From Microlunatus flavus (GTDB taxonomy: Bacteria; Actinomycetota; Actinomycetes; Propionibacteriales; Propionibacteriaceae): a DNA stretch of 64,000 nt. The notes under the pieces were generated by a model. The model was not told the DNA's origin, did not search any database, and worked only from the letters and a program-made list of their open reading frames with translations. The translations under genes and the position numbers were made by a program. Each line of letters opens with the position of its first letter. Position 1 is the stretch's first letter. The DNA is taken from contig NZ_FOFA01000002.1 of NCBI RefSeq assembly GCF_900110855.1, positions 620,001 to 684,000 on the forward strand, written 5' to 3'. This document shows positions 1 to 64,000 of the stretch, one piece after another.

Positions 1-474
1 GCCGTCCGGCTCCCAGCCTGCAACCGCCAGGAAGCGGCGGAGCTCGACGTCCGGCCCGAGAACCCACCAGCGGGCGTGGGTGAAACCGTCGGCCCGCAGC
101 GTGTCCGCACAGGCGTTGAGCAGGCGCGAGCCGTGGCCCTGGCGGCGTGCCGGAGGGTCGATCCAGAACTGGTCGACCTCGCCGTCGGCGCCCGCCTCCG
201 CGTCCGGGTCGGCGGACGGGCCCGTGGTCGCGAAGCCGACCACCCGACCGCCGCCCCCGAGCGCGGTCAGGACGCGTTGGCGGGCGTCCCGCGGCCGGGC
301 GAGCACCTGCTCCCAGGCCTGGACCATCTCCGCCTCGTCCACGCCGGCCAGGAGCGTCCCGCCCAGCTCTCCGGGAAGGTCGAGCCAGGCGCGGCGCTGC
401 ACGGCGGCGATCGCCGCGGCCTCGGTCGGCCAGGCCAGCCGTACCGAGTCGGCGACCGGGAGGGGTTCGGGCAC
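1..474 (-). CDS. GNAT-family N-acetyltransferase (partial, C-terminus off the left edge)
   Basis: 158 codons are visible, beginning at a GTG (472-474) and still open at base 1. The fold is GCN5-related acetyltransferase. Residues 100-120 carry the acetyl-CoA pyrophosphate-binding segment (motif A), with the loop R-Q-G-H-G-S at 111-116 after a beta strand ending in D-Q-F-W-I-D. Family proteins move an acetyl group from acetyl-CoA to a small-molecule or protein amine; the substrate cannot be read from sequence. The start is supported by a minus-strand -10-like TAGCAT at 481-486, exactly 6 nt upstream of the GTG, so the mRNA is probably leaderless. It is divergent from the MFS gene at 718, and the spacer holds an unusual hairpin (561-608). 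Confidence 0.85.
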   Translation of the reverse strand, partial: MPEPLPVADSVRLAWPTEAAAIAAVQRRAWLDLPGELGGTLLAGVDEAEMVQAWEQVLARPRDARQRVLTALGGGGRVVGFATTGPSADPDAEAGADGEVDQFWIDPPARRQGHGSRLLNACADTLRADGFTHARWWVLGPDVELRRFLAVAGWEPDG

Positions 475-480
475 GCGGCG

Positions 481-486
481 ATGCTA
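481..486 (-). promoter_or_regulatory. -10-like element TAGCAT, leaderless promoter of the GNAT gene
   Basis: On the minus strand TAGCAT lies 6 nt before the GTG at 474, the spacing expected when transcription starts at the start codon. The same arrangement recurs at several genes in this window. No convincing -35 was found. Confidence 0.45.
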
Positions 487-560
487 TCGGGGCCGGCGTG
501 TGCCTCACGTCACAGCCGTGCCGGTGCAACGAACCGAGTGGCTGCGGCGATGGTCCGGGT

Positions 561-608
561 GAAGTCGGCGCCCTACCTGAACCCCCGAGCAGGCATGGCG
601 CCGACTTC
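561..608. repeat. Hairpin with invariant-loop motif, copy 1
   Basis: A perfect 12-bp inverted repeat, GAAGTCGGCGCC (561-572) and GGCGCCGACTTC (597-608), encloses a 24-nt loop. The loop contains CCTGAACCCCCGAGCAG (576-592), in which CCTG/CAGG can form a small inner stem around AACCCCCGAG. The same 17-mer sits in the loop of an unrelated stem at 4415-4452. Both copies lie in divergent intergenic regions roughly 90-115 nt from each flanking start codon. Neither strand has a T-tract here, so it is not an obvious intrinsic terminator. Confidence 0.7.
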
Positions 609-717
609 GTCATGTCCTGAGCGGGCGCGGTGGGGGCACCACCCGGATCCGCCGGCGGCCGCTCCCTTACGTTGGCGAGGTATGCCCGCCGCCTGGTGGG
701 CAGCCCGAGGAGCATCC

Positions 718-2175
718 ATGGCGGCCGGCACGGACAAGACGACCGACGAGAAGACGGAGCGCACGAGGTCCGGCCCCCAGCAGGACGGCGGCGCCGAGGG
801 CGTCTCCCAGGCGCTGACCGGGCGGATGCTGCTCGCCGCTGTCGTGTCGGCCATCTCGGCGCTGCTCTACGGCTACGACACCGGCATCATCTCCGGCGCG
901 CTGCTCCAGATCCGTCGCGACTTCCAGACCGGCAACGGCATGGAGCAGGTGATCGCGGCCAGCATCCTCTTCGGCGCGGTCCTCGGCGCCGCGACGTGCA
1001 GCCGGCTCTCCGAGCGTCGGGGCCGCCGGACGACCATCCTGATCATCTCGGGGGTCTTCGTCGCCGGGACGCTGCTCTGCTCGGTCGCCCCGAACGCGAC
1101 CACCCTCGCGCTCGCCCGCATCGTGCTCGGGTTCGCCGTCGGCGGCGCCACGCAGACGGTGCCGATGTACGTCGCCGAGCTCGCGCCGGCCCGCAAGCGC
1201 GGCCGTCTCGTCCTCACCTTCCAGCTCGGCATCGGGGTGGGCATCGTGCTCGCGACGCTCGTCGGCGCGTCGGAGGCGTCGCCCTGGCGCGTCTCGGTCG
1301 GTGCTGCTGCGGTGCCGGCGGCGATCATGCTCGTCCTCATGCTCCGGCTGCCCGAGAGCCCGCGCTGGCTGGTCAAGGCCGACCGGCGCGACGACGCCCG
1401 CGAGGTGCTGCGCGGTGTGCGCGAGGAGGGCAGCGACCTCGATGCGGAGCTGCAGGAGATCGTCGACCTCGAGGAGGAGGAGCGTTCCGCCGGCGACGGC
1501 AACCGCGGCTGGCGGGGGCTCCGCCAGGCCTGGGTGCGTCCCGCGCTCGTGGTCGGCCTCGGCATCGCGATCTTCACGCAGCTGAGCGGCATCGAGATGA
1601 TCATCTACTACGCACCGACGATCCTCACCGACAACGGCTTCTCGGAGACCGCCGCCCTGCGCGTCAGCCTGGCGCTCGGTGTGACCTACCTCGTGATGAT
1701 GATCGTGGGCCTGACCATCGTCGACAAGGTCGGCCGGCGCCGCCTGACGCTGATCATGGTGCCGGGGGCCGCCCTCGCCCTGGCCGTGCTGGGCGCGCTC
1801 TTCGTCACGGGCCACAGCGGGCCCGACGACATCCCGTTCATCATCGCCTGCCTCATCGTCTTCATGTTCTTCAACGCCGGCGGCCTGCAGCTGATGGGCT
1901 GGCTGACCGGGTCGGAGATCTACCCGCTGGCCGTGCGCAGCGCCGGGACGAGCGCGCAGTCGGTCGCGCTGTGGAGCACGAACATGCTCATCACCCTGAC
2001 CGTGCTCACGATGATCGAGGGCATCGGCGTCGGCGCCACCATGTGGGTCTACGCCGCCTTCAACGTCGCGGCCTGGATCTTCGTCTTCCTCCGCATGCCC
2101 GAGCTCACCGGCCACAGCCTCGAGGGCATCGAGAGCCGCCTGCGGCAGGGTCACTTCCGTCCGAAGGACTTCTGA
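718..2175 (+). CDS. MFS sugar porter (sugar:H+ symporter family)
   Basis: A 485-residue inner-membrane transporter of the sugar-porter branch of the major facilitator superfamily. Family signatures seen: G-Y-D-T-G-I-I-S-G in TM1 (52-60), the R-R-G-R-R loop motif near 100, E-L-A-P-A-R-K-R-G-R after TM4, P-E-S-P-R-W-L near 212 before the central loop, Q-L-S-G in TM7, and V-G-R-R-R-L near 339. About twelve hydrophobic segments are present, with a charged N-terminal tail of about 35 residues. Members import hexoses, pentoses or polyols by proton symport; this substrate is unknown. The ATG at 718 was chosen over the ATG at 681 because GAGGAG lies 7-10 nt upstream and the longer N-terminus is not family-like. 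It appears monocistronic. Confidence 0.92.
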   Translation: MAAGTDKTTDEKTERTRSGPQQDGGAEGVSQALTGRMLLAAVVSAISALLYGYDTGIISGALLQIRRDFQTGNGMEQVIAASILFGAVLGAATCSRLSERRGRRTTILIISGVFVAGTLLCSVAPNATTLALARIVLGFAVGGATQTVPMYVAELAPARKRGRLVLTFQLGIGVGIVLATLVGASEASPWRVSVGAAAVPAAIMLVLMLRLPESPRWLVKADRRDDAREVLRGVREEGSDLDAELQEIVDLEEEERSAGDGNRGWRGLRQAWVRPALVVGLGIAIFTQLSGIEMIIYYAPTILTDNGFSETAALRVSLALGVTYLVMMIVGLTIVDKVGRRRLTLIMVPGAALALAVLGALFVTGHSGPDDIPFIIACLIVFMFFNAGGLQLMGWLTGSEIYPLAVRSAGTSAQSVALWSTNMLITLTVLTMIEGIGVGATMWVYAAFNVAAWIFVFLRMPELTGHSLEGIESRLRQGHFRPKDF

Positions 2176-2218
2176 GGTCTCCCGCGCCGGGCCCGTCGTG
2201 GCCGGCGCCGCCGCCCGG

Positions 2219-3574
2219 TCACGGAGGGTCGGGCGCCCGGCTCTCATAGGTGTGCCCGGTCGGCGTGGTGGTGACGACGGTGTGGGGCCGGTCGCCGAGG
2301 CCGTCGTGGACGACCGTCGCGCTCCAGCCGGGTTGTTCGCGGGCGAGGTTGTGCCGCGCGCACAGGCCGCGGGCGTTCGGCAGGGTCGTCGGGCCGCCGT
2401 CGGCGTGGCGCTGGACATGGTCGAGGTGGCGGACCGGGGCGTCGCAGTACGGCTCGCGGCACGTCTGGTCGCGCGCCAGGACCAGGTCGGCCAGCGCCCC
2501 GGTAAACCGGCGCCGCCCACCGATGTCGACCAGGTGCCCGGCGGGCGATCGGTGCAGCAGGCGCAGGTGCTTGGTCCCGCCGCTGTCGTCGACCAGCTGA
2601 CGGGCCACAGACAGGGGCAGGGCCCCGACACCGGTGACCGTGGCTGTGCCGGGCTCGGTCGAGCGCGGGCTCGGACTCGGACTCTGTGAGGCTGAGCCGT
2701 CGAGCACGGGCCCGTCCGCGACGTCGAGCGCGGCGTCGCTGGCCGCCAGCGCGTCGACCGGCACGATGATCTGGATCTCGACGGCGACGTCGCCGGCGCG
2801 GGTCTGGCCGGTGAGGCGTTCGACGAGGGTGTCGGCCATGATCTGGCCGCGGGTGCGTTCGTCGCCGGTGGCGACGGCGCTGTCGGTGTGCGTGCGCAGG
2901 GCGGCGAGGCAGGCCACGCCCTGCTCGACGGGCAGGTAGCCGGTCAGCACGCTCATCGTGTCCGGCGCCGGGCGCAGCGCGACGTAGCGGTCGTCGCGTG
3001 CGTGGCGGCCCCGTTCGAGGTAGGCGCGGGGGTCGGCGGCGTAGGCCGTCGTCGTGATGGCGGCGAGTGCTCGTCGGACGCCGAGGCCGGGCAGGTCGGT
3101 GCGGGGGTCGTGGAGCTGCTGGTCGACCTCGCGCCGCGTCACCGCAGGCAGGTGGCGGGTCTGCTCGACGACGGCGTTCGCGACGCGTTCGTGCAGCCGG
3201 CCGGCGGCGAGGGCGGCGTAGGTGTGGGGCAGGTCGAACCACCACGCCTTCGCCGCGCCGAGGCGTCGGGCGGCGACGGTCGGTGAGAGGCGGCAGGCCA
3301 GGGCGATCTCCTCGGCCAGGCCACGCCCGATCCGTTCAGGGCGCTGCTGCTCGGCGGTCTCGCGTTCGACGCGGACTCTGGTCAGGCGCACCATCGCCGC
3401 CGCCTGGGTCGCGGCGACCGCGCTGCGCAGGCGTTCGAGCAGGCCGACCTGGTCGACGAGGTCGGACTCGGTGAACTCGTCCTCGACCCCGCCCAGCGCG
3501 TCGGCGGTCAGCTCGCTCAGCTGCGCCAGCAACCCGGTGAGGGCGGCGGTGGTGGGGTGGAGGCCCTCCTCCAC
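2219..3574 (-). CDS. DUF222 / HNH endonuclease domain protein (13E12 repeat family)
   Basis: 451 residues. The N-terminal two thirds (about 1-300) match the DUF222 domain of the actinobacterial 13E12 family. The C-terminus (about 360-430) is an HNH nuclease module: it contains C-R-x-P-Y-C-D-A-P, then H-L-D-H-V-x-x-H-A-D-G-G-P-T, then N-x-x-x-L-C-A-R-H-N. A low-complexity Ser/Pro/Thr linker (about 290-315) joins the two. The family is multicopy in many actinobacteria and its role is uncertain; several mycobacterial members are reported as LexA-regulated. An imperfect LexA-like palindrome lies about 55-70 nt upstream (3629-3645). The start is the GTG at 3574, the only plausible one after an in-frame stop near 3608. 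Confidence 0.88.
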   Translation of the reverse strand: MEEGLHPTTAALTGLLAQLSELTADALGGVEDEFTESDLVDQVGLLERLRSAVAATQAAAMVRLTRVRVERETAEQQRPERIGRGLAEEIALACRLSPTVAARRLGAAKAWWFDLPHTYAALAAGRLHERVANAVVEQTRHLPAVTRREVDQQLHDPRTDLPGLGVRRALAAITTTAYAADPRAYLERGRHARDDRYVALRPAPDTMSVLTGYLPVEQGVACLAALRTHTDSAVATGDERTRGQIMADTLVERLTGQTRAGDVAVEIQIIVPVDALAASDAALDVADGPVLDGSASQSPSPSPRSTEPGTATVTGVGALPLSVARQLVDDSGGTKHLRLLHRSPAGHLVDIGGRRRFTGALADLVLARDQTCREPYCDAPVRHLDHVQRHADGGPTTLPNARGLCARHNLAREQPGWSATVVHDGLGDRPHTVVTTTPTGHTYESRAPDPP

Positions 3575-3628
3575 CGGGTCGACCGCCGCCAGTGCTATAC
3601 GAGAACGCTATCGAGCGGCGCGACTCAT

Positions 3629-3645
3629 TCGAACACCTGAATCGA
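3629..3645 (-). promoter_or_regulatory. Imperfect LexA (SOS) box-like palindrome
   Basis: On the minus strand the site reads TCGATTCAGGTGTTCGA. The GTGTTCGA half is identical to the perfect LexA box at 49887-49902. The other half is TCGATT instead of TCGAAC, and the centre is one base longer than TCGAAC-N4-GTTCGA. It lies upstream of the DUF222-HNH gene, a family with known LexA-controlled members. Functionality is inference. Confidence 0.4.
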
Positions 3646-3706
3646 ACAGGACAACACCCCGGCCGACCCGGACAACACCAGCGCGCGAGGACCCACGAGA
3701 GGCCGC

Positions 3707-4300
3707 TCAGCGGTAGTACGGCTGAGGCTCCTCCGGGTCCGTGCGGACGACGTCGAGGTCGGTCCGGTCCAGCAGGGCCTCGATCGCCGGCGGCTCGCCG
3801 CCGATGCCGGCCCAGTGCGGGTCGACGTCCTTCGCGAGGCACCAGCGGCGGTCGTCCGGCCACACGAACGCGGGGGCCGCGAGGAACCCGGGCGCGACCT
3901 CGTCCCAGTGCTCGAGGTCGGAGACGCTCCCGCGCAGGAGCCCGTAGCGCCGGACCGCGCCGAGGCCCTCGCCGACGACATCGAACCGCGGCAGGTCCGC
4001 CGGGACGTCGAGGCTGCCGGGGTAGCCGTCCCACACCGCGAACCAGCACGTGTCGGGCGTCGTCGTCCAGCCCGCGAGCACCTCCAGGCACAGGCGGACC
4101 TGCTCCAGCTCGCTCGGGTGGTCGTCCGGCAGGTCCTGGTCGGCCTCGGTCTGCCCGTCGCGCACCGGGTCGGGGACGATGCGCAGCCGCGCGTACGCCG
4201 CGAAGCCGTCGGGCCCCAGCTCGACCAGCCGCGTCCACGGAACCGTCGCCCCGAGCAGCCACCGGGCCGCGTCGGTGTCCCTGGACCAGGTGAGGCTCAC
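3707..4300 (-). CDS. Conserved hypothetical protein, 197 aa
   Basis: I do not recognise this family. The 197-residue protein is acidic, soluble and aromatic-rich: it has many Trp and Asp residues and ends D-P-E-E-P-Q-P-Y-Y-R. There is no signal peptide, membrane segment or obvious catalytic motif. Composition and GC-rich third positions match its neighbours, so it is probably a real gene. The GTG start at 4300 is supported by a minus-strand TACGGT at 4307-4312, 6 nt upstream (leaderless arrangement). An intrinsic terminator-like hairpin on the same strand lies 105 nt further upstream. It could be a SUKH- or immunity-like small protein, but I see no diagnostic motif. Confidence 0.6.
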   Translation of the reverse strand: MSLTWSRDTDAARWLLGATVPWTRLVELGPDGFAAYARLRIVPDPVRDGQTEADQDLPDDHPSELEQVRLCLEVLAGWTTTPDTCWFAVWDGYPGSLDVPADLPRFDVVGEGLGAVRRYGLLRGSVSDLEHWDEVAPGFLAAPAFVWPDDRRWCLAKDVDPHWAGIGGEPPAIEALLDRTDLDVVRTDPEEPQPYYR

Positions 4301-4306
4301 CGGGCG

Positions 4307-4312
4307 ACCGTA
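4307..4312 (-). promoter_or_regulatory. -10-like TACGGT of the 197-aa hypothetical gene
   Basis: TACGGT on the minus strand, 6 nt from the GTG at 4300, matches the leaderless pattern seen at recG, ftsY, ffh and sdhC. No -35 was recognisable. Confidence 0.4.
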
Positions 4313-4404
4313 CGATCCGGCGTCGCGCAGCGCGGAGAGGTCGGCCGAGGGGTGCGACGAGGCCGACGAGGACCCGATGAGGGCCCTCCGGAGGCCCCGG
4401 GAGG

Positions 4405-4452
4405 AAAAAAAGATCCGCAGGCTGCCTGAACCCCCGAGCAGCCAGCCTGCGG
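4405..4452 (-). terminator. Minus-strand intrinsic terminator; invariant-loop hairpin, copy 2
   Basis: A perfect 10-bp stem, CCGCAGGCTG (4415-4424) with CAGCCTGCGG (4443-4452), encloses an 18-nt loop that contains the 17-mer also found at 576-592. Read on the minus strand, the hairpin is followed by ATC and a run of seven T (4411-4405), a canonical rho-independent terminator and rare at this G+C. No minus-strand gene lies immediately upstream, since rnj at 4540 is on the plus strand. It may therefore stop antisense transcription or act in the leader of the 4300-3707 gene. Confidence 0.65.
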
Positions 4453-4539
4453 ACCCTGCACATCTTCTCCCAACGCCAGGACCGTCACTGTGGTTCCGGA
4501 GAAAATTAAGGATCGCGGGGAACGGTAGGGTCGAGCGAC

Positions 4540-6225
4540 GTGGCTCCCTCTCGTCTGCACAACCCTCCGCCCCTCCCTCGCGACGCCATGCGCGTCACGC
4601 CGTTGGGAGGTCTCGGCGACATCGGGCGCAACATGACCGTGATCGAGCACCACGGTCAGCTGCTGATCGTGGACTGCGGCGTGCTGTTCCCCGAGGACGA
4701 CCACCCGGGCGTCGACCTGATCCTGCCCGGCTTCGGCGCGATCGCCGACCGGCTCGGTGACGTCGTCGGCCTGGTGCTGACGCACGGGCACGAGGACCAC
4801 ATCGGCGCGGTGCCCTACCTGCTCAAGCAGCGCCCCGACATCCCGCTCATCGGCTCCCGGCTGACGCTCGCGCTGCTGCGCGAGAAGTTCAAGGAGCACC
4901 GCCTGCGCCACACGGTCGAGCTCATCGTCAAGGACGGCGAGCAGACGCAGGTCGGGGCGTTCGACCTCGAGTTCGTCGCCGTGAACCATTCGATCCCGGA
5001 CGCCCTGGCGGTGGCCATCAGCACGTCGGCGGGCCGCATCCTGCACACCGGCGACTTCAAGATGGACCAGCTGCCGCTCGACGGACGCCTCACCGACCTG
5101 CGGGCGTTCGCGCGGCTGGGGGAGGCGGGCGTCGACCTGTTCCTGGTCGACTCCACCAACGCCGAGGTGGCGGGCTTCACGACGCCGGAGCGCGACATCG
5201 CCAAGGCGCTCGGGTCGGTCCTCGACCGCAGCCGGCAGCGCGTCATCGTCGCGTGCTTCGCGTCGCACGTGCACCGCGTGCAGCAGGTCATGGACGCCGC
5301 CGTCGCGCACGGGCGCAAGGTCGTCTACGTCGGGCGCTCGATGGTGCGGAACATGGGGGTGGCGCGCGACCTCGGCTACCTCCACGTGCCCGAGAACACG
5401 CTGATCGAGATGCGCGACATCGAGAACCACAAGCCCGAGGACGTGGTGATCATCTGCACGGGCTCGCAGGGCGAGCCGCTCTCCGCCCTGTCGCGGATGG
5501 CAGCCAACGAGCACCCGGTGATCCAGCTGCGCCGCGGCGACACCGTCGTGCTCGCGAGCTCGCTCATCCCCGGCAACGAGAACTCGGTCTACCGCGTGAT
5601 CAACGGCCTGACGCGCCTCGGCGCGCACGTCGTGCACAAGGGCAACGCGCTGGTGCACGTGTCGGGCCACGCGAGCGCGGGCGAGCTCCTCTACTGCTAC
5701 AACATCGTCAAGCCGCGCAACGTGATGCCGGTGCACGGCGAGGCCCGCCACCTCGTGGCCAACGCCGACCTGGCGGTGGCGACGGGCGTGCCTCGCAAGC
5801 GGACGATCATCGCCGAGGACGGCGTCGTCGTCGACCTCCAGAACGGCAAGGCGTCCGTCGTCGGCAAGGTCGACGCCGCGTACATCTTCGTCGACGGCGC
5901 GACCGTCGGCGACATCTCCGAGGCGGCACTCACCGACCGCAAGATCCTCGGCGAGGAGGGCTTCGTCTCGATCGTGGCCGTCGTCGACACCCGGACGGGC
6001 AAGGTGGTGAGCGGTCCGGACATCCACGCCCGCGGCTTCGTCGAGGGCGACTCGGTCTTCGACTCCGTACGCCCGCAGATCACCGCCGTACTGGAGACCG
6101 CGCTGGCCGAGGGCGTCGACGACACCTACCAGCTGCAGCAGGTGATCCGGCGCCGGATGGGTCGCTGGGTCAACGACACGCACCGCCGCCGGCCGATGAT
6201 CGTGCCGGTCGTCGTCCAGACCTGA
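4540..6225 (+). CDS. rnj: Ribonuclease J (5'-3' exo/endoribonuclease, metallo-beta-lactamase/beta-CASP)
   Basis: A 561-residue cytoplasmic RNase of mRNA decay and rRNA maturation. After a Pro-rich N-terminal tail (1-16) comes R-V-T-P-L-G-G-L-G-D-I-G-R-N-M, the start of the metallo-beta-lactamase fold. The zinc motif T-H-G-H-E-D-H-I-G is near residue 80 and H-T-G-D-F-K near 170. The beta-CASP domain and C-terminal G-H-A-S-A-G-E and P-V-H-G-E segments follow, and length matches the family. Start: GTG at 4540; a GTG here gives the short unstructured tail that actinobacterial RNase J proteins usually carry, while the later ATG at 4588 would begin directly at the fold. The gene stands alone, closed by a strong hairpin at 6233-6260; the often-adjacent dapA is absent. 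Confidence 0.96.
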   Translation: MAPSRLHNPPPLPRDAMRVTPLGGLGDIGRNMTVIEHHGQLLIVDCGVLFPEDDHPGVDLILPGFGAIADRLGDVVGLVLTHGHEDHIGAVPYLLKQRPDIPLIGSRLTLALLREKFKEHRLRHTVELIVKDGEQTQVGAFDLEFVAVNHSIPDALAVAISTSAGRILHTGDFKMDQLPLDGRLTDLRAFARLGEAGVDLFLVDSTNAEVAGFTTPERDIAKALGSVLDRSRQRVIVACFASHVHRVQQVMDAAVAHGRKVVYVGRSMVRNMGVARDLGYLHVPENTLIEMRDIENHKPEDVVIICTGSQGEPLSALSRMAANEHPVIQLRRGDTVVLASSLIPGNENSVYRVINGLTRLGAHVVHKGNALVHVSGHASAGELLYCYNIVKPRNVMPVHGEARHLVANADLAVATGVPRKRTIIAEDGVVVDLQNGKASVVGKVDAAYIFVDGATVGDISEAALTDRKILGEEGFVSIVAVVDTRTGKVVSGPDIHARGFVEGDSVFDSVRPQITAVLETALAEGVDDTYQLQQVIRRRMGRWVNDTHRRRPMIVPVVVQT

Positions 6226-6232
6226 TCCCGGA

Positions 6233-6260
6233 GGCGCGGGCCGGACCACCGGCCCGCGCC
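6233..6260 (+). terminator. Terminator hairpin after rnj
   Basis: Perfect 12-bp inverted repeat GGCGCGGGCCGG / CCGGCCCGCGCC with loop ACCA, 8 nt after the rnj stop. There is no T-tract, as is common for actinobacterial terminators. Confidence 0.75.
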
Positions 6261-6297
6261 CGGGTGACGCGCCAAGACCCGCGCCTCCCGGGGAACG

Positions 6298-6335
6298 CGA
6301 AGACCCGCCCGTCCCGAGGGACGAGCGGGTCTTCG
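6298..6335 (-). terminator. Terminator hairpin after rpmB
   Basis: Perfect 11-bp stem CGAAGACCCGC (6298-6308) with GCGGGTCTTCG (6325-6335), containing a second inner stem GTCC/GGAC. It lies 18 nt beyond the rpmB stop on the minus strand. Together with 6233-6260 it separates two convergent genes. Confidence 0.75.
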
Positions 6336-6353
6336 GGCGTCAGGAGACGGGCG

Positions 6354-6542
6354 TCAGCCCGCGGTCACCTTGCCGGCCTTGATGCACGAGGTGCAGGCGT
6401 TGATGCGCTTGGCGCGCCCGGAGACCGCGGCGCTCACGGTCTGGATGTTCGGGTCCCAGCGCCGGTTGGTCTTCTTCTTCGACCACGGCTTGTTGTGGCC
6501 GAAGCCGGGGGTCTTGCCGCACACGTCGCACACCGCAGCCAC
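6354..6542 (-). CDS. rpmB: 50S ribosomal protein L28
   Basis: A 62-residue L28 of the large ribosomal subunit. It begins M-A-A-V-C-D-V-C-G-K, has the K-K-K-T-N-R-R-W-D-P-N-I-Q core and ends with C-T-S-C-I-K-A-G-K. The two CxxC pairs (C5/C8 and C51/C54) make this the zinc-binding (C+) form; many actinobacteria also carry a zinc-free paralogue under Zur control, not seen here. The start is a GTG at 6542 with GGGAG upstream. It is transcribed alone on the minus strand, divergent from the membrane-protein gene at 6673. Confidence 0.95.
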   Translation of the reverse strand: MAAVCDVCGKTPGFGHNKPWSKKKTNRRWDPNIQTVSAAVSGRAKRINACTSCIKAGKVTAG

Positions 6543-6672
6543 TTGAAGTCACTCCCGCAAAAGAACGATCTGGTATCAGGTCCAGCCCAGGAACGACCAC
6601 ACGGGTGCTCCGGGCAACTTCCTCAGCGTACCCGACGCGACGGAAGGCGGTCGAATCAGCGAGACTCCCCGC

Positions 6673-7170
6673 GTGGGCGGCGACGTGGGCGGCGACGTGG
6701 GCGGAGGCGCGGACGGGGCCGACCAGGCCGCGCAGGCCGCGCGTCTGGCGCTGGTCCGCGACGAGACCCGCTTCGAGCTCGGGCTGCTCCACGACCGGGT
6801 GAACGCGCTGCTCGCCGCCGAGGCGTTCCTGACGATCGCGTACACGGCCGCGATGAGCAACGGGGCGTCGTGGGGCGCCGCCTTCGCCGCGGTAGCCGCG
6901 CCCGTGCTCGCGCTCCTCGGCCTGCTGCTGGCGCTCCTGGCCCTGCCGGGGGTGGGTACGACGGTGCGCATCGTGCTGGCCCTGACGGCGCAGCAGGACG
7001 AGCTCTTCGCACGGCTGCGGGGGAGCGCGGTGGCCTACCACGGTGCACCCGGTCGTCCGGCGGCGCTCGACGACCAGCGGCGCAGCCTGCTCTTCTTCCG
7101 CGCCGTGCCCGTCCTCTTCGCGGTCGTCTGGGTGGTGCTCGGCGTGCTCGCCCTCGTGCTCGTGTCGTAG
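6673..7170 (+). CDS. Small membrane protein, function unknown
   Basis: 165 residues, family not recognised. A Gly/Asp-rich start (tandem G-G-D-V) is followed by a charged amphipathic stretch (about 20-50). Long hydrophobic segments then lie at about 51-95 (two membrane passes) and 140-165 (one pass at the extreme C-terminus), with a soluble Gln/Arg-rich stretch between. The GTG at 6673 is one of three in-frame GTGs in a repeated GTGGGCGGCGAC stretch, so the true start may be 6685 or 6697. The stop is 8 nt from the recG -10 element, so recG has its own promoter inside or after this gene. Confidence 0.65.
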   Translation: MGGDVGGDVGGGADGADQAAQAARLALVRDETRFELGLLHDRVNALLAAEAFLTIAYTAAMSNGASWGAAFAAVAAPVLALLGLLLALLALPGVGTTVRIVLALTAQQDELFARLRGSAVAYHGAPGRPAALDDQRRSLLFFRAVPVLFAVVWVVLGVLALVLVS

Positions 7171-7178
7171 GCGACCTC

Positions 7179-7184
7179 TACGGT
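7179..7184 (+). promoter_or_regulatory. -10-like TACGGT of recG
   Basis: TACGGT lies 7 nt upstream of the GTG at 7192, consistent with leaderless transcription. This spacing is the reason for preferring 7192 over the GTGs at 7183 and 7186. Confidence 0.45.
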
Positions 7185-7191
7185 GGTGCCC

Positions 7192-9510
7192 GTGGCTGGT
7201 CGCAGCGGGGCGGGGACGCTCGTGCCCGAGGTGCGACCGGCGGACGCCGCGTGGCGCACGCCGACGTTCCGGCAGCTCGACGCCCGCCTCGACACCCTGG
7301 TCGGCGGACGCACCGCGACCCAGCTCGAGGGCCTGCGCGTACGGACGGTGGGCGACCTGCTGCACCTCGTCCCGCGCCGCTACCTGGCGGGCACCGAGCT
7401 CTCCGACCTCTCGGTCCTGCAGCCCGACGAGGACGTCGCGGTGCTGGCCGAGGTGCGCACCGTACGGGCGCACAACCTGCCGACGGGCGGCCAGCGGACC
7501 GGACGCAAGGCGCGCCTGGAGGTCGTGGTCACCGACCGCCGCGGCTTCCTGACCCTCACCTTCTTCGGGGCGCCGCACCTCATCCGCTACTGGCAGAACG
7601 ACCTGCAGCCGGGCGCCCGCGGCCTCTTCGCGGGCAAGGTGCGGGTGTTCAACAACGCCCTGCAGCTGTCGCACCCCGACTTCGTCATCCTCGGCGAGGA
7701 CGGTTCCGTGATCGGCGGCGCGGCCCGCAACGAGGACATGGCCTCCATCGCGGGCAGCTCGTTCGTCCCGATCTACCCCCAGACGGGCAAGCTGCGGACC
7801 TGGACCATCGGCTCCTGCGTGACGCTCGCCCTGGGCGCGGTCGACCGGCTGCCCGACCCGCTGCCGCCGTCGGTGCGGGAGGCGGCGGAGGTGACCGACC
7901 TCGTGGCGGCCTTCCAGGGGGTCCACCAGCCCCAGGGCCGCGAGGAGCAGCAGCGCGGTCTGGAGCGGCTCCGCTTCGACGAGGCGTTCGCGCTGCAGCT
8001 GACGATGGCCCGCCGGCGCGCCGACGCGGCCGCCCACGGAGCGACCCCGCGCGCGCGGCGGCCCGGCGGCCTGCTGGACGCCTTCGACGCGCGGCTGCCC
8101 TTCGAGCTGACGGCGGGGCAGCGCGAGGTGGGCGACCTGCTGTTCGACGAGATCGCCCGGACCGCGCCGATGCAGCGCCTGCTGCAGGGCGAGGTGGGCT
8201 CCGGCAAGACCCTCGTGGCCCTGCGCGCGATGCTCGCGGTGGTCGACGCGGGCGGTCAGGCCGCCCTGCTGGCGCCGACCGAGGTGCTGGCGACGCAGCA
8301 CCGCCACACCATCGCCCGGATGCTCGGCGACCTCGCCGACGCGGGCACGCTCGGGGCGGCCGACCACTCCACCGAGGTCGTGCTGCTCACCGGCTCGCTC
8401 GGGGCGACCCGGCGGCGCGAGGCGCTGGCCCGCGTCGCCTCGGGCGCGGCGGGGCTGGTCGTGGGCACGCACGCGCTGCTCAGCGAGGACGTCGCCTTCG
8501 CCGACCTCGGCCTGGTCGTCGTCGACGAGCAGCACCGCTTCGGCGTGGAGCAGCGGGCCGCCCTGGGGGCGAAGGCCGCGGCCGGGGGCCGGGCGAGGCC
8601 CCACGTCCTCGTCATGACCGCCACCCCCATCCCGCGGTCGGTGGCCATGACCGTGTTCGGCGACCTGGAGACCTCGACGCTGCGGGAGCTGCCGGCCGGA
8701 CGCGCCGACGTCAGCACCGTGGTGGTCGACGTGCGCCGCCAGCCCGCCTGGGTCGACCGCGCATGGCACCGGGTGCGCGAGGAGGTCGCCGCCGGGCACC
8801 AGGCCTACGTCGTGTGCGCGCGCATCTCGTCGACGGCGAAGGACAGGCCGGGCGCCCCGAGCGACTCCGACGGCACCGGCTTCGAGCCGGAGGACGCCCC
8901 GCCGGCGGTCGCGGTCGAGGACCTGTACGCCGAGCTGTCGGCGGGACCGCTCGCCGGGATCGCGGTGGAGATGCTGCACGGCCAGCTGCCGGTGGAGGAG
9001 AAGGACGCGGTGATGGCGCGCTTCGCCGCCGGGGAGACCGCCGTGCTCGTCGCGACCACCGTGATCGAGGTCGGTGTCGACGTGCCGAACGCCACGGTGA
9101 TGGTCATCTGTGACGGCGACCGCTTCGGCATCTCCCAGCTGCACCAGCTGCGCGGCCGGATCGGTCGCGGCGGGCACGCGGGGGTGTGCCTGCTGCTGAC
9201 GACCGCCACCCCCGGCACCCCGGCCCGCGAGCGGCTGGACGCGGTGGCGTCCACGCGCGACGGCTTCGCGCTCGCCGAGGTCGACCTGGAGCAGCGCCGC
9301 GAGGGCGACGTGCTCGGCTCCAGCCAGTCCGGGCGCCGCTCGAGCCTTCGGCTGCTCCGGGTCCTCGACGACGCCGACCTCATCGAGCGCGCCCGGGACG
9401 TGGCGGCGCTCTGCGTCGCGGACCCCGGGCTCGCCGACGACCCGGGCCTCGCCGACATCGTCACCGACGTCGAGCGGCGCGCCGCGGGCGACTGGCTGGA
9501 ACGCACGTGA
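7192..9510 (+). CDS. recG: ATP-dependent DNA helicase RecG
   Basis: About 772 residues; it remodels stalled forks and Holliday junctions. The N-terminal wedge/OB-fold domain spans about 30-230. Superfamily-2 helicase motifs follow: Walker A G-E-V-G-S-G-K-T near 332, Walker B V-V-D-E-Q-H-R-F-G near 444, M-T-A-T-P-I-P-R-S (motif III) and L-R-G-R-I-G-R-G (motif VI). A loop of about 25 residues between motifs III and VI (S-S-T-A-K-D-R onward) is longer than in many RecGs. In-frame GTGs at 7183, 7186 and 7192 are all possible starts; 7192 best fits the promoter. The stop TGA overlaps the rsmD start (GTGA), so recG-rsmD-coaD form a translationally coupled operon. Confidence 0.95.
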   Translation: MAGRSGAGTLVPEVRPADAAWRTPTFRQLDARLDTLVGGRTATQLEGLRVRTVGDLLHLVPRRYLAGTELSDLSVLQPDEDVAVLAEVRTVRAHNLPTGGQRTGRKARLEVVVTDRRGFLTLTFFGAPHLIRYWQNDLQPGARGLFAGKVRVFNNALQLSHPDFVILGEDGSVIGGAARNEDMASIAGSSFVPIYPQTGKLRTWTIGSCVTLALGAVDRLPDPLPPSVREAAEVTDLVAAFQGVHQPQGREEQQRGLERLRFDEAFALQLTMARRRADAAAHGATPRARRPGGLLDAFDARLPFELTAGQREVGDLLFDEIARTAPMQRLLQGEVGSGKTLVALRAMLAVVDAGGQAALLAPTEVLATQHRHTIARMLGDLADAGTLGAADHSTEVVLLTGSLGATRRREALARVASGAAGLVVGTHALLSEDVAFADLGLVVVDEQHRFGVEQRAALGAKAAAGGRARPHVLVMTATPIPRSVAMTVFGDLETSTLRELPAGRADVSTVVVDVRRQPAWVDRAWHRVREEVAAGHQAYVVCARISSTAKDRPGAPSDSDGTGFEPEDAPPAVAVEDLYAELSAGPLAGIAVEMLHGQLPVEEKDAVMARFAAGETAVLVATTVIEVGVDVPNATVMVICDGDRFGISQLHQLRGRIGRGGHAGVCLLLTTATPGTPARERLDAVASTRDGFALAEVDLEQRREGDVLGSSQSGRRSSLRLLRVLDDADLIERARDVAALCVADPGLADDPGLADIVTDVERRAAGDWLERT

Positions 9511-10109
9511 GCCGGGTCATCGCAGGCACCCACCGCGGCCGGCGGCTGCAGACCCCGACCGGCGACAGCACCCGGCCGACGACCGACCGCGTGCGCGAGG
9601 CGCTGTTCTCCGCGCTGGCGTCGTGGGCGGGCACGGCGTCGGCCGGCGCCGAGGAGGCGCTGGCCGGTCTGTCGTTCCTCGACCTCTACGCGGGCTCCGG
9701 CGCGGTCGGGCTCGAGGCGGCCAGCCGCGGCGCGGCCCCGGTGCTGCTCGTCGAGTCCGACGCGCGCACCGCGGCCGTCGCGCGGCGCAACGTGGCGACC
9801 CTCGGGGTCCCGGCCACGGTGCGGGCCACCGCGGTCCAGACGCTCGCGCGCACGGCGGCCGACCGCGCCTACGACGTGGTCTTCGCCGACCCGCCGTACG
9901 CCGTCGAGCCGGACCGTCTCGACGCGGTGGTCGCCGACCTGCTCGCGCAGGGCTGGGTGGCGCCCGACGGCCTCGTCGTCCTCGAGCGCTCCACCCGCTC
10001 CGTGGCGCCGGTCTGGCCGCCCGGGACGGACGAGCCGTGGTCGCGCGCGTACGGGGAGACCGTCCTGCACTTCGCCAGCGTCGCCGCCCAGCCGAGGAGC
10101 CCCGCGTGA
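9507..10109 (+). CDS. rsmD: 16S rRNA (guanine966-N2)-methyltransferase RsmD
   Basis: A 200-residue SAM-dependent methyltransferase acting on G966 (E. coli numbering) of 16S rRNA in the assembled 30S. The N-terminal S-R-V-I-A-G-T-H-R-G-R-R-L and R-P-T-T-D-R-V-R-E-A-L-F are family hallmarks. The SAM loop D-L-Y-A-G-S-G-A-V-G-L-E follows, and the catalytic D-P-P-Y is near residue 129. The GTG start overlaps the recG stop by 4 bases, and the gene overlaps coaD the same way at its end. RsmD-CoaD adjacency is widely conserved, which supports the call. Confidence 0.96.
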   Translation: MSRVIAGTHRGRRLQTPTGDSTRPTTDRVREALFSALASWAGTASAGAEEALAGLSFLDLYAGSGAVGLEAASRGAAPVLLVESDARTAAVARRNVATLGVPATVRATAVQTLARTAADRAYDVVFADPPYAVEPDRLDAVVADLLAQGWVAPDGLVVLERSTRSVAPVWPPGTDEPWSRAYGETVLHFASVAAQPRSPA

Positions 10110-10588
10110 CCACCGCCGTCTGCCCCGGTTCCTTCGACCCGGTCACCCTGGGCCACCTCGACGTGATCGGCCGGACCGCCGCGCTCGTCGAGGAGGTGGT
10201 CGTCGCCGTCGGCCGCAACGCGAGCAAGCGCTCGCTGTTCACCGCCGACGAGCGCGTCGAGATGCTCGTGGAGGCGTGCCGGCCCTGGGAGAACGTGAGC
10301 GTCGAGGTGCTCGACGGGATGCTCGTCGACTTCTGCACCGCGCGGGGGATCGGCGTGGTGAGCAAGGGGCTCCGCAGCGCCGCGGACACCGACTACGAGG
10401 TGCAGATGGCGCAGCTCAACCGCCGGTTGAGCGGCGTCGACACCCTGTTCCTACCCACCTCGCCGGAGCTCTCCTTCGTGTCGTCGACCCGGGTGCGCGA
10501 GCTGGCGGCGTACGGCGCGGACCTGTCGGCGCTCGTCCCGCCCGGCGTCGCGGAACGCACCCGGGCCAAGGTCGCCGCCGACCGCTGA
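10106..10588 (+). CDS. coaD: Phosphopantetheine adenylyltransferase (CoA biosynthesis)
   Basis: A 160-residue cytosolic enzyme that transfers AMP from ATP to 4'-phosphopantetheine to make dephospho-CoA, the penultimate step to CoA. The nucleotidyltransferase signature G-S-F-D-P-V-T-L-G-H is at 8-17 (T-x-G-H at 14-17), K-G-L-R in the middle, and S-S-T-R-V-R-E in the C-terminal part (I-S-S-T equivalent). Length is typical for the bacterial hexameric enzyme. The GTG start overlaps the rsmD stop. Confidence 0.97.
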   Translation: MTTAVCPGSFDPVTLGHLDVIGRTAALVEEVVVAVGRNASKRSLFTADERVEMLVEACRPWENVSVEVLDGMLVDFCTARGIGVVSKGLRSAADTDYEVQMAQLNRRLSGVDTLFLPTSPELSFVSSTRVRELAAYGADLSALVPPGVAERTRAKVAADR

Positions 10589-10627
10589 GGGCGGCGGAGC
10601 AGACCTGCGAGGACGGCGTCACGTGCC

Positions 10628-10633
10628 TATGCT
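10628..10633 (+). promoter_or_regulatory. -10-like TATGCT upstream of the DivIVA-domain gene
   Basis: TATGCT lies 35 nt before the ATG at 10669, in the short gap after coaD. The -35 region is weak. Confidence 0.4.
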
Positions 10634-10668
10634 GGTCGGCGCCCCCAGCACGAGAGATCGAGGTACGC

Positions 10669-11151
10669 ATGCCCGCCACCACGGCCGAGGAGAAGCTGAC
10701 GCAGCTGCGCCAGCTCATCCTGAACGCGCGGTCGATGCCCATGTCGGCGTCGTGCGTGATCAACCGCGGCGAGGTGCTGGACGCCATCGACGACGTCGTC
10801 GCGCACCTGCCCGACGAGATCGCCGACGCCCAGCAGGTCATCGACGAGAAGCAGTCCGCCATCGCCGCGGGCGAGGCGAAGGCCGGACGCATCGTCGAGG
10901 AGGCCCGCGAGCAGGCGAGCGAGCTGGCCCGGCAGAGCGAGGTCGTCAAGGTGGCCGAGGAGATCGCGGCCAAGGTCAAGGCCGACGCCGAGGCCGAGGC
11001 CGAGGCGCTGCGGCGCGAGACCGACCTCTTCATCGACTCCCGCATGGCGAGCTTCGAGTCGGTGCTGCACAAGACCACCAGCCAGGTGCACACGGCCCGG
11101 GCGCGGCTCGCCGAGCGCAGCGGTCTCGACGCGGCGCGCACGGGCAGCTGA
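10669..11151 (+). CDS. sepIVA: SepIVA-like DivIVA-domain septation protein
   Basis: 160 residues, almost entirely charged heptad-like coiled coil. Residues about 10-60 carry the conserved region with M-P-M-S-A-S-C-V-I-N-R and E-V-L-D-A-I-D-D, followed by Ala/Glu-rich helix (70-125) and a C-terminal S-R-M-A-S-F-E-S-V-L. Position between coaD and DUF177-rpmF-rnc matches mycobacterial SepIVA, a DivIVA-domain protein of septation and polar growth. Its regulatory role is inferred from that synteny. It was once annotated as ATP synthase B/E-like because of the coiled coil, which I consider misleading. Start: ATG with GAGG 8-11 nt upstream. Confidence 0.78.
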   Translation: MPATTAEEKLTQLRQLILNARSMPMSASCVINRGEVLDAIDDVVAHLPDEIADAQQVIDEKQSAIAAGEAKAGRIVEEAREQASELARQSEVVKVAEEIAAKVKADAEAEAEALRRETDLFIDSRMASFESVLHKTTSQVHTARARLAERSGLDAARTGS

Positions 11152-11172
11152 CGGGCACCTGCTCGGAAAGAG

Positions 11173-11201
11173 TTGGTCCGGCCCTCCGGCCCGGCTAAGA
11201 T
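11173..11201 (+). promoter_or_regulatory. Sigma70-type promoter of the DUF177-rpmF-rnc operon
   Basis: TTGGTC (11173-11178), a 17-nt spacer, then TAAGAT (11196-11201): one of the best -35/-10 pairs in the window. It leaves a leader of about 95 nt before the ATG at 11303. Confidence 0.6.
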
Positions 11202-11302
11202 CGAAGGTCGGTCCACCTGCCGCTCACCGCGGCCCCGGGCCACCGCGGCTGCGTGAGACCTCTCCGCAGCCCGCCCGACGCGACGACCGAAGGAGCTGTG
11301 CC

Positions 11303-11938
11303 ATGAGGGCGTCCCAGCCCACGGTCGACCCGCGCTCGCCCCTGGTCTTCGACACGCGCGCCCTCGGCCGCCGTGCCGGCGCGATGACGACGGTGCGGAC
11401 GAGCGTGCCCGCCCCGGCCGGCCTCGGCACCGAGGTCATCGGCGTGCCGGAGGGTGCGCCGATCGAGCTCGACCTGCGCTTCGAGGCCGTCGTCGAGGGC
11501 GTGCTGGTCACGGGGACCGCCGCGATGGAGGCCGTGGGCGAGTGCGTCCGCTGCCTGATCCCGGTGAGCGTCCCGGTCGAGGTCGACGTGCAGGAGCTGT
11601 TCGTGCACGACGCCGCGAGCGAGGACGACGAGGAGGTCAGCGTGCTGGCCGGCGACTACGTCGACCTCGAGCCGGTGCTGCGCGACGACGTGGTGCTCGA
11701 CCTGCCGTTCCAGCCGCTGTGCACCCCGGACTGCTCCGGGCTGTGCCCGACCTGCGGCGTGCGGCTCGACGACCATCCCGGCCACCACCACGACGCCGAT
11801 GCCGACCCGCGCTGGGCGGCGCTCGGCGCGCTCGACCTGGACGACACCGACGACCCGGCCCGTGGCCAGGTGGAGCAAGACGTCCCGCATCCGTACAATC
11901 GATCCGGCCTGTCGCAGGGCGGGGAACTCTCCCGCTGA
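11303..11938 (+). CDS. DUF177 (YceD-family) metal-binding protein
   Basis: 211 residues. The DUF177/YceD family is almost always encoded next to rpmF and is thought to link 23S rRNA or ribosome assembly with L32; its biochemistry is unsettled. Seen here: V-G-E-C-V-R-C-L in mid-protein, then [14 protein letters not shown], a cysteine cluster able to bind zinc, and D-P-R-W-A-A-L at about 172-178, where most homologues end. This copy has about 35 extra C-terminal residues. It is the first gene after the promoter at 11173-11201; rpmF begins 37 nt downstream. Confidence 0.92.
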
Positions 11939-11975
11939 CGCGGGCGATCCGGCAAGACGAGAAGAGAGAAGCACC

Positions 11976-12167
11976 ATGGCTGTCCCGAAGCGGCGGATGT
12001 CGCGCAGCAACACGCGTAGCCGCCGGTCTCAGTGGAAGGCCGTCGCGCCGACCCTCGTGACCTGCGCCAACCCGGCCTGCCGGCAGAAGCACCTGCCCCA
12101 CACGGCGTGCCCGAGCTGCGGGTCCTACGGCCCGCGCGCGAACCGTCGTCAGGTCCTCGAGTCCTGA
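11976..12167 (+). CDS. rpmF: 50S ribosomal protein L32
   Basis: 63 residues: [20 protein letters not shown], then a zinc ribbon with cysteines in the pattern C-x4-C-x9-C-x2-C. This is the zinc-containing (C+) L32. Start ATG with GAGAGAAG upstream. It sits between DUF177 and rnc, the standard order. Confidence 0.96.
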
Positions 12168-12172
12168 CGAGC

Positions 12173-12925
12173 GTGCCGACCGGGTCGACCGTGGGTCGGC
12201 TCCCCGCCCGGGAGCTGCTCGAAGAGCTCGGGCTCGTCCTCGACGCCGAGCTCTTCGAACGCACCCTCACCCACCGCTCGTACGCGTACGAGCAGGGCGG
12301 TCTGCCCACGAACGAGCGCCTGGAGTTCCTCGGGGACTCCGTGCTCGGGCTCGTCGTGACCGAGCACCTCTACACCACCTTCCCGGACCTCTCCGAGGGC
12401 CAGCTCGCCAAGCTGCGGGCCGCGGTGGTGAACTCGCGCGCGCTCGCGGACGTGGCCCGTGGCCTCGACCTGGGCGCGCTCGTGCACCTCGGACGCGGTG
12501 AGGAGACGACCGGCGGGCGCGACAAGTCGTCGATCCTCGCCGACACGATGGAGGCGCTCATCGGCGCCGTGTTCCTCGAGCACGGCATCGACCAGGCCCG
12601 GCGCTTCGTGCACCACCTGTTCGACCCGCTGATGGCCGAGGTCTCGACCCGCGGCGCCGGCCTCGACTGGAAGACGAGCCTGCAGGAGATCGCCTCGCTC
12701 TCCGGCCTGGGCGTCCCGGTCTACCGCGTCGTCGAGTCCGGCCCCGACCACGCCAAGTCCTTCTCGGCGACGGTCGCGGTCGACGACCTCGACTACGGGC
12801 CCGGCGCCGGGCGCAACAAGAAGGAGGCCGAGCAGAACGCGGCCGCCCTCGCGTTCGCCGACCTCAAGGCGCGCCGCACGGAGGCCGCCGCCCACGCCGG
12901 CGCCGCCGACGCCGCCTCCGCCTGA
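12173..12925 (+). CDS. rnc: Ribonuclease III
   Basis: A 250-residue dsRNA-specific endonuclease processing rRNA precursors and some mRNAs. The catalytic domain has T-L-T-H-R-S-Y followed by the signature [12 protein letters not shown] near 46-58. A second acidic cluster, D-T-M-E-A-L-I-G-A, completes the metal site. The double-stranded-RNA-binding domain occupies about 160-235 (D-W-K-T-S-L-Q-E ... [10 protein letters not shown]), followed by an Ala-rich tail. The GTG at 12173 is 5 nt after the rpmF stop, implying cotranscription. Confidence 0.96.
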
Positions 12926-12946
12926 CCCGCCGGCCGCACCCTCCCC

Positions 12947-13804
12947 GTGCCCGAGCTCCCCGAGGTCGAGACGGTCCGGCGCGGCCTCGCCGGCCTCGTC
13001 ACCGGGCGCCGGATCGAGCACGTCGGCGTCCTGCACCCCCGTCCCGTCCGGCGCCACCTCGCCGGGCCGGACGACTTCGCCGTCACGCTGACCGGGCGCA
13101 CGTTCGCCGAACCGGCGCGGCGCGGCAAGTACCTCTGGCTGCCCTTCGCCGACGGCGACGCGCTGCTGGCGCACCTCGGCATGAGCGGGCAGTTCCGCCT
13201 CGACGCCCCGGACGCCCCGCTCGCGCCCAACACCCGCGTCCTGCTCGACCTCGACGACGGCACCCAGCTCCGCTTCGTCGACCAGCGGATGTTCGGCGGG
13301 CTGTCGTTGTCCCCGGGCGGTGCCGCGCTGCCGGCCGAGGTCGCCCACATCGGGCGCGACCCCTTCGACCCCGCGTTCGACGTCGCCGCGGTCGGCCGCC
13401 GCATCCGGTCGCGCCGCACCGGGATCAAGCGCGCGCTGCTCGACCAGCAGGTGGTCTCGGGGATCGGCAACATCTACGCCGACGAGGCGCTGTGGCTCGC
13501 CCGCACCCACTACGCGCGCGGGACCTGGACGCTCTCGGCGGCCAAGGCGGTCGAGGTGCTGACCGCGGCGACGACGGTGATGCGCCGCGCGCTGGCCGCC
13601 GGCGGCACGTCCTTCGACGCCCTCTACGTCGACGTCAACGGCTCGAGCGGCTACTTCGACCGCGCGCTGGCCGTCTACGGCCAGGAGGGCCGCCCGTGCC
13701 CGCGCTGCGGCACCGCGATCCGGCGCGAGCCCTTCATGAACCGGTCGTCGTACCGCTGCCCCCGCTGCCAGCGCTCGCCCGTCGCCACGGCACGCGCGGC
13801 CTGA
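12947..13804 (+). CDS. mutM: Formamidopyrimidine-DNA glycosylase (Fpg/MutM)
   Basis: A 285-residue base-excision repair enzyme removing 8-oxoguanine and formamidopyrimidines. The mature N-terminus P-E-L-P-E-V-E-T-V supplies the catalytic Pro1 (codon 2) and Glu2. The helix-two-turn-helix has G-I-G-N-I-Y-A-D-E. The C-terminal zinc finger is C-P-R-C-G ... [10 protein letters not shown], ending in a short Arg/Ala tail. GTG start, 21 nt after rnc, so probably cotranscribed. The rnc-mutM-smc order is standard for actinobacteria. Confidence 0.97.
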
Positions 13805-13849
13805 GCCCGCTCTGAGCGCGGGAGACCCGAGGAACCATCGGCCCGGCGC

Positions 13850-13855
13850 TATCGT
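13850..13855 (+). promoter_or_regulatory. -10-like TATCGT of the GtrA-like gene
   Basis: TATCGT lies 9 nt before the GTG at 13865, so the transcript would have almost no leader. Confidence 0.4.
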
Positions 13856-13864
13856 CGTCACACT

Positions 13865-14548
13865 GTGAAACGCCTCGGGCACTACGTCTTCGTGCGCCAC
13901 CGGCAGAACTGGAACCTGCTGTTCCGCTTCGGCCTGGTCGGCGGGTCCGGCGTGCTCGTGAACCTCCTGGTCCTGGTGCTCCTGCGCCGCACCGGGCCGC
14001 ACTTCGACGACGTGCTCGTGGACCTGCCCCTGACCTCGTTCAACGTGCGGTGGTACCACCTCTACTCGACCGCGGCCTTCCTGGTCGCGAACCTGTGGAA
14101 CTTCCAGCTCAACCGGCACTTCACGTTCCGCAGCGCGAAGCACTCGGGCTGGCTGCGGGAGTACCTGCCGTTCCTCGCGGTCGGCTTCGTCGCCCAGCTG
14201 ATCGGGCTCGGCCTGCTCACGCTGCTCATGCACCCCGGGTCCTTCCTGGCCCTGCCGCGCACCCTCCTGGACGACTCGACCGGGCTGCGCAACCGGCTCT
14301 ACTGGGCGCAGCTGATCGTCATCGTGGTGACCGTGCCGCTCTCGTTCGTCGTCAACAAGCTCTGGACCTTCTCCTCCGTCCGCGGGGGCGAGCACCCGAC
14401 GCTGACCGAGGAGGGGGTCGCCGAGGAGCGCGACGGCACCGCGCCGACCTCCGCGCCGAGCACCGCGCCGAGCCCGGAGCCGACGCCGACCCTGGCGGCG
14501 ACGGCGACCGACGCCGCACGGACGCCCCGGGTCGAGCGCGCGCGCTGA
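13865..14548 (+). CDS. GtrA-like membrane protein
   Basis: 227 residues with four hydrophobic segments (about 22-45, 70-90, 100-125, 145-165), matching GtrA/DPMS-type flippase-like proteins. Typical features are F-G-L-V-G-G-S-G-V-L-V-N in TM1, the N-F-x-L-N-R-x-F-T-F-R motif after TM2, and a similar N-K-L-W-T-F-S after TM4. Family members help translocate polyprenyl-linked sugars for cell-envelope glycosylation. A disordered Ala/Pro/Thr-rich tail (about 175-227) extends beyond the family. It sits between mutM and smc, a position not conserved in related genomes as far as I recall. Confidence 0.82.
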   Translation: MKRLGHYVFVRHRQNWNLLFRFGLVGGSGVLVNLLVLVLLRRTGPHFDDVLVDLPLTSFNVRWYHLYSTAAFLVANLWNFQLNRHFTFRSAKHSGWLREYLPFLAVGFVAQLIGLGLLTLLMHPGSFLALPRTLLDDSTGLRNRLYWAQLIVIVVTVPLSFVVNKLWTFSSVRGGEHPTLTEEGVAEERDGTAPTSAPSTAPSPEPTPTLAATATDAARTPRVERAR

Positions 14549-14716
14549 GCGGCACGCCGGTCCCGGTGCGCGTCGCGCGCCGCCCGGCGTCCTACGCTGG
14601 CGGCTCAGACCGGGGCTTCCTCCGGCGCACCGCCCCGCGGCCGCCGCCCCACCGGTCGTACGCGCGTGCGACCGACCCCGTTCACCCCACCTCCGGGTGG
14701 GTCGGAGAGGCGCCAC

Positions 14717-17700
14717 GTGTACCTGAAGAACCTCACCCTGCGGGGGTTCAAGTCGTTCGCCTCGGCGACGTCGCTGACCTTCGAGCCCGGCATCACCTGC
14801 GTGGTCGGCCCGAACGGCTCCGGCAAGTCGAACGTCGTCGACGCCCTCGCCTGGGTCATGGGGGAGCAGGGCGCGAAGTCGCTGCGCGGCGGCAAGATGG
14901 AGGACGTCATCTTCGCCGGCACCGCCGGGCGCGCGCCGCTCGGCCGCGCCGAGGTCGCGCTGACGATCGACAACACCGACGGCGCGCTGCCGGTCGAGTA
15001 CAGCGAGGTGACGATCTCGCGCACGATGTTCCGCAACGGCGGCTCCGAGTACGCCATCAACGGCCGGTCCGCCCGCCTCCTCGACGTGCAGGAGCTGCTC
15101 AGCGACTCCGGCATCGGCCGGGAGATGCACGTCATCGTCGGCCAGGGTCAGCTCGACACGATCCTGCAGGCGACGCCGGAGGTCCGCCGCGGGTTCGTGG
15201 AGGAGGCGGCCGGCGTCCTCAAGCACCGCAAGCGCAAGGAGAAGGCGCTGCGCAAGCTCGAGGCCTGCGAGGGCAACCTCGAGCGCCTCGCCGACCTGCT
15301 CACCGAGATCCGGCGCCAGCTCAAGCCGCTCGGCCGCCAGGCCGAGGTCGCGCGCAAGGCCGCCGTGGTGCAGGCCGAGGCGCGCGACGCCCGCGCCCGC
15401 CTGCTCGCCGACGACCTCGTCCAGGCGACGCTGGCGCTGGAGTCGGAGGTCGCGGGCGCCGAGGCGCTGCAGGCGCGCCGCGGCTCGCTCGAGGCGGCGC
15501 TGGAGCAGGCCCGGGCGGCGGAGGCGACGGCCGAGGAGCGTCTGCGCGCCGCGTCGCCGGCGCTGACGCAGGCCCAGGAGACCTGGTACGCGCTCGCCGG
15601 CCTGCGCGAGCGGGTCAGCAGCACCATCTCCATCGCCACCGAGCGCGTGCGCCACGCGAGCGACCAGCCCGACGAGGTGCGGACCGGCCGTGACCCCGAG
15701 GCGCTCGAGCGCGAGGCCGAGGTCGTCGCCGCGCAGGAGGCCGACCTGCTGGCCGAGGTCGCCCGACGATCCGCCGCCCTGCAGGAGTCCGCCGCCGCGC
15801 GGGCCGGCGCCGAGGAGGCGCACCGGGCCGAGGAGCAGCGCTACGCCGCGCTCGTGCGGGCCGCGGCCGACCGGCGCGAGGGTCTCGTCCGCCTGCACGG
15901 CCAGGTCGAGGCGCTGCGCAGCCGTGGCGAGGCCTCCGACGCCGAGCTGGACCGGCTCGCCGGCGCCCGCGCCGAGGCTGAGCGCCGCGCCGCGGAGGCG
16001 ACCCTGGCCTTCACCGCGCTCGAGTCGCAGATCGCCGGCCTCGACGACGGCGAGCTGGGCCTGGACAGCCGGTACGAGGAGGCGGCGGCGGCGCTCGAGG
16101 CGGTCGACGTCCGGCGCCGGGAGCTGCGCGAGGCCGAGACGGCGGCCGCGCAGGACCGCGCCGCGCTCGCCGCCCGCGTCGACGCCCTCGGCGTGGGTCT
16201 GCAGCGCAAGGACGCCGCGGCCGCGCTCCTGGCCGGGGGCGGGTCGGTGCCCGGGCTGCTCGGGTCCCTCTCGACGCTGCTCCGCGTCGAGCCGGGCGCG
16301 GAGACGGCCGTCGCGGCGGCCCTGGGCGTGCTCGCCGACGCCGTCGCCGTCGACGGGCTCGACGCCGCCCTCGGTGCGGTCGCCCATCTCAAGACCGAGG
16401 ACCTGGGTCGCGCGGGCCTGCTGGTCGCGGACGCTCCGACCCAGGACGAGCGCTCCCTGAGCCTGTCGAAGGGCCTCGAAGAGGTCGGCGGTCGTTGGGC
16501 CACCGACGTCGTCCGAGCGCCGGACTCGCTGCAGCCTGCCGTCACCCGCGCCCTGCACCTCGTCGCCCTCGTCGACGACCTGGACGCGGCTCGCACGCTG
16601 GTCGACCGACAGCCGCAGCTCACCGCCGTCACCCGCGAGGGCGACGTCGTCGCGGCCCACCTCGTGCGCGGTGGCTCGAGCGCGCAGCCGTCGCTGATCG
16701 AGGCGCAGGCCGCCCTGGACGAGGCCCGCGAGCGGCTCACCGAGGCCGAGCACACGCTCGAGCGGCTGCGGTTCGCGCGGTCCGGCGTCGAGGACGAGCA
16801 CCGCGAGGCGGCGCAGTCCGTCGAGATCGCCCTGGGCCAGCTGCACGAGTCGGACGCCGTCATGTCGGCGCTGGCCGAGGAGCTCGGGCAGCGCAGCGCT
16901 CAGGCCCGCAGCTCCACCGCCGAGGCCGGTCGCCTGGGCCAGGCCATCGCCCAGGCGCAGGCCGCCCGGGAGGAGGACGCCGCCAAGCTGGTGGCCCTGC
17001 AGGAGCGGCTCGCCGCCGCCGAGGCGAGCACCGGCCAGGAGGAGCCCGACCCCGCCGCGCGCGACGCGCTGGGGGAGCAGGCCCGCGTGGCCCGCGCCGG
17101 CGAGATGGACGCACGCCTCACGCTGCGGACGCACGAGGAGCGCGTCCGGGCCCTGTCCGGACGCGCCGACACGCTGCGCCGGGCCGCCCGGGCCGAGCGC
17201 GACGCCCGGGCCAAGGCCCACGCCCGGCGCGAGCGGATGCGGCGCGAGGCCCGGACGGCGGCGGCCGTACGGCTCGGGGCCGAGCACCTGCTCGCACTCA
17301 CCGAGCGGTCGCTGACGCGTGCCGCCGCCCGGCGCTCCGAGGTCGAGGCCGTACGGGCGGACGCGGACGCCGCCCTGCGGGAGAGCCGCGGGCGGGTGCG
17401 CGCGCTCGCCGCCGAGCTCGAGACGATCGTCAACGAGTCCCACCGCGACGAGATGGCGCGCACCGAGCAGCGGCTCCGGGTGGCCAACCTCGTCGAGAAG
17501 GCCGCGGCCGAGCTCGCGCTCGAGCCCGAGGTCCTCGTGGCCGAGTTCGGCCCCGACCAGCTCGTGCCCGTGCTCACCCGGCCGGACGGCTCGGCCCTGC
17601 CGGCGGTGGAGGACCTCGCCGACGGCGAGGAGCTCCCGGAACCGCGGCCGTACGTCCGCGAGGAGCAGGCGACGAGGCTCCGCAAGGCCGAGAGGGCCCT

Positions 17701-18319
17701 CGGGGTGCTGGGACGGGTCAACCCGCTGGCGCTGGAGGAGTTCGACGCGATGGAGGAGCGCCACCGCTTCCTCGCCGAGCAGCTCGACGACCTCCGGCGC
17801 ACCCGCAAGGACCTCGTCGACATCATCGCCGACGTCGACGCGCGCGTTCAGCAGGTCTTCGCCGAGGCGTACGCCGACGTGGAGGTGGCGTTCGCGCGGG
17901 TCTTCGCGCGGCTGTTCCCGGGTGGCGAGGGCCGGCTGGTGCTGACCGAGCCCGGAGACTGGCTCACGACCGGCATCGACGTCGAGGCGCGGCCCGCGGG
18001 CAAGAAGGTCAAGCGGCTCTCGCTGCTGTCCGGCGGGGAGCGCTCGCTGGTGGCGGTCGCGTTCCTGGTCTCGTTGTTCATCGCCCGGCCGAGCCCGTTC
18101 TACATCCTCGACGAGGTCGAGGCCGCGCTCGACGACACCAACCTCGGTCGGCTGCTCGACATCTACACCGAGCTGCGGGCCAGCAGCCAGCTGCTCGTCA
18201 TCACGCATCAGAAGCGCACGATGGAGGTCGCCGACGCCCTCTACGGGGTCACGATGCGCGGCGACGGGGTCTCGGCGGTCATCTCCCAGCGGTTGCGGGA
18301 GGTCGAGGCGGTCGCCTGA
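14717..18319 (+). CDS. smc: Chromosome partition protein Smc
   Basis: A 1200-residue bacterial condensin ATPase. Walker A G-P-N-G-S-G-K-S-N is near 31-39. Coiled coil 1 runs about 160-500, the hinge about 505-670 and coiled coil 2 about 675-1010. The ABC signature L-S-G-G-E-R-S is near 1104 and Walker B F-Y-I-L-D-E-V-E-A near 1128. The GTG at 14717 follows GGAGAGG by 6 nt; a -10-like TACGCT lies at 14593-14598. Within the hinge, codons about 580-586 (16455-16473) are a genomic palindromic repeat read as S-L-S-L-S-K-G. The small 70-aa gene runs convergently 5 nt after the stop. Confidence 0.97.
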   Translation: MYLKNLTLRGFKSFASATSLTFEPGITCVVGPNGSGKSNVVDALAWVMGEQGAKSLRGGKMEDVIFAGTAGRAPLGRAEVALTIDNTDGALPVEYSEVTISRTMFRNGGSEYAINGRSARLLDVQELLSDSGIGREMHVIVGQGQLDTILQATPEVRRGFVEEAAGVLKHRKRKEKALRKLEACEGNLERLADLLTEIRRQLKPLGRQAEVARKAAVVQAEARDARARLLADDLVQATLALESEVAGAEALQARRGSLEAALEQARAAEATAEERLRAASPALTQAQETWYALAGLRERVSSTISIATERVRHASDQPDEVRTGRDPEALEREAEVVAAQEADLLAEVARRSAALQESAAARAGAEEAHRAEEQRYAALVRAAADRREGLVRLHGQVEALRSRGEASDAELDRLAGARAEAERRAAEATLAFTALESQIAGLDDGELGLDSRYEEAAAALEAVDVRRRELREAETAAAQDRAALAARVDALGVGLQRKDAAAALLAGGGSVPGLLGSLSTLLRVEPGAETAVAAALGVLADAVAVDGLDAALGAVAHLKTEDLGRAGLLVADAPTQDERSLSLSKGLEEVGGRWATDVVRAPDSLQPAVTRALHLVALVDDLDAARTLVDRQPQLTAVTREGDVVAAHLVRGGSSAQPSLIEAQAALDEARERLTEAEHTLERLRFARSGVEDEHREAAQSVEIALGQLHESDAVMSALAEELGQRSAQARSSTAEAGRLGQAIAQAQAAREEDAAKLVALQERLAAAEASTGQEEPDPAARDALGEQARVARAGEMDARLTLRTHEERVRALSGRADTLRRAARAERDARAKAHARRERMRREARTAAAVRLGAEHLLALTERSLTRAAARRSEVEAVRADADAALRESRGRVRALAAELETIVNESHRDEMARTEQRLRVANLVEKAAAELALEPEVLVAEFGPDQLVPVLTRPDGSALPAVEDLADGEELPEPRPYVREEQATRLRKAERALGVLGRVNPLALEEFDAMEERHRFLAEQLDDLRRTRKDLVDIIADVDARVQQVFAEAYADVEVAFARVFARLFPGGEGRLVLTEPGDWLTTGIDVEARPAGKKVKRLSLLSGGERSLVAVAFLVSLFIARPSPFYILDEVEAALDDTNLGRLLDIYTELRASSQLLVITHQKRTMEVADALYGVTMRGDGVSAVISQRLREVEAVA
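16455..16473 (+). repeat. Palindromic repeat core inside the smc hinge
   Basis: CCCTGAGCCTGTCGAAGGG: CCCT/AGGG ends around a core whose 14 bases CCTGAGCCTGTCGA recur exactly at 36617-36630 between sdhA and sdhB. In smc it is in frame and adds the peptide L-S-L-S-K-G. The core resembles a dispersed motif common in several high-GC bacterial genomes (recollection, not searched here). Confidence 0.7.
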
Positions 18320-18324
18320 GGCCG

Positions 18325-18537
18325 CTACGGGCGACGAGCGCGGAGGCCGGCGACCAGCACGGCGACCCCGATGAGCAGCCAGACCACGCTGCCGGTGGCG
18401 CCGCCCGGACGACCCGTCAGCACGCTGACGACGATCCCGACCGCTCCGAGCACGGTGAAGACCGCCCCCAGCACGACGGCGAGGCGGTCGTAGCGCTGCC
18501 GCTCGTCGCTCTCCAGCCGCTTCCAGTCGAAGGCCAC
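18325..18537 (-). CDS. Small two-TM membrane protein
   Basis: 70 residues: a charged N-terminus (F-D-W-K-R-L-E-S-D-E-R-Q-R-Y-D-R) followed by two hydrophobic segments (about 19-40 and 47-64) and an Arg tail. I do not recognise a characterised family; small actinobacterial membrane proteins of this shape are common. GTG start at 18537. It is convergent with smc with only 5 nt between stops. Confidence 0.6.
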   Translation of the reverse strand: MAFDWKRLESDERQRYDRLAVVLGAVFTVLGAVGIVVSVLTGRPGGATGSVVWLLIGVAVLVAGLRARRP

Positions 18538-18745
18538 GCCTCAGGGTAGCGACGCCGGGCCGGCCTGCGACCCTCCGGCGAGCCCCGCGGCGCCGTTACC
18601 GGATCGGTAGCAAGCCGCGGCGTGTCACCGGGTCGGGAGGGGCGCGTGCCGACGGACGATTCCTGCGTCGGCACGACGGCGTGCCGGCACCTCCCTCGGC
18701 AGTTCCTTCCCCGGAACACCTGACTGTCGGAAAGGTCGCTGACCC

Positions 18746-18958
18746 ATGACTGCGATCGTCGTCGCGAGCCTGTTGCTGCTCACCCTCATCATCGCCATCG
18801 TCGGTGTCGTCGTCGTCGGCCTCGAGGGCCGCGGCGTGGCCCGGCTGCCGCGCCTGGCGCCCCGCCTGCGGCGGGCCGCCCGGCACCTGAACGGCGAGGC
18901 CACGCCGCCCCCGGCGTTCCTGCGCCTGCTGCGCCGCCTGCACGTGATCACCAGCTGA
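18746..18958 (+). CDS. Small single-TM membrane protein
   Basis: 70 residues: one strongly hydrophobic N-terminal segment (about 3-27) followed by a basic Arg/Leu-rich cytoplasmic tail ending L-H-V-I-T-S. Family unknown. ATG at 18746 with GGAAAGG about 12 nt upstream. It is followed by a near-perfect terminator hairpin (18966-18993), which argues it is an expressed independent gene. Confidence 0.5.
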   Translation: MTAIVVASLLLLTLIIAIVGVVVVGLEGRGVARLPRLAPRLRRAARHLNGEATPPPAFLRLLRRLHVITS

Positions 18959-18965
18959 ACCACCG

Positions 18966-18993
18966 CGGCGGCCGGTGCCCGCACCGGCCGCCG
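18966..18993 (+). terminator. Terminator hairpin between the 70-aa gene and ftsY
   Basis: Perfect 12-bp stem CGGCGGCCGGTG / CACCGGCCGCCG with a CCCG tetraloop, 7 nt after the stop at 18958. It isolates ftsY, which has its own leaderless promoter. Confidence 0.75.
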
Positions 18994-19021
18994 AGCGCGA
19001 GGGTGCCCCTCTCCGCGCCCC

Positions 19022-19027
19022 TAGGAT
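19022..19027 (+). promoter_or_regulatory. -10-like TAGGAT of ftsY
   Basis: TAGGAT lies 6 nt upstream of the ftsY GTG (19034); leaderless spacing. Confidence 0.5.
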
Positions 19028-19033
19028 GAGCCG

Positions 19034-20224
19034 GTGACAGGCACAGAGCTCTGGTACGTCGCGGGTGCGATCCTCGTCGCCGCGTTCCTCGTGGTCGGAC
19101 TGGTGGCCGGCACCCGTCGCCGCGCGCTGCGGCGGGGGAGCGACACCCGCTCGATCACGGGCGCCCCCGGCCACCCGGGGGCGACGGACGGCGACGCCGA
19201 GCGGACGGGTTCGCTGGGGCTCCTCGAGCGGCCCGGCACCGAGGCGCCGGAGGCCGTCGAGGTCGAGCCGATGATCCCGCCGCTCGTCCACGAGCGGCCG
19301 GAGACCGCGGAGAGCCGGCTGGCCCGGCTGCGTCGCCGCCTGGCCGGCAGCGACAGCGCGCTCAGCCGCGGGCTGCTGATGATCATCAGCCGCGACCAGA
19401 TCGACGAGCAGACGTGGGAGGACTTCGAGGACACCCTCATCACCTCCGACCTCGGCGTCGGCCCGACCACCGAGCTCGTCGAGCGGCTGCGGACGCGCTT
19501 CCGCGTCGAGGGGGTGTCCGAGCCGGCGCAGGCCCGCGCCGTGCTGCGCGAGGAGCTGCTCGCCCTGGTCGACCCGACGATGGACCGTTCGCTGGCCACC
19601 GACCGCGACGGGGCACCGGCGATCGTCATGGTCGTCGGGGTGAACGGCACCGGCAAGACCACGACGGTCGGCAAGCTGGCCCGCGTGCTCGTCGCGGAGG
19701 ACAAGGACGTGCTGCTGGGCGCGGCGGACACGTTCCGCGCGGCGGCGGCCGACCAGCTCGAGACCTGGGGCGACCGCGTCGGCGTCCCCACCGTCCGCGG
19801 GGCCGAAGGTGCCGACCCGGCCAGCGTGGCCTTCGAGGCCGCACGCGCCGGGGTCGAGCAGGAGGTCGACGTCGTCATCATCGACACCGCCGGCCGCCTG
19901 CACACCAAGACCGGCCTCATGGACGAGCTCGGCAAGGTCAAGCGGGTCGTCGAGCGGCAGGCGCCGGTCGGCGAGGTGCTGCTCGTCCTCGACGCCACCA
20001 CCGGTCAGAACGGCCTCACCCAGGCGCGGATCTTCCGCGACGTCGTGCAGGTCACGGGGCTGGTGCTCACCAAGCTCGACGGCAGCGCGAAGGGCGGCAT
20101 CGTCGTCCAGGTGCAGCGCGAGCTCGGCGTCCCGGTCAAGCTCGTCGGGCTCGGCGAGGGCGTGGACGACCTGGCCCCCTTCGACGCCGAGGTGTTCGTC
20201 GACGCGCTGCTGGAGGCCGTCTGA
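19034..20224 (+). CDS. ftsY: Signal recognition particle receptor FtsY
   Basis: A 396-residue SRP receptor GTPase that docks Ffh-ribosome complexes at the membrane. Unlike E. coli FtsY it begins with a true hydrophobic segment (about 4-27), as in other actinobacteria, then an acidic/disordered linker (30-90), the N domain (about 95-180) and the G domain. Seen in the G domain: G-V-N-G-T-G-K-T-T near 202, [23 protein letters not shown] leaderless GTG start is supported by TAGGAT 6 nt upstream. tspO starts 25 nt downstream. Confidence 0.97.
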
Positions 20225-20249
20225 CGCCGGTCGTCGGCGTCGTGCTGTC

Positions 20250-20741
20250 ATGGCGGCCATGACCGTCGCCCGAGCCCTGCTGAAGACCGGGCCAGCCGTC
20301 GCCGCCTGCGCCGTGCTCGGCTCGATCGGCACCCGCGAGGTGAACAGCCTCTGGTACGGCACGCTGCGCAAGCCGGCCGTCCAGCCCCCGCCCGTCGCGT
20401 TCCCGGTCGTGTGGACCGCGCTCTACAGCGACCTCGCCGTCACCTCCGCCGTCGCGCTGGACGCGCTGCCCGAGGAGGAACGGCCGGCGTACGCCCGCGC
20501 CCTCGCGGCCAACCTGGTGCTCAACGCCGGCTGGTGCTGGGTGGCGTTCGCCGGCCACCGGCTGGGCTGGGCGGTCCCGACCGCCGCCGTCCTCGCCGCG
20601 AGCAGCGTCGACCTGGTGCGCCGCACGGCCGCGGCCGAGGGGCTCGCGGGGGCCGCCCTGGCCCCGTACGCGGCGTGGTGCACGTTCGCGACCGTGCTCG
20701 GCGCCGCGCTGTGGCGGGCGAACCGCGGGCGCCGGCCGTGA
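20250..20741 (+). CDS. tspO: TspO/MBR-family protein
   Basis: A 163-residue tryptophan-rich sensory/translocator protein with five hydrophobic segments. The family pattern W-Y-x-x-L-x-K-P-x-x-x-P-P then F-P-V-V-W-T-x-L-Y (about 33-60) and the later N-A-G-W-C-W-V-A-F are present. Homologues bind porphyrins and cholesterol-like ligands and are linked to tetrapyrrole and oxidative-stress handling. The start may be either of two in-frame ATGs, 20250 or 20259. The stop overlaps the next gene (GTGA), indicating coupling with the reductase. Confidence 0.85.
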
Positions 20742-21958
20742 CCGGGGAGCGCGAGCTCGACGTCGTCCTGCTGGGGGCCACGGGGTTCGTCGGCCGCCTG
20801 ACCGCGGCGCACCTCGCCCGCTCCGCCCCCGCCGGACTGCGCGTGGCGCTGGCGGGACGTTCGGCCGAGCGGCTCTCCGCCCTGCGCGACGACCTCGGGG
20901 AGGCCGCGTCGTCCTGGGCGCTGCGCACGATCGACGTCACCGACGACGACGCGCTCGACCGGCTGGCCGCCTCGACCCGGGTGCTGGCCACCACGGTCGG
21001 GCCCTACCTGCGCTCGGGGCTCCCGGTCGTACGGGCCTGCGCCGCGCACGGCACGCACTACGCCGACCTCACCGGGGAGCCGCTCTTCGTGCGCGAGACG
21101 GTCGCGACGGCGCACGCGCCTGCGCAGGCCTCCGGCGCGCGGATCGTCCACGCCTGCGGCTTCGACTCGGTGCCGTCCGACCTCGGCGTCCGGCTCCTGG
21201 CCGACCACGTCGCCGCGGGCGGCGACGGCACGCTCGGGGCCACGACGCTGCACGTGCTGGCCATGCGGGGCGGCTTCAGCGGCGGCACGATCGACTCCGG
21301 GCGCCAGCAGCAGATCGCCACGGCCGGGCGGCCCGACCTGCGCCGGGTGGTCGCCGACCCGGAGGCGTTGACGGGCCAGGCGCCGTCGGGGCGCGCGCGT
21401 CGCGGCCACCCCGTCGTGGCCCGCGAGGCCGGCAGCGACGTCTGGTCCGGCCCTTTCGTCATGGGCGGCTTCAACCGCCAGGTCGTGCTGCGCAGCGACG
21501 CGCTGCGGGGGTGGGCGTACGGGCCGGGCTTCGACTACCGCGAGGTGGTCGACACCGGTCCCGGGCCGCTCGGCGCCGTCGGTGCGGCCGCGCTCGCCGG
21601 GGGCACGGCGGCGCTGCTGGGCGGGCTGTCGTTTGGCCCGACCCGCGCGCTGCTCGACCGGGTGCTCCCCGCGCCCGGCGAGGGTCCGAGCGACAAGACC
21701 CGGGCGCAAGGCCGGTTCGCACTGGAGATCCGCACGACCGCGACGAGCGGCGCCCGCTGGACGGCCCGCGTGGCCGCCCCGTACGACCCGGGCTACGACG
21801 GCACCGCGGTCCTGCTCGGGGAGTCGGCCCTCGCGCTCGCGGGCGACGACCTGCCCGACGCCGCCGGCGTGCTCACACCGACGACGGGGATCGGACCAGG
21901 CCTGGCCGACCGGCTGCGCGCCCACCGCTTCGAGGTGGACGTCAGCCGGACCGGCTGA
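20738..21958 (+). CDS. Saccharopine dehydrogenase-like / trans-acting enoyl reductase family protein
   Basis: 406 residues. The N-terminal Rossmann fold has L-L-G-A-T-G-F-V-G near 12-20 and A-L-A-G-R-S. Next come V-G-P-Y-L-R-S-G, H-Y-A-D-L-T-G-E and H-A-C-G-F-D-S-V-P-S-D-L-G, all diagnostic of the saccharopine dehydrogenase-like oxidoreductases that include mycobacterial Rv2953 and many uncharacterised proteins. A lone copy outside a polyketide locus makes a lipid role uncertain. A hydrophobic G/A segment lies near 285-305. GTG start overlaps tspO by 4 bases. Convergent with ohr, 15 nt apart. Confidence 0.82.
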   Translation: MTGERELDVVLLGATGFVGRLTAAHLARSAPAGLRVALAGRSAERLSALRDDLGEAASSWALRTIDVTDDDALDRLAASTRVLATTVGPYLRSGLPVVRACAAHGTHYADLTGEPLFVRETVATAHAPAQASGARIVHACGFDSVPSDLGVRLLADHVAAGGDGTLGATTLHVLAMRGGFSGGTIDSGRQQQIATAGRPDLRRVVADPEALTGQAPSGRARRGHPVVAREAGSDVWSGPFVMGGFNRQVVLRSDALRGWAYGPGFDYREVVDTGPGPLGAVGAAALAGGTAALLGGLSFGPTRALLDRVLPAPGEGPSDKTRAQGRFALEIRTTATSGARWTARVAAPYDPGYDGTAVLLGESALALAGDDLPDAAGVLTPTTGIGPGLADRLRAHRFEVDVSRTG

Positions 21959-21973
21959 ACCGGGCCAGGCGGC

Positions 21974-22417
<444 letters not shown>

Positions 22418-22467
22418 ACCGGCGACAACCTCGAACGGCCCTGCAGCCTTCCCGGCCCCGGAACTTC

Positions 22468-22953
22468 TCAGGAGGTGAGGCGCCGGGCCAGGCAGACGAT
22501 GCCCGGCGAGCCCGCCCAGTGGCCGAACGGCGGGACGTCGGTGTAGCCGCAGGCGCGGTAGAACGCGACGGCGTCGGCCTGGACGCCGCCGGTCGAGAGC
22601 ACCATGACGTCCGCCCCGTACGCGGTGGCCGTCCGCTCGAGCTCGTGGAGCAGGGCGCGGGCGACGCCGCGGTGCCGGGCCGCCGGGCGCGTGTACATGC
22701 GCCGGACCTCGGCGGGCCGGGTGCCGCCGAGCGCGTCGACCGGCTCGATCCGGCGCCACCCCGCCATGCCGACCGGCTCGTCGTCGAGACGGGCCAGCAG
22801 GAACAGGCCCGTCGGCGGGGTCAGCTCGGCCTCGGTGAGCGGGGAGTCGTCCGGGCCGCCGTAGATCTCGCGGTAGTAGGCCTGGACCTCCTCGGTCAGC
22901 GTCCGGGCGTCGGGGTCGGCGTACGTCACCCTCGCGAGGGTCAGGTCGGGCAC
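22468..22953 (-). CDS. GNAT-family N-acetyltransferase
   Basis: 161 residues. The GNAT motif A segment V-R-R-M-Y-T-R-P-A-A-R-H-R-G-V-A-R-A-L-L lies near 84-103, with motif B A-V-A-F-Y-R-A-C-G-Y-T near 129-139. Substrate unknown. GTG start at 22953. It is followed 50 nt later by ohr on the same strand and preceded 9 nt by the EEP gene, so EEP-GNAT-ohr may be one transcript. Confidence 0.88.
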   Translation of the reverse strand: MPDLTLARVTYADPDARTLTEEVQAYYREIYGGPDDSPLTEAELTPPTGLFLLARLDDEPVGMAGWRRIEPVDALGGTRPAEVRRMYTRPAARHRGVARALLHELERTATAYGADVMVLSTGGVQADAVAFYRACGYTDVPPFGHWAGSPGIVCLARRLTS

Positions 22954-22962
22954 GAGGCCTTC

Positions 22963-23751
22963 CTACCGCCTGGACCCGGCGAGCCGGGTCCGGTCCAGCT
23001 CCACGACCAGCGCCCGGTGGTCGGACATCGGCAGCCGGACGGCGCGCGCGTCGACCACGTCACCCACGTCCCCCCGGGCCAGCACGTGGTCGATCTGGAA
23101 CCGCGGCTCGCCGACGGGAAAGGTCGGGGCCGAGGCGAGCGGACGGAAGCGGGTGACCGCCCGCGCCGGGCGCGGGGTCATGTTGAGGTCGCCCATCAGC
23201 ACGGCCGGCCCGCGCGTGACGCTGAGGGCACGGCGCAACGCGTACAGCTGGAGGTGGTTCCAGCCGGGGAAGAACGAGAGGTGCGCGCTCGCGACGAGCA
23301 GCGGACCTCCGGGGGTCTCGAGCCGGGCGATCACCGCGGCCCGGAGCTCCTCGTGGGCGAGCTCGATGCGTCGGGGGTGCCGACGGACCCGGGGCACGGG
23401 CGGCGTGATGCGGGGCAGCCGCAGGTCGCGCCAGCCGACCAGGGGGTAGCGGCTGAGGAGCGCGACGCCGTACGCCGCCGCGTCCGGGTCGGGCGTCCGG
23501 AGCGCCGGCTGCCAGCGCTGGTGCGGGTCACCGGTCATGGCGGCGACGAAGCGGGTGGTCGCCGCGCCCATCGCCGCGCCCGCGACCTGCGCGAGGTCGG
23601 CCCCGTGCGACCGCGACTGCCCGCGGTCGACCTCCTGCAGGGCCAGCACGTCGGGGTCGAGCGCCCGGACGGCCGCGGCGAACCGGTCGAGGTCCACCTC
23701 GCCGTCCTCGGGGCTCGCTCCGTGGAGGACGTTGAACGTCACCAGCCGCAC
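22963..23751 (-). CDS. Endonuclease/exonuclease/phosphatase (EEP) family protein, cytosolic
   Basis: 262 residues, no signal peptide. EEP-fold signatures: T-F-N-V-L-H-G at the N-terminus, L-Q-E-V-D-R-G-Q-S-R-S (metal-binding Glu), L-M-G-D-L-N-M-T-P in the middle, and M-S-D-H-R-A-L-V near the C-terminus (catalytic Asp-His). Could be a nuclease, phosphodiesterase or phosphatase; sequence alone does not decide. GTG start 46 nt from the divergent ffh start. Confidence 0.85.
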   Translation of the reverse strand: MRLVTFNVLHGASPEDGEVDLDRFAAAVRALDPDVLALQEVDRGQSRSHGADLAQVAGAAMGAATTRFVAAMTGDPHQRWQPALRTPDPDAAAYGVALLSRYPLVGWRDLRLPRITPPVPRVRRHPRRIELAHEELRAAVIARLETPGGPLLVASAHLSFFPGWNHLQLYALRRALSVTRGPAVLMGDLNMTPRPARAVTRFRPLASAPTFPVGEPRFQIDHVLARGDVGDVVDARAVRLPMSDHRALVVELDRTRLAGSRR

Positions 23752-23783
23752 GCTGCGAACCTAGCGGTGCCCGTCCGGCTGGG

Positions 23784-23789
23784 TAGGCT
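23784..23789 (+). promoter_or_regulatory. -10-like TAGGCT of ffh
   Basis: TAGGCT lies 7 nt upstream of the GTG at 23797; leaderless spacing. It sits between divergent ffh and EEP starts. Confidence 0.5.
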
Positions 23790-23796
23790 GACCGCC

Positions 23797-25347
23797 GTGT
23801 TCGACACCCTCTCCGACCGGCTGGCCGCGACGTTCAAGACCCTGCGCGGCAAGACCCGGCTGAGCGACGCCGACATCGACGCGACGGCCAGGGAGATCCG
23901 GGTCGCCCTGCTCGAGGCTGACGTCAACCTCGCCGTGGTCCGCGACTTCGTCGCCCGGGTGCGCGAGCGGGCCAAGAGCGCGGAGCTGTCGGGCGCGCTG
24001 AACCCGTCGCAGCAGATCATCAAGATCGTCGACGAGGAGCTCGTCGGCATCCTCGGCGGCGAGACGCGCACCATCCGCTTCGCCAAGAACCCGCCGACCG
24101 TCATCATGCTCGCCGGCCTCCAGGGCGCGGGCAAGACGACGCTGGCCGGCAAGCTGGCCCGCTGGCTCAAGGGCCAGGGCCACTCGCCGCTGCTCGTCGC
24201 GGCCGACCTGCAGCGCCCGAACGCGGTCAACCAGCTGCAGGTCGTGGGGCAGCGCGCCGGCGTCCAGGTCTTCGCCCCCGAGCCCGGCAACGGCGTCGGC
24301 GACCCGGTGGACGTGGCGAAGCGCTCGATCGAGGAGGCCAACCGCCGTCTGTTCGACGTGGTCGTCGTCGACACGGCCGGCCGCCTCGGCATCGACGCCG
24401 ACCTGATGCAGCAGGCCGCGGACATCCGCGACGCCGTCGACCCCGACGAGGTCCTGTTCGTCGTCGACGCGATGATCGGCCAGGACGCGGTCAACACGGC
24501 CAACGCCTTCGCCGAGGGCGTCGGCTTCGACGGCGTCGTGCTGACCAAGCTCGACGGCGACGCCCGAGGTGGCGCCGCGCTGTCGATCGCGCGGGTCACC
24601 GGCAAGCCGATCATGTTCGCCTCCAACGGCGAGGCGCTCACCGAGTTCGACGTCTTCCACCCCGACCGGATGGCCAGCCGCATCCTCGGCATGGGCGACG
24701 TCCTCACGCTGATCGAGCAGGCCGAGAAGACGTTCGACGCCGAGCAGTCGGCCAAGGCGGCCGCCAAGCTCTCCTCCAAGGAGGGTCGCGACTTCGGGCT
24801 CGCCGACTTCCTGCAGCAGATGCAGATGGTCCGCAAGATGGGCCCGCTGTCCAAGATCTTCGGGATGCTGCCCGGGATGGGCGACTTCAAGGACCAGATC
24901 GCCAACATCGACGAGCGCGAGGTCGACCGGCTCGAGGCGATCATCCACTCGATGACGCCGGCCGAGCGCGACGACCCCAAGATCATCGACGGCTCGCGTC
25001 GGGCTCGCATCGCGAAGGGTGCGGGCGTTCAGGTCTCCGACGTGAACGGCCTGGTCAACCGCTTCTTCGAGGCCCGCAAGATGATGAGCTCGCTGGCCGG
25101 CGGCAAGATGCCGGGCATGCCCGGGATCCCGGGCATGGGCGGCGGCGCCAAGAAGGCGCCGGCGAAGGCCGCGGCCAAGAAGAAGGGCCACAAGGTCTCG
25201 GGCAACCCGGCCAAGCGGAACAACCCCGGCGCGGCCGCGCCTGCTCCGGGCTCCGCGTTCGAGCCCGAGCAGCTCGACGAGAAGGCGCTGCAGGAGGCGA
25301 TGGCGAGCTTCCAGCTGCCGGCCAACCTGCGCGACCGGCTCAAGTAG
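23797..25347 (+). CDS. ffh: Signal recognition particle protein Ffh
   Basis: A 516-residue GTPase that binds signal peptides and 4.5S RNA. N domain about 1-90. The G domain has G-L-Q-G-A-G-K-T-T near 108, D-L-Q-R-P-N-A (DxxRPAA type), D-T-A-G-R-L and T-K-L-D-G-D-A-R-G-G. The methionine-rich M domain (about 325-440) has F-L-Q-Q-M-Q-M-V-R-K-M-G-P-L and R-R-A-R-I-A-K-G-A-G for RNA binding. A C-terminal Lys/Ala tail with a repeated G-M-P-G-I-P-G stretch (about 440-500) is longer than in E. coli. The leaderless GTG was chosen over upstream in-frame codons because the N-terminus F-D-T-L-S-D-R-L matches the family. Confidence 0.97.
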   Translation: MFDTLSDRLAATFKTLRGKTRLSDADIDATAREIRVALLEADVNLAVVRDFVARVRERAKSAELSGALNPSQQIIKIVDEELVGILGGETRTIRFAKNPPTVIMLAGLQGAGKTTLAGKLARWLKGQGHSPLLVAADLQRPNAVNQLQVVGQRAGVQVFAPEPGNGVGDPVDVAKRSIEEANRRLFDVVVVDTAGRLGIDADLMQQAADIRDAVDPDEVLFVVDAMIGQDAVNTANAFAEGVGFDGVVLTKLDGDARGGAALSIARVTGKPIMFASNGEALTEFDVFHPDRMASRILGMGDVLTLIEQAEKTFDAEQSAKAAAKLSSKEGRDFGLADFLQQMQMVRKMGPLSKIFGMLPGMGDFKDQIANIDEREVDRLEAIIHSMTPAERDDPKIIDGSRRARIAKGAGVQVSDVNGLVNRFFEARKMMSSLAGGKMPGMPGIPGMGGGAKKAPAKAAAKKKGHKVSGNPAKRNNPGAAAPAPGSAFEPEQLDEKALQEAMASFQLPANLRDRLK

Positions 25348-25389
25348 CGGTGCGGCGGTCCGCGGCGGCCGTCCCGCCGGGGAGGCGTC

Positions 25390-26470
25390 ATCGCTGACCC
25401 CGCTCTCCACCTCTCCGCAGTCGTCCTGCCCGAGGGTGAGCGGCGCGAGCTGTACGTCGTCGACGGCCACGTCACGCACGAGCCCGTCCGCGACGCCGAG
25501 CGCGTCGAGGGCGCGTACGTGATGCCCGGGCTGGTCGACGCGCACTGCCACGTCGGGCTGGAGAGCACCGGCGCGGTTCCCGACGACGTCGCCGAGCAGC
25601 ACGCGCTGGCCGAGCGCTCGGCGGGCGCCCTGCTGCTGCGCGACGCGGGCAGCCCGGCCGACACCCGCTGGATGGACGAGCGCGAGGACCTGCCGCGGAT
25701 CATCCGGGCGGGGCGCCACATCGCCCGGCCGAAGCGCTACCTGCGGAACTACGGCGACGAGGTGGAGCCGGACGCGCTGCTCGACGCGGTGGAGCGCCAG
25801 GCCGCGCGCGGCGACGGCTGGGTCAAGCTGGTGGGGGACTGGATCGACCGGGAGGTCGGCGACCTGACGCCGCTGTGGCCGGCCGACGTCGCCCGCGCGG
25901 CCATCGACCGGGCGCACGCGCTCGGCTGCCGGGTCACGGCGCACGTCTTCGGCGAGCAGGCGGTCGCCGAGCTCGTGGAGGCCGGCATCGACGGCATCGA
26001 GCACGGCACGGGCCTGGACCCGGAGACGAACGCCGCGACGATCGACCTCATGGCGCAGCGGCAGGTCGCGCTCGTGCCGACGATGATCCAGCTCGAGAAC
26101 TTCCCGGGCTTCGCCGACGCCGCGCAGGACAAGTTCCCGGCGTACGCGCGGCGGATGCGCCACCTGCACGCCCGCCGGCACGCGACGTTCGGCGCCGCGC
26201 TCGACGCCGGGGTGCCGATCTACGCCGGCACCGACGCCGGCGGCTACCTGCCGCACGGCATCGTCGGCCGGGAGATGGCCGCGATGCGGTCGTTCATGGG
26301 CGCGGAGCAGGTGCTCGGCGCCGGGTCGTGGCGGGCCCGGGCCTGGCTCGGCCGTCCCGACGTGCTGGCCGAGGGGGCGCCCGCCGACCTCGTGGTCTTC
26401 GCCTCCGACCCGCGGGCCGACCTGCGCGTGCTGGGCACGCCGGCCGCCGTCGTGCTGCGGGGGCGCCGGG

Positions 26471-26478
<8 letters not shown>
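25390..26478 (+). CDS. Amidohydrolase-family metal-dependent hydrolase with non-canonical (ATC?) start
   Basis: About 362 residues if it starts at ATC 25390. The reading frame holds a complete amidohydrolase: an N-terminal beta-sandwich strand pair (H-L-S-A-V-V-L-P-E-G-E ... Y-V-V-D-G-H-V), P-G-L-V-D-A-H-C-H-V-G, T-A-H-V-F-G-E-Q, G-I-D-G-I-E-H-G-T-G, G-T-D-A-G-G, and the closing G-A-P-A-D-L-V-V-F-A-S-D. No ATG, GTG or TTG exists between the ffh stop (25347) and the GTG at 25519, which would delete the first strand pair. GGGGAGG at 25379-25385 precedes ATC, so ATC (or CTG at 25426) is the likely start. Substrate class (imidazolonepropionase/prolidase-like) is inferred. It overlaps the next gene by 8 bases. 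Confidence 0.85.
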
Positions 26479-29079
<2,601 letters not shown>

Positions 29080-29083
<4 letters not shown>

Positions 29084-29892
29084 CCGCGCTCCCGCTGCGC
29101 GCCGAGGTCCGCCGCCAGCTGTCGCGCCGGCGCACGCTGGTCGTCTTCGCCGTCCTCGTGGCCCTGCCGCTGGTGCTCGTCGCCGCGTTCGCCCTCGGCC
29201 GGTCCGACGACCCGACCACGGCGCGCGGGTTCGTCGACCTGGCGCAGGACAGCGGTGCGAACCTCGTCGTGTTCGCCCTGTTCGCCTCCACCGGCTTCCT
29301 GCTCGTCGTCGTGGTGGCGCTGTTCGCCGGCGACCCGGTGCCGAGCGAGGCGAGCTGGTCCAGCCTGCGCTACCTGCTGACCGCGCCCGTGCGCCGCGAA
29401 CGCCTGCTGCGCCAGAAGCTCGTCGCCGCCGCGCTGTTCAGCGGCGCGGCGTTCGTGTTCCTCCCGGCGTGGACGCTGCTCGTCGGCGGGCTCGCGTACG
29501 GCTGGGGCCCCTACGTCGGGCCCACCGGCGACCAGCTCGGCTACCCGCTCGTCCTCGCCCGGCTCGGCCTGGTCGTGCTCTACCTGGCCCTGTCGCTGGG
29601 TGTCGTCGGCGCGTTCGCCTTCTTCCTCGGAACCCTCACCGACGCCCCGCTCGCCGCGGTCGGCGGGGCCGTGGTGCTGTGGATCGTCTGCGCGATCCTC
29701 GACCAGATCACCGCGCTCGGCGGGCTGCGCCAGGGGCTGCCCGGCCACTTCGCCTTCGCCTGGGCCGACGCCCTGGCGCCCACCGTCGACTACTCGGCCA
29801 TGGCCCAGGGCGCGCTGTGGTCGGTCGGGTACGCGGTGGTCCTCGTCGCGGCCGCGGTCTGGCGGTTCCTGCGCAAGGACGTCACGAGCTGA
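29080..29892 (+). CDS. ABC-2 type transporter permease
   Basis: 270 residues with six hydrophobic segments: about 20-40, 62-85, 110-135, 160-190, 195-215 and 245-265. The ABC-2 export-permease organisation is seen, with a cytosolic R-R-E-R-L-L-R-Q-K coupling segment between TM2 and TM3. It pairs with the ATPase part of the preceding fusion, whose stop its GTG overlaps (GTGA). Substrate unknown; ABC-2 systems usually export peptides, lipids, drugs or polysaccharides. Confidence 0.85.
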
Positions 29893-30154
29893 CCTGCCGC
29901 CCGGAACGGTCCGCGGGCGCCGGGCGGGGCCCGCGCGGGGCCGCGCAGGTCCGACCGGCGCGGAGTCGCGTCTGCCCGCCGGTGTCTGGCATGATGGACG
30001 TCGCACTCGTGCTGTCCGGCGCCCTCTCACCGCCGTCCGGTACGGGTCCCTCGGGACCTGATGGACGCGAACCCACCGCGTCGTCGGATCCCACCCACCT
30101 CGTGACCAGCGCGGACGCGCCCGGTCGCGTACACAAACAGGAGTTCCCACACAC
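29893..30154 (+). promoter_or_regulatory. Leader/promoter region of the rpsP-KH-rimM-trmD operon
   Basis: 262 nt without a gene. CATGAT (29990-29995) is a candidate -10. The leader after it contains a short hairpin GGTCC-CTCG-GGACC (30045-30058). I see no recognised riboswitch or S16 autoregulatory structure. Confidence 0.35.
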
Positions 30155-30634
30155 GTGGCTGTCAAGATCCGTCTGAAGCGCCTCGGCAAGATCCGCTCGC
30201 CGCACTACCGCATCGTCGTCGCCGACTCGCGCACCAAGCGCGACGGTCGCGCGATCGAGGAGATCGGCAAGTACCACCCCAAGAACGACCCGTCGGTCAT
30301 CGAGGTCGACTCCGAGCGCGCGCAGTACTGGCTCTCGGTCGGCGCCCAGCCGTCGGAGGCCGTCGTCGCCATCTTCAAGCGCACCGGCGACTGGCAGAAG
30401 TTCTCCGGCGACACCTCGCCCTCGGGCGTGGAGCCGCAGAAGGAGAAGCCGAACAAGCTCGACCTCTTCAACGCCGCCCTCGCCGAGGCCGGCTCCGAGC
30501 CCCGCAGCGCGTCGATCACGAGCGGCGAGCGCTCCTCGCGCCGCAGCACGCCGGACGCCGAGGTCGAGGGCACGCAGGGCGAGGCCCAGCAGGCCGCCGA
30601 CGCCGGCGCGTCCGCCGCGGGCAGCGCCTCCTGA
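30155..30634 (+). CDS. rpsP: 30S ribosomal protein S16
   Basis: 159 residues. The first 80 are canonical S16 ([11 protein letters not shown] ... [34 protein letters not shown]). The rest is a low-complexity Ala/Glu/Ser tail typical of actinobacterial S16 and probably exposed on the ribosome. GTG at 30155. The stop TGA shares a base with the ATG of the KH gene (TGATG), so the two are coupled. Confidence 0.97.
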
Positions 30635-30891
30635 TGCTGTCCGAGGCGCTCGAGCACCTCGTCCGGGGCATCGTCACGCACCCCGACGACGTCGTGGTGC
30701 GCGACAAGGACCAGCGCCGCGGGCGGATGCTCGAGGTGCGGGTCAACCCCGAGGACATCGGCAAGGTGATCGGCCGCCAGGGCCGCACCGCCACCGCGCT
30801 GCGCACCGTCGTCAGCGCGCTGGCCGGGCGCGACCAGGTCCGCATCGACTTCGTCGACGTCGACCGCCAGGCCCGCCGCCCGCGTCACTGA
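30634..30891 (+). CDS. khpA: KH-domain RNA-binding protein (KhpA/YlqC family)
   Basis: 85 residues, one type-II KH domain with [11 protein letters not shown] (the G-x-x-G loop, about 46-56) and A-L-R-T-V-V. KhpA proteins bind RNA and are tied to cell division and elongation in Gram-positives. The position between rpsP and rimM is conserved. Confidence 0.93.
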
Positions 30892-30917
30892 CGCGACCGG
30901 CGAACCCGCAGCACCGC

Positions 30918-31502
30918 ATGACCCCGCAGCACACCGAGGGCCCCGACGCCCACCCCGACCTGGTCGAGGTGACCGTCGGGGCCCTCGGTCGTGCGCACGG
31001 CATCCGCGGCGACGTCGCGATCGACCTGCGCACCGACGAGCCCGAACGGCGCTTCGCCGACGGGGCCCGGCTCCGGGTGGAGGGCAGCACCCGCGTCCTG
31101 ACCGTCGAGTCGTCGCGCTGGCACTCCGGGCGGCTGCTCGTGCACTTCGTCGAGCTGGCCGACCGTACGGCGGCCGAGGGCGCGCGCGGCCTGGTGCTCG
31201 TGACCGACGTGCCGTCCGACGAGGTGCCGACCGAGGAGGGCGAGTACTACGACCGCCAGCTGCTCGGCCTCGCCGTCGAGACCACCGACGGGCGCGCCGT
31301 CGGGACGGTGCGCGACGTCCTGCACCCCGGCCCGCAGGACCTGCTCGAGATCACGACGGACGCGGGGATCCGGCTGGTCCCGTTCGTCGAGGCGCTCGTC
31401 CCCGAGGTCGACCTCGCCGGCGGCCGGATCGTCGTCGCCGACGTGCCCGGCCTGCTGACCGACCTGGCCGACGAGCCGGACCAGGCGGACGAGCCGGCGT
31501 GA
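30918..31502 (+). CDS. rimM: Ribosome maturation factor RimM
   Basis: A 194-residue 16S rRNA processing factor that binds S19 during 30S head assembly. The N-terminal RimM domain has [15 protein letters not shown]. The C-terminal PRC barrel has [11 protein letters not shown] and [11 protein letters not shown]. The tail ends with a repeated D-E-P. ATG at 30918. The last four bases overlap the trmD GTG. Confidence 0.95.
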
Positions 31503-32719
31503 GCCCCGCCCTGCGGGCCGACGTCGTCACCATCTTCCCCGACTACCTCGCGCCCCTGCGCCTCTCGCTGATCGGGCGCGCGGCCCAGACCGGCATCCTC
31601 GACCTCGCCGTCCACGACCTGCGCGAGTGGACCCACGACCGGCACCGCACGGTCGACGACACCCCGTACGGGGGCGGCGCCGGCATGGTGATGCGCCCCG
31701 AGCCCTGGGGCGAGGCCCTCGGCGCGCTCGTCCCTCCCGGGACCACGCCCGTCCCGCGCCTGGTCGTGCCCACGCCGGCCGGGCGGCGCTTCACCCAGGC
31801 CGTCGCCGTCGAGCTCGCGGCCGAGCCCCACCTCGTCTTCGCCTGCGGGCGCTACGAGGGGATCGACGCCCGGGTCGCCGCCGACGCCGCGACGCGGATG
31901 CGGGTCGACGAGATCAGCATCGGCGACTACGTCCTCAACGGCGGCGAGGCGGCGGTGCTGGTGGTGCTCGAGGCCGTGGTGCGCCTGCTGCCGGGCGTGG
32001 TGGGCAACCCGGAGTCGCTGACCGAGGAGTCGCACGCCGCCGAGCACGACGGGCTCCTCGAGGGTCCCGTCTACACCAAGCCCCCCGTCTGGCGCGGGCA
32101 CGAGGTGCCTCCGGTGCTGCTGTCCGGCGACCACGGGGCGATCGGCCGCTGGCGGCGCGAGCAGGCGCTCGAGCGCACCGCGCGGGTGCGCCCCGACCTC
32201 GTCCCCGTCCCGGTCGCGGGGCGGGGCCTCGACGGGCTGACCGTGACCACGGCCGTCCCGGCCGACGCCGGCGAGCTGCTGACGCTGCAGCGGGCGGCGT
32301 TCGTCGACGAGGGCCGGCTCAACGGCTCGATGGACATCCCGCCCCTCACCCAGACCCTCGACGCGCTGGCCGCCTCGCTCCGCGAGCCCGGCACGGTGCT
32401 CGTCGCGCGCGACGGCGCCCGGATCGTCGGGACGGTCCGCGTGGCGCCGAGGCCCGATGGCAGCTGGTGGCTCAGCCGCCTGGTGGTGGCGCCCGACCGG
32501 CAGGGCCGCGGTCTCGGGTCGGCGCTGCTGCGCCGCGCGCTCGGCCTCGTGCCGGCCGGTGCCGCGGTGGGGCTGCTGACCGGCGCGGCCAGCCGGCGCA
32601 ACCTCGCGCTCTACCGGCGCTCCGGGTTCCGGGTGGTCGCCGAGGGCGTGGACGAGGTGGGCGTCGGTGTGGTCACGCTGCGGCGCGAGCCGGCCGGCGC
32701 CGCCGCGACCGACGCCTGA
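31499..32719 (+). CDS. trmD: TrmD tRNA (guanine37-N1)-methyltransferase fused to a GNAT domain
   Basis: 406 residues against about 230-270 for normal TrmD. Residues 1-235 are a full SPOUT methyltransferase that makes m1G37 in t[55 protein letters not shown]. From about 245 an acetyltransferase follows: T-T-A-V-P-A-D-A, then motif [17 protein letters not shown] near 329-344, and [10 protein letters not shown]. No stop or frameshift separates them. The GNAT partner is unknown. Convergent with the SGNH gene, stops 6 nt apart. Confidence 0.92.
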
Positions 32720-32725
32720 CCGGAG

Positions 32726-33616
32726 CTATGGGCGGGCCTCGTACGCAGCCAGCACGGCCTTGCTGATGACGGCCGTGCCGGCGGGGTCGGGGTGGTCGCC
32801 GTCGTCGGCGAGCAGGTCCGTCGGGTCCTTGCTGCCGTCGCCCTTGAACGGCGCGTACAGGTCGACCAGGGTCGCACCGTGCTGCCGCGCCACGGTGGCG
32901 ATGGCCTGGTTGGCCTGCCGCGTGAGGGTGTCGCTCCACGCCAGGTAGCCGGACCGCTCCGCCTTGCGGGCGACGTCGCCGTCGGTGAACACGTTCCAGT
33001 AGGTCGTCACCAGCACCCGCGCGTGCCCGCCCTCGAGCGTCTGGACACGGTCGAGCACGCGGCCGAGGTCGGTCTGCATCTGCGCGACCTCCGGGTCGGA
33101 GCAGGACGCGTCGCACGAGCCCTGCCGGAAGGCGTCGAGGGCGGGCTCGAGGTCGTTCGCGCCCATCGTCAGCACGACCACGTCGGCCTTCGCCACGTCG
33201 TGCTGCTCGGCCCGGTCGTCGCCGTCGGTGCCGTCCAGCTCGTCGGCGAGGCCGTTGCTGGTGGAGCCGGCCTCGCCGTCGTTCGTGGCCTTGACCGCGA
33301 TGCCGTCGCGCGCGGCGAGCAGGTGGGCGAAGCCGGTGACGTAGTCGTCGCAGTCGCAGTGGTAGCCCGACGTCACCGAGTCGCCCAGGCCGACGACCTG
33401 CAGCGTCGCGCCGGACCTCGGCGTGGGGGTCGAGCCGGACGGCGACGGGGTCGAGGAGGACGACGGTGCCGCGGTGCCGGCACGTCCGGGGTCCGGCGTG
33501 GGGGCGAGGGCCACGGCGGTGCCGCACGCGCCGGCGAGCAGGACCGCGAGGACCGGCGCGACGAGGCGGAGGGCGCGGGCGGGACGGAGCACGGGTCGGG
33601 AGCGTAGGCAGCCCAC
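32726..33616 (-). CDS. SGNH/GDSL-hydrolase family lipoprotein
   Basis: 296 residues. The N-terminal signal peptide ends in a lipobox-like A-G-A-C with Cys31. A Pro/Ser/Thr-rich linker (about 40-68) follows, then the SGNH hydrolase: block I G-L-G-D-S-V-T-S-G (Ser80), block III G-A-N-D-L, block V D-G-D-H-P-D-P-A-G with the catalytic Asp-His pair. Expected to sit on the outer face of the membrane and hydrolyse ester or acyl bonds; a C-D-C pair follows the nucleophile. GTG start at 33616. Confidence 0.85.
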   Translation of the reverse strand: MGCLRSRPVLRPARALRLVAPVLAVLLAGACGTAVALAPTPDPGRAGTAAPSSSSTPSPSGSTPTPRSGATLQVVGLGDSVTSGYHCDCDDYVTGFAHLLAARDGIAVKATNDGEAGSTSNGLADELDGTDGDDRAEQHDVAKADVVVLTMGANDLEPALDAFRQGSCDASCSDPEVAQMQTDLGRVLDRVQTLEGGHARVLVTTYWNVFTDGDVARKAERSGYLAWSDTLTRQANQAIATVARQHGATLVDLYAPFKGDGSKDPTDLLADDGDHPDPAGTAVISKAVLAAYEARP

Positions 33617-33742
33617 CTGTGCGGCACCTGGCAGCCAGCCGGGCGAGCCGCTCGACGACCGGTGCGCGACCGACCCGCGACGCGCCCGGGCAGGCGCCCG
33701 GGGCGGTGCAACCGGATGCGGGGGACGACGTGACGAATGACA

Positions 33743-33758
33743 CCAGTGAACGCACTGG
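33743..33758. promoter_or_regulatory. Palindrome CCAGTG-AACG-CACTGG upstream of sdhC
   Basis: A perfect 6-bp inverted repeat with a 4-nt centre, 32 nt before the sdhC -10. Position suggests an operator for the sdh operon; no specific regulator is assignable. Confidence 0.35.
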
Positions 33759-33789
33759 CCTTAACTCGCGCCTCGCGCGGGCGCCGCTC

Positions 33790-33795
33790 TATCGT
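33790..33795 (+). promoter_or_regulatory. -10-like TATCGT of the sdhCAB operon
   Basis: TATCGT lies 6 nt before the GTG of sdhC; leaderless arrangement. Confidence 0.5.
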
Positions 33796-33801
33796 GGCGG
33801 G

Positions 33802-34512
33802 GTGGCAACAACGACGCTGACCACGTCGCAGCGTGCGGCGCGGTCCACGGTCGCGCTCAAGGCCCTCATGGCTGTCAGCGGGATCGTCCTCATCGGGTAC
33901 CTGCTGGCGCACATGTACGGCAACCTCAAGGTGTTCGCCGGGCAGGCGGCCTTCGACGAGTACGCGCACCACCTGCGCACCATCGGCGAGCCCGTCCTGC
34001 CGCACACCGGGCTGCTGTGGGTCATCCGCGTGGTCCTGCTGGTCGCGGTCGTCGCGCACGCGTACGCCGCGTTCAAGCTCTGGAAGCGCAACCACCACGG
34101 CCGCGGCGGCGCCAAGCGCTACCACGCCCCCCGCGCCGCCCGGGGCGTGCAGCGCTCGTACAGCTCGTTCACGCTGCGCTGGGGTGGCATCATCATCGCC
34201 CTCTTCGTGGTCTTCCACCTGCTGAACTTCACCTGGCAGGTCATCACCCCCGGCGGCGCCTCGGCGAGCCCGTACGAGCGGGTGGTCAACGGGTTCAGCG
34301 TGTGGTGGCTGGTCGTGGCCTACACCATCGCGATGCTGGCCGTCGGCTTCCACCTGCGCCACGGCACCTGGAGCGCGCTCACCACGCTCGGCGCCAACAC
34401 CTCGACGGTGGCCCGTCACCGCCTCAACCTGATCGCCTACGTCGTCGCCGGCGTCGTGACGGTCGGCTTCCTGCTCCCTCCCTTCTCCATCTTGTTCGGG
34501 CTGGTCCGGTGA
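33802..34512 (+). CDS. sdhC: Succinate dehydrogenase cytochrome b subunit SdhC
   Basis: 236 residues with five transmembrane helices (about 22-42, 70-92, 125-150, 165-190, 210-232) and His in helices suited to two hemes b (H in L-A-H-M-Y-G-N, A-H-A-Y-A-A, F-H-L-L-N, F-H-L-R-H-G). This is the single-subunit B-type anchor seen in Bacillus and actinobacteria, which usually pairs with menaquinone. It is first in sdhCAB, and sdhA begins 43 nt downstream. GTG start favoured by the -10 spacing. Confidence 0.93.
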
Positions 34513-34555
34513 CCCTGGTGGCCCCCGCCGCACGTCGACCTCGAAAGGTGTCCCG

Positions 34556-36604
<2,049 letters not shown>

Positions 36605-36613
36605 CCACCGACG

Positions 36614-36636
36614 TGTCCTGAGCCTGTCGAGGGACA
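36614..36636 (+). repeat. Palindromic repeat, sdhA-sdhB intergenic copy
   Basis: TGTCC and GGACA arms enclose the core TGAGCCTGTCGAG. Fourteen bases, CCTGAGCCTGTCGA, are identical to the copy inside smc at 16456-16469 while the arms differ. It begins 9 nt after the sdhA stop and could act as an mRNA stability hairpin. Confidence 0.65.
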
Positions 36637-36697
36637 TCACCACCCCGGGTCCGTCCTGGGGCCTGCGCGACGCGCCCCGAGCGCGAAGGAGAGCGAC

Positions 36698-37444
36698 ATG
36701 AAGATCACCGTCAGGGTCTGGCGCCAGGACGGCCCCGAGGCCGAGGGCCGCATGGTGCCGTACGAGGTCGACGACGTCAGCGAGCACATGAGCTTCCTCG
36801 AGATGCTGGACGTGCTCAACGAGCGCCTCACCATGCGCGGCGAGGAGCCGATCACCTTCGACCACGACTGCCGCGAGGGCATCTGCGGCAGCTGCGACCT
36901 GGTCATCGACGGCATCCCGCACGGGCCGCAGCAGACCACGACCTGCCAGCTCCACATGCGGTCCTTCTCCGACGGCGACACCATCGACGTCGAGCCCTTC
37001 CGTGCCGGGCCGTTCCCGGTCATCAAGGACCTCATGGTCGACCGGAGCGCGCTCGACCGGATCATCCAGGCCGGCGGCTTCATCTCCGCCCCCACCGGCA
37101 CGGCCCCGGACGCGCACGCCACCCCGGTGCCCAAGAACGACGCCGACCACGCCTTCGACGCCGCCACCTGCATCGGCTGCGGCGCCTGCGTGGCCGTCTG
37201 CCCGAACGGCTCGTCGATGCTGTTCACGTCGGCGAAGGTCACGCACCTGGGCCTGCTCCCGCAGGGCCAGCCGGAGCGCCGCTCGCGCGTCGTCAACATG
37301 CTCAACCAGCAGGACGCCGAGGGCTTCGGCGGCTGCACCAACATCGGCGACTGCACGGCCGTGTGCCCCAAGGGCATCCCGTTCGAGACCATCAGCCGCC
37401 TCAACCGCGACCTGCTCGGCTCGCTGGCGCGCGGGCGGGATTAG
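36698..37444 (+). CDS. sdhB: Succinate dehydrogenase iron-sulfur subunit SdhB
   Basis: A 248-residue electron-transfer subunit. The 2Fe-2S ferredoxin domain has C-R-E-G-I-C-G-S-C near 58-66 and a fourth Cys in T-T-T-C-Q-L. The C-terminal domain has [12 protein letters not shown] (4Fe-4S) and [14 protein letters not shown] (3Fe-4S and remaining ligand). ATG with GAAGGAGAG upstream. It closes the operon; a long hairpin follows at 37515. Confidence 0.96.
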
Positions 37445-37795
37445 GTCGTGTCGTCTGTCCTCGCTCCGCTCGGACGCTCCTGACGCTCTGATCCGCCGTC
37501 TTCCTCCCTCGCTCCGACGCCGACGACTCACCTGTTGCCAGGGTGAGACGTCGGCGTCGTCGCTCCGTCGTCCAGACGGCGGCGCGTCACTCGGCGGTGG
37601 GCGAGCCCGGTCGTCCTCGTCCGACTGGCGGTCGACACACTCGATGATTTCGGTAGGCCTGCTGCGCTGTGGCAGACTTGCTCGCTGTTGCCCACGTCCC
37701 GCCACCTGCCTCAGGGGGAGAGCGCGTGACGCCGGGCCTCCTGATCCTGAGCACGACACGAGCATGGTGACCTGTGGCACCGGCAAGGACATGAC
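37445..37795 (+). other. sdhB-rplS intergenic region with palindromic units and rplS leader
   Basis: 351 nt without a gene. TCGCTCC occurs three times (37461, 37509 and 37561 less its first two bases), once inside GTCC-N11-GGAC (37457-37475). A long hairpin is at 37515-37559. CCGTC-GTCCA-GACGG follows at about 37565-37579. Towards rplS, CAGACT (37673-37678) with TTCGGT (37649-37654) is a weak promoter candidate. GGTG/CACC can pair just before the start. I see no standard riboswitch. Confidence 0.5.
37515..37559 (+). terminator. Long hairpin ending the sdh operon
   Basis: CGACGCCGACGACTCACC (37515-37532) pairs with 37542-37559 with a single mismatch over 18 bp; loop TGTTGCCAG. There is no T-tract. 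It begins 70 nt after sdhB and is the strongest hairpin in the region. Confidence 0.65.
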
Positions 37796-38146
37796 ATGAG
37801 CAAGCTGATCGACGAGCTCGACCGCGCCTCGCTGCGCACCGACGTCCCGGTGTTCCGCCCCGGTGACTCCGTCAAGGTGCACGTGAAGGTCGTCGAGGGC
37901 AACCGCTCCCGCATCCAGGTCTTCGCCGGCGTGGTCATCTCGCGCTCGGGCGACGGCCTGCGCGAGTCCTTCACCGTCCGCAAGGTGAGCTTCGGCGTCG
38001 GCGTCGAGCGCACCTTCCCGGTGCACTCCCCGATCATCGACAAGATCGAGGTCGACCGCCGCGGCGACGTGCGACGCGCCAAGCTGTACTACCTCCGCGG
38101 TCTGCGCGGCAAGGCTGCCAAGATCAAGGAGAAGCGCGAGGCCTGA
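37796..38146 (+). CDS. rplS: 50S ribosomal protein L19
   Basis: 116 residues at the 30S-50S interface: [42 protein letters not shown] and the C-terminal [16 protein letters not shown] are canonical. The ATG at 37796 gives the usual length. The stop codon lies in the loop of a hairpin (38137-38152). Confidence 0.97.
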
Positions 38147-38182
38147 GCCTCGGGCGTGGGAGCAGGGGCCGCGGTTGCGGCC
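38137..38182 (+). terminator. Tandem hairpins between rplS and lepB
   Basis: CGAGGC-CTGA-GCCTCG (38137-38152) has the rplS stop TGA in its tetraloop. GGCCGC-GGTT-GCGGCC (38167-38182) follows. Neither has a T-tract; they may attenuate read-through from rplS into lepB. Confidence 0.5.
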
Positions 38183-38202
38183 GGCCGGACGGGGCAGGAG
38201 CC

Positions 38203-38982
38203 ATGGCGAGCGAGGAGCTGACGGTGGAACGCCCCGGAGGACGCCGGACCAACCCGGCCCTCTCCTTCCTCAAGGAGCTCGTCTTCGTCGTCGTCGGCGC
38301 GATCATCGTCAGCTCGCTGCTGCGGGCCTTCGTCGGGCAGATGTTCATCATCCCGTCGGCGTCGATGGAGAACACGCTCCTCATCGGCGACCGGGTCGTC
38401 GTGCAGAAGATCACCGACTTCCACCGTGGCGACGTGGTCGTGTTCAAGGACCCGGCCGACTGGCTCGGTGACGAGCCGAGCGAGGACCCGACCCCGGTCG
38501 ACCGGCTGCTCGAGTTCATCGGCATCCCGACCGCGAGCTCGCCGGGCCACCTCATCAAGCGCGTGATCGGCATGCCCGGCGACACGGTCGTGTGCTGCGA
38601 CGACTCCGGCCGGGTCACGGTCAACGGCAAGGCCCTCGACGAGACGTCGTACCTCTACACGAGCCCGTCGGGGGAGCAGGTGGCCCCGTCGGAGGTGCGG
38701 TTCACGGTCGTCGTGCCGCGGAACCGGATCTTCGTCATGGGCGACCACCGCGACCTGTCGGCGGACTCACGCTGCCACCTGGCCGACCTCTCGCAGCAGG
38801 GCCGCGGGCAGACGGCGTTCGTCCCCATCTCGGACGTGGTCGGTCCGGCGTTCGCGATCGCCTCGCCCTTCGACCGGGCGAAACGCCTGCGCGTGCCGGC
38901 GACGTTCGCCGACGTGCCGTCGCCCACCGAACCGGCGCCCGAACGAGGCGAGATCAAGCCTGCCGGCGTGAGCTGTGTCTGA
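38203..38982 (+). CDS. lepB: Signal peptidase I
   Basis: A 259-residue membrane serine protease that removes signal peptides on the outer face. Single N-terminal TM (about 24-46). The catalytic Ser is in I-P-S-A-S-M-E-N-T-L (about 53). Box C/D Lys is in H-L-I-K-R-V-I-G-M-P-G-D (about 119), and box E is V-M-G-D-H-R-D-L-S-A-D-S-R. An insertion with D-E-P-S-E-D-P-T-P is present between boxes B and D. ATG with CAGGAG upstream. Overlaps rnhB by 8 bases. Confidence 0.95.
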   Translation: MASEELTVERPGGRRTNPALSFLKELVFVVVGAIIVSSLLRAFVGQMFIIPSASMENTLLIGDRVVVQKITDFHRGDVVVFKDPADWLGDEPSEDPTPVDRLLEFIGIPTASSPGHLIKRVIGMPGDTVVCCDDSGRVTVNGKALDETSYLYTSPSGEQVAPSEVRFTVVVPRNRIFVMGDHRDLSADSRCHLADLSQQGRGQTAFVPISDVVGPAFAIASPFDRAKRLRVPATFADVPSPTEPAPERGEIKPAGVSCV

Positions 38983-39718
38983 GGCCGCCGACCTGGGGGC
39001 TGTTCCGGCGCCCGGCAGCATCCGGCTGCGGCGCGACAGCGGCCTGTACGGCTACGAGCGGGCCCTGCACCGCGCGGGCCTCGACCCCGTGGCAGGAGCC
39101 GACGAGGCCGGCCGCGGAGCGTGCGCAGGACCCCTGGTCGCCGGCGCCGTGATCCTCGGCGAGTCCAAGGCACGCCGCATCGAGGGGCTGCGCGACTCCA
39201 AGCTCCTCACCCCGCTGGCCCGTGAGCGGCTCTACGACGAGATCACCCGCAAGGCCGTGGCCTGGTCCGTCGTCGCCGTCGAGCCGGAGGAGTGCGACCG
39301 CCTCGGCATGCACGTCGCCAACCTGGCCGCCCTGCGCCGCGCGCTGCTGCGCCTCGACGTCGCGCCGACGTACGCGCTGACCGACGGCTTCAGCGTGGAC
39401 GGGCTCGGCGTCCCCGGCCTCGCCGTGTGGAAGGGCGACCGGGTCGCCGCGTGCGTCGCGGCCGCCTCGATCCTCGCCAAGGTCACCCGGGACCGGATCA
39501 TGACCGGGCTGCACGAGACTTACCCCGAGTACGCGTTCGACGTCCACAAGGGCTACTGCACGCCGCTGCACCAGGAACGTCTCGACGCGTACGGCCCCTC
39601 GCCCACGCACCGGCGGCGCTTCGTCAACGTGCGGCGGGCGGCTAGGGTCGACGGCGTCTCCTCCCACGACGGGGTGGACGACGAGCAGGGCGAGCAGGGA
39701 GAAGCACGAGCCTCATGA
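38975..39718 (+). CDS. rnhB: Ribonuclease HII
   Basis: A 247-residue endonuclease removing ribonucleotides and RNA primers from RNA-DNA hybrids. The catalytic core starts G-A-D-E-A-G-R-G (Asp43, Glu44). R-D-S-K-L-L-T, A-A-S-I-L-A-K-V-T-R-D and H-K-G-Y-C-T complete the signature. An N-terminal tail of about 38 residues and an acidic C-terminal tail extend the core. GTG start inside the end of lepB; ends overlapping DUF2469 (ATGA). Confidence 0.96.
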   Translation: MSEAADLGAVPAPGSIRLRRDSGLYGYERALHRAGLDPVAGADEAGRGACAGPLVAGAVILGESKARRIEGLRDSKLLTPLARERLYDEITRKAVAWSVVAVEPEECDRLGMHVANLAALRRALLRLDVAPTYALTDGFSVDGLGVPGLAVWKGDRVAACVAAASILAKVTRDRIMTGLHETYPEYAFDVHKGYCTPLHQERLDAYGPSPTHRRRFVNVRRAARVDGVSSHDGVDDEQGEQGEARAS

Positions 39719-40035
39719 GCGCGGAAGACCTCGAGCAGTACGAGAGCGACCTGGAGCTCCAGCTCTACCGCGAGTACAAGGACGTCGTCGGGATCTTCAC
39801 CTACGCCGTCGAGACCGAACGGCGCTTCTACCTCTGCAACGCCGTCGACCTCAAGGTCCGCACCGAGGGCGGCGACGTCTACTACGAGGTGTCGATGGGT
39901 GACGCCTGGGTGTGGGACATGTACCGCCCGGCCCGCTTCGTCAAGAGCGCCAAGGTCCTGACGTTCCGCGACGTCTCCATCGAGGAGATCGCCCACTCCG
40001 ACCTGCAGGTTCCCAAGAGCGTCACCGGGGAGTAG
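39715..40035 (+). CDS. DUF2469 family protein
   Basis: 106 residues, a highly conserved actinobacterial protein of unknown function almost always located between rnhB and yraN. It contains E-D-L-E-Q-Y-E-S-D-L-E-L-Q-L-Y-R-E-Y and W-V-W-D-M-Y-R-P-A-R-F-V. It is acidic with no membrane segment. The start overlaps the rnhB stop (ATGA). Confidence 0.93.
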   Translation: MSAEDLEQYESDLELQLYREYKDVVGIFTYAVETERRFYLCNAVDLKVRTEGGDVYYEVSMGDAWVWDMYRPARFVKSAKVLTFRDVSIEEIAHSDLQVPKSVTGE

Positions 40036-40393
40036 GCCCTCGGCGCCCCTGGGTGCCCGCCGCCTGGCCCGACCCGCCGCCGCCGTTCCGCGGCCTCCCG
40101 CGTCTCGCGCCGACCCGCTGCCTGGCCGCCTCCTGAGCCTCAGTTTTCACGTTCACGTGAAACCCCGGTACCGACCGCAGCAGATCTGGTGCGGGAACCA
40201 CGGGTTCTCTGCGTGCACCGGGCTTCGGTGCGGCCCTCGCCGTCGTCGCCCCCGAGGTCCTGAGACCTGGAGCCCTGCGGCGGAGGTGCCGTTCGTCCAC
40301 AGGACGAGCTCCAGGTGGGCGTCGTCGTCCACAGGCCGCAGCACGACCGGCACGTTCCGGCGTTCCTCAGCATGCTCCCGGTGGAGGTGAGCG
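40036..40393. other. 358-nt intergenic region upstream of yraN with several palindromes
   Basis: No gene: the short open frames on both strands lack family resemblance and normal codon bias. It contains TTTCACGT-TC-ACGTGAAA (40145-40162), GAACC-ACG-GGTTC (about 40196-40208), GCACCG-GGCTT-CGGTGC (about 40215-40231) and two identical TCGTCCACA 9-mers (40293-40301, 40325-40333). yraN-comM-dprA would be transcribed from it. Confidence 0.6.
40145..40162. promoter_or_regulatory. parS-like 18-bp palindrome
   Basis: TTTCACGT-TC-ACGTGAAA is a perfect inverted repeat with a 2-nt centre. The 14-mer at 40150-40163, CGTTCACGTGAAAC, matches the consensus parS GTTTCACGTGAAAC at 12 of 14 positions. It may be a degenerate ParB site or an unrelated operator. 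Confidence 0.4.
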
Positions 40394-40768
40394 ATGGGGA
40401 CGCAGCGGCAGTCGGTCGGGCGGCACGGGGAGGACCTCGCGGTCGCGGAGCTGGAGCGCCAGGGGCTGGAGGTGGTCGCCCGCAACTGGCGCTGCGGACG
40501 CCTCGGCGAGGTGGACGTGGTCGCCGTCGACCGGACGGGCGCCGTGCCCGAGGTCGTGGTGTGCGAGGTCAAGTGCCGGACGGGTCTGGGGTTCGGCCAC
40601 CCGCTGGAGGCGATCACGTGGGCCAAGCTGCGCACGCTGCGCCAGCTGGCCGCGGAGTGGGTGCGAGACCACCCGACGGGCCCCGGACGGGTGCGGATCG
40701 ACGCCATCGGCGTCGTCCTGCTGCCGGGCCGGGACCCGCAGCTGACGCACGCCCGAGGGGTGGGCTGA
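40394..40768 (+). CDS. yraN: UPF0102 (YraN) nuclease-like protein
   Basis: 124 residues. The restriction-endonuclease-like core is G-R-H-G-E-D-L-A, L-G-E-V-D-V-V-A (Asp) and V-C-E-V-K-C-R-T (E-x-K). The family is proposed to be a Holliday-junction-resolvase-like nuclease; activity is not established. ATG with GGAGGTGAGC upstream. TGATG overlap with comM. Confidence 0.93.
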   Translation: MGTQRQSVGRHGEDLAVAELERQGLEVVARNWRCGRLGEVDVVAVDRTGAVPEVVVCEVKCRTGLGFGHPLEAITWAKLRTLRQLAAEWVRDHPTGPGRVRIDAIGVVLLPGRDPQLTHARGVG

Positions 40769-42315
40769 TGCTCGCGAGCACCTGGTCGGTCGCCCTCGTC
40801 GGCGTCGAGGGGCGGATGGTGCAGGTCGAGGCCGACATCGGCGGCGGTCTGCCCCGCACCGTGCTCGTCGGCCTGCCGGACACGGCGCTCTACCAGTCGC
40901 GCGACCGGTGCAAGGCGGCCGTGACCAACTCCGGCCACCCCTGGCCCGCCACCCTGCTGACGATCAACCTGAGCCCGGCCACGCTGCCGAAGGCCGGCAG
41001 CCACTACGACCTCGCGATCGCGGCCGCCGTCCTCGCCGCGTCGGGCGTCGTGCCGCTCGACGCGCTGCGGCGGACCGCCCTGCTCGGCGAGCTGGGGCTG
41101 GACGGCCGGCTGCGACCGGTGCCCGGCGTCCTCCCGGCCACGCTGGCTGCCGCCCGGGCCGGCTTCACGCGCGTCGTGGTGCCGCTCCGGCAGGCGCCGG
41201 AGGCCGGCCTCGTCGACGGCGTCGACGTGCTCGGCCTGGCGTCGCTGAGCCAGCTCGTGGCCGAGCTGCGCGGCGACCCCGTGCCGCTCGTCGACCCGGT
41301 CGAGCTGAGCGTGACGACGGCACCGGGCGTGCGGACCGGCGTCCTCGACCTCGCCGACGTGGTCGGCCAGGAGGAGGCGAAGTGGGCCCTGGAGGTCGCC
41401 GCCGCGGGCCGGCACCACATGTTCCTGCACGGGCCTCCGGGCGCGGGCAAGACGATGCTGGCCTCGCGCCTGCCGGGGCTGCTGCCCGACCTCGACGCGG
41501 TGGACGCCCTCGAGGTGTCGGCCGTGCACTCGCTCGCCGGCTTCGACCTGACCGGCGGGCTGGTCACCCGGCCCCCGTACGTCGACCCGCACCACTCGGC
41601 GAGCGTCGCCAGCATCGTCGGCGGCGGCCCGCGCATCGCCCGACCAGGGGCCATCTCCTGCGCCCATCGCGGGGTGCTGTTCCTCGACGAGGCGCCCGAG
41701 TTCGCCCCCCAGGTGCTCGACGCGCTCCGGACCCCGCTCGAGTCGGGCACGGTGAGCATCGCGCGCAGCGAGCTGAACGCACGCTTCCCGGCGGCCTTCC
41801 AGCTGGTGCTGGCGGCCAACCCGTGCCCCTGCGGCATGGCCGCCACCCCCGGCGCCGAGTGCCGGTGCGCGCCGGCCGCGGTCCGTCGCTACGCGGAGAA
41901 GATCTCGGGCCCGGTGCGCGACCGCGTCGACATCGTGCAGACCTTCCTGCCGCTGCGACGCTCGCAGCTCAAGGCGGCCGCCGAGGGCGAGTCCTCCGCG
42001 CGGGTCGCCGAGCGTGTCGTCGAGGCCCGCGCGCGGCAGCGGGAACGGCTGCGGCAGACGCCGTGGCGGACGAACGGCGAGGTCCCGGGACCCCACCTGC
42101 GCCGCCACCTGCCGCCGCCGCACGGCGCGCAGCTGGCCTGGGACGCCCTCGACCGGGGCCGGCTCAGCGCGCGCGGCGTGGACAAGGTGTTCCGGCTCGC
42201 CTGGACGGTCGCCGACCTCGCGGGCCGCGACCGGCCGAGCCGCGACGACACCGCGCTCGCCCTGGCCATGCGTCGCGGCGAGCAGCCCGGCACGCTCGTC
42301 CGGGAGGTCGGGTGA
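40768..42315 (+). CDS. comM: YifB/ComM-family Mg chelatase-like ATPase
   Basis: A 515-residue AAA+ hexameric helicase; ComM promotes branch migration during natural transformation in proteobacteria. The N-terminal Lon-like fold has V-G-L-P-D-T-A-L-Y. Walker A G-P-P-G-A-G-K-T is near 223 and Walker B G-V-L-F-L-D-E-A-P near 303. A zinc cluster N-P-C-P-C-G ... C-R-C-A follows, then V-R-D-R-V-D-I and a C-terminal helical domain. Encoded between yraN and dprA, with overlaps at both ends. Confidence 0.95.
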   Translation: MLASTWSVALVGVEGRMVQVEADIGGGLPRTVLVGLPDTALYQSRDRCKAAVTNSGHPWPATLLTINLSPATLPKAGSHYDLAIAAAVLAASGVVPLDALRRTALLGELGLDGRLRPVPGVLPATLAAARAGFTRVVVPLRQAPEAGLVDGVDVLGLASLSQLVAELRGDPVPLVDPVELSVTTAPGVRTGVLDLADVVGQEEAKWALEVAAAGRHHMFLHGPPGAGKTMLASRLPGLLPDLDAVDALEVSAVHSLAGFDLTGGLVTRPPYVDPHHSASVASIVGGGPRIARPGAISCAHRGVLFLDEAPEFAPQVLDALRTPLESGTVSIARSELNARFPAAFQLVLAANPCPCGMAATPGAECRCAPAAVRRYAEKISGPVRDRVDIVQTFLPLRRSQLKAAAEGESSARVAERVVEARARQRERLRQTPWRTNGEVPGPHLRRHLPPPHGAQLAWDALDRGRLSARGVDKVFRLAWTVADLAGRDRPSRDDTALALAMRRGEQPGTLVREVG

Positions 42316-43451
42316 CCACCGGGGACGCCGCGCTGGAGGACCGCGAGGCCCGTCTCGCCCTCGGTTGCGTGGCCGACGCGGGCGAGCCGGCGGTCGGCGA
42401 GCTGGTGGAACGGCTCGGAGCGCCGGACGCGTGGGCCGCGGTGCTCGAGGACGCCCTCGGAGACCTGGTCGGCGGCCGAGCCCGCACGTTGGACCTCGAC
42501 GAGCGGCAGGCGGACTGGCAGCGTTCCGGTGCACGCTTCGTGGTCCCCGGCGACGAGGAGTGGTCCGCCCGGCTGGACGACCTGACCGGGCTCGAGGCGG
42601 TGCAGCGCCGAGGGGGCGCGCCGCTCGGCCTCTGGCTGCGCGGCCCCGGGCACCTGCGCACGCTCGTCGAGCGCTCGGTGGCCGTGGTCGGATCGCGCGC
42701 CGCGACCGCGTACGGGAACGGCGTGGCCGCGGACCTCGCGGCCGACCTCGCCGACGCGGGGTTCACCGTGGTCTCGGGGGGCGCGTTCGGCATCGACGCG
42801 GCCGCCCACCGGGGCGCCCTCGCGGTGGGCGGACCGAGCGTGGGGGTGGTGGCGAACGGGGTCGACGTGGCGTATCCGCCGGGCAACGCGCGGATCTTCG
42901 ACGGACTGGCGGCGCAGCACCTCGTCGTCTCGGAGCTGCCGCCCGGGTCGCACCCCACCCGGGTGCGCTTCCTCGCGCGCAACCGGCTGATCGCCGCGCT
43001 GACGTGCGGAACCGTCGTCGTCGAGGCCGCGCTGCGCTCCGGCGCACGGAACACGGCCGGCTGGGCCAGCGCGCTCGGCCGTCCGCTGATGGCCGTTCCG
43101 GGCCCGGTGCACTCCGCGGCCTCCGTCGGACCCCACCTGATGGTCCGGCAGGGGCAGGCGGTGCTCGTCACCCGCGCCGCCGAGGTGCTGGAGCTGGTGG
43201 CGTCCTCGGGTGAGCACCTGCTGCCCGCCGAGCACGGCCCGACCCGCCGGACCGACGCGCTGGAGCCGACGGCGCTGGCGGTGTTCGAGGCCCTGTCCGC
43301 CCACCGCTGGCGCACGCCAGGGGAGGTCGCCGGCCTCGCCGGGGTTCGGGTACCGGTCTGCCTGGCCGCCTTGAGCGAGCTCGAGGCGCTCGGCCTGGCG
43401 ACCGGGGACGCCCGGGGCTGGCGCGCGACGCCGAGCGGAGTGCGGCGGTGA
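42312..43451 (+). CDS. dprA: DNA-processing protein DprA
   Basis: 379 residues; DprA binds incoming ssDNA and loads RecA during transformation. The Rossmann core has V-V-G-S-R-A-A-T-A-Y-G, V-S-G-G-A-F-G-I-D-A-A-A-H, A-N-G-V-D-V-A-Y-P-x-G-N, R-F-L-A-R-N-R-L-I-A-A-L and V-P-G-P-V. A C-terminal winged-helix domain (about 315-379) is present. GTG overlaps the comM stop. No com pilus genes are in the window. Confidence 0.94.
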   Translation: MTTGDAALEDREARLALGCVADAGEPAVGELVERLGAPDAWAAVLEDALGDLVGGRARTLDLDERQADWQRSGARFVVPGDEEWSARLDDLTGLEAVQRRGGAPLGLWLRGPGHLRTLVERSVAVVGSRAATAYGNGVAADLAADLADAGFTVVSGGAFGIDAAAHRGALAVGGPSVGVVANGVDVAYPPGNARIFDGLAAQHLVVSELPPGSHPTRVRFLARNRLIAALTCGTVVVEAALRSGARNTAGWASALGRPLMAVPGPVHSAASVGPHLMVRQGQAVLVTRAAEVLELVASSGEHLLPAEHGPTRRTDALEPTALAVFEALSAHRWRTPGEVAGLAGVRVPVCLAALSELEALGLATGDARGWRATPSGVRR

Positions 43452-43489
43452 CCAGCCGGGCGCCGGTCGGGGTCCTGGGCGGGTCCGGC

Positions 43490-45439
43490 TCAGCGGGCGC
43501 CGCGCAGGAACGACTCGAGCAGCGGTCCGGCGCTGCCGGAGCCGGAGGCGCCGTCCTGGACGAAGACAGCCACCGCGAGGTCGCCCTGCCCCGCGATCAT
43601 CCAGGCGTGGGTCTTGGGCGGCTTTCGGCTGCCGTACTCGGCCGTCCCGGTCTTGGCGATGACCGGCGGGCCCTCGAGCCCGGCGAGCCGGGCCCCGCTG
43701 CCGGTGGTGACGACGCCGCGCATGAGCTGCTTGAGCGCGGCCGCCTCGTCCTGCGTGAGGGGCTTGGCCGTCGAGCGGGCCGTGCGGCCGTCCAGCAGCG
43801 TCGGGAGGACCGTGCGACCGGCCTCGACGCTCGCGGTGACGAGCGCCATGGCGAGCGGCGAGACCTGGTCCTTGCCCTGCCCGAAGATGGCCTCCGCCCG
43901 CACGTTGGGGTCCTTGCCGACCGGGACGGAGCCGAAGTAGGCCGGGAACCCGACGTCGTAGTCGGTGCCGACGCCCAGCGAGGCGGCGGCCTCCCGCAGG
44001 TCGTCCTCGCCGAGCTCGTCGTACTGACCGATGAAGGCGGTGTTGCAGGACTGGGCGAAGGCCGTGCGCAGGTCGATGCGGCCGAGCTCGGACGCCGGGT
44101 AGTCGTCGTAGTTCTCGTACGTCCTCCCGTCCACGGTGATGGTGCGCGGGCAGTCGACGGGGGAGGACGGCTTCAGCCCCGCCCGGAGCAGGGCGAGCGC
44201 CGACACGACCTTGAAGGTGGAGCCGGGCTGGACCCGGCCGGCGTTCGCCACGGGCTGGCGGTCGGTGGCGGTGTTGCTGGCGAGCGCGAGGACGGCACCC
44301 GTGGAGGGCCGGACGGCGACCAGCGAGGCCGGTCCCCGGCTCTTGGCCAGGGACCGCTCGGCGAGCTTCTGGAGCCCCACGACGAGCGTCGTCTCGAGGG
44401 GCTTGCCCCCGACCGGCTTGGCCTCGAAGACGGGGGCCGAGGCGGTCGGGGAGGAGGTGGGCGTCGGCGAGCCGCTCGGCGAGGGCGACGGGCTGGAACC
44501 GCCGCTGCCGGTGGGCACGAGGTCGACCCGGACGCCCGGCGTGCCCCGCATCTGCTGGTCGTAGCGCTTCTGCAACCCGCTCAGGCCCACCTGGTCGCCG
44601 TCGACGACGGCGCCGCCGGAGGCGTCCACCACCTCGGCCGTGGCGGGACCGACCTGCCCGACGAGCGCTGCCGCGAAGTCGCGGGTGGGCGGCAGCATCG
44701 TGTCGTCGTTGACGGGCAGCGCGCCGCGGATCGCGAAGACCTTGTCGTTGTCGGGACGCCTCGGGTCCTGGGCGCGGAAGGTGATCGCCGGGACGAAGGC
44801 CTGCGGACCCGCCTCGGCGACGAGCTTGACGTAGCTGCCCTCGTCGATGTCGACGAGACGGGCGAGACGTCGCGCCGACCTCTCCTCCTGCGCGTCGGGG
44901 AGGTTGGCCTTGTCCAGCCCGATCCGCACCACGGGGCGCTTCTCGACGATCGGGTCGCCGTCCTCGCCGAGGAGCTCGCCGCGCGCGGGCTGGAGCCGTC
45001 GCTGGGAGAGCCGGTGGGACCCGTCCAGGTCGGGCTCGAGCAGGGAGGGCGACCAGGTCGGGCGCCAGGCGCCGTCGGCGCGGCGCAGAGTCACGGTGCT
45101 CGCGTACGTCCACGGTGCGGGCACCCCGGGGAAGGTCCACCTCCACGCGAGCGTCGCCCGTGCCTGGTCGCCGTCCGTCGTCACGTCGGACACGTCGACC
45201 TGGGGCCTGAGAGGACCCATGCCGCGCACGAGGGGCTGGAACAGCGCGTCGGTCTGAGGGCCGCCGGCGTCGGCGAACGTGACGGGCGTCAGGTCCTTCT
45301 TCTCCAGCGCGGTCGCCAGCTGGTCGGCCGCCGCGCGGGCGGCGGCCGCGTCCGGAGGGGGCGACGGCGAGGGCGAGGGTCCGCTGGTGCAGCCGGACAC
45401 CAGCAGGGCGAGCACGACCAGCCCGACGCCTCTTCGCAC
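43490..45439 (-). CDS. Class B penicillin-binding protein, lipoprotein with MecA-type N domain
   Basis: 649 residues. Lipoprotein signal V-R-R-G-V-G-L-V-V-L-A-L-L-V-S-G-C. An NTF2-like (MecA_N) domain follows (about 35-140), then the PBP dimerisation domain and the transpeptidase: S-T-F-K near 407, S-C-N near 463, K-T-G-T-A-E near 595. Anchored outside the membrane and crosslinking peptidoglycan; the MecA_N domain is found in low-affinity PBPs. A Ser/Pro linker (about 320-345) precedes the transpeptidase. Start: GTG at 45439 gives a typical lipoprotein leader with CAGGAT 7 nt upstream; the ATG at 45472 is possible but overlaps the divergent start at 45471. Confidence 0.92.
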   Translation of the reverse strand: MRRGVGLVVLALLVSGCTSGPSPSPSPPPDAAAARAAADQLATALEKKDLTPVTFADAGGPQTDALFQPLVRGMGPLRPQVDVSDVTTDGDQARATLAWRWTFPGVPAPWTYASTVTLRRADGAWRPTWSPSLLEPDLDGSHRLSQRRLQPARGELLGEDGDPIVEKRPVVRIGLDKANLPDAQEERSARRLARLVDIDEGSYVKLVAEAGPQAFVPAITFRAQDPRRPDNDKVFAIRGALPVNDDTMLPPTRDFAAALVGQVGPATAEVVDASGGAVVDGDQVGLSGLQKRYDQQMRGTPGVRVDLVPTGSGGSSPSPSPSGSPTPTSSPTASAPVFEAKPVGGKPLETTLVVGLQKLAERSLAKSRGPASLVAVRPSTGAVLALASNTATDRQPVANAGRVQPGSTFKVVSALALLRAGLKPSSPVDCPRTITVDGRTYENYDDYPASELGRIDLRTAFAQSCNTAFIGQYDELGEDDLREAAASLGVGTDYDVGFPAYFGSVPVGKDPNVRAEAIFGQGKDQVSPLAMALVTASVEAGRTVLPTLLDGRTARSTAKPLTQDEAAALKQLMRGVVTTGSGARLAGLEGPPVIAKTGTAEYGSRKPPKTHAWMIAGQGDLAVAVFVQDGASGSGSAGPLLESFLRGAR

Positions 45440-45470
45440 CGCCCTTATCCTGCCACCCGTAGGAGGTGGC

Positions 45471-46085
45471 ATGAGGATCTACGCGCAGCGGCGTGGCCGG
45501 CTCGCGACGCAGGTCGCGAGCGACGTCGCGGTGGCGGCGTGGGCGGTGGTCTGGGCGGTGGCGGGCGTGCTGGTGGACGCCAGCGTCTCCGCGCTGGCCG
45601 GTCCGGCCCGCGACACGGCCCGCACGGCCCGGACGCTCTCCGGCCAGCTGGGCGAGGCCGCGACCTCGGCCGGGCAGGTGCCGGGCCTGGGCGACCAGCT
45701 CCGTCGTCCGTTCGACGCCGCGTCCGGGAGCCTCGGCGACCTGGTGGCGACGGCCGACGCCCAGGCGGCGAGCATCGAGCGGCTCGCCGCGGTGCTGGGC
45801 TGGCTGGTGTTCCTGATCCCGGTGACCACGGTCCTGCTGGTGTGGCTGCCCCGACGGGTCCGCTTCGTGCGCCGGGCCCACGCGGCCCAGCGCTTCATCG
45901 ACGCGCAGGCCGATCTCGACCTGTTCGCCCTGCGGGCCATGGCCAACCAGCCGATGCACGTCCTCGCGGGCATCAGCGACGATCCCGTCGGTGCCTGGCG
46001 CGCGGGGGACCGGCGGGTGATCGACGCCCTCGCCGAGGTCGAGCTCCGCGACGCGGGACTGCTGCTGCCCACCCGGGCGTCCTGA
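45471..46085 (+). CDS. Membrane protein, function unknown
   Basis: 204 residues. Hydrophobic segments at about 18-40 and 103-123. Between them lies an extracytoplasmic Ala/Gly helix-rich region, and after the second segment R-R-V-R-F-V-R-R and a soluble cytoplasmic tail. I do not recognise a family. ATG with AGGAGG 5-10 nt upstream, a strong ribosome site. Its start codon overlaps the possible ATG of the divergent PBP gene by two bases, so the two promoters must interleave. Confidence 0.7.
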   Translation: MRIYAQRRGRLATQVASDVAVAAWAVVWAVAGVLVDASVSALAGPARDTARTARTLSGQLGEAATSAGQVPGLGDQLRRPFDAASGSLGDLVATADAQAASIERLAAVLGWLVFLIPVTTVLLVWLPRRVRFVRRAHAAQRFIDAQADLDLFALRAMANQPMHVLAGISDDPVGAWRAGDRRVIDALAEVELRDAGLLLPTRAS

Positions 46086-46133
46086 CCCGCCGGGTCCCGC
46101 CGGAGCACGTGCGGGCCGGGGCGACGGACCGGC

Positions 46134-46418
46134 TCAGCCCACCAGGTCGGCGTACTCCGGGTGCTCCTCGAGGAAGTCCACGGCGAAGGGGCAGGAGGGC
46201 CGCACCTTCTCGCCGCGGCGGCGGGCGTCGTCCAGGGCGGCCGCGGTCACCACGCTCGCCAGCCCCCGGCCGCGGAACTCGGGCTCGGTCCCGGTGTGCG
46301 TGAGCAGCAGGACCTCGCCCTGACGCACGAACGCGAGGACGCTGACGACCTGCCCGTCGATCCGGCCCTCGTAGCGCGAGCGCTCGTCGTCGCGCGTGAC
46401 GTCCACCTCGTCGCTCAT
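46134..46418 (-). CDS. GNAT-fold small acetyltransferase (NATD1/YjdJ type)
   Basis: 94 residues: a minimal GNAT, with H-T-G-T-E-P-E-F-R-G-R-G-L-A-S motif A and the C-terminal signature K-V-R-P-S-C-P-F-A-V-D-F-L-E-E-H-P-E-Y-A typical of the short NATD1/COG2388 family. Start ATG with GGGAGG upstream. Substrate unknown. A GNAT gene follows on the same strand upstream. Confidence 0.9.
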   Translation of the reverse strand: MSDEVDVTRDDERSRYEGRIDGQVVSVLAFVRQGEVLLLTHTGTEPEFRGRGLASVVTAAALDDARRRGEKVRPSCPFAVDFLEEHPEYADLVG

Positions 46419-46461
46419 CGGTGTCCTCCCACGGCGGTCGTCCTCGGCGTCGTCACGGCGG

Positions 46462-47070
46462 TCATCCTCCCCGGGCGGCCAAGCGTCCGAGCAGCCGGTC
46501 GCGGGCCTCGGGCCACTCGTGGGCGAGCATCGCGAGCTGCACGGTGTCGCGCCAGCTCCCGTCGGTGCGGATGCGGTGGTGGCGCAGCACCCCCTCGCGC
46601 TGCGCGCCCAGCCGGGCGATGGCCTCCTGCGAGCGCACGTTGCGGATGTCGGTGTGCCACACGACCCGTTCGGCCCCGAGACCCTCGAAGGCGCGGGTCA
46701 GCATCGCCAGCTTCGACTCCGTGTTGACGAACGTCCGCCACCAGGGCCGGGCGACCCAGGTGTGACCGATCGCCAGCGCCCGGACGGCCGGGGCGATCTC
46801 GTAGAACGACGTCGTCCCCACGAACGTCCCGTCCACCAGCCGCTGGGCGTACGCCACCCGGTCCGGGTCGGTGAGCGCCGCGGCCACCACGGCGCGAGCC
46901 GCCGCCACGTCGTTCAGGGGCGGCAGGCGCAGGTGCGCCGTCACCTCCGCGCGCTGCTCGGGGGTCCCCAGGGCGGCGAGCAGGTCCGGCGCGTCGGCCA
47001 GGCGCAGGGCGTCCAGGCTCAGCCGGGCGGTGCGCAGCCGCGGCGCGGCGTGCCACTCGGCGTCGCTCAC
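46462..47070 (-). CDS. GNAT N-acetyltransferase (RimJ/RimL type)
   Basis: 202 residues: L-R-T-A-R-L-S-L-D-A-L-R-L-A-D-A at the N-terminus, F-V-G-T-T-S-F-Y-E-I, H-T-W-V-A-R-P-W-W-R-T-F-V-N-T-E-S-K-L-A, and N-V-R-S-Q-E-A-I-A-R-L-G-A-Q-R-E-G, the pattern of the RimJ/RimL acetyltransferases that modify ribosomal proteins, antibiotics or other amines. GTG start overlaps the stop of the upstream tam-like gene (GTGA), so both are cotranscribed. Confidence 0.88.
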   Translation of the reverse strand: MSDAEWHAAPRLRTARLSLDALRLADAPDLLAALGTPEQRAEVTAHLRLPPLNDVAAARAVVAAALTDPDRVAYAQRLVDGTFVGTTSFYEIAPAVRALAIGHTWVARPWWRTFVNTESKLAMLTRAFEGLGAERVVWHTDIRNVRSQEAIARLGAQREGVLRHHRIRTDGSWRDTVQLAMLAHEWPEARDRLLGRLAARGG

Positions 47071-47873
47071 CGGCCGCCTCCGCGGGGACGCGTACCCGCT
47101 CCGCGACGCGCGACGACGAACAGCCGCCGGAAGGGCAGCACCGTGCCCCACGGCCGCGCCGGGTACGCCTCCGCCAGCCGGTCGCGCAGCGCCGCGGTGA
47201 AGGCGGGTCGCAACGGGTCGGGCAGCGCGTCGACGTAGGGGCGCGCGCCGGTGCCCTCGAGCCAGTGCAGGACGGGGTCGGGCCCGGCGAGCACGTGGAG
47301 GTAGGTCGTCTCCCACGCGTCGACCTCGCAGCCCAGGCCCGCCAGGTCCCCGAGGTAGTCGGCCGGCTCCGCCACGGCGGTGCGGGTCACCCCGGCGGTG
47401 TGCTCGGCGAAGGGTTCTTGGGCCGCGACCGCCCGGAGCGCCCGGTGGCTCGGCGCGTCGTGGTTGCCGGGCACCTGGAACGCCAGCCAGCCGCCGTCGG
47501 CCAGCAGGTCGACCAGGGCGGGCAGGAGGGCGCGGTGGTCCGGCACCCACTGCAGCGCCGCGTTGCTGAGCACGACGTCGAGCGGTTCTGCCGGCGCCCA
47601 GGCCGCGAGGTCGGCGAGGTCGGCGAGCACGAAGGACACCCGCGGACCCGCGTGCGGGCGGGCGGCGTCGATCATGGCGGTCGAGGAGTCGACGCCGAGC
47701 ACCTCGGCACCGGGCCAGCGCACGGCGAGGCCGGCGGTCAGCGGGCCCGGGCCGCAGCCGAGGTCGACCACGCGGCGCGCGTCGTCGGCGCGCACCCGGG
47801 CGAGCAGGTCGGTGAAGGGCCGCGAGCGTTCGTCGGCGAAGGCCGAGTAGACCTCGGCGTCCCAGCTGGGCAC
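47067..47873 (-). CDS. tam: Trans-aconitate 2-methyltransferase-like SAM methyltransferase
   Basis: 268 residues. R-V-V-D-L-G-C-G-P-G-P-L-T near 34-46 is the SAM motif I, with G-V-D-S-S-T-A-M-I motif II. N-A-A-L-Q-W-V-P-D-H, Q-V-P-G-N-H-D-A-P-S-H and the end P-F-R-R-L-F-V-V-A match Tam, which methylates the trans-aconitate formed spontaneously from the citric-acid-cycle intermediate. GTG start at 47873 gives W-D-A-E-V-Y-S-A-F, the family N-terminus. Confidence 0.87.
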   Translation of the reverse strand: MPSWDAEVYSAFADERSRPFTDLLARVRADDARRVVDLGCGPGPLTAGLAVRWPGAEVLGVDSSTAMIDAARPHAGPRVSFVLADLADLAAWAPAEPLDVVLSNAALQWVPDHRALLPALVDLLADGGWLAFQVPGNHDAPSHRALRAVAAQEPFAEHTAGVTRTAVAEPADYLGDLAGLGCEVDAWETTYLHVLAGPDPVLHWLEGTGARPYVDALPDPLRPAFTAALRDRLAEAYPARPWGTVLPFRRLFVVARRGAGTRPRGGGR

Positions 47874-47981
47874 GCGTCCCCCTGTCTCGTGCGGCGGGCC
47901 GCGGGCCACGCTAACGGGTGCTGCGTGCGAGCGCCGTCCCGCCGGCTGCGCAAACCTCCAACGCGTCCGGCGCCCCCGTCG

Positions 47982-47987
47982 TAGGAT
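47982..47987 (+). promoter_or_regulatory. -10 element TAGGAT of the RpiR-type regulator gene
   Basis: TAGGAT 30 nt upstream of the GTG at 48018, with an AGGGGGG ribosome site between. The -35 is not evident. Confidence 0.4.
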
Positions 47988-48017
47988 CTCGCCAAGACAC
48001 ACAGTCAGGGGGGCGAT

Positions 48018-49091
48018 GTGTCAACAACTGATCTCGGCATGCGCAGAACACCGGTCCGGCCGGCGTCGGGGGTGGGCCGTGTCCCACGGACGGACGGCAC
48101 CGTGCCGTCCCGGCCCGCGCCTGGTCCCGCGGCCTCGGCTCCGTCGACGGCGCCGGCAGCATCATCGGCACCGACGCCACCGTCCGGTGGTGGTCGCGGC
48201 CTGTCCGTCCTGATCCGCATCAGGAGCGCGCTGCCCAGCCTGCGCCCGGCGGAGCAGCGGGTGGCGGAGGCCGTGCTGGCCGACCCGGCGGGGGTCAGCG
48301 AACGCTCGATCACCTCGGTGGCGAGGCTGTGCCGCACCTCGGAGACCACGGTGCTGCGCTTTTGCCGCGCGGTGGGCCTGGCGGGCTACCCGGAGCTGCG
48401 GATCGCGCTGGCCCGGGCTGCGCAGGGCGAGGAGAACGACCGCGCCCGCAGCGCGACCGCGGACAGCGTCATCGCGGCCTCGGACTCGCTCGCGGACGTG
48501 GTCTCGAAGATCACCTACGCCGACCAGCGGGCGGTCGCGGACACCGGTGCCGCGATCGACGTCAAGGCGCTGCAGGCCGCCGTCGACGCGGTGGTGAAGG
48601 CGCGGCGCGTCGACGTGTACGGCGTGGGGGCGAGCGGGCTGGTGGGGCAGGAGCTGCACGGCCGGCTGCAGCCCCTCGGCGTGGCGAGCTACGCCTGGGT
48701 CGACCCGCACGCGGCCCTGATGTCGGCCGCCCTGCTGGGTCCGGGCGACGTCGCCGTCGGCGTCTCCCACACCGGGACCACGACGGACGTGCTCGACGCG
48801 CTGCGGCTCGCGCGGACGCGCGGCGCGACCACGGTGGCCATCACCAACTTCGACCGGGCCCCGATCGCGGGGCTCAGCGACATCGTGCTGACCACCGCGG
48901 CCCGGGAGACGACCTTCCGGACCGGCGCCATGGCCAGCCGCGTCGCGCAGCTGGTCGTCGTCGACTGCCTCTTCACGGGGGTGGCCATGCAGTCCTACGA
49001 CCGCTCGGCCACCGCGCTGGACGCCTCGCGGTCGGTGCTGCGCAGCCGGCACACCGAGCGCCACGACCGTGGGGTCGGCGTCGGCGCCTGA
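48018..49091 (+). CDS. MurR/RpiR-family transcriptional regulator
   Basis: 357 residues. A disordered Pro/Ala-rich N-terminus (1-63) is followed by an RpiR helix-turn-helix (about 64-140; A-E-A-V-L-A-D-P, S-I-T-S-V-A-R-L-C-R-T-S-E-T-T-V-L-R-F-C). A SIS sugar-phosphate-binding domain follows (about 165-310; V-Y-G-V-G-A-S-G-L-V, G-V-S-H-T-G-T-T-T-D-V). Regulates sugar-phosphate or amino-sugar catabolism in known cases; no catabolic genes adjoin it here. Start may be GTG 48018 or a later one, because the tail is not family-like. Confidence 0.9.
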   Translation: MSTTDLGMRRTPVRPASGVGRVPRTDGTVPSRPAPGPAASAPSTAPAASSAPTPPSGGGRGLSVLIRIRSALPSLRPAEQRVAEAVLADPAGVSERSITSVARLCRTSETTVLRFCRAVGLAGYPELRIALARAAQGEENDRARSATADSVIAASDSLADVVSKITYADQRAVADTGAAIDVKALQAAVDAVVKARRVDVYGVGASGLVGQELHGRLQPLGVASYAWVDPHAALMSAALLGPGDVAVGVSHTGTTTDVLDALRLARTRGATTVAITNFDRAPIAGLSDIVLTTAARETTFRTGAMASRVAQLVVVDCLFTGVAMQSYDRSATALDASRSVLRSRHTERHDRGVGVGA

Positions 49092-49124
49092 GCCCGGCTC
49101 GTCCAGGCTCGGTCAGTCCAGTCC

Positions 49125-49156
49125 TGACCGTGCCCCCGGCAGCGGGAGCACGGTCA
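49125..49156. terminator. Bidirectional terminator between the RpiR and HNH genes
   Basis: TGACCGTGC (49125-49133) and GCACGGTCA (49148-49156) form a perfect 9-bp stem, with a possible inner CCC/GGG pairing. It lies between two convergent stops. Confidence 0.65.
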
Positions 49157-49169
49157 CGACCGCTGCCGG

Positions 49170-49619
49170 TCACGTGCGCCGGTGGTAGGCCTCGCGCCAG
49201 GTGGGCACGTGCGGCACCCGGCGCAGCGGCATCCTCGCCTCGGCCGGGGTCTTGTCGGCCTTGACGTTGTTGCAGCGCGTGCAGGCGGCCACGGTGTTCT
49301 GCCAGGTGTTGGCGCCGCCCCGGGACTGGGGCATCAGGTGGTCGACGGTGTCAGCGACCTGGCCGCAGTAGGCGCAGCGGTGCTGGTCGCGGCGCAGGAC
49401 GCCCCGCTTCGACCACGCCGGTGCCGCGGCGTAGAGGAAGGTCGTCTTGACGTAGCGGATCAGCCGCAGCACGACCGGCCAGGGGTAGGGCCCGATGGAG
49501 GCGCCCACGCGGGACTCCTCGACCACGGCGACCTCGCGCACCAGCATCTTGATCGCGTGCTTGACCGAGACGGTGTGCAGCGCGGTGTTGTCGGTGTTGA
49601 GCACGACGACCGCAGACAT
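49170..49619 (-). CDS. HNH endonuclease
   Basis: 149 residues. The N-terminal half (S-A-V-V-V-L-N-T-D ... W-P-V-V-L-R-L-I-R-Y-V) is the extra domain of the ubiquitous actinobacterial HNH family. The nuclease has R-D-Q-H-R-C-A-Y-C-G, V-D-H-L-M-P-Q-S-R-G-G and T-W-Q-N-T-V-A-A-C-T-R-C-N-N-x-K. Two CxxC zinc pairs and the D-H metal site are intact. Start ATG with GGGAGG upstream. Divergent from the mutasome operon with 293 nt between. Confidence 0.92.
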   Translation of the reverse strand: MSAVVVLNTDNTALHTVSVKHAIKMLVREVAVVEESRVGASIGPYPWPVVLRLIRYVKTTFLYAAAPAWSKRGVLRRDQHRCAYCGQVADTVDHLMPQSRGGANTWQNTVAACTRCNNVKADKTPAEARMPLRRVPHVPTWREAYHRRT

Positions 49620-49877
49620 GGCCGCACCTCCCTCCGCCCCGTGCGCCTCGAGGGGTCGAGGCCTGGCTGGTCACGAGCCCGGATCAGGGTGCACGAAGGA
49701 CGACTTGGCTGTCAGCAGGATTATGGGGCCACCGGCCGCACAGGCGAAGGAGGCCGGGCACTCCGGTACGCAGCTGTCACCTGGGCTGTCACCTGGGCGT
49801 CGTCGAGCCGCCGCCGCCCGGTCGGGTGGCCGGTGTCTCCCGGACGGGAACCGGTGTCGTCCGGTGGCGAGACGGGC

Positions 49878-49906
49878 TTGACGATGTCGAACACGTGTTC
49901 GAATAT
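49878..49906 (+). promoter_or_regulatory. SOS promoter of imuA'-imuB-dnaE2 with LexA box in the spacer
   Basis: TTGACG (49878-49883), 17-nt spacer, GAATAT (49901-49906). The perfect 16-bp mycobacterial-type LexA site TCGAACACGTGTTCGA (49887-49902) fills the spacer and touches the -10. The -10 end is 6 nt from the GTG at 49913, so transcripts are probably leaderless. LexA binding would exclude RNA polymerase. Confidence 0.85.
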
Positions 49907-49912
49907 AGGCAG

Positions 49913-50620
49913 GTGTCCGTCGCCGTCGCCGTCCCCGCTCCCGACCAGCCTCGCACGCTGGGCGCGACCGGCTCGGCGGCCGGCACCCTGGCCGAGCTGC
50001 GCCAGCGCGTGCACCGGATGCAGGGCGGCGCGACGAGCCGTCGGCTGCCCGGGCTGACGCCCGACCTGGACCTGGCGACCGGGGCCGCGTACGCCACCGA
50101 CAGCGCCAGCCTGGCGCTCGCCCTGCTGGCCGGCCCCTCGTCCGCGGGGGAGTGGGTCGGCGTGGTGGGGGCGCCCGACCTCGGCTACGAGGCGGCGGCC
50201 GGGCTGGGCGTCGACCTCGAGCGCACGATCGTCGTGCCGCACCCCGGGGAGCACTGGCTGAGCGTCACCGCCGCGCTGGTCGACGTCGCCTCGGTGGTCC
50301 TGGTGCACCCCGCCGGGCCGGTCGCGGAGCACCCGGCCGAGCGGCTGCGGGCCAGGCTGCGCACCAAGGACGCGGCGCTGGTCTGCTGGGGCGAGTGGCC
50401 GCGCTGCTCGGCCCGGTTCGCCGTGCGCGAGTCGGCCTGGACGGGGCTGGGTCGGGGGCACGGGCACCTGTCGGGACGCCGGCTCGTGGTCGAGGTGGGG
50501 CGCCCCGGCGCGCCGCGCCAGTCGTTCGGGCTGCACCTGCCCGGACGCGGAGGGGTGGAGCCGGTCGCGGTGGCGTCGGAGGCCCGGCAGCGCCCGCAGG
50601 TCGCCGGGGCGGCGTGGTGA
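49913..50620 (+). CDS. imuA: ImuA' (mutasome accessory protein)
   Basis: 235 residues. A RecA-like fold accessory of the ImuA'-ImuB-DnaE2 translesion mutasome, needed for damage-induced mutagenesis in mycobacteria. Visible: L-A-E-L-R-Q-R-V-H-R-M-Q-G-G at the start, V-G-V-V-G-A-P-D-L-G-Y-E-A-A in place of a Walker A (degenerate, no lysine), and V-C-W-G-E-W-P-R-C-S. GTG at 49913 chosen from the promoter spacing. Its stop overlaps the imuB start (GTGA). Confidence 0.9.
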   Translation: MSVAVAVPAPDQPRTLGATGSAAGTLAELRQRVHRMQGGATSRRLPGLTPDLDLATGAAYATDSASLALALLAGPSSAGEWVGVVGAPDLGYEAAAGLGVDLERTIVVPHPGEHWLSVTAALVDVASVVLVHPAGPVAEHPAERLRARLRTKDAALVCWGEWPRCSARFAVRESAWTGLGRGHGHLSGRRLVVEVGRPGAPRQSFGLHLPGRGGVEPVAVASEARQRPQVAGAAW

Positions 50621-52236
50621 GCGCCGTGCTGACCCTGGACACGCCGGGTGCGGACCCAGGCGAGGCCGACCCCCTCGTCGGCGCCGGGGCGGGCGCGCCG
50701 CGGGTGATGGTGGTCTGGTGCCCCGACTGGCCCGTGGTCGCGGCGGCCGCCGAGCTCGGTCTCGCCGTGACCGACCCCGTCGCGGTGATCGAGGCCGGTG
50801 AGGTCCACGCCTGCTCGGAGGAGGCCCGCCGCGACGGGGTCCGGCGCGGGATGCGACGGCGCGACGCCAGCGCGCACTGCCCCGACCTCGTCTGCGTCGA
50901 CCACAGCCCCGAGCGCGACGTGCGCGCCTTCGAGGCGGTGCTGGCCGCGGTGGAGCGGGTCAGCGCCACGGTCACCCCGATCCGTCCGGGTCTGTGCGCG
51001 CTGAGCGTCCACCGGCGCTTCTACGGCGGTGAGGAGGAGGCGGCGGCGGTGGTGGCCGAGCACCTCGTCGCCGCCGGCGTGTGGGACTGCCGCACGGGGA
51101 TCGCCGACGGCATGTTCACCGCGGAGCAGGCGGCCAAGCACGCCGCCCCGCAGGAGAGCGTCGTCGTGCCGCCCGGCGGGTCGCGGCGCTTCCTGTCGCG
51201 GCTGCCGGTCGCGGTCCTCGACGACCTCGAGCAGGTGAGCCTGTTCCGCCGGCTCGGCCTGCGCACCCTCGGCGACCTGGCCGCGCTGCCGGTGCGCGAC
51301 GTCGCCACCCGCTTCGGCACCTCCGGCGCCTGGCTGCACCGCCTGGCGCGCGGCGCGGACGGGAGGCCCGCGGTGCCCCGCCGGCCTCCCCGCGAGCTCG
51401 ACGCCCACGTGGACTTCGCCCCCGGGCTGGAGACCATCGAGCCGATCGCCTTCAGCACGCGGCGCACGGCGGAGACGTTCGTCGCCCAGCTGTCGGAGCA
51501 CGGGCTGGTGTGCAGCGAGGTGCGCATCGAGGTCAGCGGCGAGCGCGGCTGGCTCGGCTCGCGGGTGTGGGCGCACCCGCGCTGGTTCAGCGCGGCCGAC
51601 CTGGTCGACCGGCTCTACTGGCAGCTGCAGGGCGACCCGGCCCCCGAGCCGGTGGAGACGGTGCGCCTCGTCCCGGAGTCGGTGGAGTCGCTGGCCGACC
51701 ACGGCGAGGGGCTGTGGGGCAGCGCCCCCGACGAGCGGATCGTGCGCGGGGTCGCGCGGCTGCAGGGGATGCTCGGACCCGAGCAGGTGCTCGTCCCCTC
51801 GATCCAGGGCGGTCGCAGCCCGCGCGACCGGCAGGCGCTCACCCCGTGGGGCGAGCGGTCGGGCCAGCACCGACCGGCGGGCCTGCCCTGGCCGGGGAGC
51901 CTGCCTCCGCCCGCCCCTACCCGCGTCCTCGCCGAGCCGCTGCCCGCGGTGGTCCTGTCGGCCGAGGGGATGCCCGTCCGGCTCACGGGCCGGGGCGCGG
52001 TCTCCGGCGAGCCCGTCCGGGTCCGGGTCGGGCGGCGTGACGACCGGCGCTCCGGCGACCTGGAGGTCGACCTGGTGGTCGACGCCTGGGCCGGTCCCTG
52101 GCCGATCGACGAGCTCTGGTGGGACCCGCAGGCGGCGCGGCAGGTCGCCCGCTTCCAGGTCGTCGCGGTCGACGGCTCGGCCTGGCTGCTCGTCGTCGAG
52201 GACGGCCAGTGGTGGGTGGAGGCCCGCTATGAGTGA
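50617..52236 (+). CDS. imuB: ImuB, catalytically inactive Y-family polymerase-like mutasome hub
   Basis: 539 residues. Y-family fold, but the acidic motif of active polymerases (D-x-D-x-F) is replaced by V-V-W-C-P-D-W-P and the S-V-D-E motif by L-S-V-H-R-R, so it should not polymerise. It links DnaE2 to the beta clamp: R-Q-A-L-T-P-W-G near 406 resembles the Q-x-x-L clamp-binding motif. C-terminal domain (about 440-539) as in mycobacterial ImuB. Overlaps imuA' and is 30 nt from dnaE2; an 11-codon ATG-initiated frame (52229-52264) bridges the gap but is probably incidental. Confidence 0.95.
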   Translation: MSAVLTLDTPGADPGEADPLVGAGAGAPRVMVVWCPDWPVVAAAAELGLAVTDPVAVIEAGEVHACSEEARRDGVRRGMRRRDASAHCPDLVCVDHSPERDVRAFEAVLAAVERVSATVTPIRPGLCALSVHRRFYGGEEEAAAVVAEHLVAAGVWDCRTGIADGMFTAEQAAKHAAPQESVVVPPGGSRRFLSRLPVAVLDDLEQVSLFRRLGLRTLGDLAALPVRDVATRFGTSGAWLHRLARGADGRPAVPRRPPRELDAHVDFAPGLETIEPIAFSTRRTAETFVAQLSEHGLVCSEVRIEVSGERGWLGSRVWAHPRWFSAADLVDRLYWQLQGDPAPEPVETVRLVPESVESLADHGEGLWGSAPDERIVRGVARLQGMLGPEQVLVPSIQGGRSPRDRQALTPWGERSGQHRPAGLPWPGSLPPPAPTRVLAEPLPAVVLSAEGMPVRLTGRGAVSGEPVRVRVGRRDDRRSGDLEVDLVVDAWAGPWPIDELWWDPQAARQVARFQVVAVDGSAWLLVVEDGQWWVEARYE

Positions 52237-52266
52237 GCCGGCGCACGGCGCGGGGCAGGAGTAGCC

Positions 52267-55200
52267 GTGGGCTGGAGCAACCCGCCGCAGAGCTGGTCCG
52301 ACCTCGAGCGGGCGCTGTCGGGCCGACGCCCGTCGGGGCCGCCCGCGCAGGAGCCGCTCGTCGAGCCGGCCCCGCCGCCGCCCGAGCGGCGGGCGAGCCT
52401 GGACCACCCCGGCGACGACAGCGCGCCCGGCTACTCGCACAAGCGCCCGGCCTACCGCGTGCCGGAGGCGCGGCCGGACTCCCCGGACGAGCCGTACGTG
52501 CCCTACGCCGAGCTGCACGTGCACAGCGACTTCAGCTTCCTCGACGGGGCCAGCGACCCGGAGTCGCTCATCGAGGAGGCGGCCCGGCTGCGGCTGGCCG
52601 GGCTGGCGCTGACCGACCACGACGGCTTCTACGCCGCGGCGCGCTTCGCCGAGGCGGCCAAGGCGTACGACCTGTCCACGGTCTACGGCGCCGAGCTGTC
52701 GCTGGGCCTGACCGTGCCGCAGAACGGGGTCGCCGACCCGGAGGGGGAGCACCTGCTGGTGCTGGCGCGCGGGGTGGAGGGCTACCACCGGCTCTCGTCG
52801 GCCATCACCGCCGCCCAGCTGCGCGGCGACGAGAAGGGCCGCCCCCTCTACGACCTCGACGAGCTGGCGCAGCGGGCGGAGGGGCACTGGCTGGTGCTCA
52901 CCGGCTGCCGCAAGGGGCCGTTGCGCTCCGCGCTCACCCGGCACGCCGAGGCCGGCCGGCCCACGCGGGTCGGGACGACCGCGGCGGCGCGGGCGCTGGA
53001 CGACCTGGTCGGGATGTTCGGCCGCGACAACGTGGCCGTGGAGATCAGCGACGCCGGTCTGCCCACCGACTCGGTGACCAACGACGTGCTGGCCGGGCTC
53101 GCCGCGGAGCAGCGGCTGCCGCTGGTGGCGACGCAGAACGTGCACTTCGCCACCCCCGACGAACGCCGGCTGGCCGCCGCGATGGCCGCGGTCCGGGCGC
53201 GCCGCAGCCTGAGCGAGATGGACGGCTGGCTGCCGCCGCCGGGGGCACACCTGCGCTCGGGCCACGAGATGGCGCAGCGGTTCGCCCGCCACCCCGAGGC
53301 GGTGCCGACCTCGGTGCGGCTGGCGGCCGAGTGCGCCTTCGACCTCCAGCAGGCCAAGCCGCGCCTGCCCAAGCAGCAGGTGCCGCCGGGCCACACCCCG
53401 GCGTCGTGGCTGCGCGAGCTGTGCCGCCGCGGCCTGGAGGAGCGCTACCCGCCCGAGCGGCGGGAGGTCGCCCGCGAACGGCTCGCCCGCGAGCTCGCGG
53501 TCATCGAGGACAAGGACTTCCCCGGCTACTTCCTCATCGTCCGCGACATGGTCGCCTTCGCGCGCGAGCAGGGGATCCTCTGCCAGGGCCGCGGCTCGGC
53601 GGCCAACTCGGTCGTCTGCTACGTCCTCATGATCACCGCGGTCGACCCGATCCTGTACGACCTGCCCTTCGAGCGCTTCCTCTCGGTCAACCGCGACGAG
53701 GAGCCCGACATCGACGTCGACTTCGACTCCGACCGGCGCGAGGAGGTCATCCAGGAGGTCTACCGGCGCTACGGGCGGCTCAACGCCGCGCAGGTGGCCA
53801 ACGTCATCAGCTACCGGCCCAAGTCGGCGGTGCGCGACATGGCCAAGGCCCTCGGCCACTCCACCGGGCAGCAGGACGCCTGGTCCAAGCAGATCGACTC
53901 CTGGGGCTCGGTGACGATCAACGGCCACCACGAGCAGCACGACCACGACATCCCGACCGCGGTGGTCGACCTCGCCGAGCAGCTGCTGCGCGCCCCGCGG
54001 CACCTCGGCATCCACTCCGGCGGCATGGTGCTCACCGAGCGGCCGGTCGGGGAGGTGGTGCCGATCGAGCGCGGCCGGATGGACGAGCGCACCGTGCTGC
54101 AGTGGGACAAGGACTCGTGCGCCTGGATGGGCCTGGTCAAGTTCGACTTCCTCGGCCTCGGCATCCTCGCCGCGATCCAGTACACCCTCGACCTCGCCGC
54201 CGACCGCGTCGGCGAGCGCTGGGACCTCGACTCGATCCCCAAGGAGGAGCAGGGCGTCTACGACATGCTCTGCCGGGCCGACTCGATCGGGGTGTTCCAG
54301 GTCGAGAGCCGCGCCCAGATCGGGACCCTGCCGCGCCTGCAGCCGCGGCGCTTCTACGACCTCGTGGTCGAGATCGGCCTGATCCGGCCCGGACCCATCC
54401 AGGGTGGGGCGGTGCACCCGTACATCCGCCGGGCCACCGGCAAGGAGGAGATCACCTACCTGCACCCGGCGCTGAAGCCGGTGCTCGAGCGCACCAAGGG
54501 CATCCCGCTCTTCCAGGAGCAGCTGATGCAGATCGCGATGACGGTGGGCGGCTGCACCGGCGACGACGCCGACCTGCTGCGGCGGGCGATGGGGTCCAAG
54601 CGCGGGGTGGAGAAGATCGAGCGGCTGCGGGCCACGCTGTACGAGGGGATGGCCTCGCACGGCATCGTCGGCGAGCTCGCCGACGACATCTACGCGCGGA
54701 TCCAGGCGTTCGCGAACTTCGGCTTCGCCGAGAGCCACTCGATCAGCTTCGCGCTGCTGGTCTACGCCTCGTCCTGGCTCAAGCTGCACTACCCGGGGGC
54801 GTTCCTCGCCGGGCTGCTGCGCGCGCAGCCGATGGGCTTCTACTCCTCCCAGTCGCTGGTCGCCGACGGACGCCGGCACGGGGTCAAGGTCCTGCGCCCC
54901 GACATCGTGCGCTCCGACGTCGACGCCGACCTCGAGCTGCTCGACGAGGGCGACGCCGGTGCGGAGGTGCTCGCCACCGGGCGCGACGCGTGCACCGAGC
55001 GCGACCAGCCTCCCGTCGGCCCGTGGGTGCCCGGCACCCCGGACAAGACCCACGAGCACCGCCGGGACGGCCGGTTCGCGGTCCGGCTGGGCCTGACCGA
55101 GGTGCAGGGGATCGGGCGTGCGCAGGCCCAGCGCGTCGTCGACGCCCGCGCCGACGGCCCGTTCACCAGCATCAACGACGTCGTCCGCCGCACCGGTCTG

Positions 55201-55797
55201 ACCGTCGCGCAGACCGAGGCGCTGGCCACGGCGGGGGCGTTCGACTCCTTCGGGCTCTCCCGGCGCCAGGCGCTGTGGAACGCCGGGTACGCCGACAGCG
55301 CCGACACCCTGCCCGGGTCGGCCGTCGACGCCGCGCCGCCCGAGCTGCCCGGCATGAGCGCCGCCGAGCTGACGCTGGCCGACCTGTGGGCGACGCAGAT
55401 CAGCCCGGACGACCACCCGGTGGGGCACCTGCGCCCGGTGCTGGACACCCATGAGGTCGTCCCGATCTCGGCCCTGGGCATCGAGCACGACCGCACCCGG
55501 GTGCGGGTGGCCGGGCTGGTCACCCACCGCCAGCGGCCCTCGACGGCGGGGGGCGTCACGTTCCTCAACCTGGAGGACGAGACGGGGATGCTCAACATCG
55601 TCTGCTCGCGGCCGATGTGGCAGCGCTTCGTGCGGGTGGGCCGGCGGACCAACGCGATGCTGGTCCGCGGCACCATCGAGCACGCGGACGGTGTGACCAA
55701 CCTGGTCGCCGACCGCCTCGAGCCGCTCAGCAGCCTCTTCCCGAAGGAGGTGACCGCCGCGATCCCGCAGAGCTACCGCTCCCGGGACTTCCGCTGA
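52267..55797 (+). CDS. dnaE2: Error-prone DNA polymerase DnaE2
   Basis: 1176 residues, a C-family alpha-subunit polymerase for translesion synthesis under SOS. PHP domain from about 77 (Y-A-E-L-H-V-H-S-D-F-S-F-L-D-G-A-S). The polymerase palm contains C-Q-G-R-G-S-A-A-N-S and P-D-I-D-V-D-F-D, and I-G-V-F-Q-V-E-S-R-A-Q follows. The C-terminal OB fold (about 1070-1150) has V-R-V-A-G-L-V-T and G-V-T-F-L-N-L-E-D-E-T-G. DnaE1-specific C-terminal clamp/tau regions are absent, as expected. GTG start with AGGAG upstream. Confidence 0.96.
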   Translation: MGWSNPPQSWSDLERALSGRRPSGPPAQEPLVEPAPPPPERRASLDHPGDDSAPGYSHKRPAYRVPEARPDSPDEPYVPYAELHVHSDFSFLDGASDPESLIEEAARLRLAGLALTDHDGFYAAARFAEAAKAYDLSTVYGAELSLGLTVPQNGVADPEGEHLLVLARGVEGYHRLSSAITAAQLRGDEKGRPLYDLDELAQRAEGHWLVLTGCRKGPLRSALTRHAEAGRPTRVGTTAAARALDDLVGMFGRDNVAVEISDAGLPTDSVTNDVLAGLAAEQRLPLVATQNVHFATPDERRLAAAMAAVRARRSLSEMDGWLPPPGAHLRSGHEMAQRFARHPEAVPTSVRLAAECAFDLQQAKPRLPKQQVPPGHTPASWLRELCRRGLEERYPPERREVARERLARELAVIEDKDFPGYFLIVRDMVAFAREQGILCQGRGSAANSVVCYVLMITAVDPILYDLPFERFLSVNRDEEPDIDVDFDSDRREEVIQEVYRRYGRLNAAQVANVISYRPKSAVRDMAKALGHSTGQQDAWSKQIDSWGSVTINGHHEQHDHDIPTAVVDLAEQLLRAPRHLGIHSGGMVLTERPVGEVVPIERGRMDERTVLQWDKDSCAWMGLVKFDFLGLGILAAIQYTLDLAADRVGERWDLDSIPKEEQGVYDMLCRADSIGVFQVESRAQIGTLPRLQPRRFYDLVVEIGLIRPGPIQGGAVHPYIRRATGKEEITYLHPALKPVLERTKGIPLFQEQLMQIAMTVGGCTGDDADLLRRAMGSKRGVEKIERLRATLYEGMASHGIVGELADDIYARIQAFANFGFAESHSISFALLVYASSWLKLHYPGAFLAGLLRAQPMGFYSSQSLVADGRRHGVKVLRPDIVRSDVDADLELLDEGDAGAEVLATGRDACTERDQPPVGPWVPGTPDKTHEHRRDGRFAVRLGLTEVQGIGRAQAQRVVDARADGPFTSINDVVRRTGLTVAQTEALATAGAFDSFGLSRRQALWNAGYADSADTLPGSAVDAAPPELPGMSAAELTLADLWATQISPDDHPVGHLRPVLDTHEVVPISALGIEHDRTRVRVAGLVTHRQRPSTAGGVTFLNLEDETGMLNIVCSRPMWQRFVRVGRRTNAMLVRGTIEHADGVTNLVADRLEPLSSLFPKEVTAAIPQSYRSRDFR

Positions 55798-55837
55798 CCA
55801 GCCTGGTGGGGCGGCCGCGCCCGAGGGGCTTGCTGGA

Positions 55838-55854
55838 CGGGGCGACCCGCCCCG
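55838..55854. terminator. Terminator hairpin between dnaE2 and the CPBP gene
   Basis: CGGGGCG-ACC-CGCCCCG, a perfect 7-bp stem, between two convergent stops. Confidence 0.5.
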
Positions 55855-55858
55855 GCGG

Positions 55859-57157
55859 CTACGCCTGCGGGGCGCCCGGGCTGGAAGGCCGCGATCCGTC
55901 CGTCGCAGGGGCCTGCTGCGCGCCGGGGTTCGTGGCCCCCGGCGGGTGCGGGAGGTAGGACTGCGGCGCTCCGGGGCCCCACGGCGCGGCGGACGGGGGA
56001 GTCTGCGGCGCTCCGGCTGGGCCCCACGGCGCTGCGGGTGGGTAGGCCTGCGGCGCACCGGCCGGGCCCCACGGCCCTCCCGGCGGGTTGGCCTGCAGGG
56101 GCGGGTACGCCTGCGGAACACCGGCGCCGGGTGCCCAAGGACCGTCCGGTGGGTACGACTGCGGCACGCCCGGGCCGGAACCGGGCCAGGCCGGCTCCGC
56201 GCTCGCGGGTCCGGGAACGTACGTGCGCTGGAGCCCGGTGCGGGAGGCCCACGCCCAGAGGGCGCCGGCGCTGAGCAGCAGGATGACGCCCGGCAGCAGG
56301 ACGGACGGACCCGCGCTGCCCGCGCCCCGGTCGAAGACGGTCGAGGTGTCCTGCTGCATCAGCACCAGGCTGCCGAAGGCCACCAGGTTGTTGAACGTGT
56401 GCAGCAGCACCGCCACCTCGAGGCCGCCGGTGCGCCAGGTGAGCAGCGAGAGCACGACGGCGAAGGCGAAGTAGAAGGCGATCAGCCACGGGTCGCCGGC
56501 ACCGTGGGCGAGGGTGAACACCGCGCCCGACAGCAGCGTGCCGACGAGCAGCGCCAGCCGCGGTGACGCGCACCACGACCCCGCGCCGCGTGTGATCAGC
56601 CCGCGCGCGCCGAACTCCTCGCCGGCGGCCTGCAGCGGTGTGGTCAGCACGACGATGACCAGCAGCGCGAGGTAGGTCCCGCTGGGCGCCCGCACCGACT
56701 CCGGTGCGGCGACGAGGGTGATGGCGAGGTACGCCAGCCAGAAGGGCAGGGCGACGAGGGACGCCCGCCCGAGCACCCGCCAGCGGAACCGTCCGGTGAC
56801 CGAGCTCAGCCAGCGTCCGCGCTGGCCGAAGAACGCCCGCTGCAGCAGCATGCTGAGCGGGATCGCCGCGGCGTTGGAGAGGTTGACCGCGAGCAGCAGC
56901 GTGGGGGTCAGGTCGAGCCGCATGGCCAGCACGTCGTTCAGCGAGACGCTGCCCCGCGCGACGTCCCAGCCGATCGCCGCGCCCTGCAGCACGGTGCTGA
57001 CCAGCAGGTAGGCCGCCACGAAGGACACGATCATGAGCAGGCCACGCACCCACGACGACCGGGGCGTCCGCAGCATCTGCGGGTAGGCCACCGGGGCCAC
57101 CGGCATCGGGTCGCGCAGCGCGCGCACGGGCGGCGGGTACGTCACGGGGTAGGTCAC
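55859..57157 (-). CDS. CPBP (CAAX/Abi) intramembrane metalloprotease with Pro-rich repeat tail
   Basis: 432 residues. An N-terminal cytosolic segment rich in Pro/Tyr is followed by eight hydrophobic helices. The CPBP motifs are A-A-G-E-E-F-G-A-R-G near 189-198, F-T-L-A-H-G-A-G-D-P near 228, and L-L-H-T-F-N-N near 265. The last 120 residues are an unusual repeat of G-A-P-Q-x-Y-P-P and P-W-G-P-A units, probably disordered. Substrate unknown; the family includes CAAX-type and bacteriocin-immunity proteases. GTG start at 57157. Confidence 0.9.
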   Translation of the reverse strand: MTYPVTYPPPVRALRDPMPVAPVAYPQMLRTPRSSWVRGLLMIVSFVAAYLLVSTVLQGAAIGWDVARGSVSLNDVLAMRLDLTPTLLLAVNLSNAAAIPLSMLLQRAFFGQRGRWLSSVTGRFRWRVLGRASLVALPFWLAYLAITLVAAPESVRAPSGTYLALLVIVVLTTPLQAAGEEFGARGLITRGAGSWCASPRLALLVGTLLSGAVFTLAHGAGDPWLIAFYFAFAVVLSLLTWRTGGLEVAVLLHTFNNLVAFGSLVLMQQDTSTVFDRGAGSAGPSVLLPGVILLLSAGALWAWASRTGLQRTYVPGPASAEPAWPGSGPGVPQSYPPDGPWAPGAGVPQAYPPLQANPPGGPWGPAGAPQAYPPAAPWGPAGAPQTPPSAAPWGPGAPQSYLPHPPGATNPGAQQAPATDGSRPSSPGAPQA

Positions 57158-57418
57158 AGGTCTCCTCGAGGACCGCGCCCGGGATCACCGGGCCGGACCT
57201 CCAGTGTGCGTGGCGTCCGGGGCACGCCGCCCTGACGCACGCCCGGCCTGTGGACGCCGGCGCGCTCTCCCGGCGGCCGAACCTCCGCAGGCCCCGGTGC
57301 TCTTTGCGATCTCTCAGTAACAGCCCGGCGGCGGACGACGAGGAACACCACGACAGGTCCACCCCCCGGGACCGCACCGCTTCCTGCTGCCCCCGCAGCG
57401 CCACCCCCAGGAGCGCCG

Positions 57419-58552
57419 ATGACGTCCGCTTCCACCCCTGCCAGCTCTGCCAGCTCTGCCAGCGCTGCCACCTCTGCGACCTCCAGGGCCCGACGGGCCG
57501 TCGCCGCCCTCGCCGGGGCGGTCGCCCTCGCCGCGCTGACCGTGCCCGCCGGACCGACGACCTCGCTGCTGGCCGCCGACGCCGTCGCGGCCCCGGTCGT
57601 CGCGAGCGCGAAGCCCGCGTCCGCTCCGCTGCGCGTCGCGACCTACAACATCCGCAACGCGAACTCGTTCGACGGCAAGAAGAACGAGAAGCGCTGGGAG
57701 GACCGGCGCGGAGCCGTCGTCGCGGCGATCAAGGGCCAGGACCTCGACGTGCTCGCCGTCCAGGAGGCGACCCAGGGCATGCTCCACGACGCCGAGTCCG
57801 AGCGTGCCCGCGTCAACCAGTACGAGGACCTCGTGAACCGTCTCGGCGGCGCCTGGCAGGTGACCAACGAGGCCCACTACAACTGCGCGAACAGCGGCTC
57901 CCCGAACCGGTGCGCCTACCGCTACACGGGGGCCTCGGAGGGCAACCGGATCCTGTACGACGCCGACCGGGTCGACCTCGTGGACCAGGGCTCGCGGCTG
58001 CTGCCCGTGCCGGCGGGCAAGGGCGACAACTACATGACCTGGGCCGAGCTGCGCCAGCGCAGCACCGGCAAGCGGTTCATGGTCTCCAACCTGCACACGG
58101 TCGGCACCGACGCGCAGTACAAGACCAAGAACAAGCAGGCCCGGCTCGCGCTGGCCGAGCTGAAGGAGAACAACTCCGACGACCTGCCGATGATCGCCCT
58201 CGGCGACTGGAACTCCAGCCGCTTCGAGAAGCCGAGCAACGGCCCGTACGACACCTACGTCAAGGCCGGCTTCGTCGACCCGCTGGGCGGGGCGTACAAG
58301 ACGCACAAGCCCAAGGGCGCCACGGTGGAGCACCGGATCCGAACCTGGCTCAACAGCTCCAACCCGAAGTGGTCGCGCAAGGCCCCCGGGCACAAGGCGT
58401 GGGGCAACGGCAGCTACATCGACTACATCCTGACGACGCCGATGCGCGTCAGCGAGTGGGAGACGGTCGCGAAGCTCGACAAGAAGGGCCGCTACAAGGG
58501 CGTCATCCCGTCGGACCACAACATGGTCCGGGCGACCGTCTGGCTGCCCTGA
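57419..58552 (+). CDS. Secreted endonuclease/exonuclease/phosphatase (EEP) family protein
   Basis: 377 residues. N-terminal Sec signal (about 1-58; basic R-A-R-R-A-V-A then Ala/Leu core, A-V-A-A-P). The mature EEP fold starts R-V-A-T-Y-N-I-R-N-A-N and has L-A-V-Q-E-A-T, N-L-H-T-V-G, A-L-G-D-W-N-S-S and the C-terminal I-P-S-D-H-N-M-V-R-A. It looks like an exported nuclease or phosphodiesterase; a four-copy 9-bp tandem repeat in codons 9-20 (around 57441-57478) lengthens the leader. ATG with CAGGAG upstream. Confidence 0.87.
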   Translation: MTSASTPASSASSASAATSATSRARRAVAALAGAVALAALTVPAGPTTSLLAADAVAAPVVASAKPASAPLRVATYNIRNANSFDGKKNEKRWEDRRGAVVAAIKGQDLDVLAVQEATQGMLHDAESERARVNQYEDLVNRLGGAWQVTNEAHYNCANSGSPNRCAYRYTGASEGNRILYDADRVDLVDQGSRLLPVPAGKGDNYMTWAELRQRSTGKRFMVSNLHTVGTDAQYKTKNKQARLALAELKENNSDDLPMIALGDWNSSRFEKPSNGPYDTYVKAGFVDPLGGAYKTHKPKGATVEHRIRTWLNSSNPKWSRKAPGHKAWGNGSYIDYILTTPMRVSEWETVAKLDKKGRYKGVIPSDHNMVRATVWLP

Positions 58553-58562
58553 CGCCGGGCAC

Positions 58563-58600
58563 CCCGGCCTCCGCAGGCGGCCGGGAGCCCCGACGGGCTC
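58563..58600. terminator. Convergent terminator hairpins
   Basis: CCCGGCC (58563-58569) pairs with GGCCGGG (58579-58585), and GAGCCC-CGAC-GGGCTC (58585-58600) forms a second 6-bp hairpin. Together they separate the EEP and MFS genes. Confidence 0.55.
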
Positions 58601-59894
58601 AGGTAGTCGTGCGACCCCGGCGGCGGTGGCCGAGCAGCGCGACCACCGACGCGGCGGCGATGCCCATCGCCGCGCCGGCGTAGGACCAGGCCGGCCCGCC
58701 GGCGTCGATCACGACGCCGGCGACCGCCGTGCCCAGGGCGGCGCCGGTCGTGTTGGAGGCCGACAGGAACGCCTGCGCCTCGTTGAGCCGGCCGGGCGGC
58801 ACGAGCTGGTCGAGCAGGGCCTGCTGCATGATCAGCGTCGGCGCGATCGTCAGACCGGTCAGGAACAGCACCGGCAGCAGCACGGGCAGCGCGGTGGTGC
58901 CCGACGCGAGCAGCACGGCCAGGGTCGTCAGCAGCAGCGCGAAGAGCCCGAGCAGCGCCGGGACGGCGTGCCGCTCGCTGACCTTCCACGCCCGCGCCCC
59001 GTAGGCCAGGCCCCCGATGGTGCTGCCGCCCGCGATCGCGGCGAACAGCACCCCGACGCGGTCGGTGCTGCCGAGCGCGAGGTCGGCCGTCGCCGCCATG
59101 GAGGTGTCGAGCTGGCCGAAGCCGATGCTGAGGACCAGCATGACGAGCAGGACGGCGGGCACGCCCACGGCGGTCAGCGCGGTCCGAGGGCCCGGGTCGG
59201 CGGACGCCGGGTCGTGCCCCGCGGCCTCGCGCTGGGTGGCGGCGTCGGCGCGACGCGCGACCCGGGTGAGGCAGTAGCCGACACCGCCGGCGGTGAGGAG
59301 CCCGGCGGTGAACAGCAGCGGCAGCGGACCGATCCCGGGGAGCAGCAGCGCCGACAGCAGCACCGGCCCGATGACGAAGGTCAGTTCGACCGACGTGCCA
59401 TCGAGCGCGAACGCGACCCGCCGCGACGCCGGGTCGGGCAGGGCGATGCGAAAGCTGGAGCGCAGGGCCGGGCCGATGGCGGGGTAGCCCAGCCCCACGC
59501 CGACGGCCAGCGCCATGAGCAGGTGGTTCGGGGCGTCGCTCGTGGTCGCCAGGGTCAGGGCGACCAGCAGGCCCGCGCTGGCGAGCGTCGTCGGCAGCAG
59601 CACCCGCATCTGGCCGAAGCGGTCCATCAGCCGCCCCCACAGCGGGGTGCCCAGCGCGGCGCCGACGGCGTACGCGCCGCTGACGAGGCCGGCGACGGCG
59701 TACGTGTGCCGCTCGGCCTCGACGAGGATGAGGATGCCGAGCGGGATCATCGACAGCGTCAGCCGGGCGAGCGTCGCGAACAGGAAGGGCCCGGCCGCCG
59801 GACCGTGGCGCAGCAGCCGCCCGTACGCCCGCAGGCCCGTGCCGAGCTGGACCTCAGGGGCTTCGGTGGCCTGCGGGGCCAGGGGCGTGCGCAC
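58599..59894 (-). CDS. MFS transporter
   Basis: 431 residues, about twelve transmembrane segments. The loop motif G-R-L-M-D-R-F-G-Q-M-R is near 87-97 and the central loop about 205-235. Not a sugar porter; resembles drug- or metabolite-efflux MFS proteins, substrate unknown. GTG at 59894. Upstream, a minus-strand -10-like TAGGAT (60018-60023) leaves a leader of about 120 nt. Divergent from a LacI-type regulator, which may control it. Confidence 0.85.
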   Translation of the reverse strand: MRTPLAPQATEAPEVQLGTGLRAYGRLLRHGPAAGPFLFATLARLTLSMIPLGILILVEAERHTYAVAGLVSGAYAVGAALGTPLWGRLMDRFGQMRVLLPTTLASAGLLVALTLATTSDAPNHLLMALAVGVGLGYPAIGPALRSSFRIALPDPASRRVAFALDGTSVELTFVIGPVLLSALLLPGIGPLPLLFTAGLLTAGGVGYCLTRVARRADAATQREAAGHDPASADPGPRTALTAVGVPAVLLVMLVLSIGFGQLDTSMAATADLALGSTDRVGVLFAAIAGGSTIGGLAYGARAWKVSERHAVPALLGLFALLLTTLAVLLASGTTALPVLLPVLFLTGLTIAPTLIMQQALLDQLVPPGRLNEAQAFLSASNTTGAALGTAVAGVVIDAGGPAWSYAGAAMGIAAASVVALLGHRRRGRTTT

Positions 59895-60050
59895 GGTTCT
59901 CCAGGAGCGGTCGTCGACGGGGGCGAGCGCTGCCGGCCGGCGGGCTCCGGGGCGCGTCGTCGCGGGCCGGGCCGTCCGCCGACCCGGGGCTGCTCGGCGC
60001 CGACCGGGTCGGAAGGCATCCTATCGGCCGCGTCGTCGGGCGTCCCCGGC

Positions 60051-60058
60051 GAACGTTC
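60051..60058. promoter_or_regulatory. Candidate LacI-family operator GAACGTTC
   Basis: An 8-bp perfect palindrome with a central CG, the usual hallmark of LacI-family sites, lies between the divergent MFS and LacI genes, about 30 nt upstream of the MFS -10. A direct repeat TTTCG-N5-TTTCG lies nearby at 60070-60084. Inference from position and symmetry only. Confidence 0.35.
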
Positions 60059-60138
60059 CGTGCCGGAGTTTCGCCCACTTTCGTCGTCGTCGACGGGCGT
60101 GCCAGGATGACGTCGTCACGCCGGTCAGGGAGGTGCAC

Positions 60139-61221
60139 GTGGCGGCTGCCGGTCCCCACGACCCGGGCGACGCCCGGGTGACGGTCGCCGACATCGCCCG
60201 CGACGCCGGCGTCTCCATCGCCACCGTCTCCAAGGTGCTGAACCGCCGCCCCGACGTCGCCCCGGAGACGCGCGCCCGGGTGAACGGCCTCCTCGCCGAG
60301 CGCGGCTACGTCCTGTCGGCCCGGACGCGGAACAAGACCCGGGCGAGCCGTCCTGCCCGCGGTGGTCTGGTCGACCTCGTCTTCAACGACCCCGGCTCGC
60401 CCTGGGCCGCCGAGGTGATCCGCGGTGCCGCGGCGGCGGCGAGGACGGTCCGCGCCTCGATCGTCGTGACCGCGCTCGACCCCGAGCAGCGGGGGCGGCG
60501 GCGCTGGCTGGACGACCTGGCCGACCGGGGCTCCCTCGGCCTGGTGCTGGCCGTGTCGAGCATGTCGGCCGAGGAGCAGGGGGCGGTCCGCCAGCTCGGG
60601 CTGCCCGTCGTGCTCATGGACCTGGTGGGCGACTTCGAGTCGACGCTGCCCGCGCTGGGCACGGGGAACTTCGGCGGCGGGGTCGCGGCGACGCAGCACC
60701 TCCTCGACCTCGGCCACCGTCGCGTCGCCACCATCACCGGGCCGCAGCGCTACCTCTCGAGCCAGGCCCGGCTGGCCGGCTACCGCGCCGCGCTGGAACG
60801 GGCCGGCCTGCCTGTGGCGCCGGAGCTCGTGCGCGAGGGCGACTTCCACCACGGCTCGGCGCGCGAGGCGACCGCGGTGCTGCTCGGGCTCGCGGACCCG
60901 CCGACCGCGGTCTTCGCCGCCAACGACGAGCAGGCGCTCGGCGTCTACGCCACCGCGCAGGCCCACGGGCTGCGGGTGCCGGAGGACCTCAGCGTCGTGG
61001 GTTTCGACGACGTCCCGATGTCGCAGTGGGTCCTGCCCCCGCTGACCACCGTCCAGCAGCCCATCCGCGAGCTGGCCGCCCTGGCCACGCGCTCCCTGCT
61101 CGGTCTCGGCGAGGGCGACGGGCTGCCGGCGCGCGGCCGGGTGGAGCTGCCGACGACCCTGGTCGTCCGGGCGAGCACCGCGCCGCCGCCGGAGCGACCC
61201 CCGGGTGTGCCGGCCTCCTAG
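60139..61221 (+). CDS. LacI-family transcriptional regulator
   Basis: 360 residues. N-terminal HTH V-T-V-A-D-I-A-R-D-A-G-V-S-I-A-T-V-S-K-V-L-N (about 14-35) plus hinge helix, then a periplasmic-binding-like sensor (V-D-L-V-F-N-D-P ... V-F-A-A-N-D-E-Q-A-L-G ... V-V-G-F-D-D-V-P-M). The hinge lacks the usual Y-x-P-N-x-x-A and has R-T-R-N-K-T-R-A instead. GTG at 60139 has AGGGAGG 6 nt upstream; the GTG at 60133 lacks spacing. Confidence 0.92.
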   Translation: MAAAGPHDPGDARVTVADIARDAGVSIATVSKVLNRRPDVAPETRARVNGLLAERGYVLSARTRNKTRASRPARGGLVDLVFNDPGSPWAAEVIRGAAAAARTVRASIVVTALDPEQRGRRRWLDDLADRGSLGLVLAVSSMSAEEQGAVRQLGLPVVLMDLVGDFESTLPALGTGNFGGGVAATQHLLDLGHRRVATITGPQRYLSSQARLAGYRAALERAGLPVAPELVREGDFHHGSAREATAVLLGLADPPTAVFAANDEQALGVYATAQAHGLRVPEDLSVVGFDDVPMSQWVLPPLTTVQQPIRELAALATRSLLGLGEGDGLPARGRVELPTTLVVRASTAPPPERPPGVPAS

Positions 61222-61242
61222 CGCAGCACAACGAGCGCCGGA

Positions 61243-62226
61243 CTAGCGCAGCTCGCCGCTCCCGGCGAGGGCGTCGGTGCCCTGACGCGTGCTCGCGAAG
61301 TGGCAGACGGCGGCGTGCACACGCTCCGGCGCGCCCGGCCCGGGGTCGTCGGTGGTGCAGATCGCGCGGCCGGGGTCGACGGCCGGTCCGACGGGGCAGC
61401 GCAACCGGTAGTCGCAGCCGGGACCCGGAGCGGGACTGGCCGCGGTCGACGCCTCGATGGCGGCGTCGGAGAGGAGGCGGCGCTGGCCGACCTCGGGCAC
61501 CGCGGCCAGCAGGGCCCGGGTGTACGGGTGCTGCGCGCGCGCCAGGATGTCGTCGACGCCGCCCTGCTCCACGACGCGCCCGTTGAACATCACCGCGACG
61601 TCGTCGCACATGTAGCGCACCACGGCCAGGTTGTGGCTGATGAAGAGCATCGACAGGCCCAGCTCGGCGCGCAGCCGGCGCAGCAGGTTGAGCACGACGG
61701 CCTGGACGGACACGTCGAGCGAGGCGGTGACCTCGTCGGCGACCAGCACCTCCGGACGCGCCGCGAGCGCCCGGGCGATGGCCACGCGCTGCCGCTGGCC
61801 GCCGGAGAGCTGCCCAGGTCGGTTGCGGACGAGCGCGGGGTCGAGGCTCACGAGCTCGAGCAGCTCGCGCACCCGCCGGCCCTGGTCGCGGCGCTCGCCG
61901 GCCGGCAGGCCCTCGGCGACGCACTGACCGACGGTGAAGCGGGGGTCGAGCGAGCTCCGCGAGTCCTGGAACACCATCTGCACCCGCCGGCGCGCCTCGC
62001 GGGCGTCCCGGCTGCGGGGCGACGACGCGTCGCGCTCGCCGACGCGGACGGTGCCCGTGAAGGGCGCGAGCCCGACGACCGCGCGGGCGGTCGTGCTCTT
62101 GCCCGAGCCGGACTCGCCGACGAGGCCGAGCACCGAGCCGGCCCGCAGGTCGAACGAGACCGACCGGACGGCGGTCACGGAGCCGTAGCGGACGGTGAGG
62201 TCGGAGACGGACAGGGCGGGGGTCAC
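61243..62226 (-). CDS. Peptide/nickel-type ABC transporter ATP-binding protein (DppF/OppF-like)
   Basis: 327 residues. Walker A G-E-S-G-S-G-K-S-T near 38, Q-loop, signature L-S-G-G-Q-R-Q-R near 145, Walker B V-L-V-A-D-E-V-T, H-loop. C-terminal oligopeptide-permease extension H-P-Y-T-R-A-L-L-A-A-V-P, then Cys residues (C-D-Y-R-L-R-C-P and two later) typical of DppD/OppF proteins. Energises import of di/oligopeptides or nickel. GTG start overlaps the stop of the upstream fused permease-ATPase gene. Confidence 0.92.
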   Translation of the reverse strand: MTPALSVSDLTVRYGSVTAVRSVSFDLRAGSVLGLVGESGSGKSTTARAVVGLAPFTGTVRVGERDASSPRSRDAREARRRVQMVFQDSRSSLDPRFTVGQCVAEGLPAGERRDQGRRVRELLELVSLDPALVRNRPGQLSGGQRQRVAIARALAARPEVLVADEVTASLDVSVQAVVLNLLRRLRAELGLSMLFISHNLAVVRYMCDDVAVMFNGRVVEQGGVDDILARAQHPYTRALLAAVPEVGQRRLLSDAAIEASTAASPAPGPGCDYRLRCPVGPAVDPGRAICTTDDPGPGAPERVHAAVCHFASTRQGTDALAGSGELR

Positions 62227-64000
62227 GAGGCGGCCCTCTCCTCGACGAGGGCGGGCGCCTCGACCGGGTCGTCGGCGGTCAGGGGGTGCCAGCAGGCGGC
62301 GCGGTGCCCGGGGGCGCCGATCTGCAGCAGCGGGGGCCGCTGGTCGCGGCAGTCCTGCTCGGCGCGGGGGCACCGGTCGGCGAAGTAGCAGCCGGGCAGG
62401 TCGACGCCCGGTCCGGGCATGCGGCCGTCGAGCATGGGCAGCGGCCGGGACCGGTCGGCGGCCATGTCCGGGCTCGCGGCCAGCAGCAGGCCGGTGTACG
62501 GGTGCGCCGGCCTCGCCAGCAGCTCCTCGGTCGACGCCTCCTCGACGACGAAACCCGCGTACATGACGAGGATCCGGTCGCTGATCTCGGAGACCACCGC
62601 GATGTCGTGGGAGATGAAGAGCACGCTCGCCCCGGTCTCGTCGCGCACCTCGGCGACGAGGCGCAGGATCTGGCGCTGCACGGTGACGTCCAGCGCCGTC
62701 GTCGGCTCGTCGGCGACGAGCAGCCGGGGCTCGCCCATCAGCCCGATCGCGATGCAGACGCGCTGCTTGGTGCCGCCGGACAGCTCGTGCTGGTGCTGGC
62801 CGAAGCGGCGCTCGGGGTCGTTGACGGCGACGGCGCGCAGGGCGTCGAGCGCCCGGCGCCGGGCGAGGGGCTTGTCCTCGTGCAGGTGCACGACCGCGGG
62901 CTCGACGAGGTGGGTCCCCACCTTGATCGCCGGGTTCAGGGCCTCGCCCGGGTCCTGGAAGATCATCGCCATCGAGCGACCGAGGACCCGCTCGTCGTCC
63001 TTGGTGCGCCGCGTCAGGTCGACGTCGTCGAAGCGCAGCGTCTCCGCGTGCACGGAGCCCGGTGCCTCCACGAGCTGCGCCACGGCCGAGGTCGCCATGC
63101 TCTTGCCCGAGCCGGACTCGCCGACGATCCCCACGGTCTCGCCGGGCGCGACGCTGAACGACACGTCGCGCACCGGAGTGACCGTGCCGCCGTCGGGGCC
63201 GGGGTAGACGACCCGCAGGCCACGGACCTCGAGCAGCGGACGGGCCGCGGGAGCCGTGGACGACCCGAAGGCCTGGTCCGCGAGCCCCTCGGCGTGCGCG
63301 CCGCGGGAGGACGTCTCGGTGCCCGTCGCACCGGGGCCGTCCGCCGGCGCCGGCGCGGCGTCGACCTGGCGGGGCGCGGAACGACGGCCGCCGACCAGGT
63401 CGGACAGGTGCTCCCCGGCCATGTTGAACGTGAGCCCGGCGAGCACGATCGCGACGGCCGGGCCCAGGGCCGCGGTCGGGGTGATGTAGACGCGGGTGAG
63501 GCCGTCGCTGAGCAGCCGCCCCCAGTCGTACGACGGCGGCTGCACGCCCAGCCCGAGGAAGCTCAGGCCGGACAGCGCGAGGATCGCCGTGCCGATGTGG
63601 ATGGTCGTGTAGAGGATGACCGGCTCGGCGATGTTCGGCAGGACGTGCCGCAGGACCACCGTGACCGGGCCCTTGCCGAGCACGCGGGAGGCCTCGACGT
63701 AGTCGCGGCTGATCGCCGACGCCGTCAGGGTCTGGGTGATGCGGGCGAAGCCGGGCGCGAAGGACGCGCCGACCGCCAGCACGCTGCCGACGGAGCCGAT
63801 GCCGAAGAGCACCGCGAAGAAGATGGACAGCAGCAGCGCGGGGAAGGCCATCAGCAGGTTGATCACCGCGCCGAGGACCTTGCCCAGCCGGTTCGACGCG
63901 CCGGAGAGCAGCCCGAGCGCGACGCCCACGACACCGCCGACGACGGTGGCGAGCACGGCGAGGACCAGCGAGCTGCGCGTGGCGACGAGCGTGCGCGCGA
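62223..64000 (-). CDS. Fused permease-ATPase of a peptide/nickel ABC transporter (DppC-DppD-like), partial
   Basis: The right edge of the window cuts the N-terminus; 592 codons are visible and the frame is open at base 64000. The N-terminal part is a DppC-type permease (E-A-S-R-V-L-G-K-G motif, G-P-A-V-A-I). After a Pro/Ala/Ser linker of about 40 residues comes a complete ATPase with G-E-S-G-S-G-K-S-M, L-S-G-G-T-K-Q-R-V (a Thr-Lys variant of the signature), L-V-A-D-E-P-T-T-A-L-D and H-P-Y-T-G-L-L-L-A. The Cys-rich C-terminus (C-Y-F-A-D-R-C-P) is the DppD type. Such permease-ATPase fusions occur in actinobacteria. Translation is coupled to the downstream ATPase gene. Confidence 0.9.
   Translation of the reverse strand, partial: ARTLVATRSSLVLAVLATVVGGVVGVALGLLSGASNRLGKVLGAVINLLMAFPALLLSIFFAVLFGIGSVGSVLAVGASFAPGFARITQTLTASAISRDYVEASRVLGKGPVTVVLRHVLPNIAEPVILYTTIHIGTAILALSGLSFLGLGVQPPSYDWGRLLSDGLTRVYITPTAALGPAVAIVLAGLTFNMAGEHLSDLVGGRRSAPRQVDAAPAPADGPGATGTETSSRGAHAEGLADQAFGSSTAPAARPLLEVRGLRVVYPGPDGGTVTPVRDVSFSVAPGETVGIVGESGSGKSMATSAVAQLVEAPGSVHAETLRFDDVDLTRRTKDDERVLGRSMAMIFQDPGEALNPAIKVGTHLVEPAVVHLHEDKPLARRRALDALRAVAVNDPERRFGQHQHELSGGTKQRVCIAIGLMGEPRLLVADEPTTALDVTVQRQILRLVAEVRDETGASVLFISHDIAVVSEISDRILVMYAGFVVEEASTEELLARPAHPYTGLLLAASPDMAADRSRPLPMLDGRMPGPGVDLPGCYFADRCPRAEQDCRDQRPPLLQIGAPGHRAACWHPLTADDPVEAPALVEERAAS

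Follow-up and report, generated by a model that had tools for sequence, protein, structure and literature searches.

Two hairpins of Microlunatus flavus belong to a family with one cytosine-rich loop and covarying stems, probably tiny regulatory RNA genes

Two intergenic hairpins in a 64,000-nucleotide stretch of the Microlunatus flavus genome (hereafter, the window) are members of a family that shares one cytosine-rich loop, while the stems of its members change in step. The family combines covarying stems, a high copy number, promoter motifs at a fixed distance and conserved synteny, and its members are probably tiny regulatory RNA genes. Taken as a whole, the explanation that we favor, and consider quite probable, is a multi-gene family of small trans-acting RNAs in which the loop serves as the seed. 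The two hairpins of the window are the following.

561 to 608, plus strand: element 1, candidate C-loop small-RNA hairpin; outer stem 561-572/597-608, inner stem 576-579/590-593, loop AACCCCCGAG at 580-589.
4415 to 4452, minus strand: element 2, the hairpin nearest rnj; 10-bp stem 4415-4424/4443-4452, loop at 4429-4438.

The initial annotation had described these hairpins as two copies of one 17-nt loop, CCTGAACCCCCGAGCAG, on unrelated stems between divergent genes. The 17-mer does occur exactly at 576-592 and 4425-4441 only, with no third place at up to 3 mismatches (0.34 places expected by chance at that tolerance; at least two in 4 of 100 shuffles), the perfect outer stems do differ (12 bp at 561-572/597-608, 10 bp at 4415-4424/4443-4452), and both hairpins lie between divergent starts, with the flanking start codons, as read from the sequence, about 88-114 nt away. 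The constant loop also holds up, but not at a size of 17 nt: the true loop is the 10-nt AACCCCCGAG (580-589 in element 1, 4429-4438 in element 2), which sits on an inner stem of 3-4 bp made of CCTG and CAG(G), and mismatches separate this inner stem from the outer one.

In the 4.79-Mb M. flavus genome, AACCCCCGAG occurs at 18 places (1 for the backward-read control), of which 14, with differing stems, are that genome's 14 matches to our model R1, the other four being scattered; CTGAACCCCCGAGCA has 11 exact and 3 one-mismatch places there (control, 0). The arrangement had been judged not to be chance, and this judgment is borne out by the recurrence of the 10-mer as a hairpin loop at 14 of its 18 places. 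Random positions of the 17-mer without inverted repeats, named beforehand as the sign of coincidence, are not what the genome contains, since those 14 places coincide with the 14 model matches. Beyond this genome, R1 has 92 matches across all 20 genomes of the genus (1-14 each) and, under stricter filters, none in 37 other genomes of the family and order. Likewise, TGAACCCCCGAGCA is present in 18 of the 20 Microlunatus genomes and in 1 of the 37 others, where its single place has no hairpin. Sixteen of the 18 stretches with ACCTGAACCCCCGAGCAGG in the named sequence collection come from Microlunatus, Friedmanniella or Propionibacteriaceae, and visual inspection of the remaining two (Armatimonadetes, Clostridiales) revealed no long stem. 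At 17 genus loci that lay outside model building (L137, L138, L158-L170, L172 and L173), AACCCCCGAG is kept in 15 and replaced by ACCCCCCGAG in 2. Some copies are paired, 51-52 nt apart, and three loci (L005, L016, L079) hold local tandem sets of two to three promoter-plus-hairpin units spaced 194-278 bp apart.

For the comparison of stems, we collected 78 loop places, dropped L014, L015, L059 and the first place in L085, and aligned the resulting 74 hairpins without gaps (alignment A1; 66 distinct rows were used to compute covariation). In A1, 89.2% of cells are paired, and changes on both sides occur in 18 of 19 pairs (407 cells); the stem sequences are wholly different between copies. The covariation score is 0.798, against 0.201 for shuffles and at most 0.211 for slid partners, and this compensatory change supports the earlier suggestion of a structured element with a constant loop and changing stems; the invariance of the loop across the 74 rows is partly forced by the search word. 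Element 1 belongs to this strongly covarying alignment, folds at -32.1 kcal/mol (z -4.5) and matches R1 at 61.9 bits, R1 having been built with element 1.

The annotation had also proposed comparing hairpin positions with promoters. We scanned up to 130 nt before the loop at the 78 places, on either strand, against 20000 random windows, and three promoter or operator motifs were found on the C-loop side only: GTAA[CT]-N16-18-CGAT (36/78 places; 149/20000 random windows), TGTC-N8-GACA (14/78; 95/20000) and TGTGA-N5/6-TCAC (12/78; 105/20000), each with 0 on the other side. At 23 of the 78 places all three exact motifs are lacking; these include the two window elements as well as the four places dropped from A1. 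In family copies, GTAAC starts 51-54 nt before AACCCCCGAG, and we read GTAAC-N17-CGAT as a putative SigD-type ECF promoter motif by its likeness to the Corynebacterium glutamicum SigD consensus, given as GTAAC(A/G) and GAT (PMC6338062). At four loci (L035, L069, L070, L074), tandem palindromes of the form TGTCC-N6-GGACATGTCC-N6-GGACA stand about 60-95 nt before the loop of B-type hairpins; such TGTCC...GGACA palindromes are a putative operator for some regulator. One could suppose that the hairpins are mobile palindromic repeats (REP- or MITE-like DNA) or protein-binding DNA hairpins, given that copies are dispersed and locally tandem (L005, L016, L079) and that model matches vary from 1 to 14 between species; however, the promoter motifs lie on one side only, the stems of different copies are entirely different in sequence and one copy occupies a conserved locus across families, and we regard this explanation as highly improbable.

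An RNA is preferred over a DNA-protein site because the three motifs stand on the C-loop side only and because G.U pairs outnumber A.C pairs outside one column. Specifically, in the inner 15 pairs of the 71 rows other than the element-2 orthologues, the C-loop strand has 41 G.U and 7 A.C, a count that omits one constant A.C column pair. That pair (A1 columns 15/34), located where the inner stem borders on the outer one, is a mismatch in 43 of the 53 rows of the CCTG type; it points to the other strand, where it would be a G.U pair. Counts for the D type were left out because the gapless A1 sets row L075 in the wrong register. Fold energy was considered as a strand test and fails for the CCTG type, in which the G strand folds lower in 41 of 53 hairpins (mean difference 2.0 kcal/mol), since the constant A.C would pair as G.U there; hairpins of the other type show the reverse, 14 of 18 having the lower energy on the C strand. 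The evidence for the strand of family transcription is thus mixed at one column, and we favor the C-loop strand on account of the promoter motifs and of F6 (discussed below), whose named RNA carries the C-rich loop.

The hairpins might instead be bidirectional transcription terminators or insulators, with a loop kept unchanged by chance or through shared ancestry. Several features would suit a terminator: both hairpins of the window are rich in GC and located between genes, a T7 run adjoins element 2 on one strand and, in genome G015, the transporter gene ends shortly before element 2 on the plus strand. Against this, T-rich runs come directly after just 9 of the 80 C-strand stems and 1 of the 80 G-strand stems, each window copy is flanked by divergently starting genes, termination does not need an invariant 10-nt loop, and promoter motifs precede the hairpin at a fixed distance. 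We therefore consider terminators a distinctly unlikely account of the family. For the reading as small-RNA genes, element 1 offers the following surroundings.

1 to 473, minus strand: GNAT acetyltransferase gene, running off the window (Pfam Acetyltransf_1, 1.1e-10); its start, read from the sequence, faces element 1.
499 to 514, plus strand: CRP/GlxR-like site TGTGC-N6-TCACA upstream of element 1, read from the sequence; the regulator is presumptive.
526 to 551, plus strand: putative SigD-type ECF promoter of element 1, GCAAC (526-530)-N17-CGAT (548-551).
718 to 2175, plus strand: sugar/MFS transporter gene (Pfam Sugar_tr, 3.8e-95), located between GNAT and rnj in genomes G000, G003 and G015.

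The promoter box of element 1 is one mismatch (GCAAC) from the motif, at the usual -54 position and outside the 36 exact cases; its CRP/GlxR-like site is likewise one mismatch from TGTGA-N6-TCACA and is not among the 12 of 78. Judged by these signals, element 1 would be a C-loop small-RNA gene on the plus strand, with the RNA expected to start near position 558.

The surroundings of element 2 are as follows.

3707 to 4300, minus strand: gene for an uncharacterised protein beside element 2, with no Pfam match; also in G003.
4405 to 4411, minus strand: T7 run directly after the minus-strand hairpin, read from the sequence as a terminator-like end of the putative element 2 RNA.
4472 to 4497, minus strand: putative ECF SigE/SigH-type promoter motif, GGAAC (4497-4493)-N17-CGTT (4475-4472).
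4526 to 4531, plus strand: TAGGGT, a likely -10 box for rnj, whose transcript would be leaderless; unchanged across the three orthologues of element 2.
4540 to 6225, plus strand: rnj, encoding RNase J (Pfam RNase_J_b_CASP, 3.4e-52; RNase_J_C, 4.3e-23), the anchor gene of the ancestral hairpin locus.

Across 197 genomes of the class, 23, including that of M. flavus, have an R1 match: 15 belong to one genus (f22 g38, probably Streptomyces), three to family f12 and two to f7, and two other families have one weak match each. At loci L139-L156, the hairpin is followed by dapA and rnj in 18 of 18 cases and preceded by thyX in 16. When the region upstream of dapA was crudely scanned in 30 class genomes, C-run hairpins (stem score of at least 14) turned up in 11, three of them in the f22 genus, and R1 confirmed 4 of the 7 that were submitted to it. 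Within Microlunatus, a hairpin lies on the GNAT-rnj side of rnj in 13 of 20 genomes, and in 12 of these GNAT, whose place beside the rnj-side hairpin is conserved among relatives, was found within reach; three genomes of the genus carry element-2 orthologues near rnj, and in G001, G011, G016 and G018 the 400 nt upstream of rnj contain no CCCCCGAG hairpin. The order in the window is GNAT, element 1, transporter, DUF222 gene, unknown gene, element 2 and rnj; G003 has the same order minus the DUF222 gene, and element 1 is missing in G015. An old GNAT/rnj spacer was apparently split, leaving one hairpin copy at each end. The DUF222 gene, located at 2219-3574 between the transporter and unknown genes, is absent from that position in G003. 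Separately, rnj at G011:C1:1323406-1325038 (L257, L258) is matched as two overlapping pieces, possibly reflecting a frameshift or an assembly error.

The hairpins might alternatively be cis-acting 5'-UTR elements, either riboswitches or protein-binding leaders, of the genes downstream, and several copies do have a same-strand gene behind them (rnj, dapA, the sugar transporter gene, rpf). However, the downstream genes identified differ in function (in the M. flavus genome, the flanks of the two window copies were annotated); in the window, a separate TAGGGT box immediately precedes the GTG of rnj at 4540, a likely -10 box judging by its distance to that codon; some copies stand 194-278 nt apart or are paired 51-52 nt apart; and two rpf-side copies (L172, L173) are followed by a T-run terminator before the gene. 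Cis-acting leaders are, in our estimation, unlikely.

Under the preferred reading as trans-acting RNAs, for which we infer transcription, its strand, the identities of the sigma factors and the pairing with targets, an ECF (SigD-type), housekeeping-like or otherwise regulated promoter would in most copies start an RNA of about 50-60 nt consisting of little besides one hairpin. The loop, (G)AACCCCCGAG(C), would be the seed and the stem would merely present it, so that the stem sequence would be free to change while pairing holds. Judging by analogy, the loop most likely represses translation by binding G-rich, UCGGGGGU-like sequence close to a ribosome-binding site or within a 5'-UTR loop; the C-loops of B11/6C and F6 are described as pairing with ribosome-binding site or 5'-UTR sequences (PMC10470900, PMC12395582, PMC8583896). 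The copies would be siblings that convert several inputs (the SigD-type promoter, the CRP-like site and the TGTCC...GGACA operator) into one regulatory output. Weighing against this reading are the constant A.C column, the 23 of 78 places lacking all three exact motifs, the rarity of T-rich runs behind C-strand stems (9 of 80) and Rfam scores below gathering at the hairpins. Pairing of the 10-nt loop with its full complement is calculated at -18.6 kcal/mol. Since that exact complement hardly occurs in the M. flavus genome apart from the family itself, targets would pair with 7-8 nt.

Several candidate targets were considered and rejected. Of the four non-family places of CTCGGGGGTT, L208 and L220 lie within long reading frames, L215 lies between two minus-strand genes with the C version on the sense strand, and L222 (identical to L014) has a chance stem only. 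Upstream of rpf genes, no consistent 8-10 nt complement was found (30 of 40 rpf places read). The family hairpin itself stands upstream of rpf in G001, G011, G016, G017 and G018 (L261, L262, L266, L267 and L269, mostly of the form GGTTGCCGGAGG...GAACCCCCGAGC...), a position that deserves attention because F6 acts on rpfE2 in M. smegmatis.

Element 2 seems to have moved its transcription to the minus strand, where its loop has the sequence CUCGGGGGUU and its stem is longer, covering about 4411-4457. Folds of equal length (62 nt) are calculated at -35.3 kcal/mol for the minus strand and -25.8 for the plus strand; in element 2 and its orthologues in G003 and G015, the minus fold is lower by 9.5, 4.4 and 10.8 kcal/mol, with 6 G.U pairs on the minus strand versus 1 on the plus strand. 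We use this advantage only as supporting evidence, because CCTG-type copies lean the same way by 2.0 kcal/mol. The SigD-type motif is absent from all three, and the GGAAC and CGTT boxes are invariant among them, with a variable spacer; C. glutamicum SigH-type promoters are given as GGAA(T/C) and GTT (PMC6338062). GGAAC-N17-CGTT occurs on the G-loop side at exactly these 3 of 78 places, never on the C side and in 12 of 20000 random windows, the motif having been picked after looking, at three orthologous and thus not independent places, and the sigma factor being presumptive. The pyrimidine tails of the orthologues are weaker than the T7 run of the window. Scans of 4350-4600 found no sigma-70 promoter and no terminator, the latter scan permitting loops of 3-8 only.

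Given the minus-strand promoter motif and the T run, the loop of element 2 would complement those of its sisters. We propose, tentatively and as a possibility that we rate below even chances, that element 2 is an anti-sRNA sponge: an rnj C-loop gene that flipped strand under a SigE/SigH-type promoter and switches the family off. Its RNA would act under a different stress and expose CUCGGGGGUU, the exact complement of the sibling loops, with complementarity extending to 17 nt for CCTG-type siblings having the 17-mer. If both were fully opened, the 17-nt duplex with a sister RNA would reach -36.6 kcal/mol; cofolding of the intact hairpins gives -69.1 vs -67.4 kcal/mol, almost no gain, with a program that cannot represent loop-loop contacts. 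Element 2 or its orthologues are found in 3 of the 20 genus genomes, G000, G003 and G015, which have 14, 14 and 10 model matches; G018, also with 10, is without one. Element 2 may also be transcribed from the plus strand, and a terminator acting on either strand is a competing explanation. If element 2 is indeed a sponge that arose by a strand flip, this would be a very simple evolutionary route to an anti-sRNA.

Searches for known RNAs did not name the family: cmscan (Rfam) of window positions 1-6000, 12 M. flavus loci and 10 loci of relatives placed no family over its gathering score at the hairpins. The word GAACCCCCGAGC was not found in the literature searched, nor, by title, was a Microlunatus small RNA paper on these hairpins; for Streptomyces sRNAs and thyX, the matches listed concern ThyX or thymidylate metabolism, and for sponges and C-rich loops, only Xanthomonas sX13, which has C-rich loops, is related among the matches listed. 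Streptomyces scr5583 and scr1434 are, like the family, sRNAs described with C-rich loops (PMC3765725), but their identity with the thyX-dapA hairpin is conjectural; the gene names sought for that locus do not occur in the main text of that paper. Listeria LhrC1-5, from a different organism and likened here by description only, resemble the family in being several homologous, stress-controlled sRNA genes.

The family also resembles 6C RNA/B11 (RF01066), whose C-rich hairpin loops pair with G tracts of ribosome-binding sites (PMC10470900, PMC12395582). Unlike 6C, with its two adjacent hairpins with C-run loops, the window elements are single hairpins, although a 6C-like layout of paired hairpins occurs at C13:178993-179091. 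None of 31 genomes exceeds the 6C gathering score (47 bits), C. glutamicum, a known 6C carrier, likewise being below it, which makes this comparison weak. 6C is reported within the GlxR network of C. glutamicum (PMC4046766), and, similarly, a CRP-like site precedes 12 of 78 family copies.

F6 (ncRv10243, RF01791) is the closest comparison, being a long hairpin with a C5/C6 loop, ACCCCC(C)GA, as the family hairpins have a C-rich loop containing CCCCCGA. By the Rfam criterion, the family hairpins are not F6 members: none of the 20 genus genomes reaches the gathering score of 46 bits, the family copy at G018:579080 scores 33.5 bits and the f12 copy L140 28.2 bits, and R1 in turn reaches 0 of 6 F6 loci. 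F6 proper exceeds the cut-off in 6 of 118 class genomes, all in f7 (presumably mycobacteria). GGGTA[CT], which we take to be the SigF -10 box, begins 45-34 nt ahead of the loop in 1 of 74 family copies and at -39 in 2 of the 6 F6 loci, so that the family differs in its promoters from M. tuberculosis F6, which is SigF-controlled and lies between fadA2 and fadE5 (PMC8557902). The sites differ as well, the window copies being flanked by GNAT and transporter genes and by the uncharacterised gene and rnj, and the available text of PMC8557902 and PMC8583896 does not mention a multi-copy expansion of F6. The M. smegmatis F6 loop pairs with an 8-nt loop in the 5'-UTR of MSMEG_4640 (rpfE2) (PMC8583896).

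What the two share is a GTAAC box at a near-equal distance (36 of 78 family copies, element 1 with one mismatch, element 2 not; the criterion is unpublished). In 5 of the 6 F6 loci, GTAAC starts 53-54 nt before ACCCCC(C)GA; AACCCCCGAG, the reference used for the family copies, lies one base further out. The complete GTAAC-N16/17-CGAT starts 53-55 nt before the loop in 3 of these 6 and in f12 loci L140, L154 and L174; these are 3 of the 4 non-genus, non-F6 loci tested, the f22 locus being without the motif. Because GTAAC stands at nearly the same distance before F6, the family looks like an unrecognised, expanded F6-like branch, and a common ancestry with F6 is likely. Regulation of the F6 kind, familiar from mycobacteria, would then reach a wider actinobacterial family with an old thyX-dapA-rnj locus, in which F6-like RNAs would have multiplied under different promoters, up to 14 hairpins in one genome.
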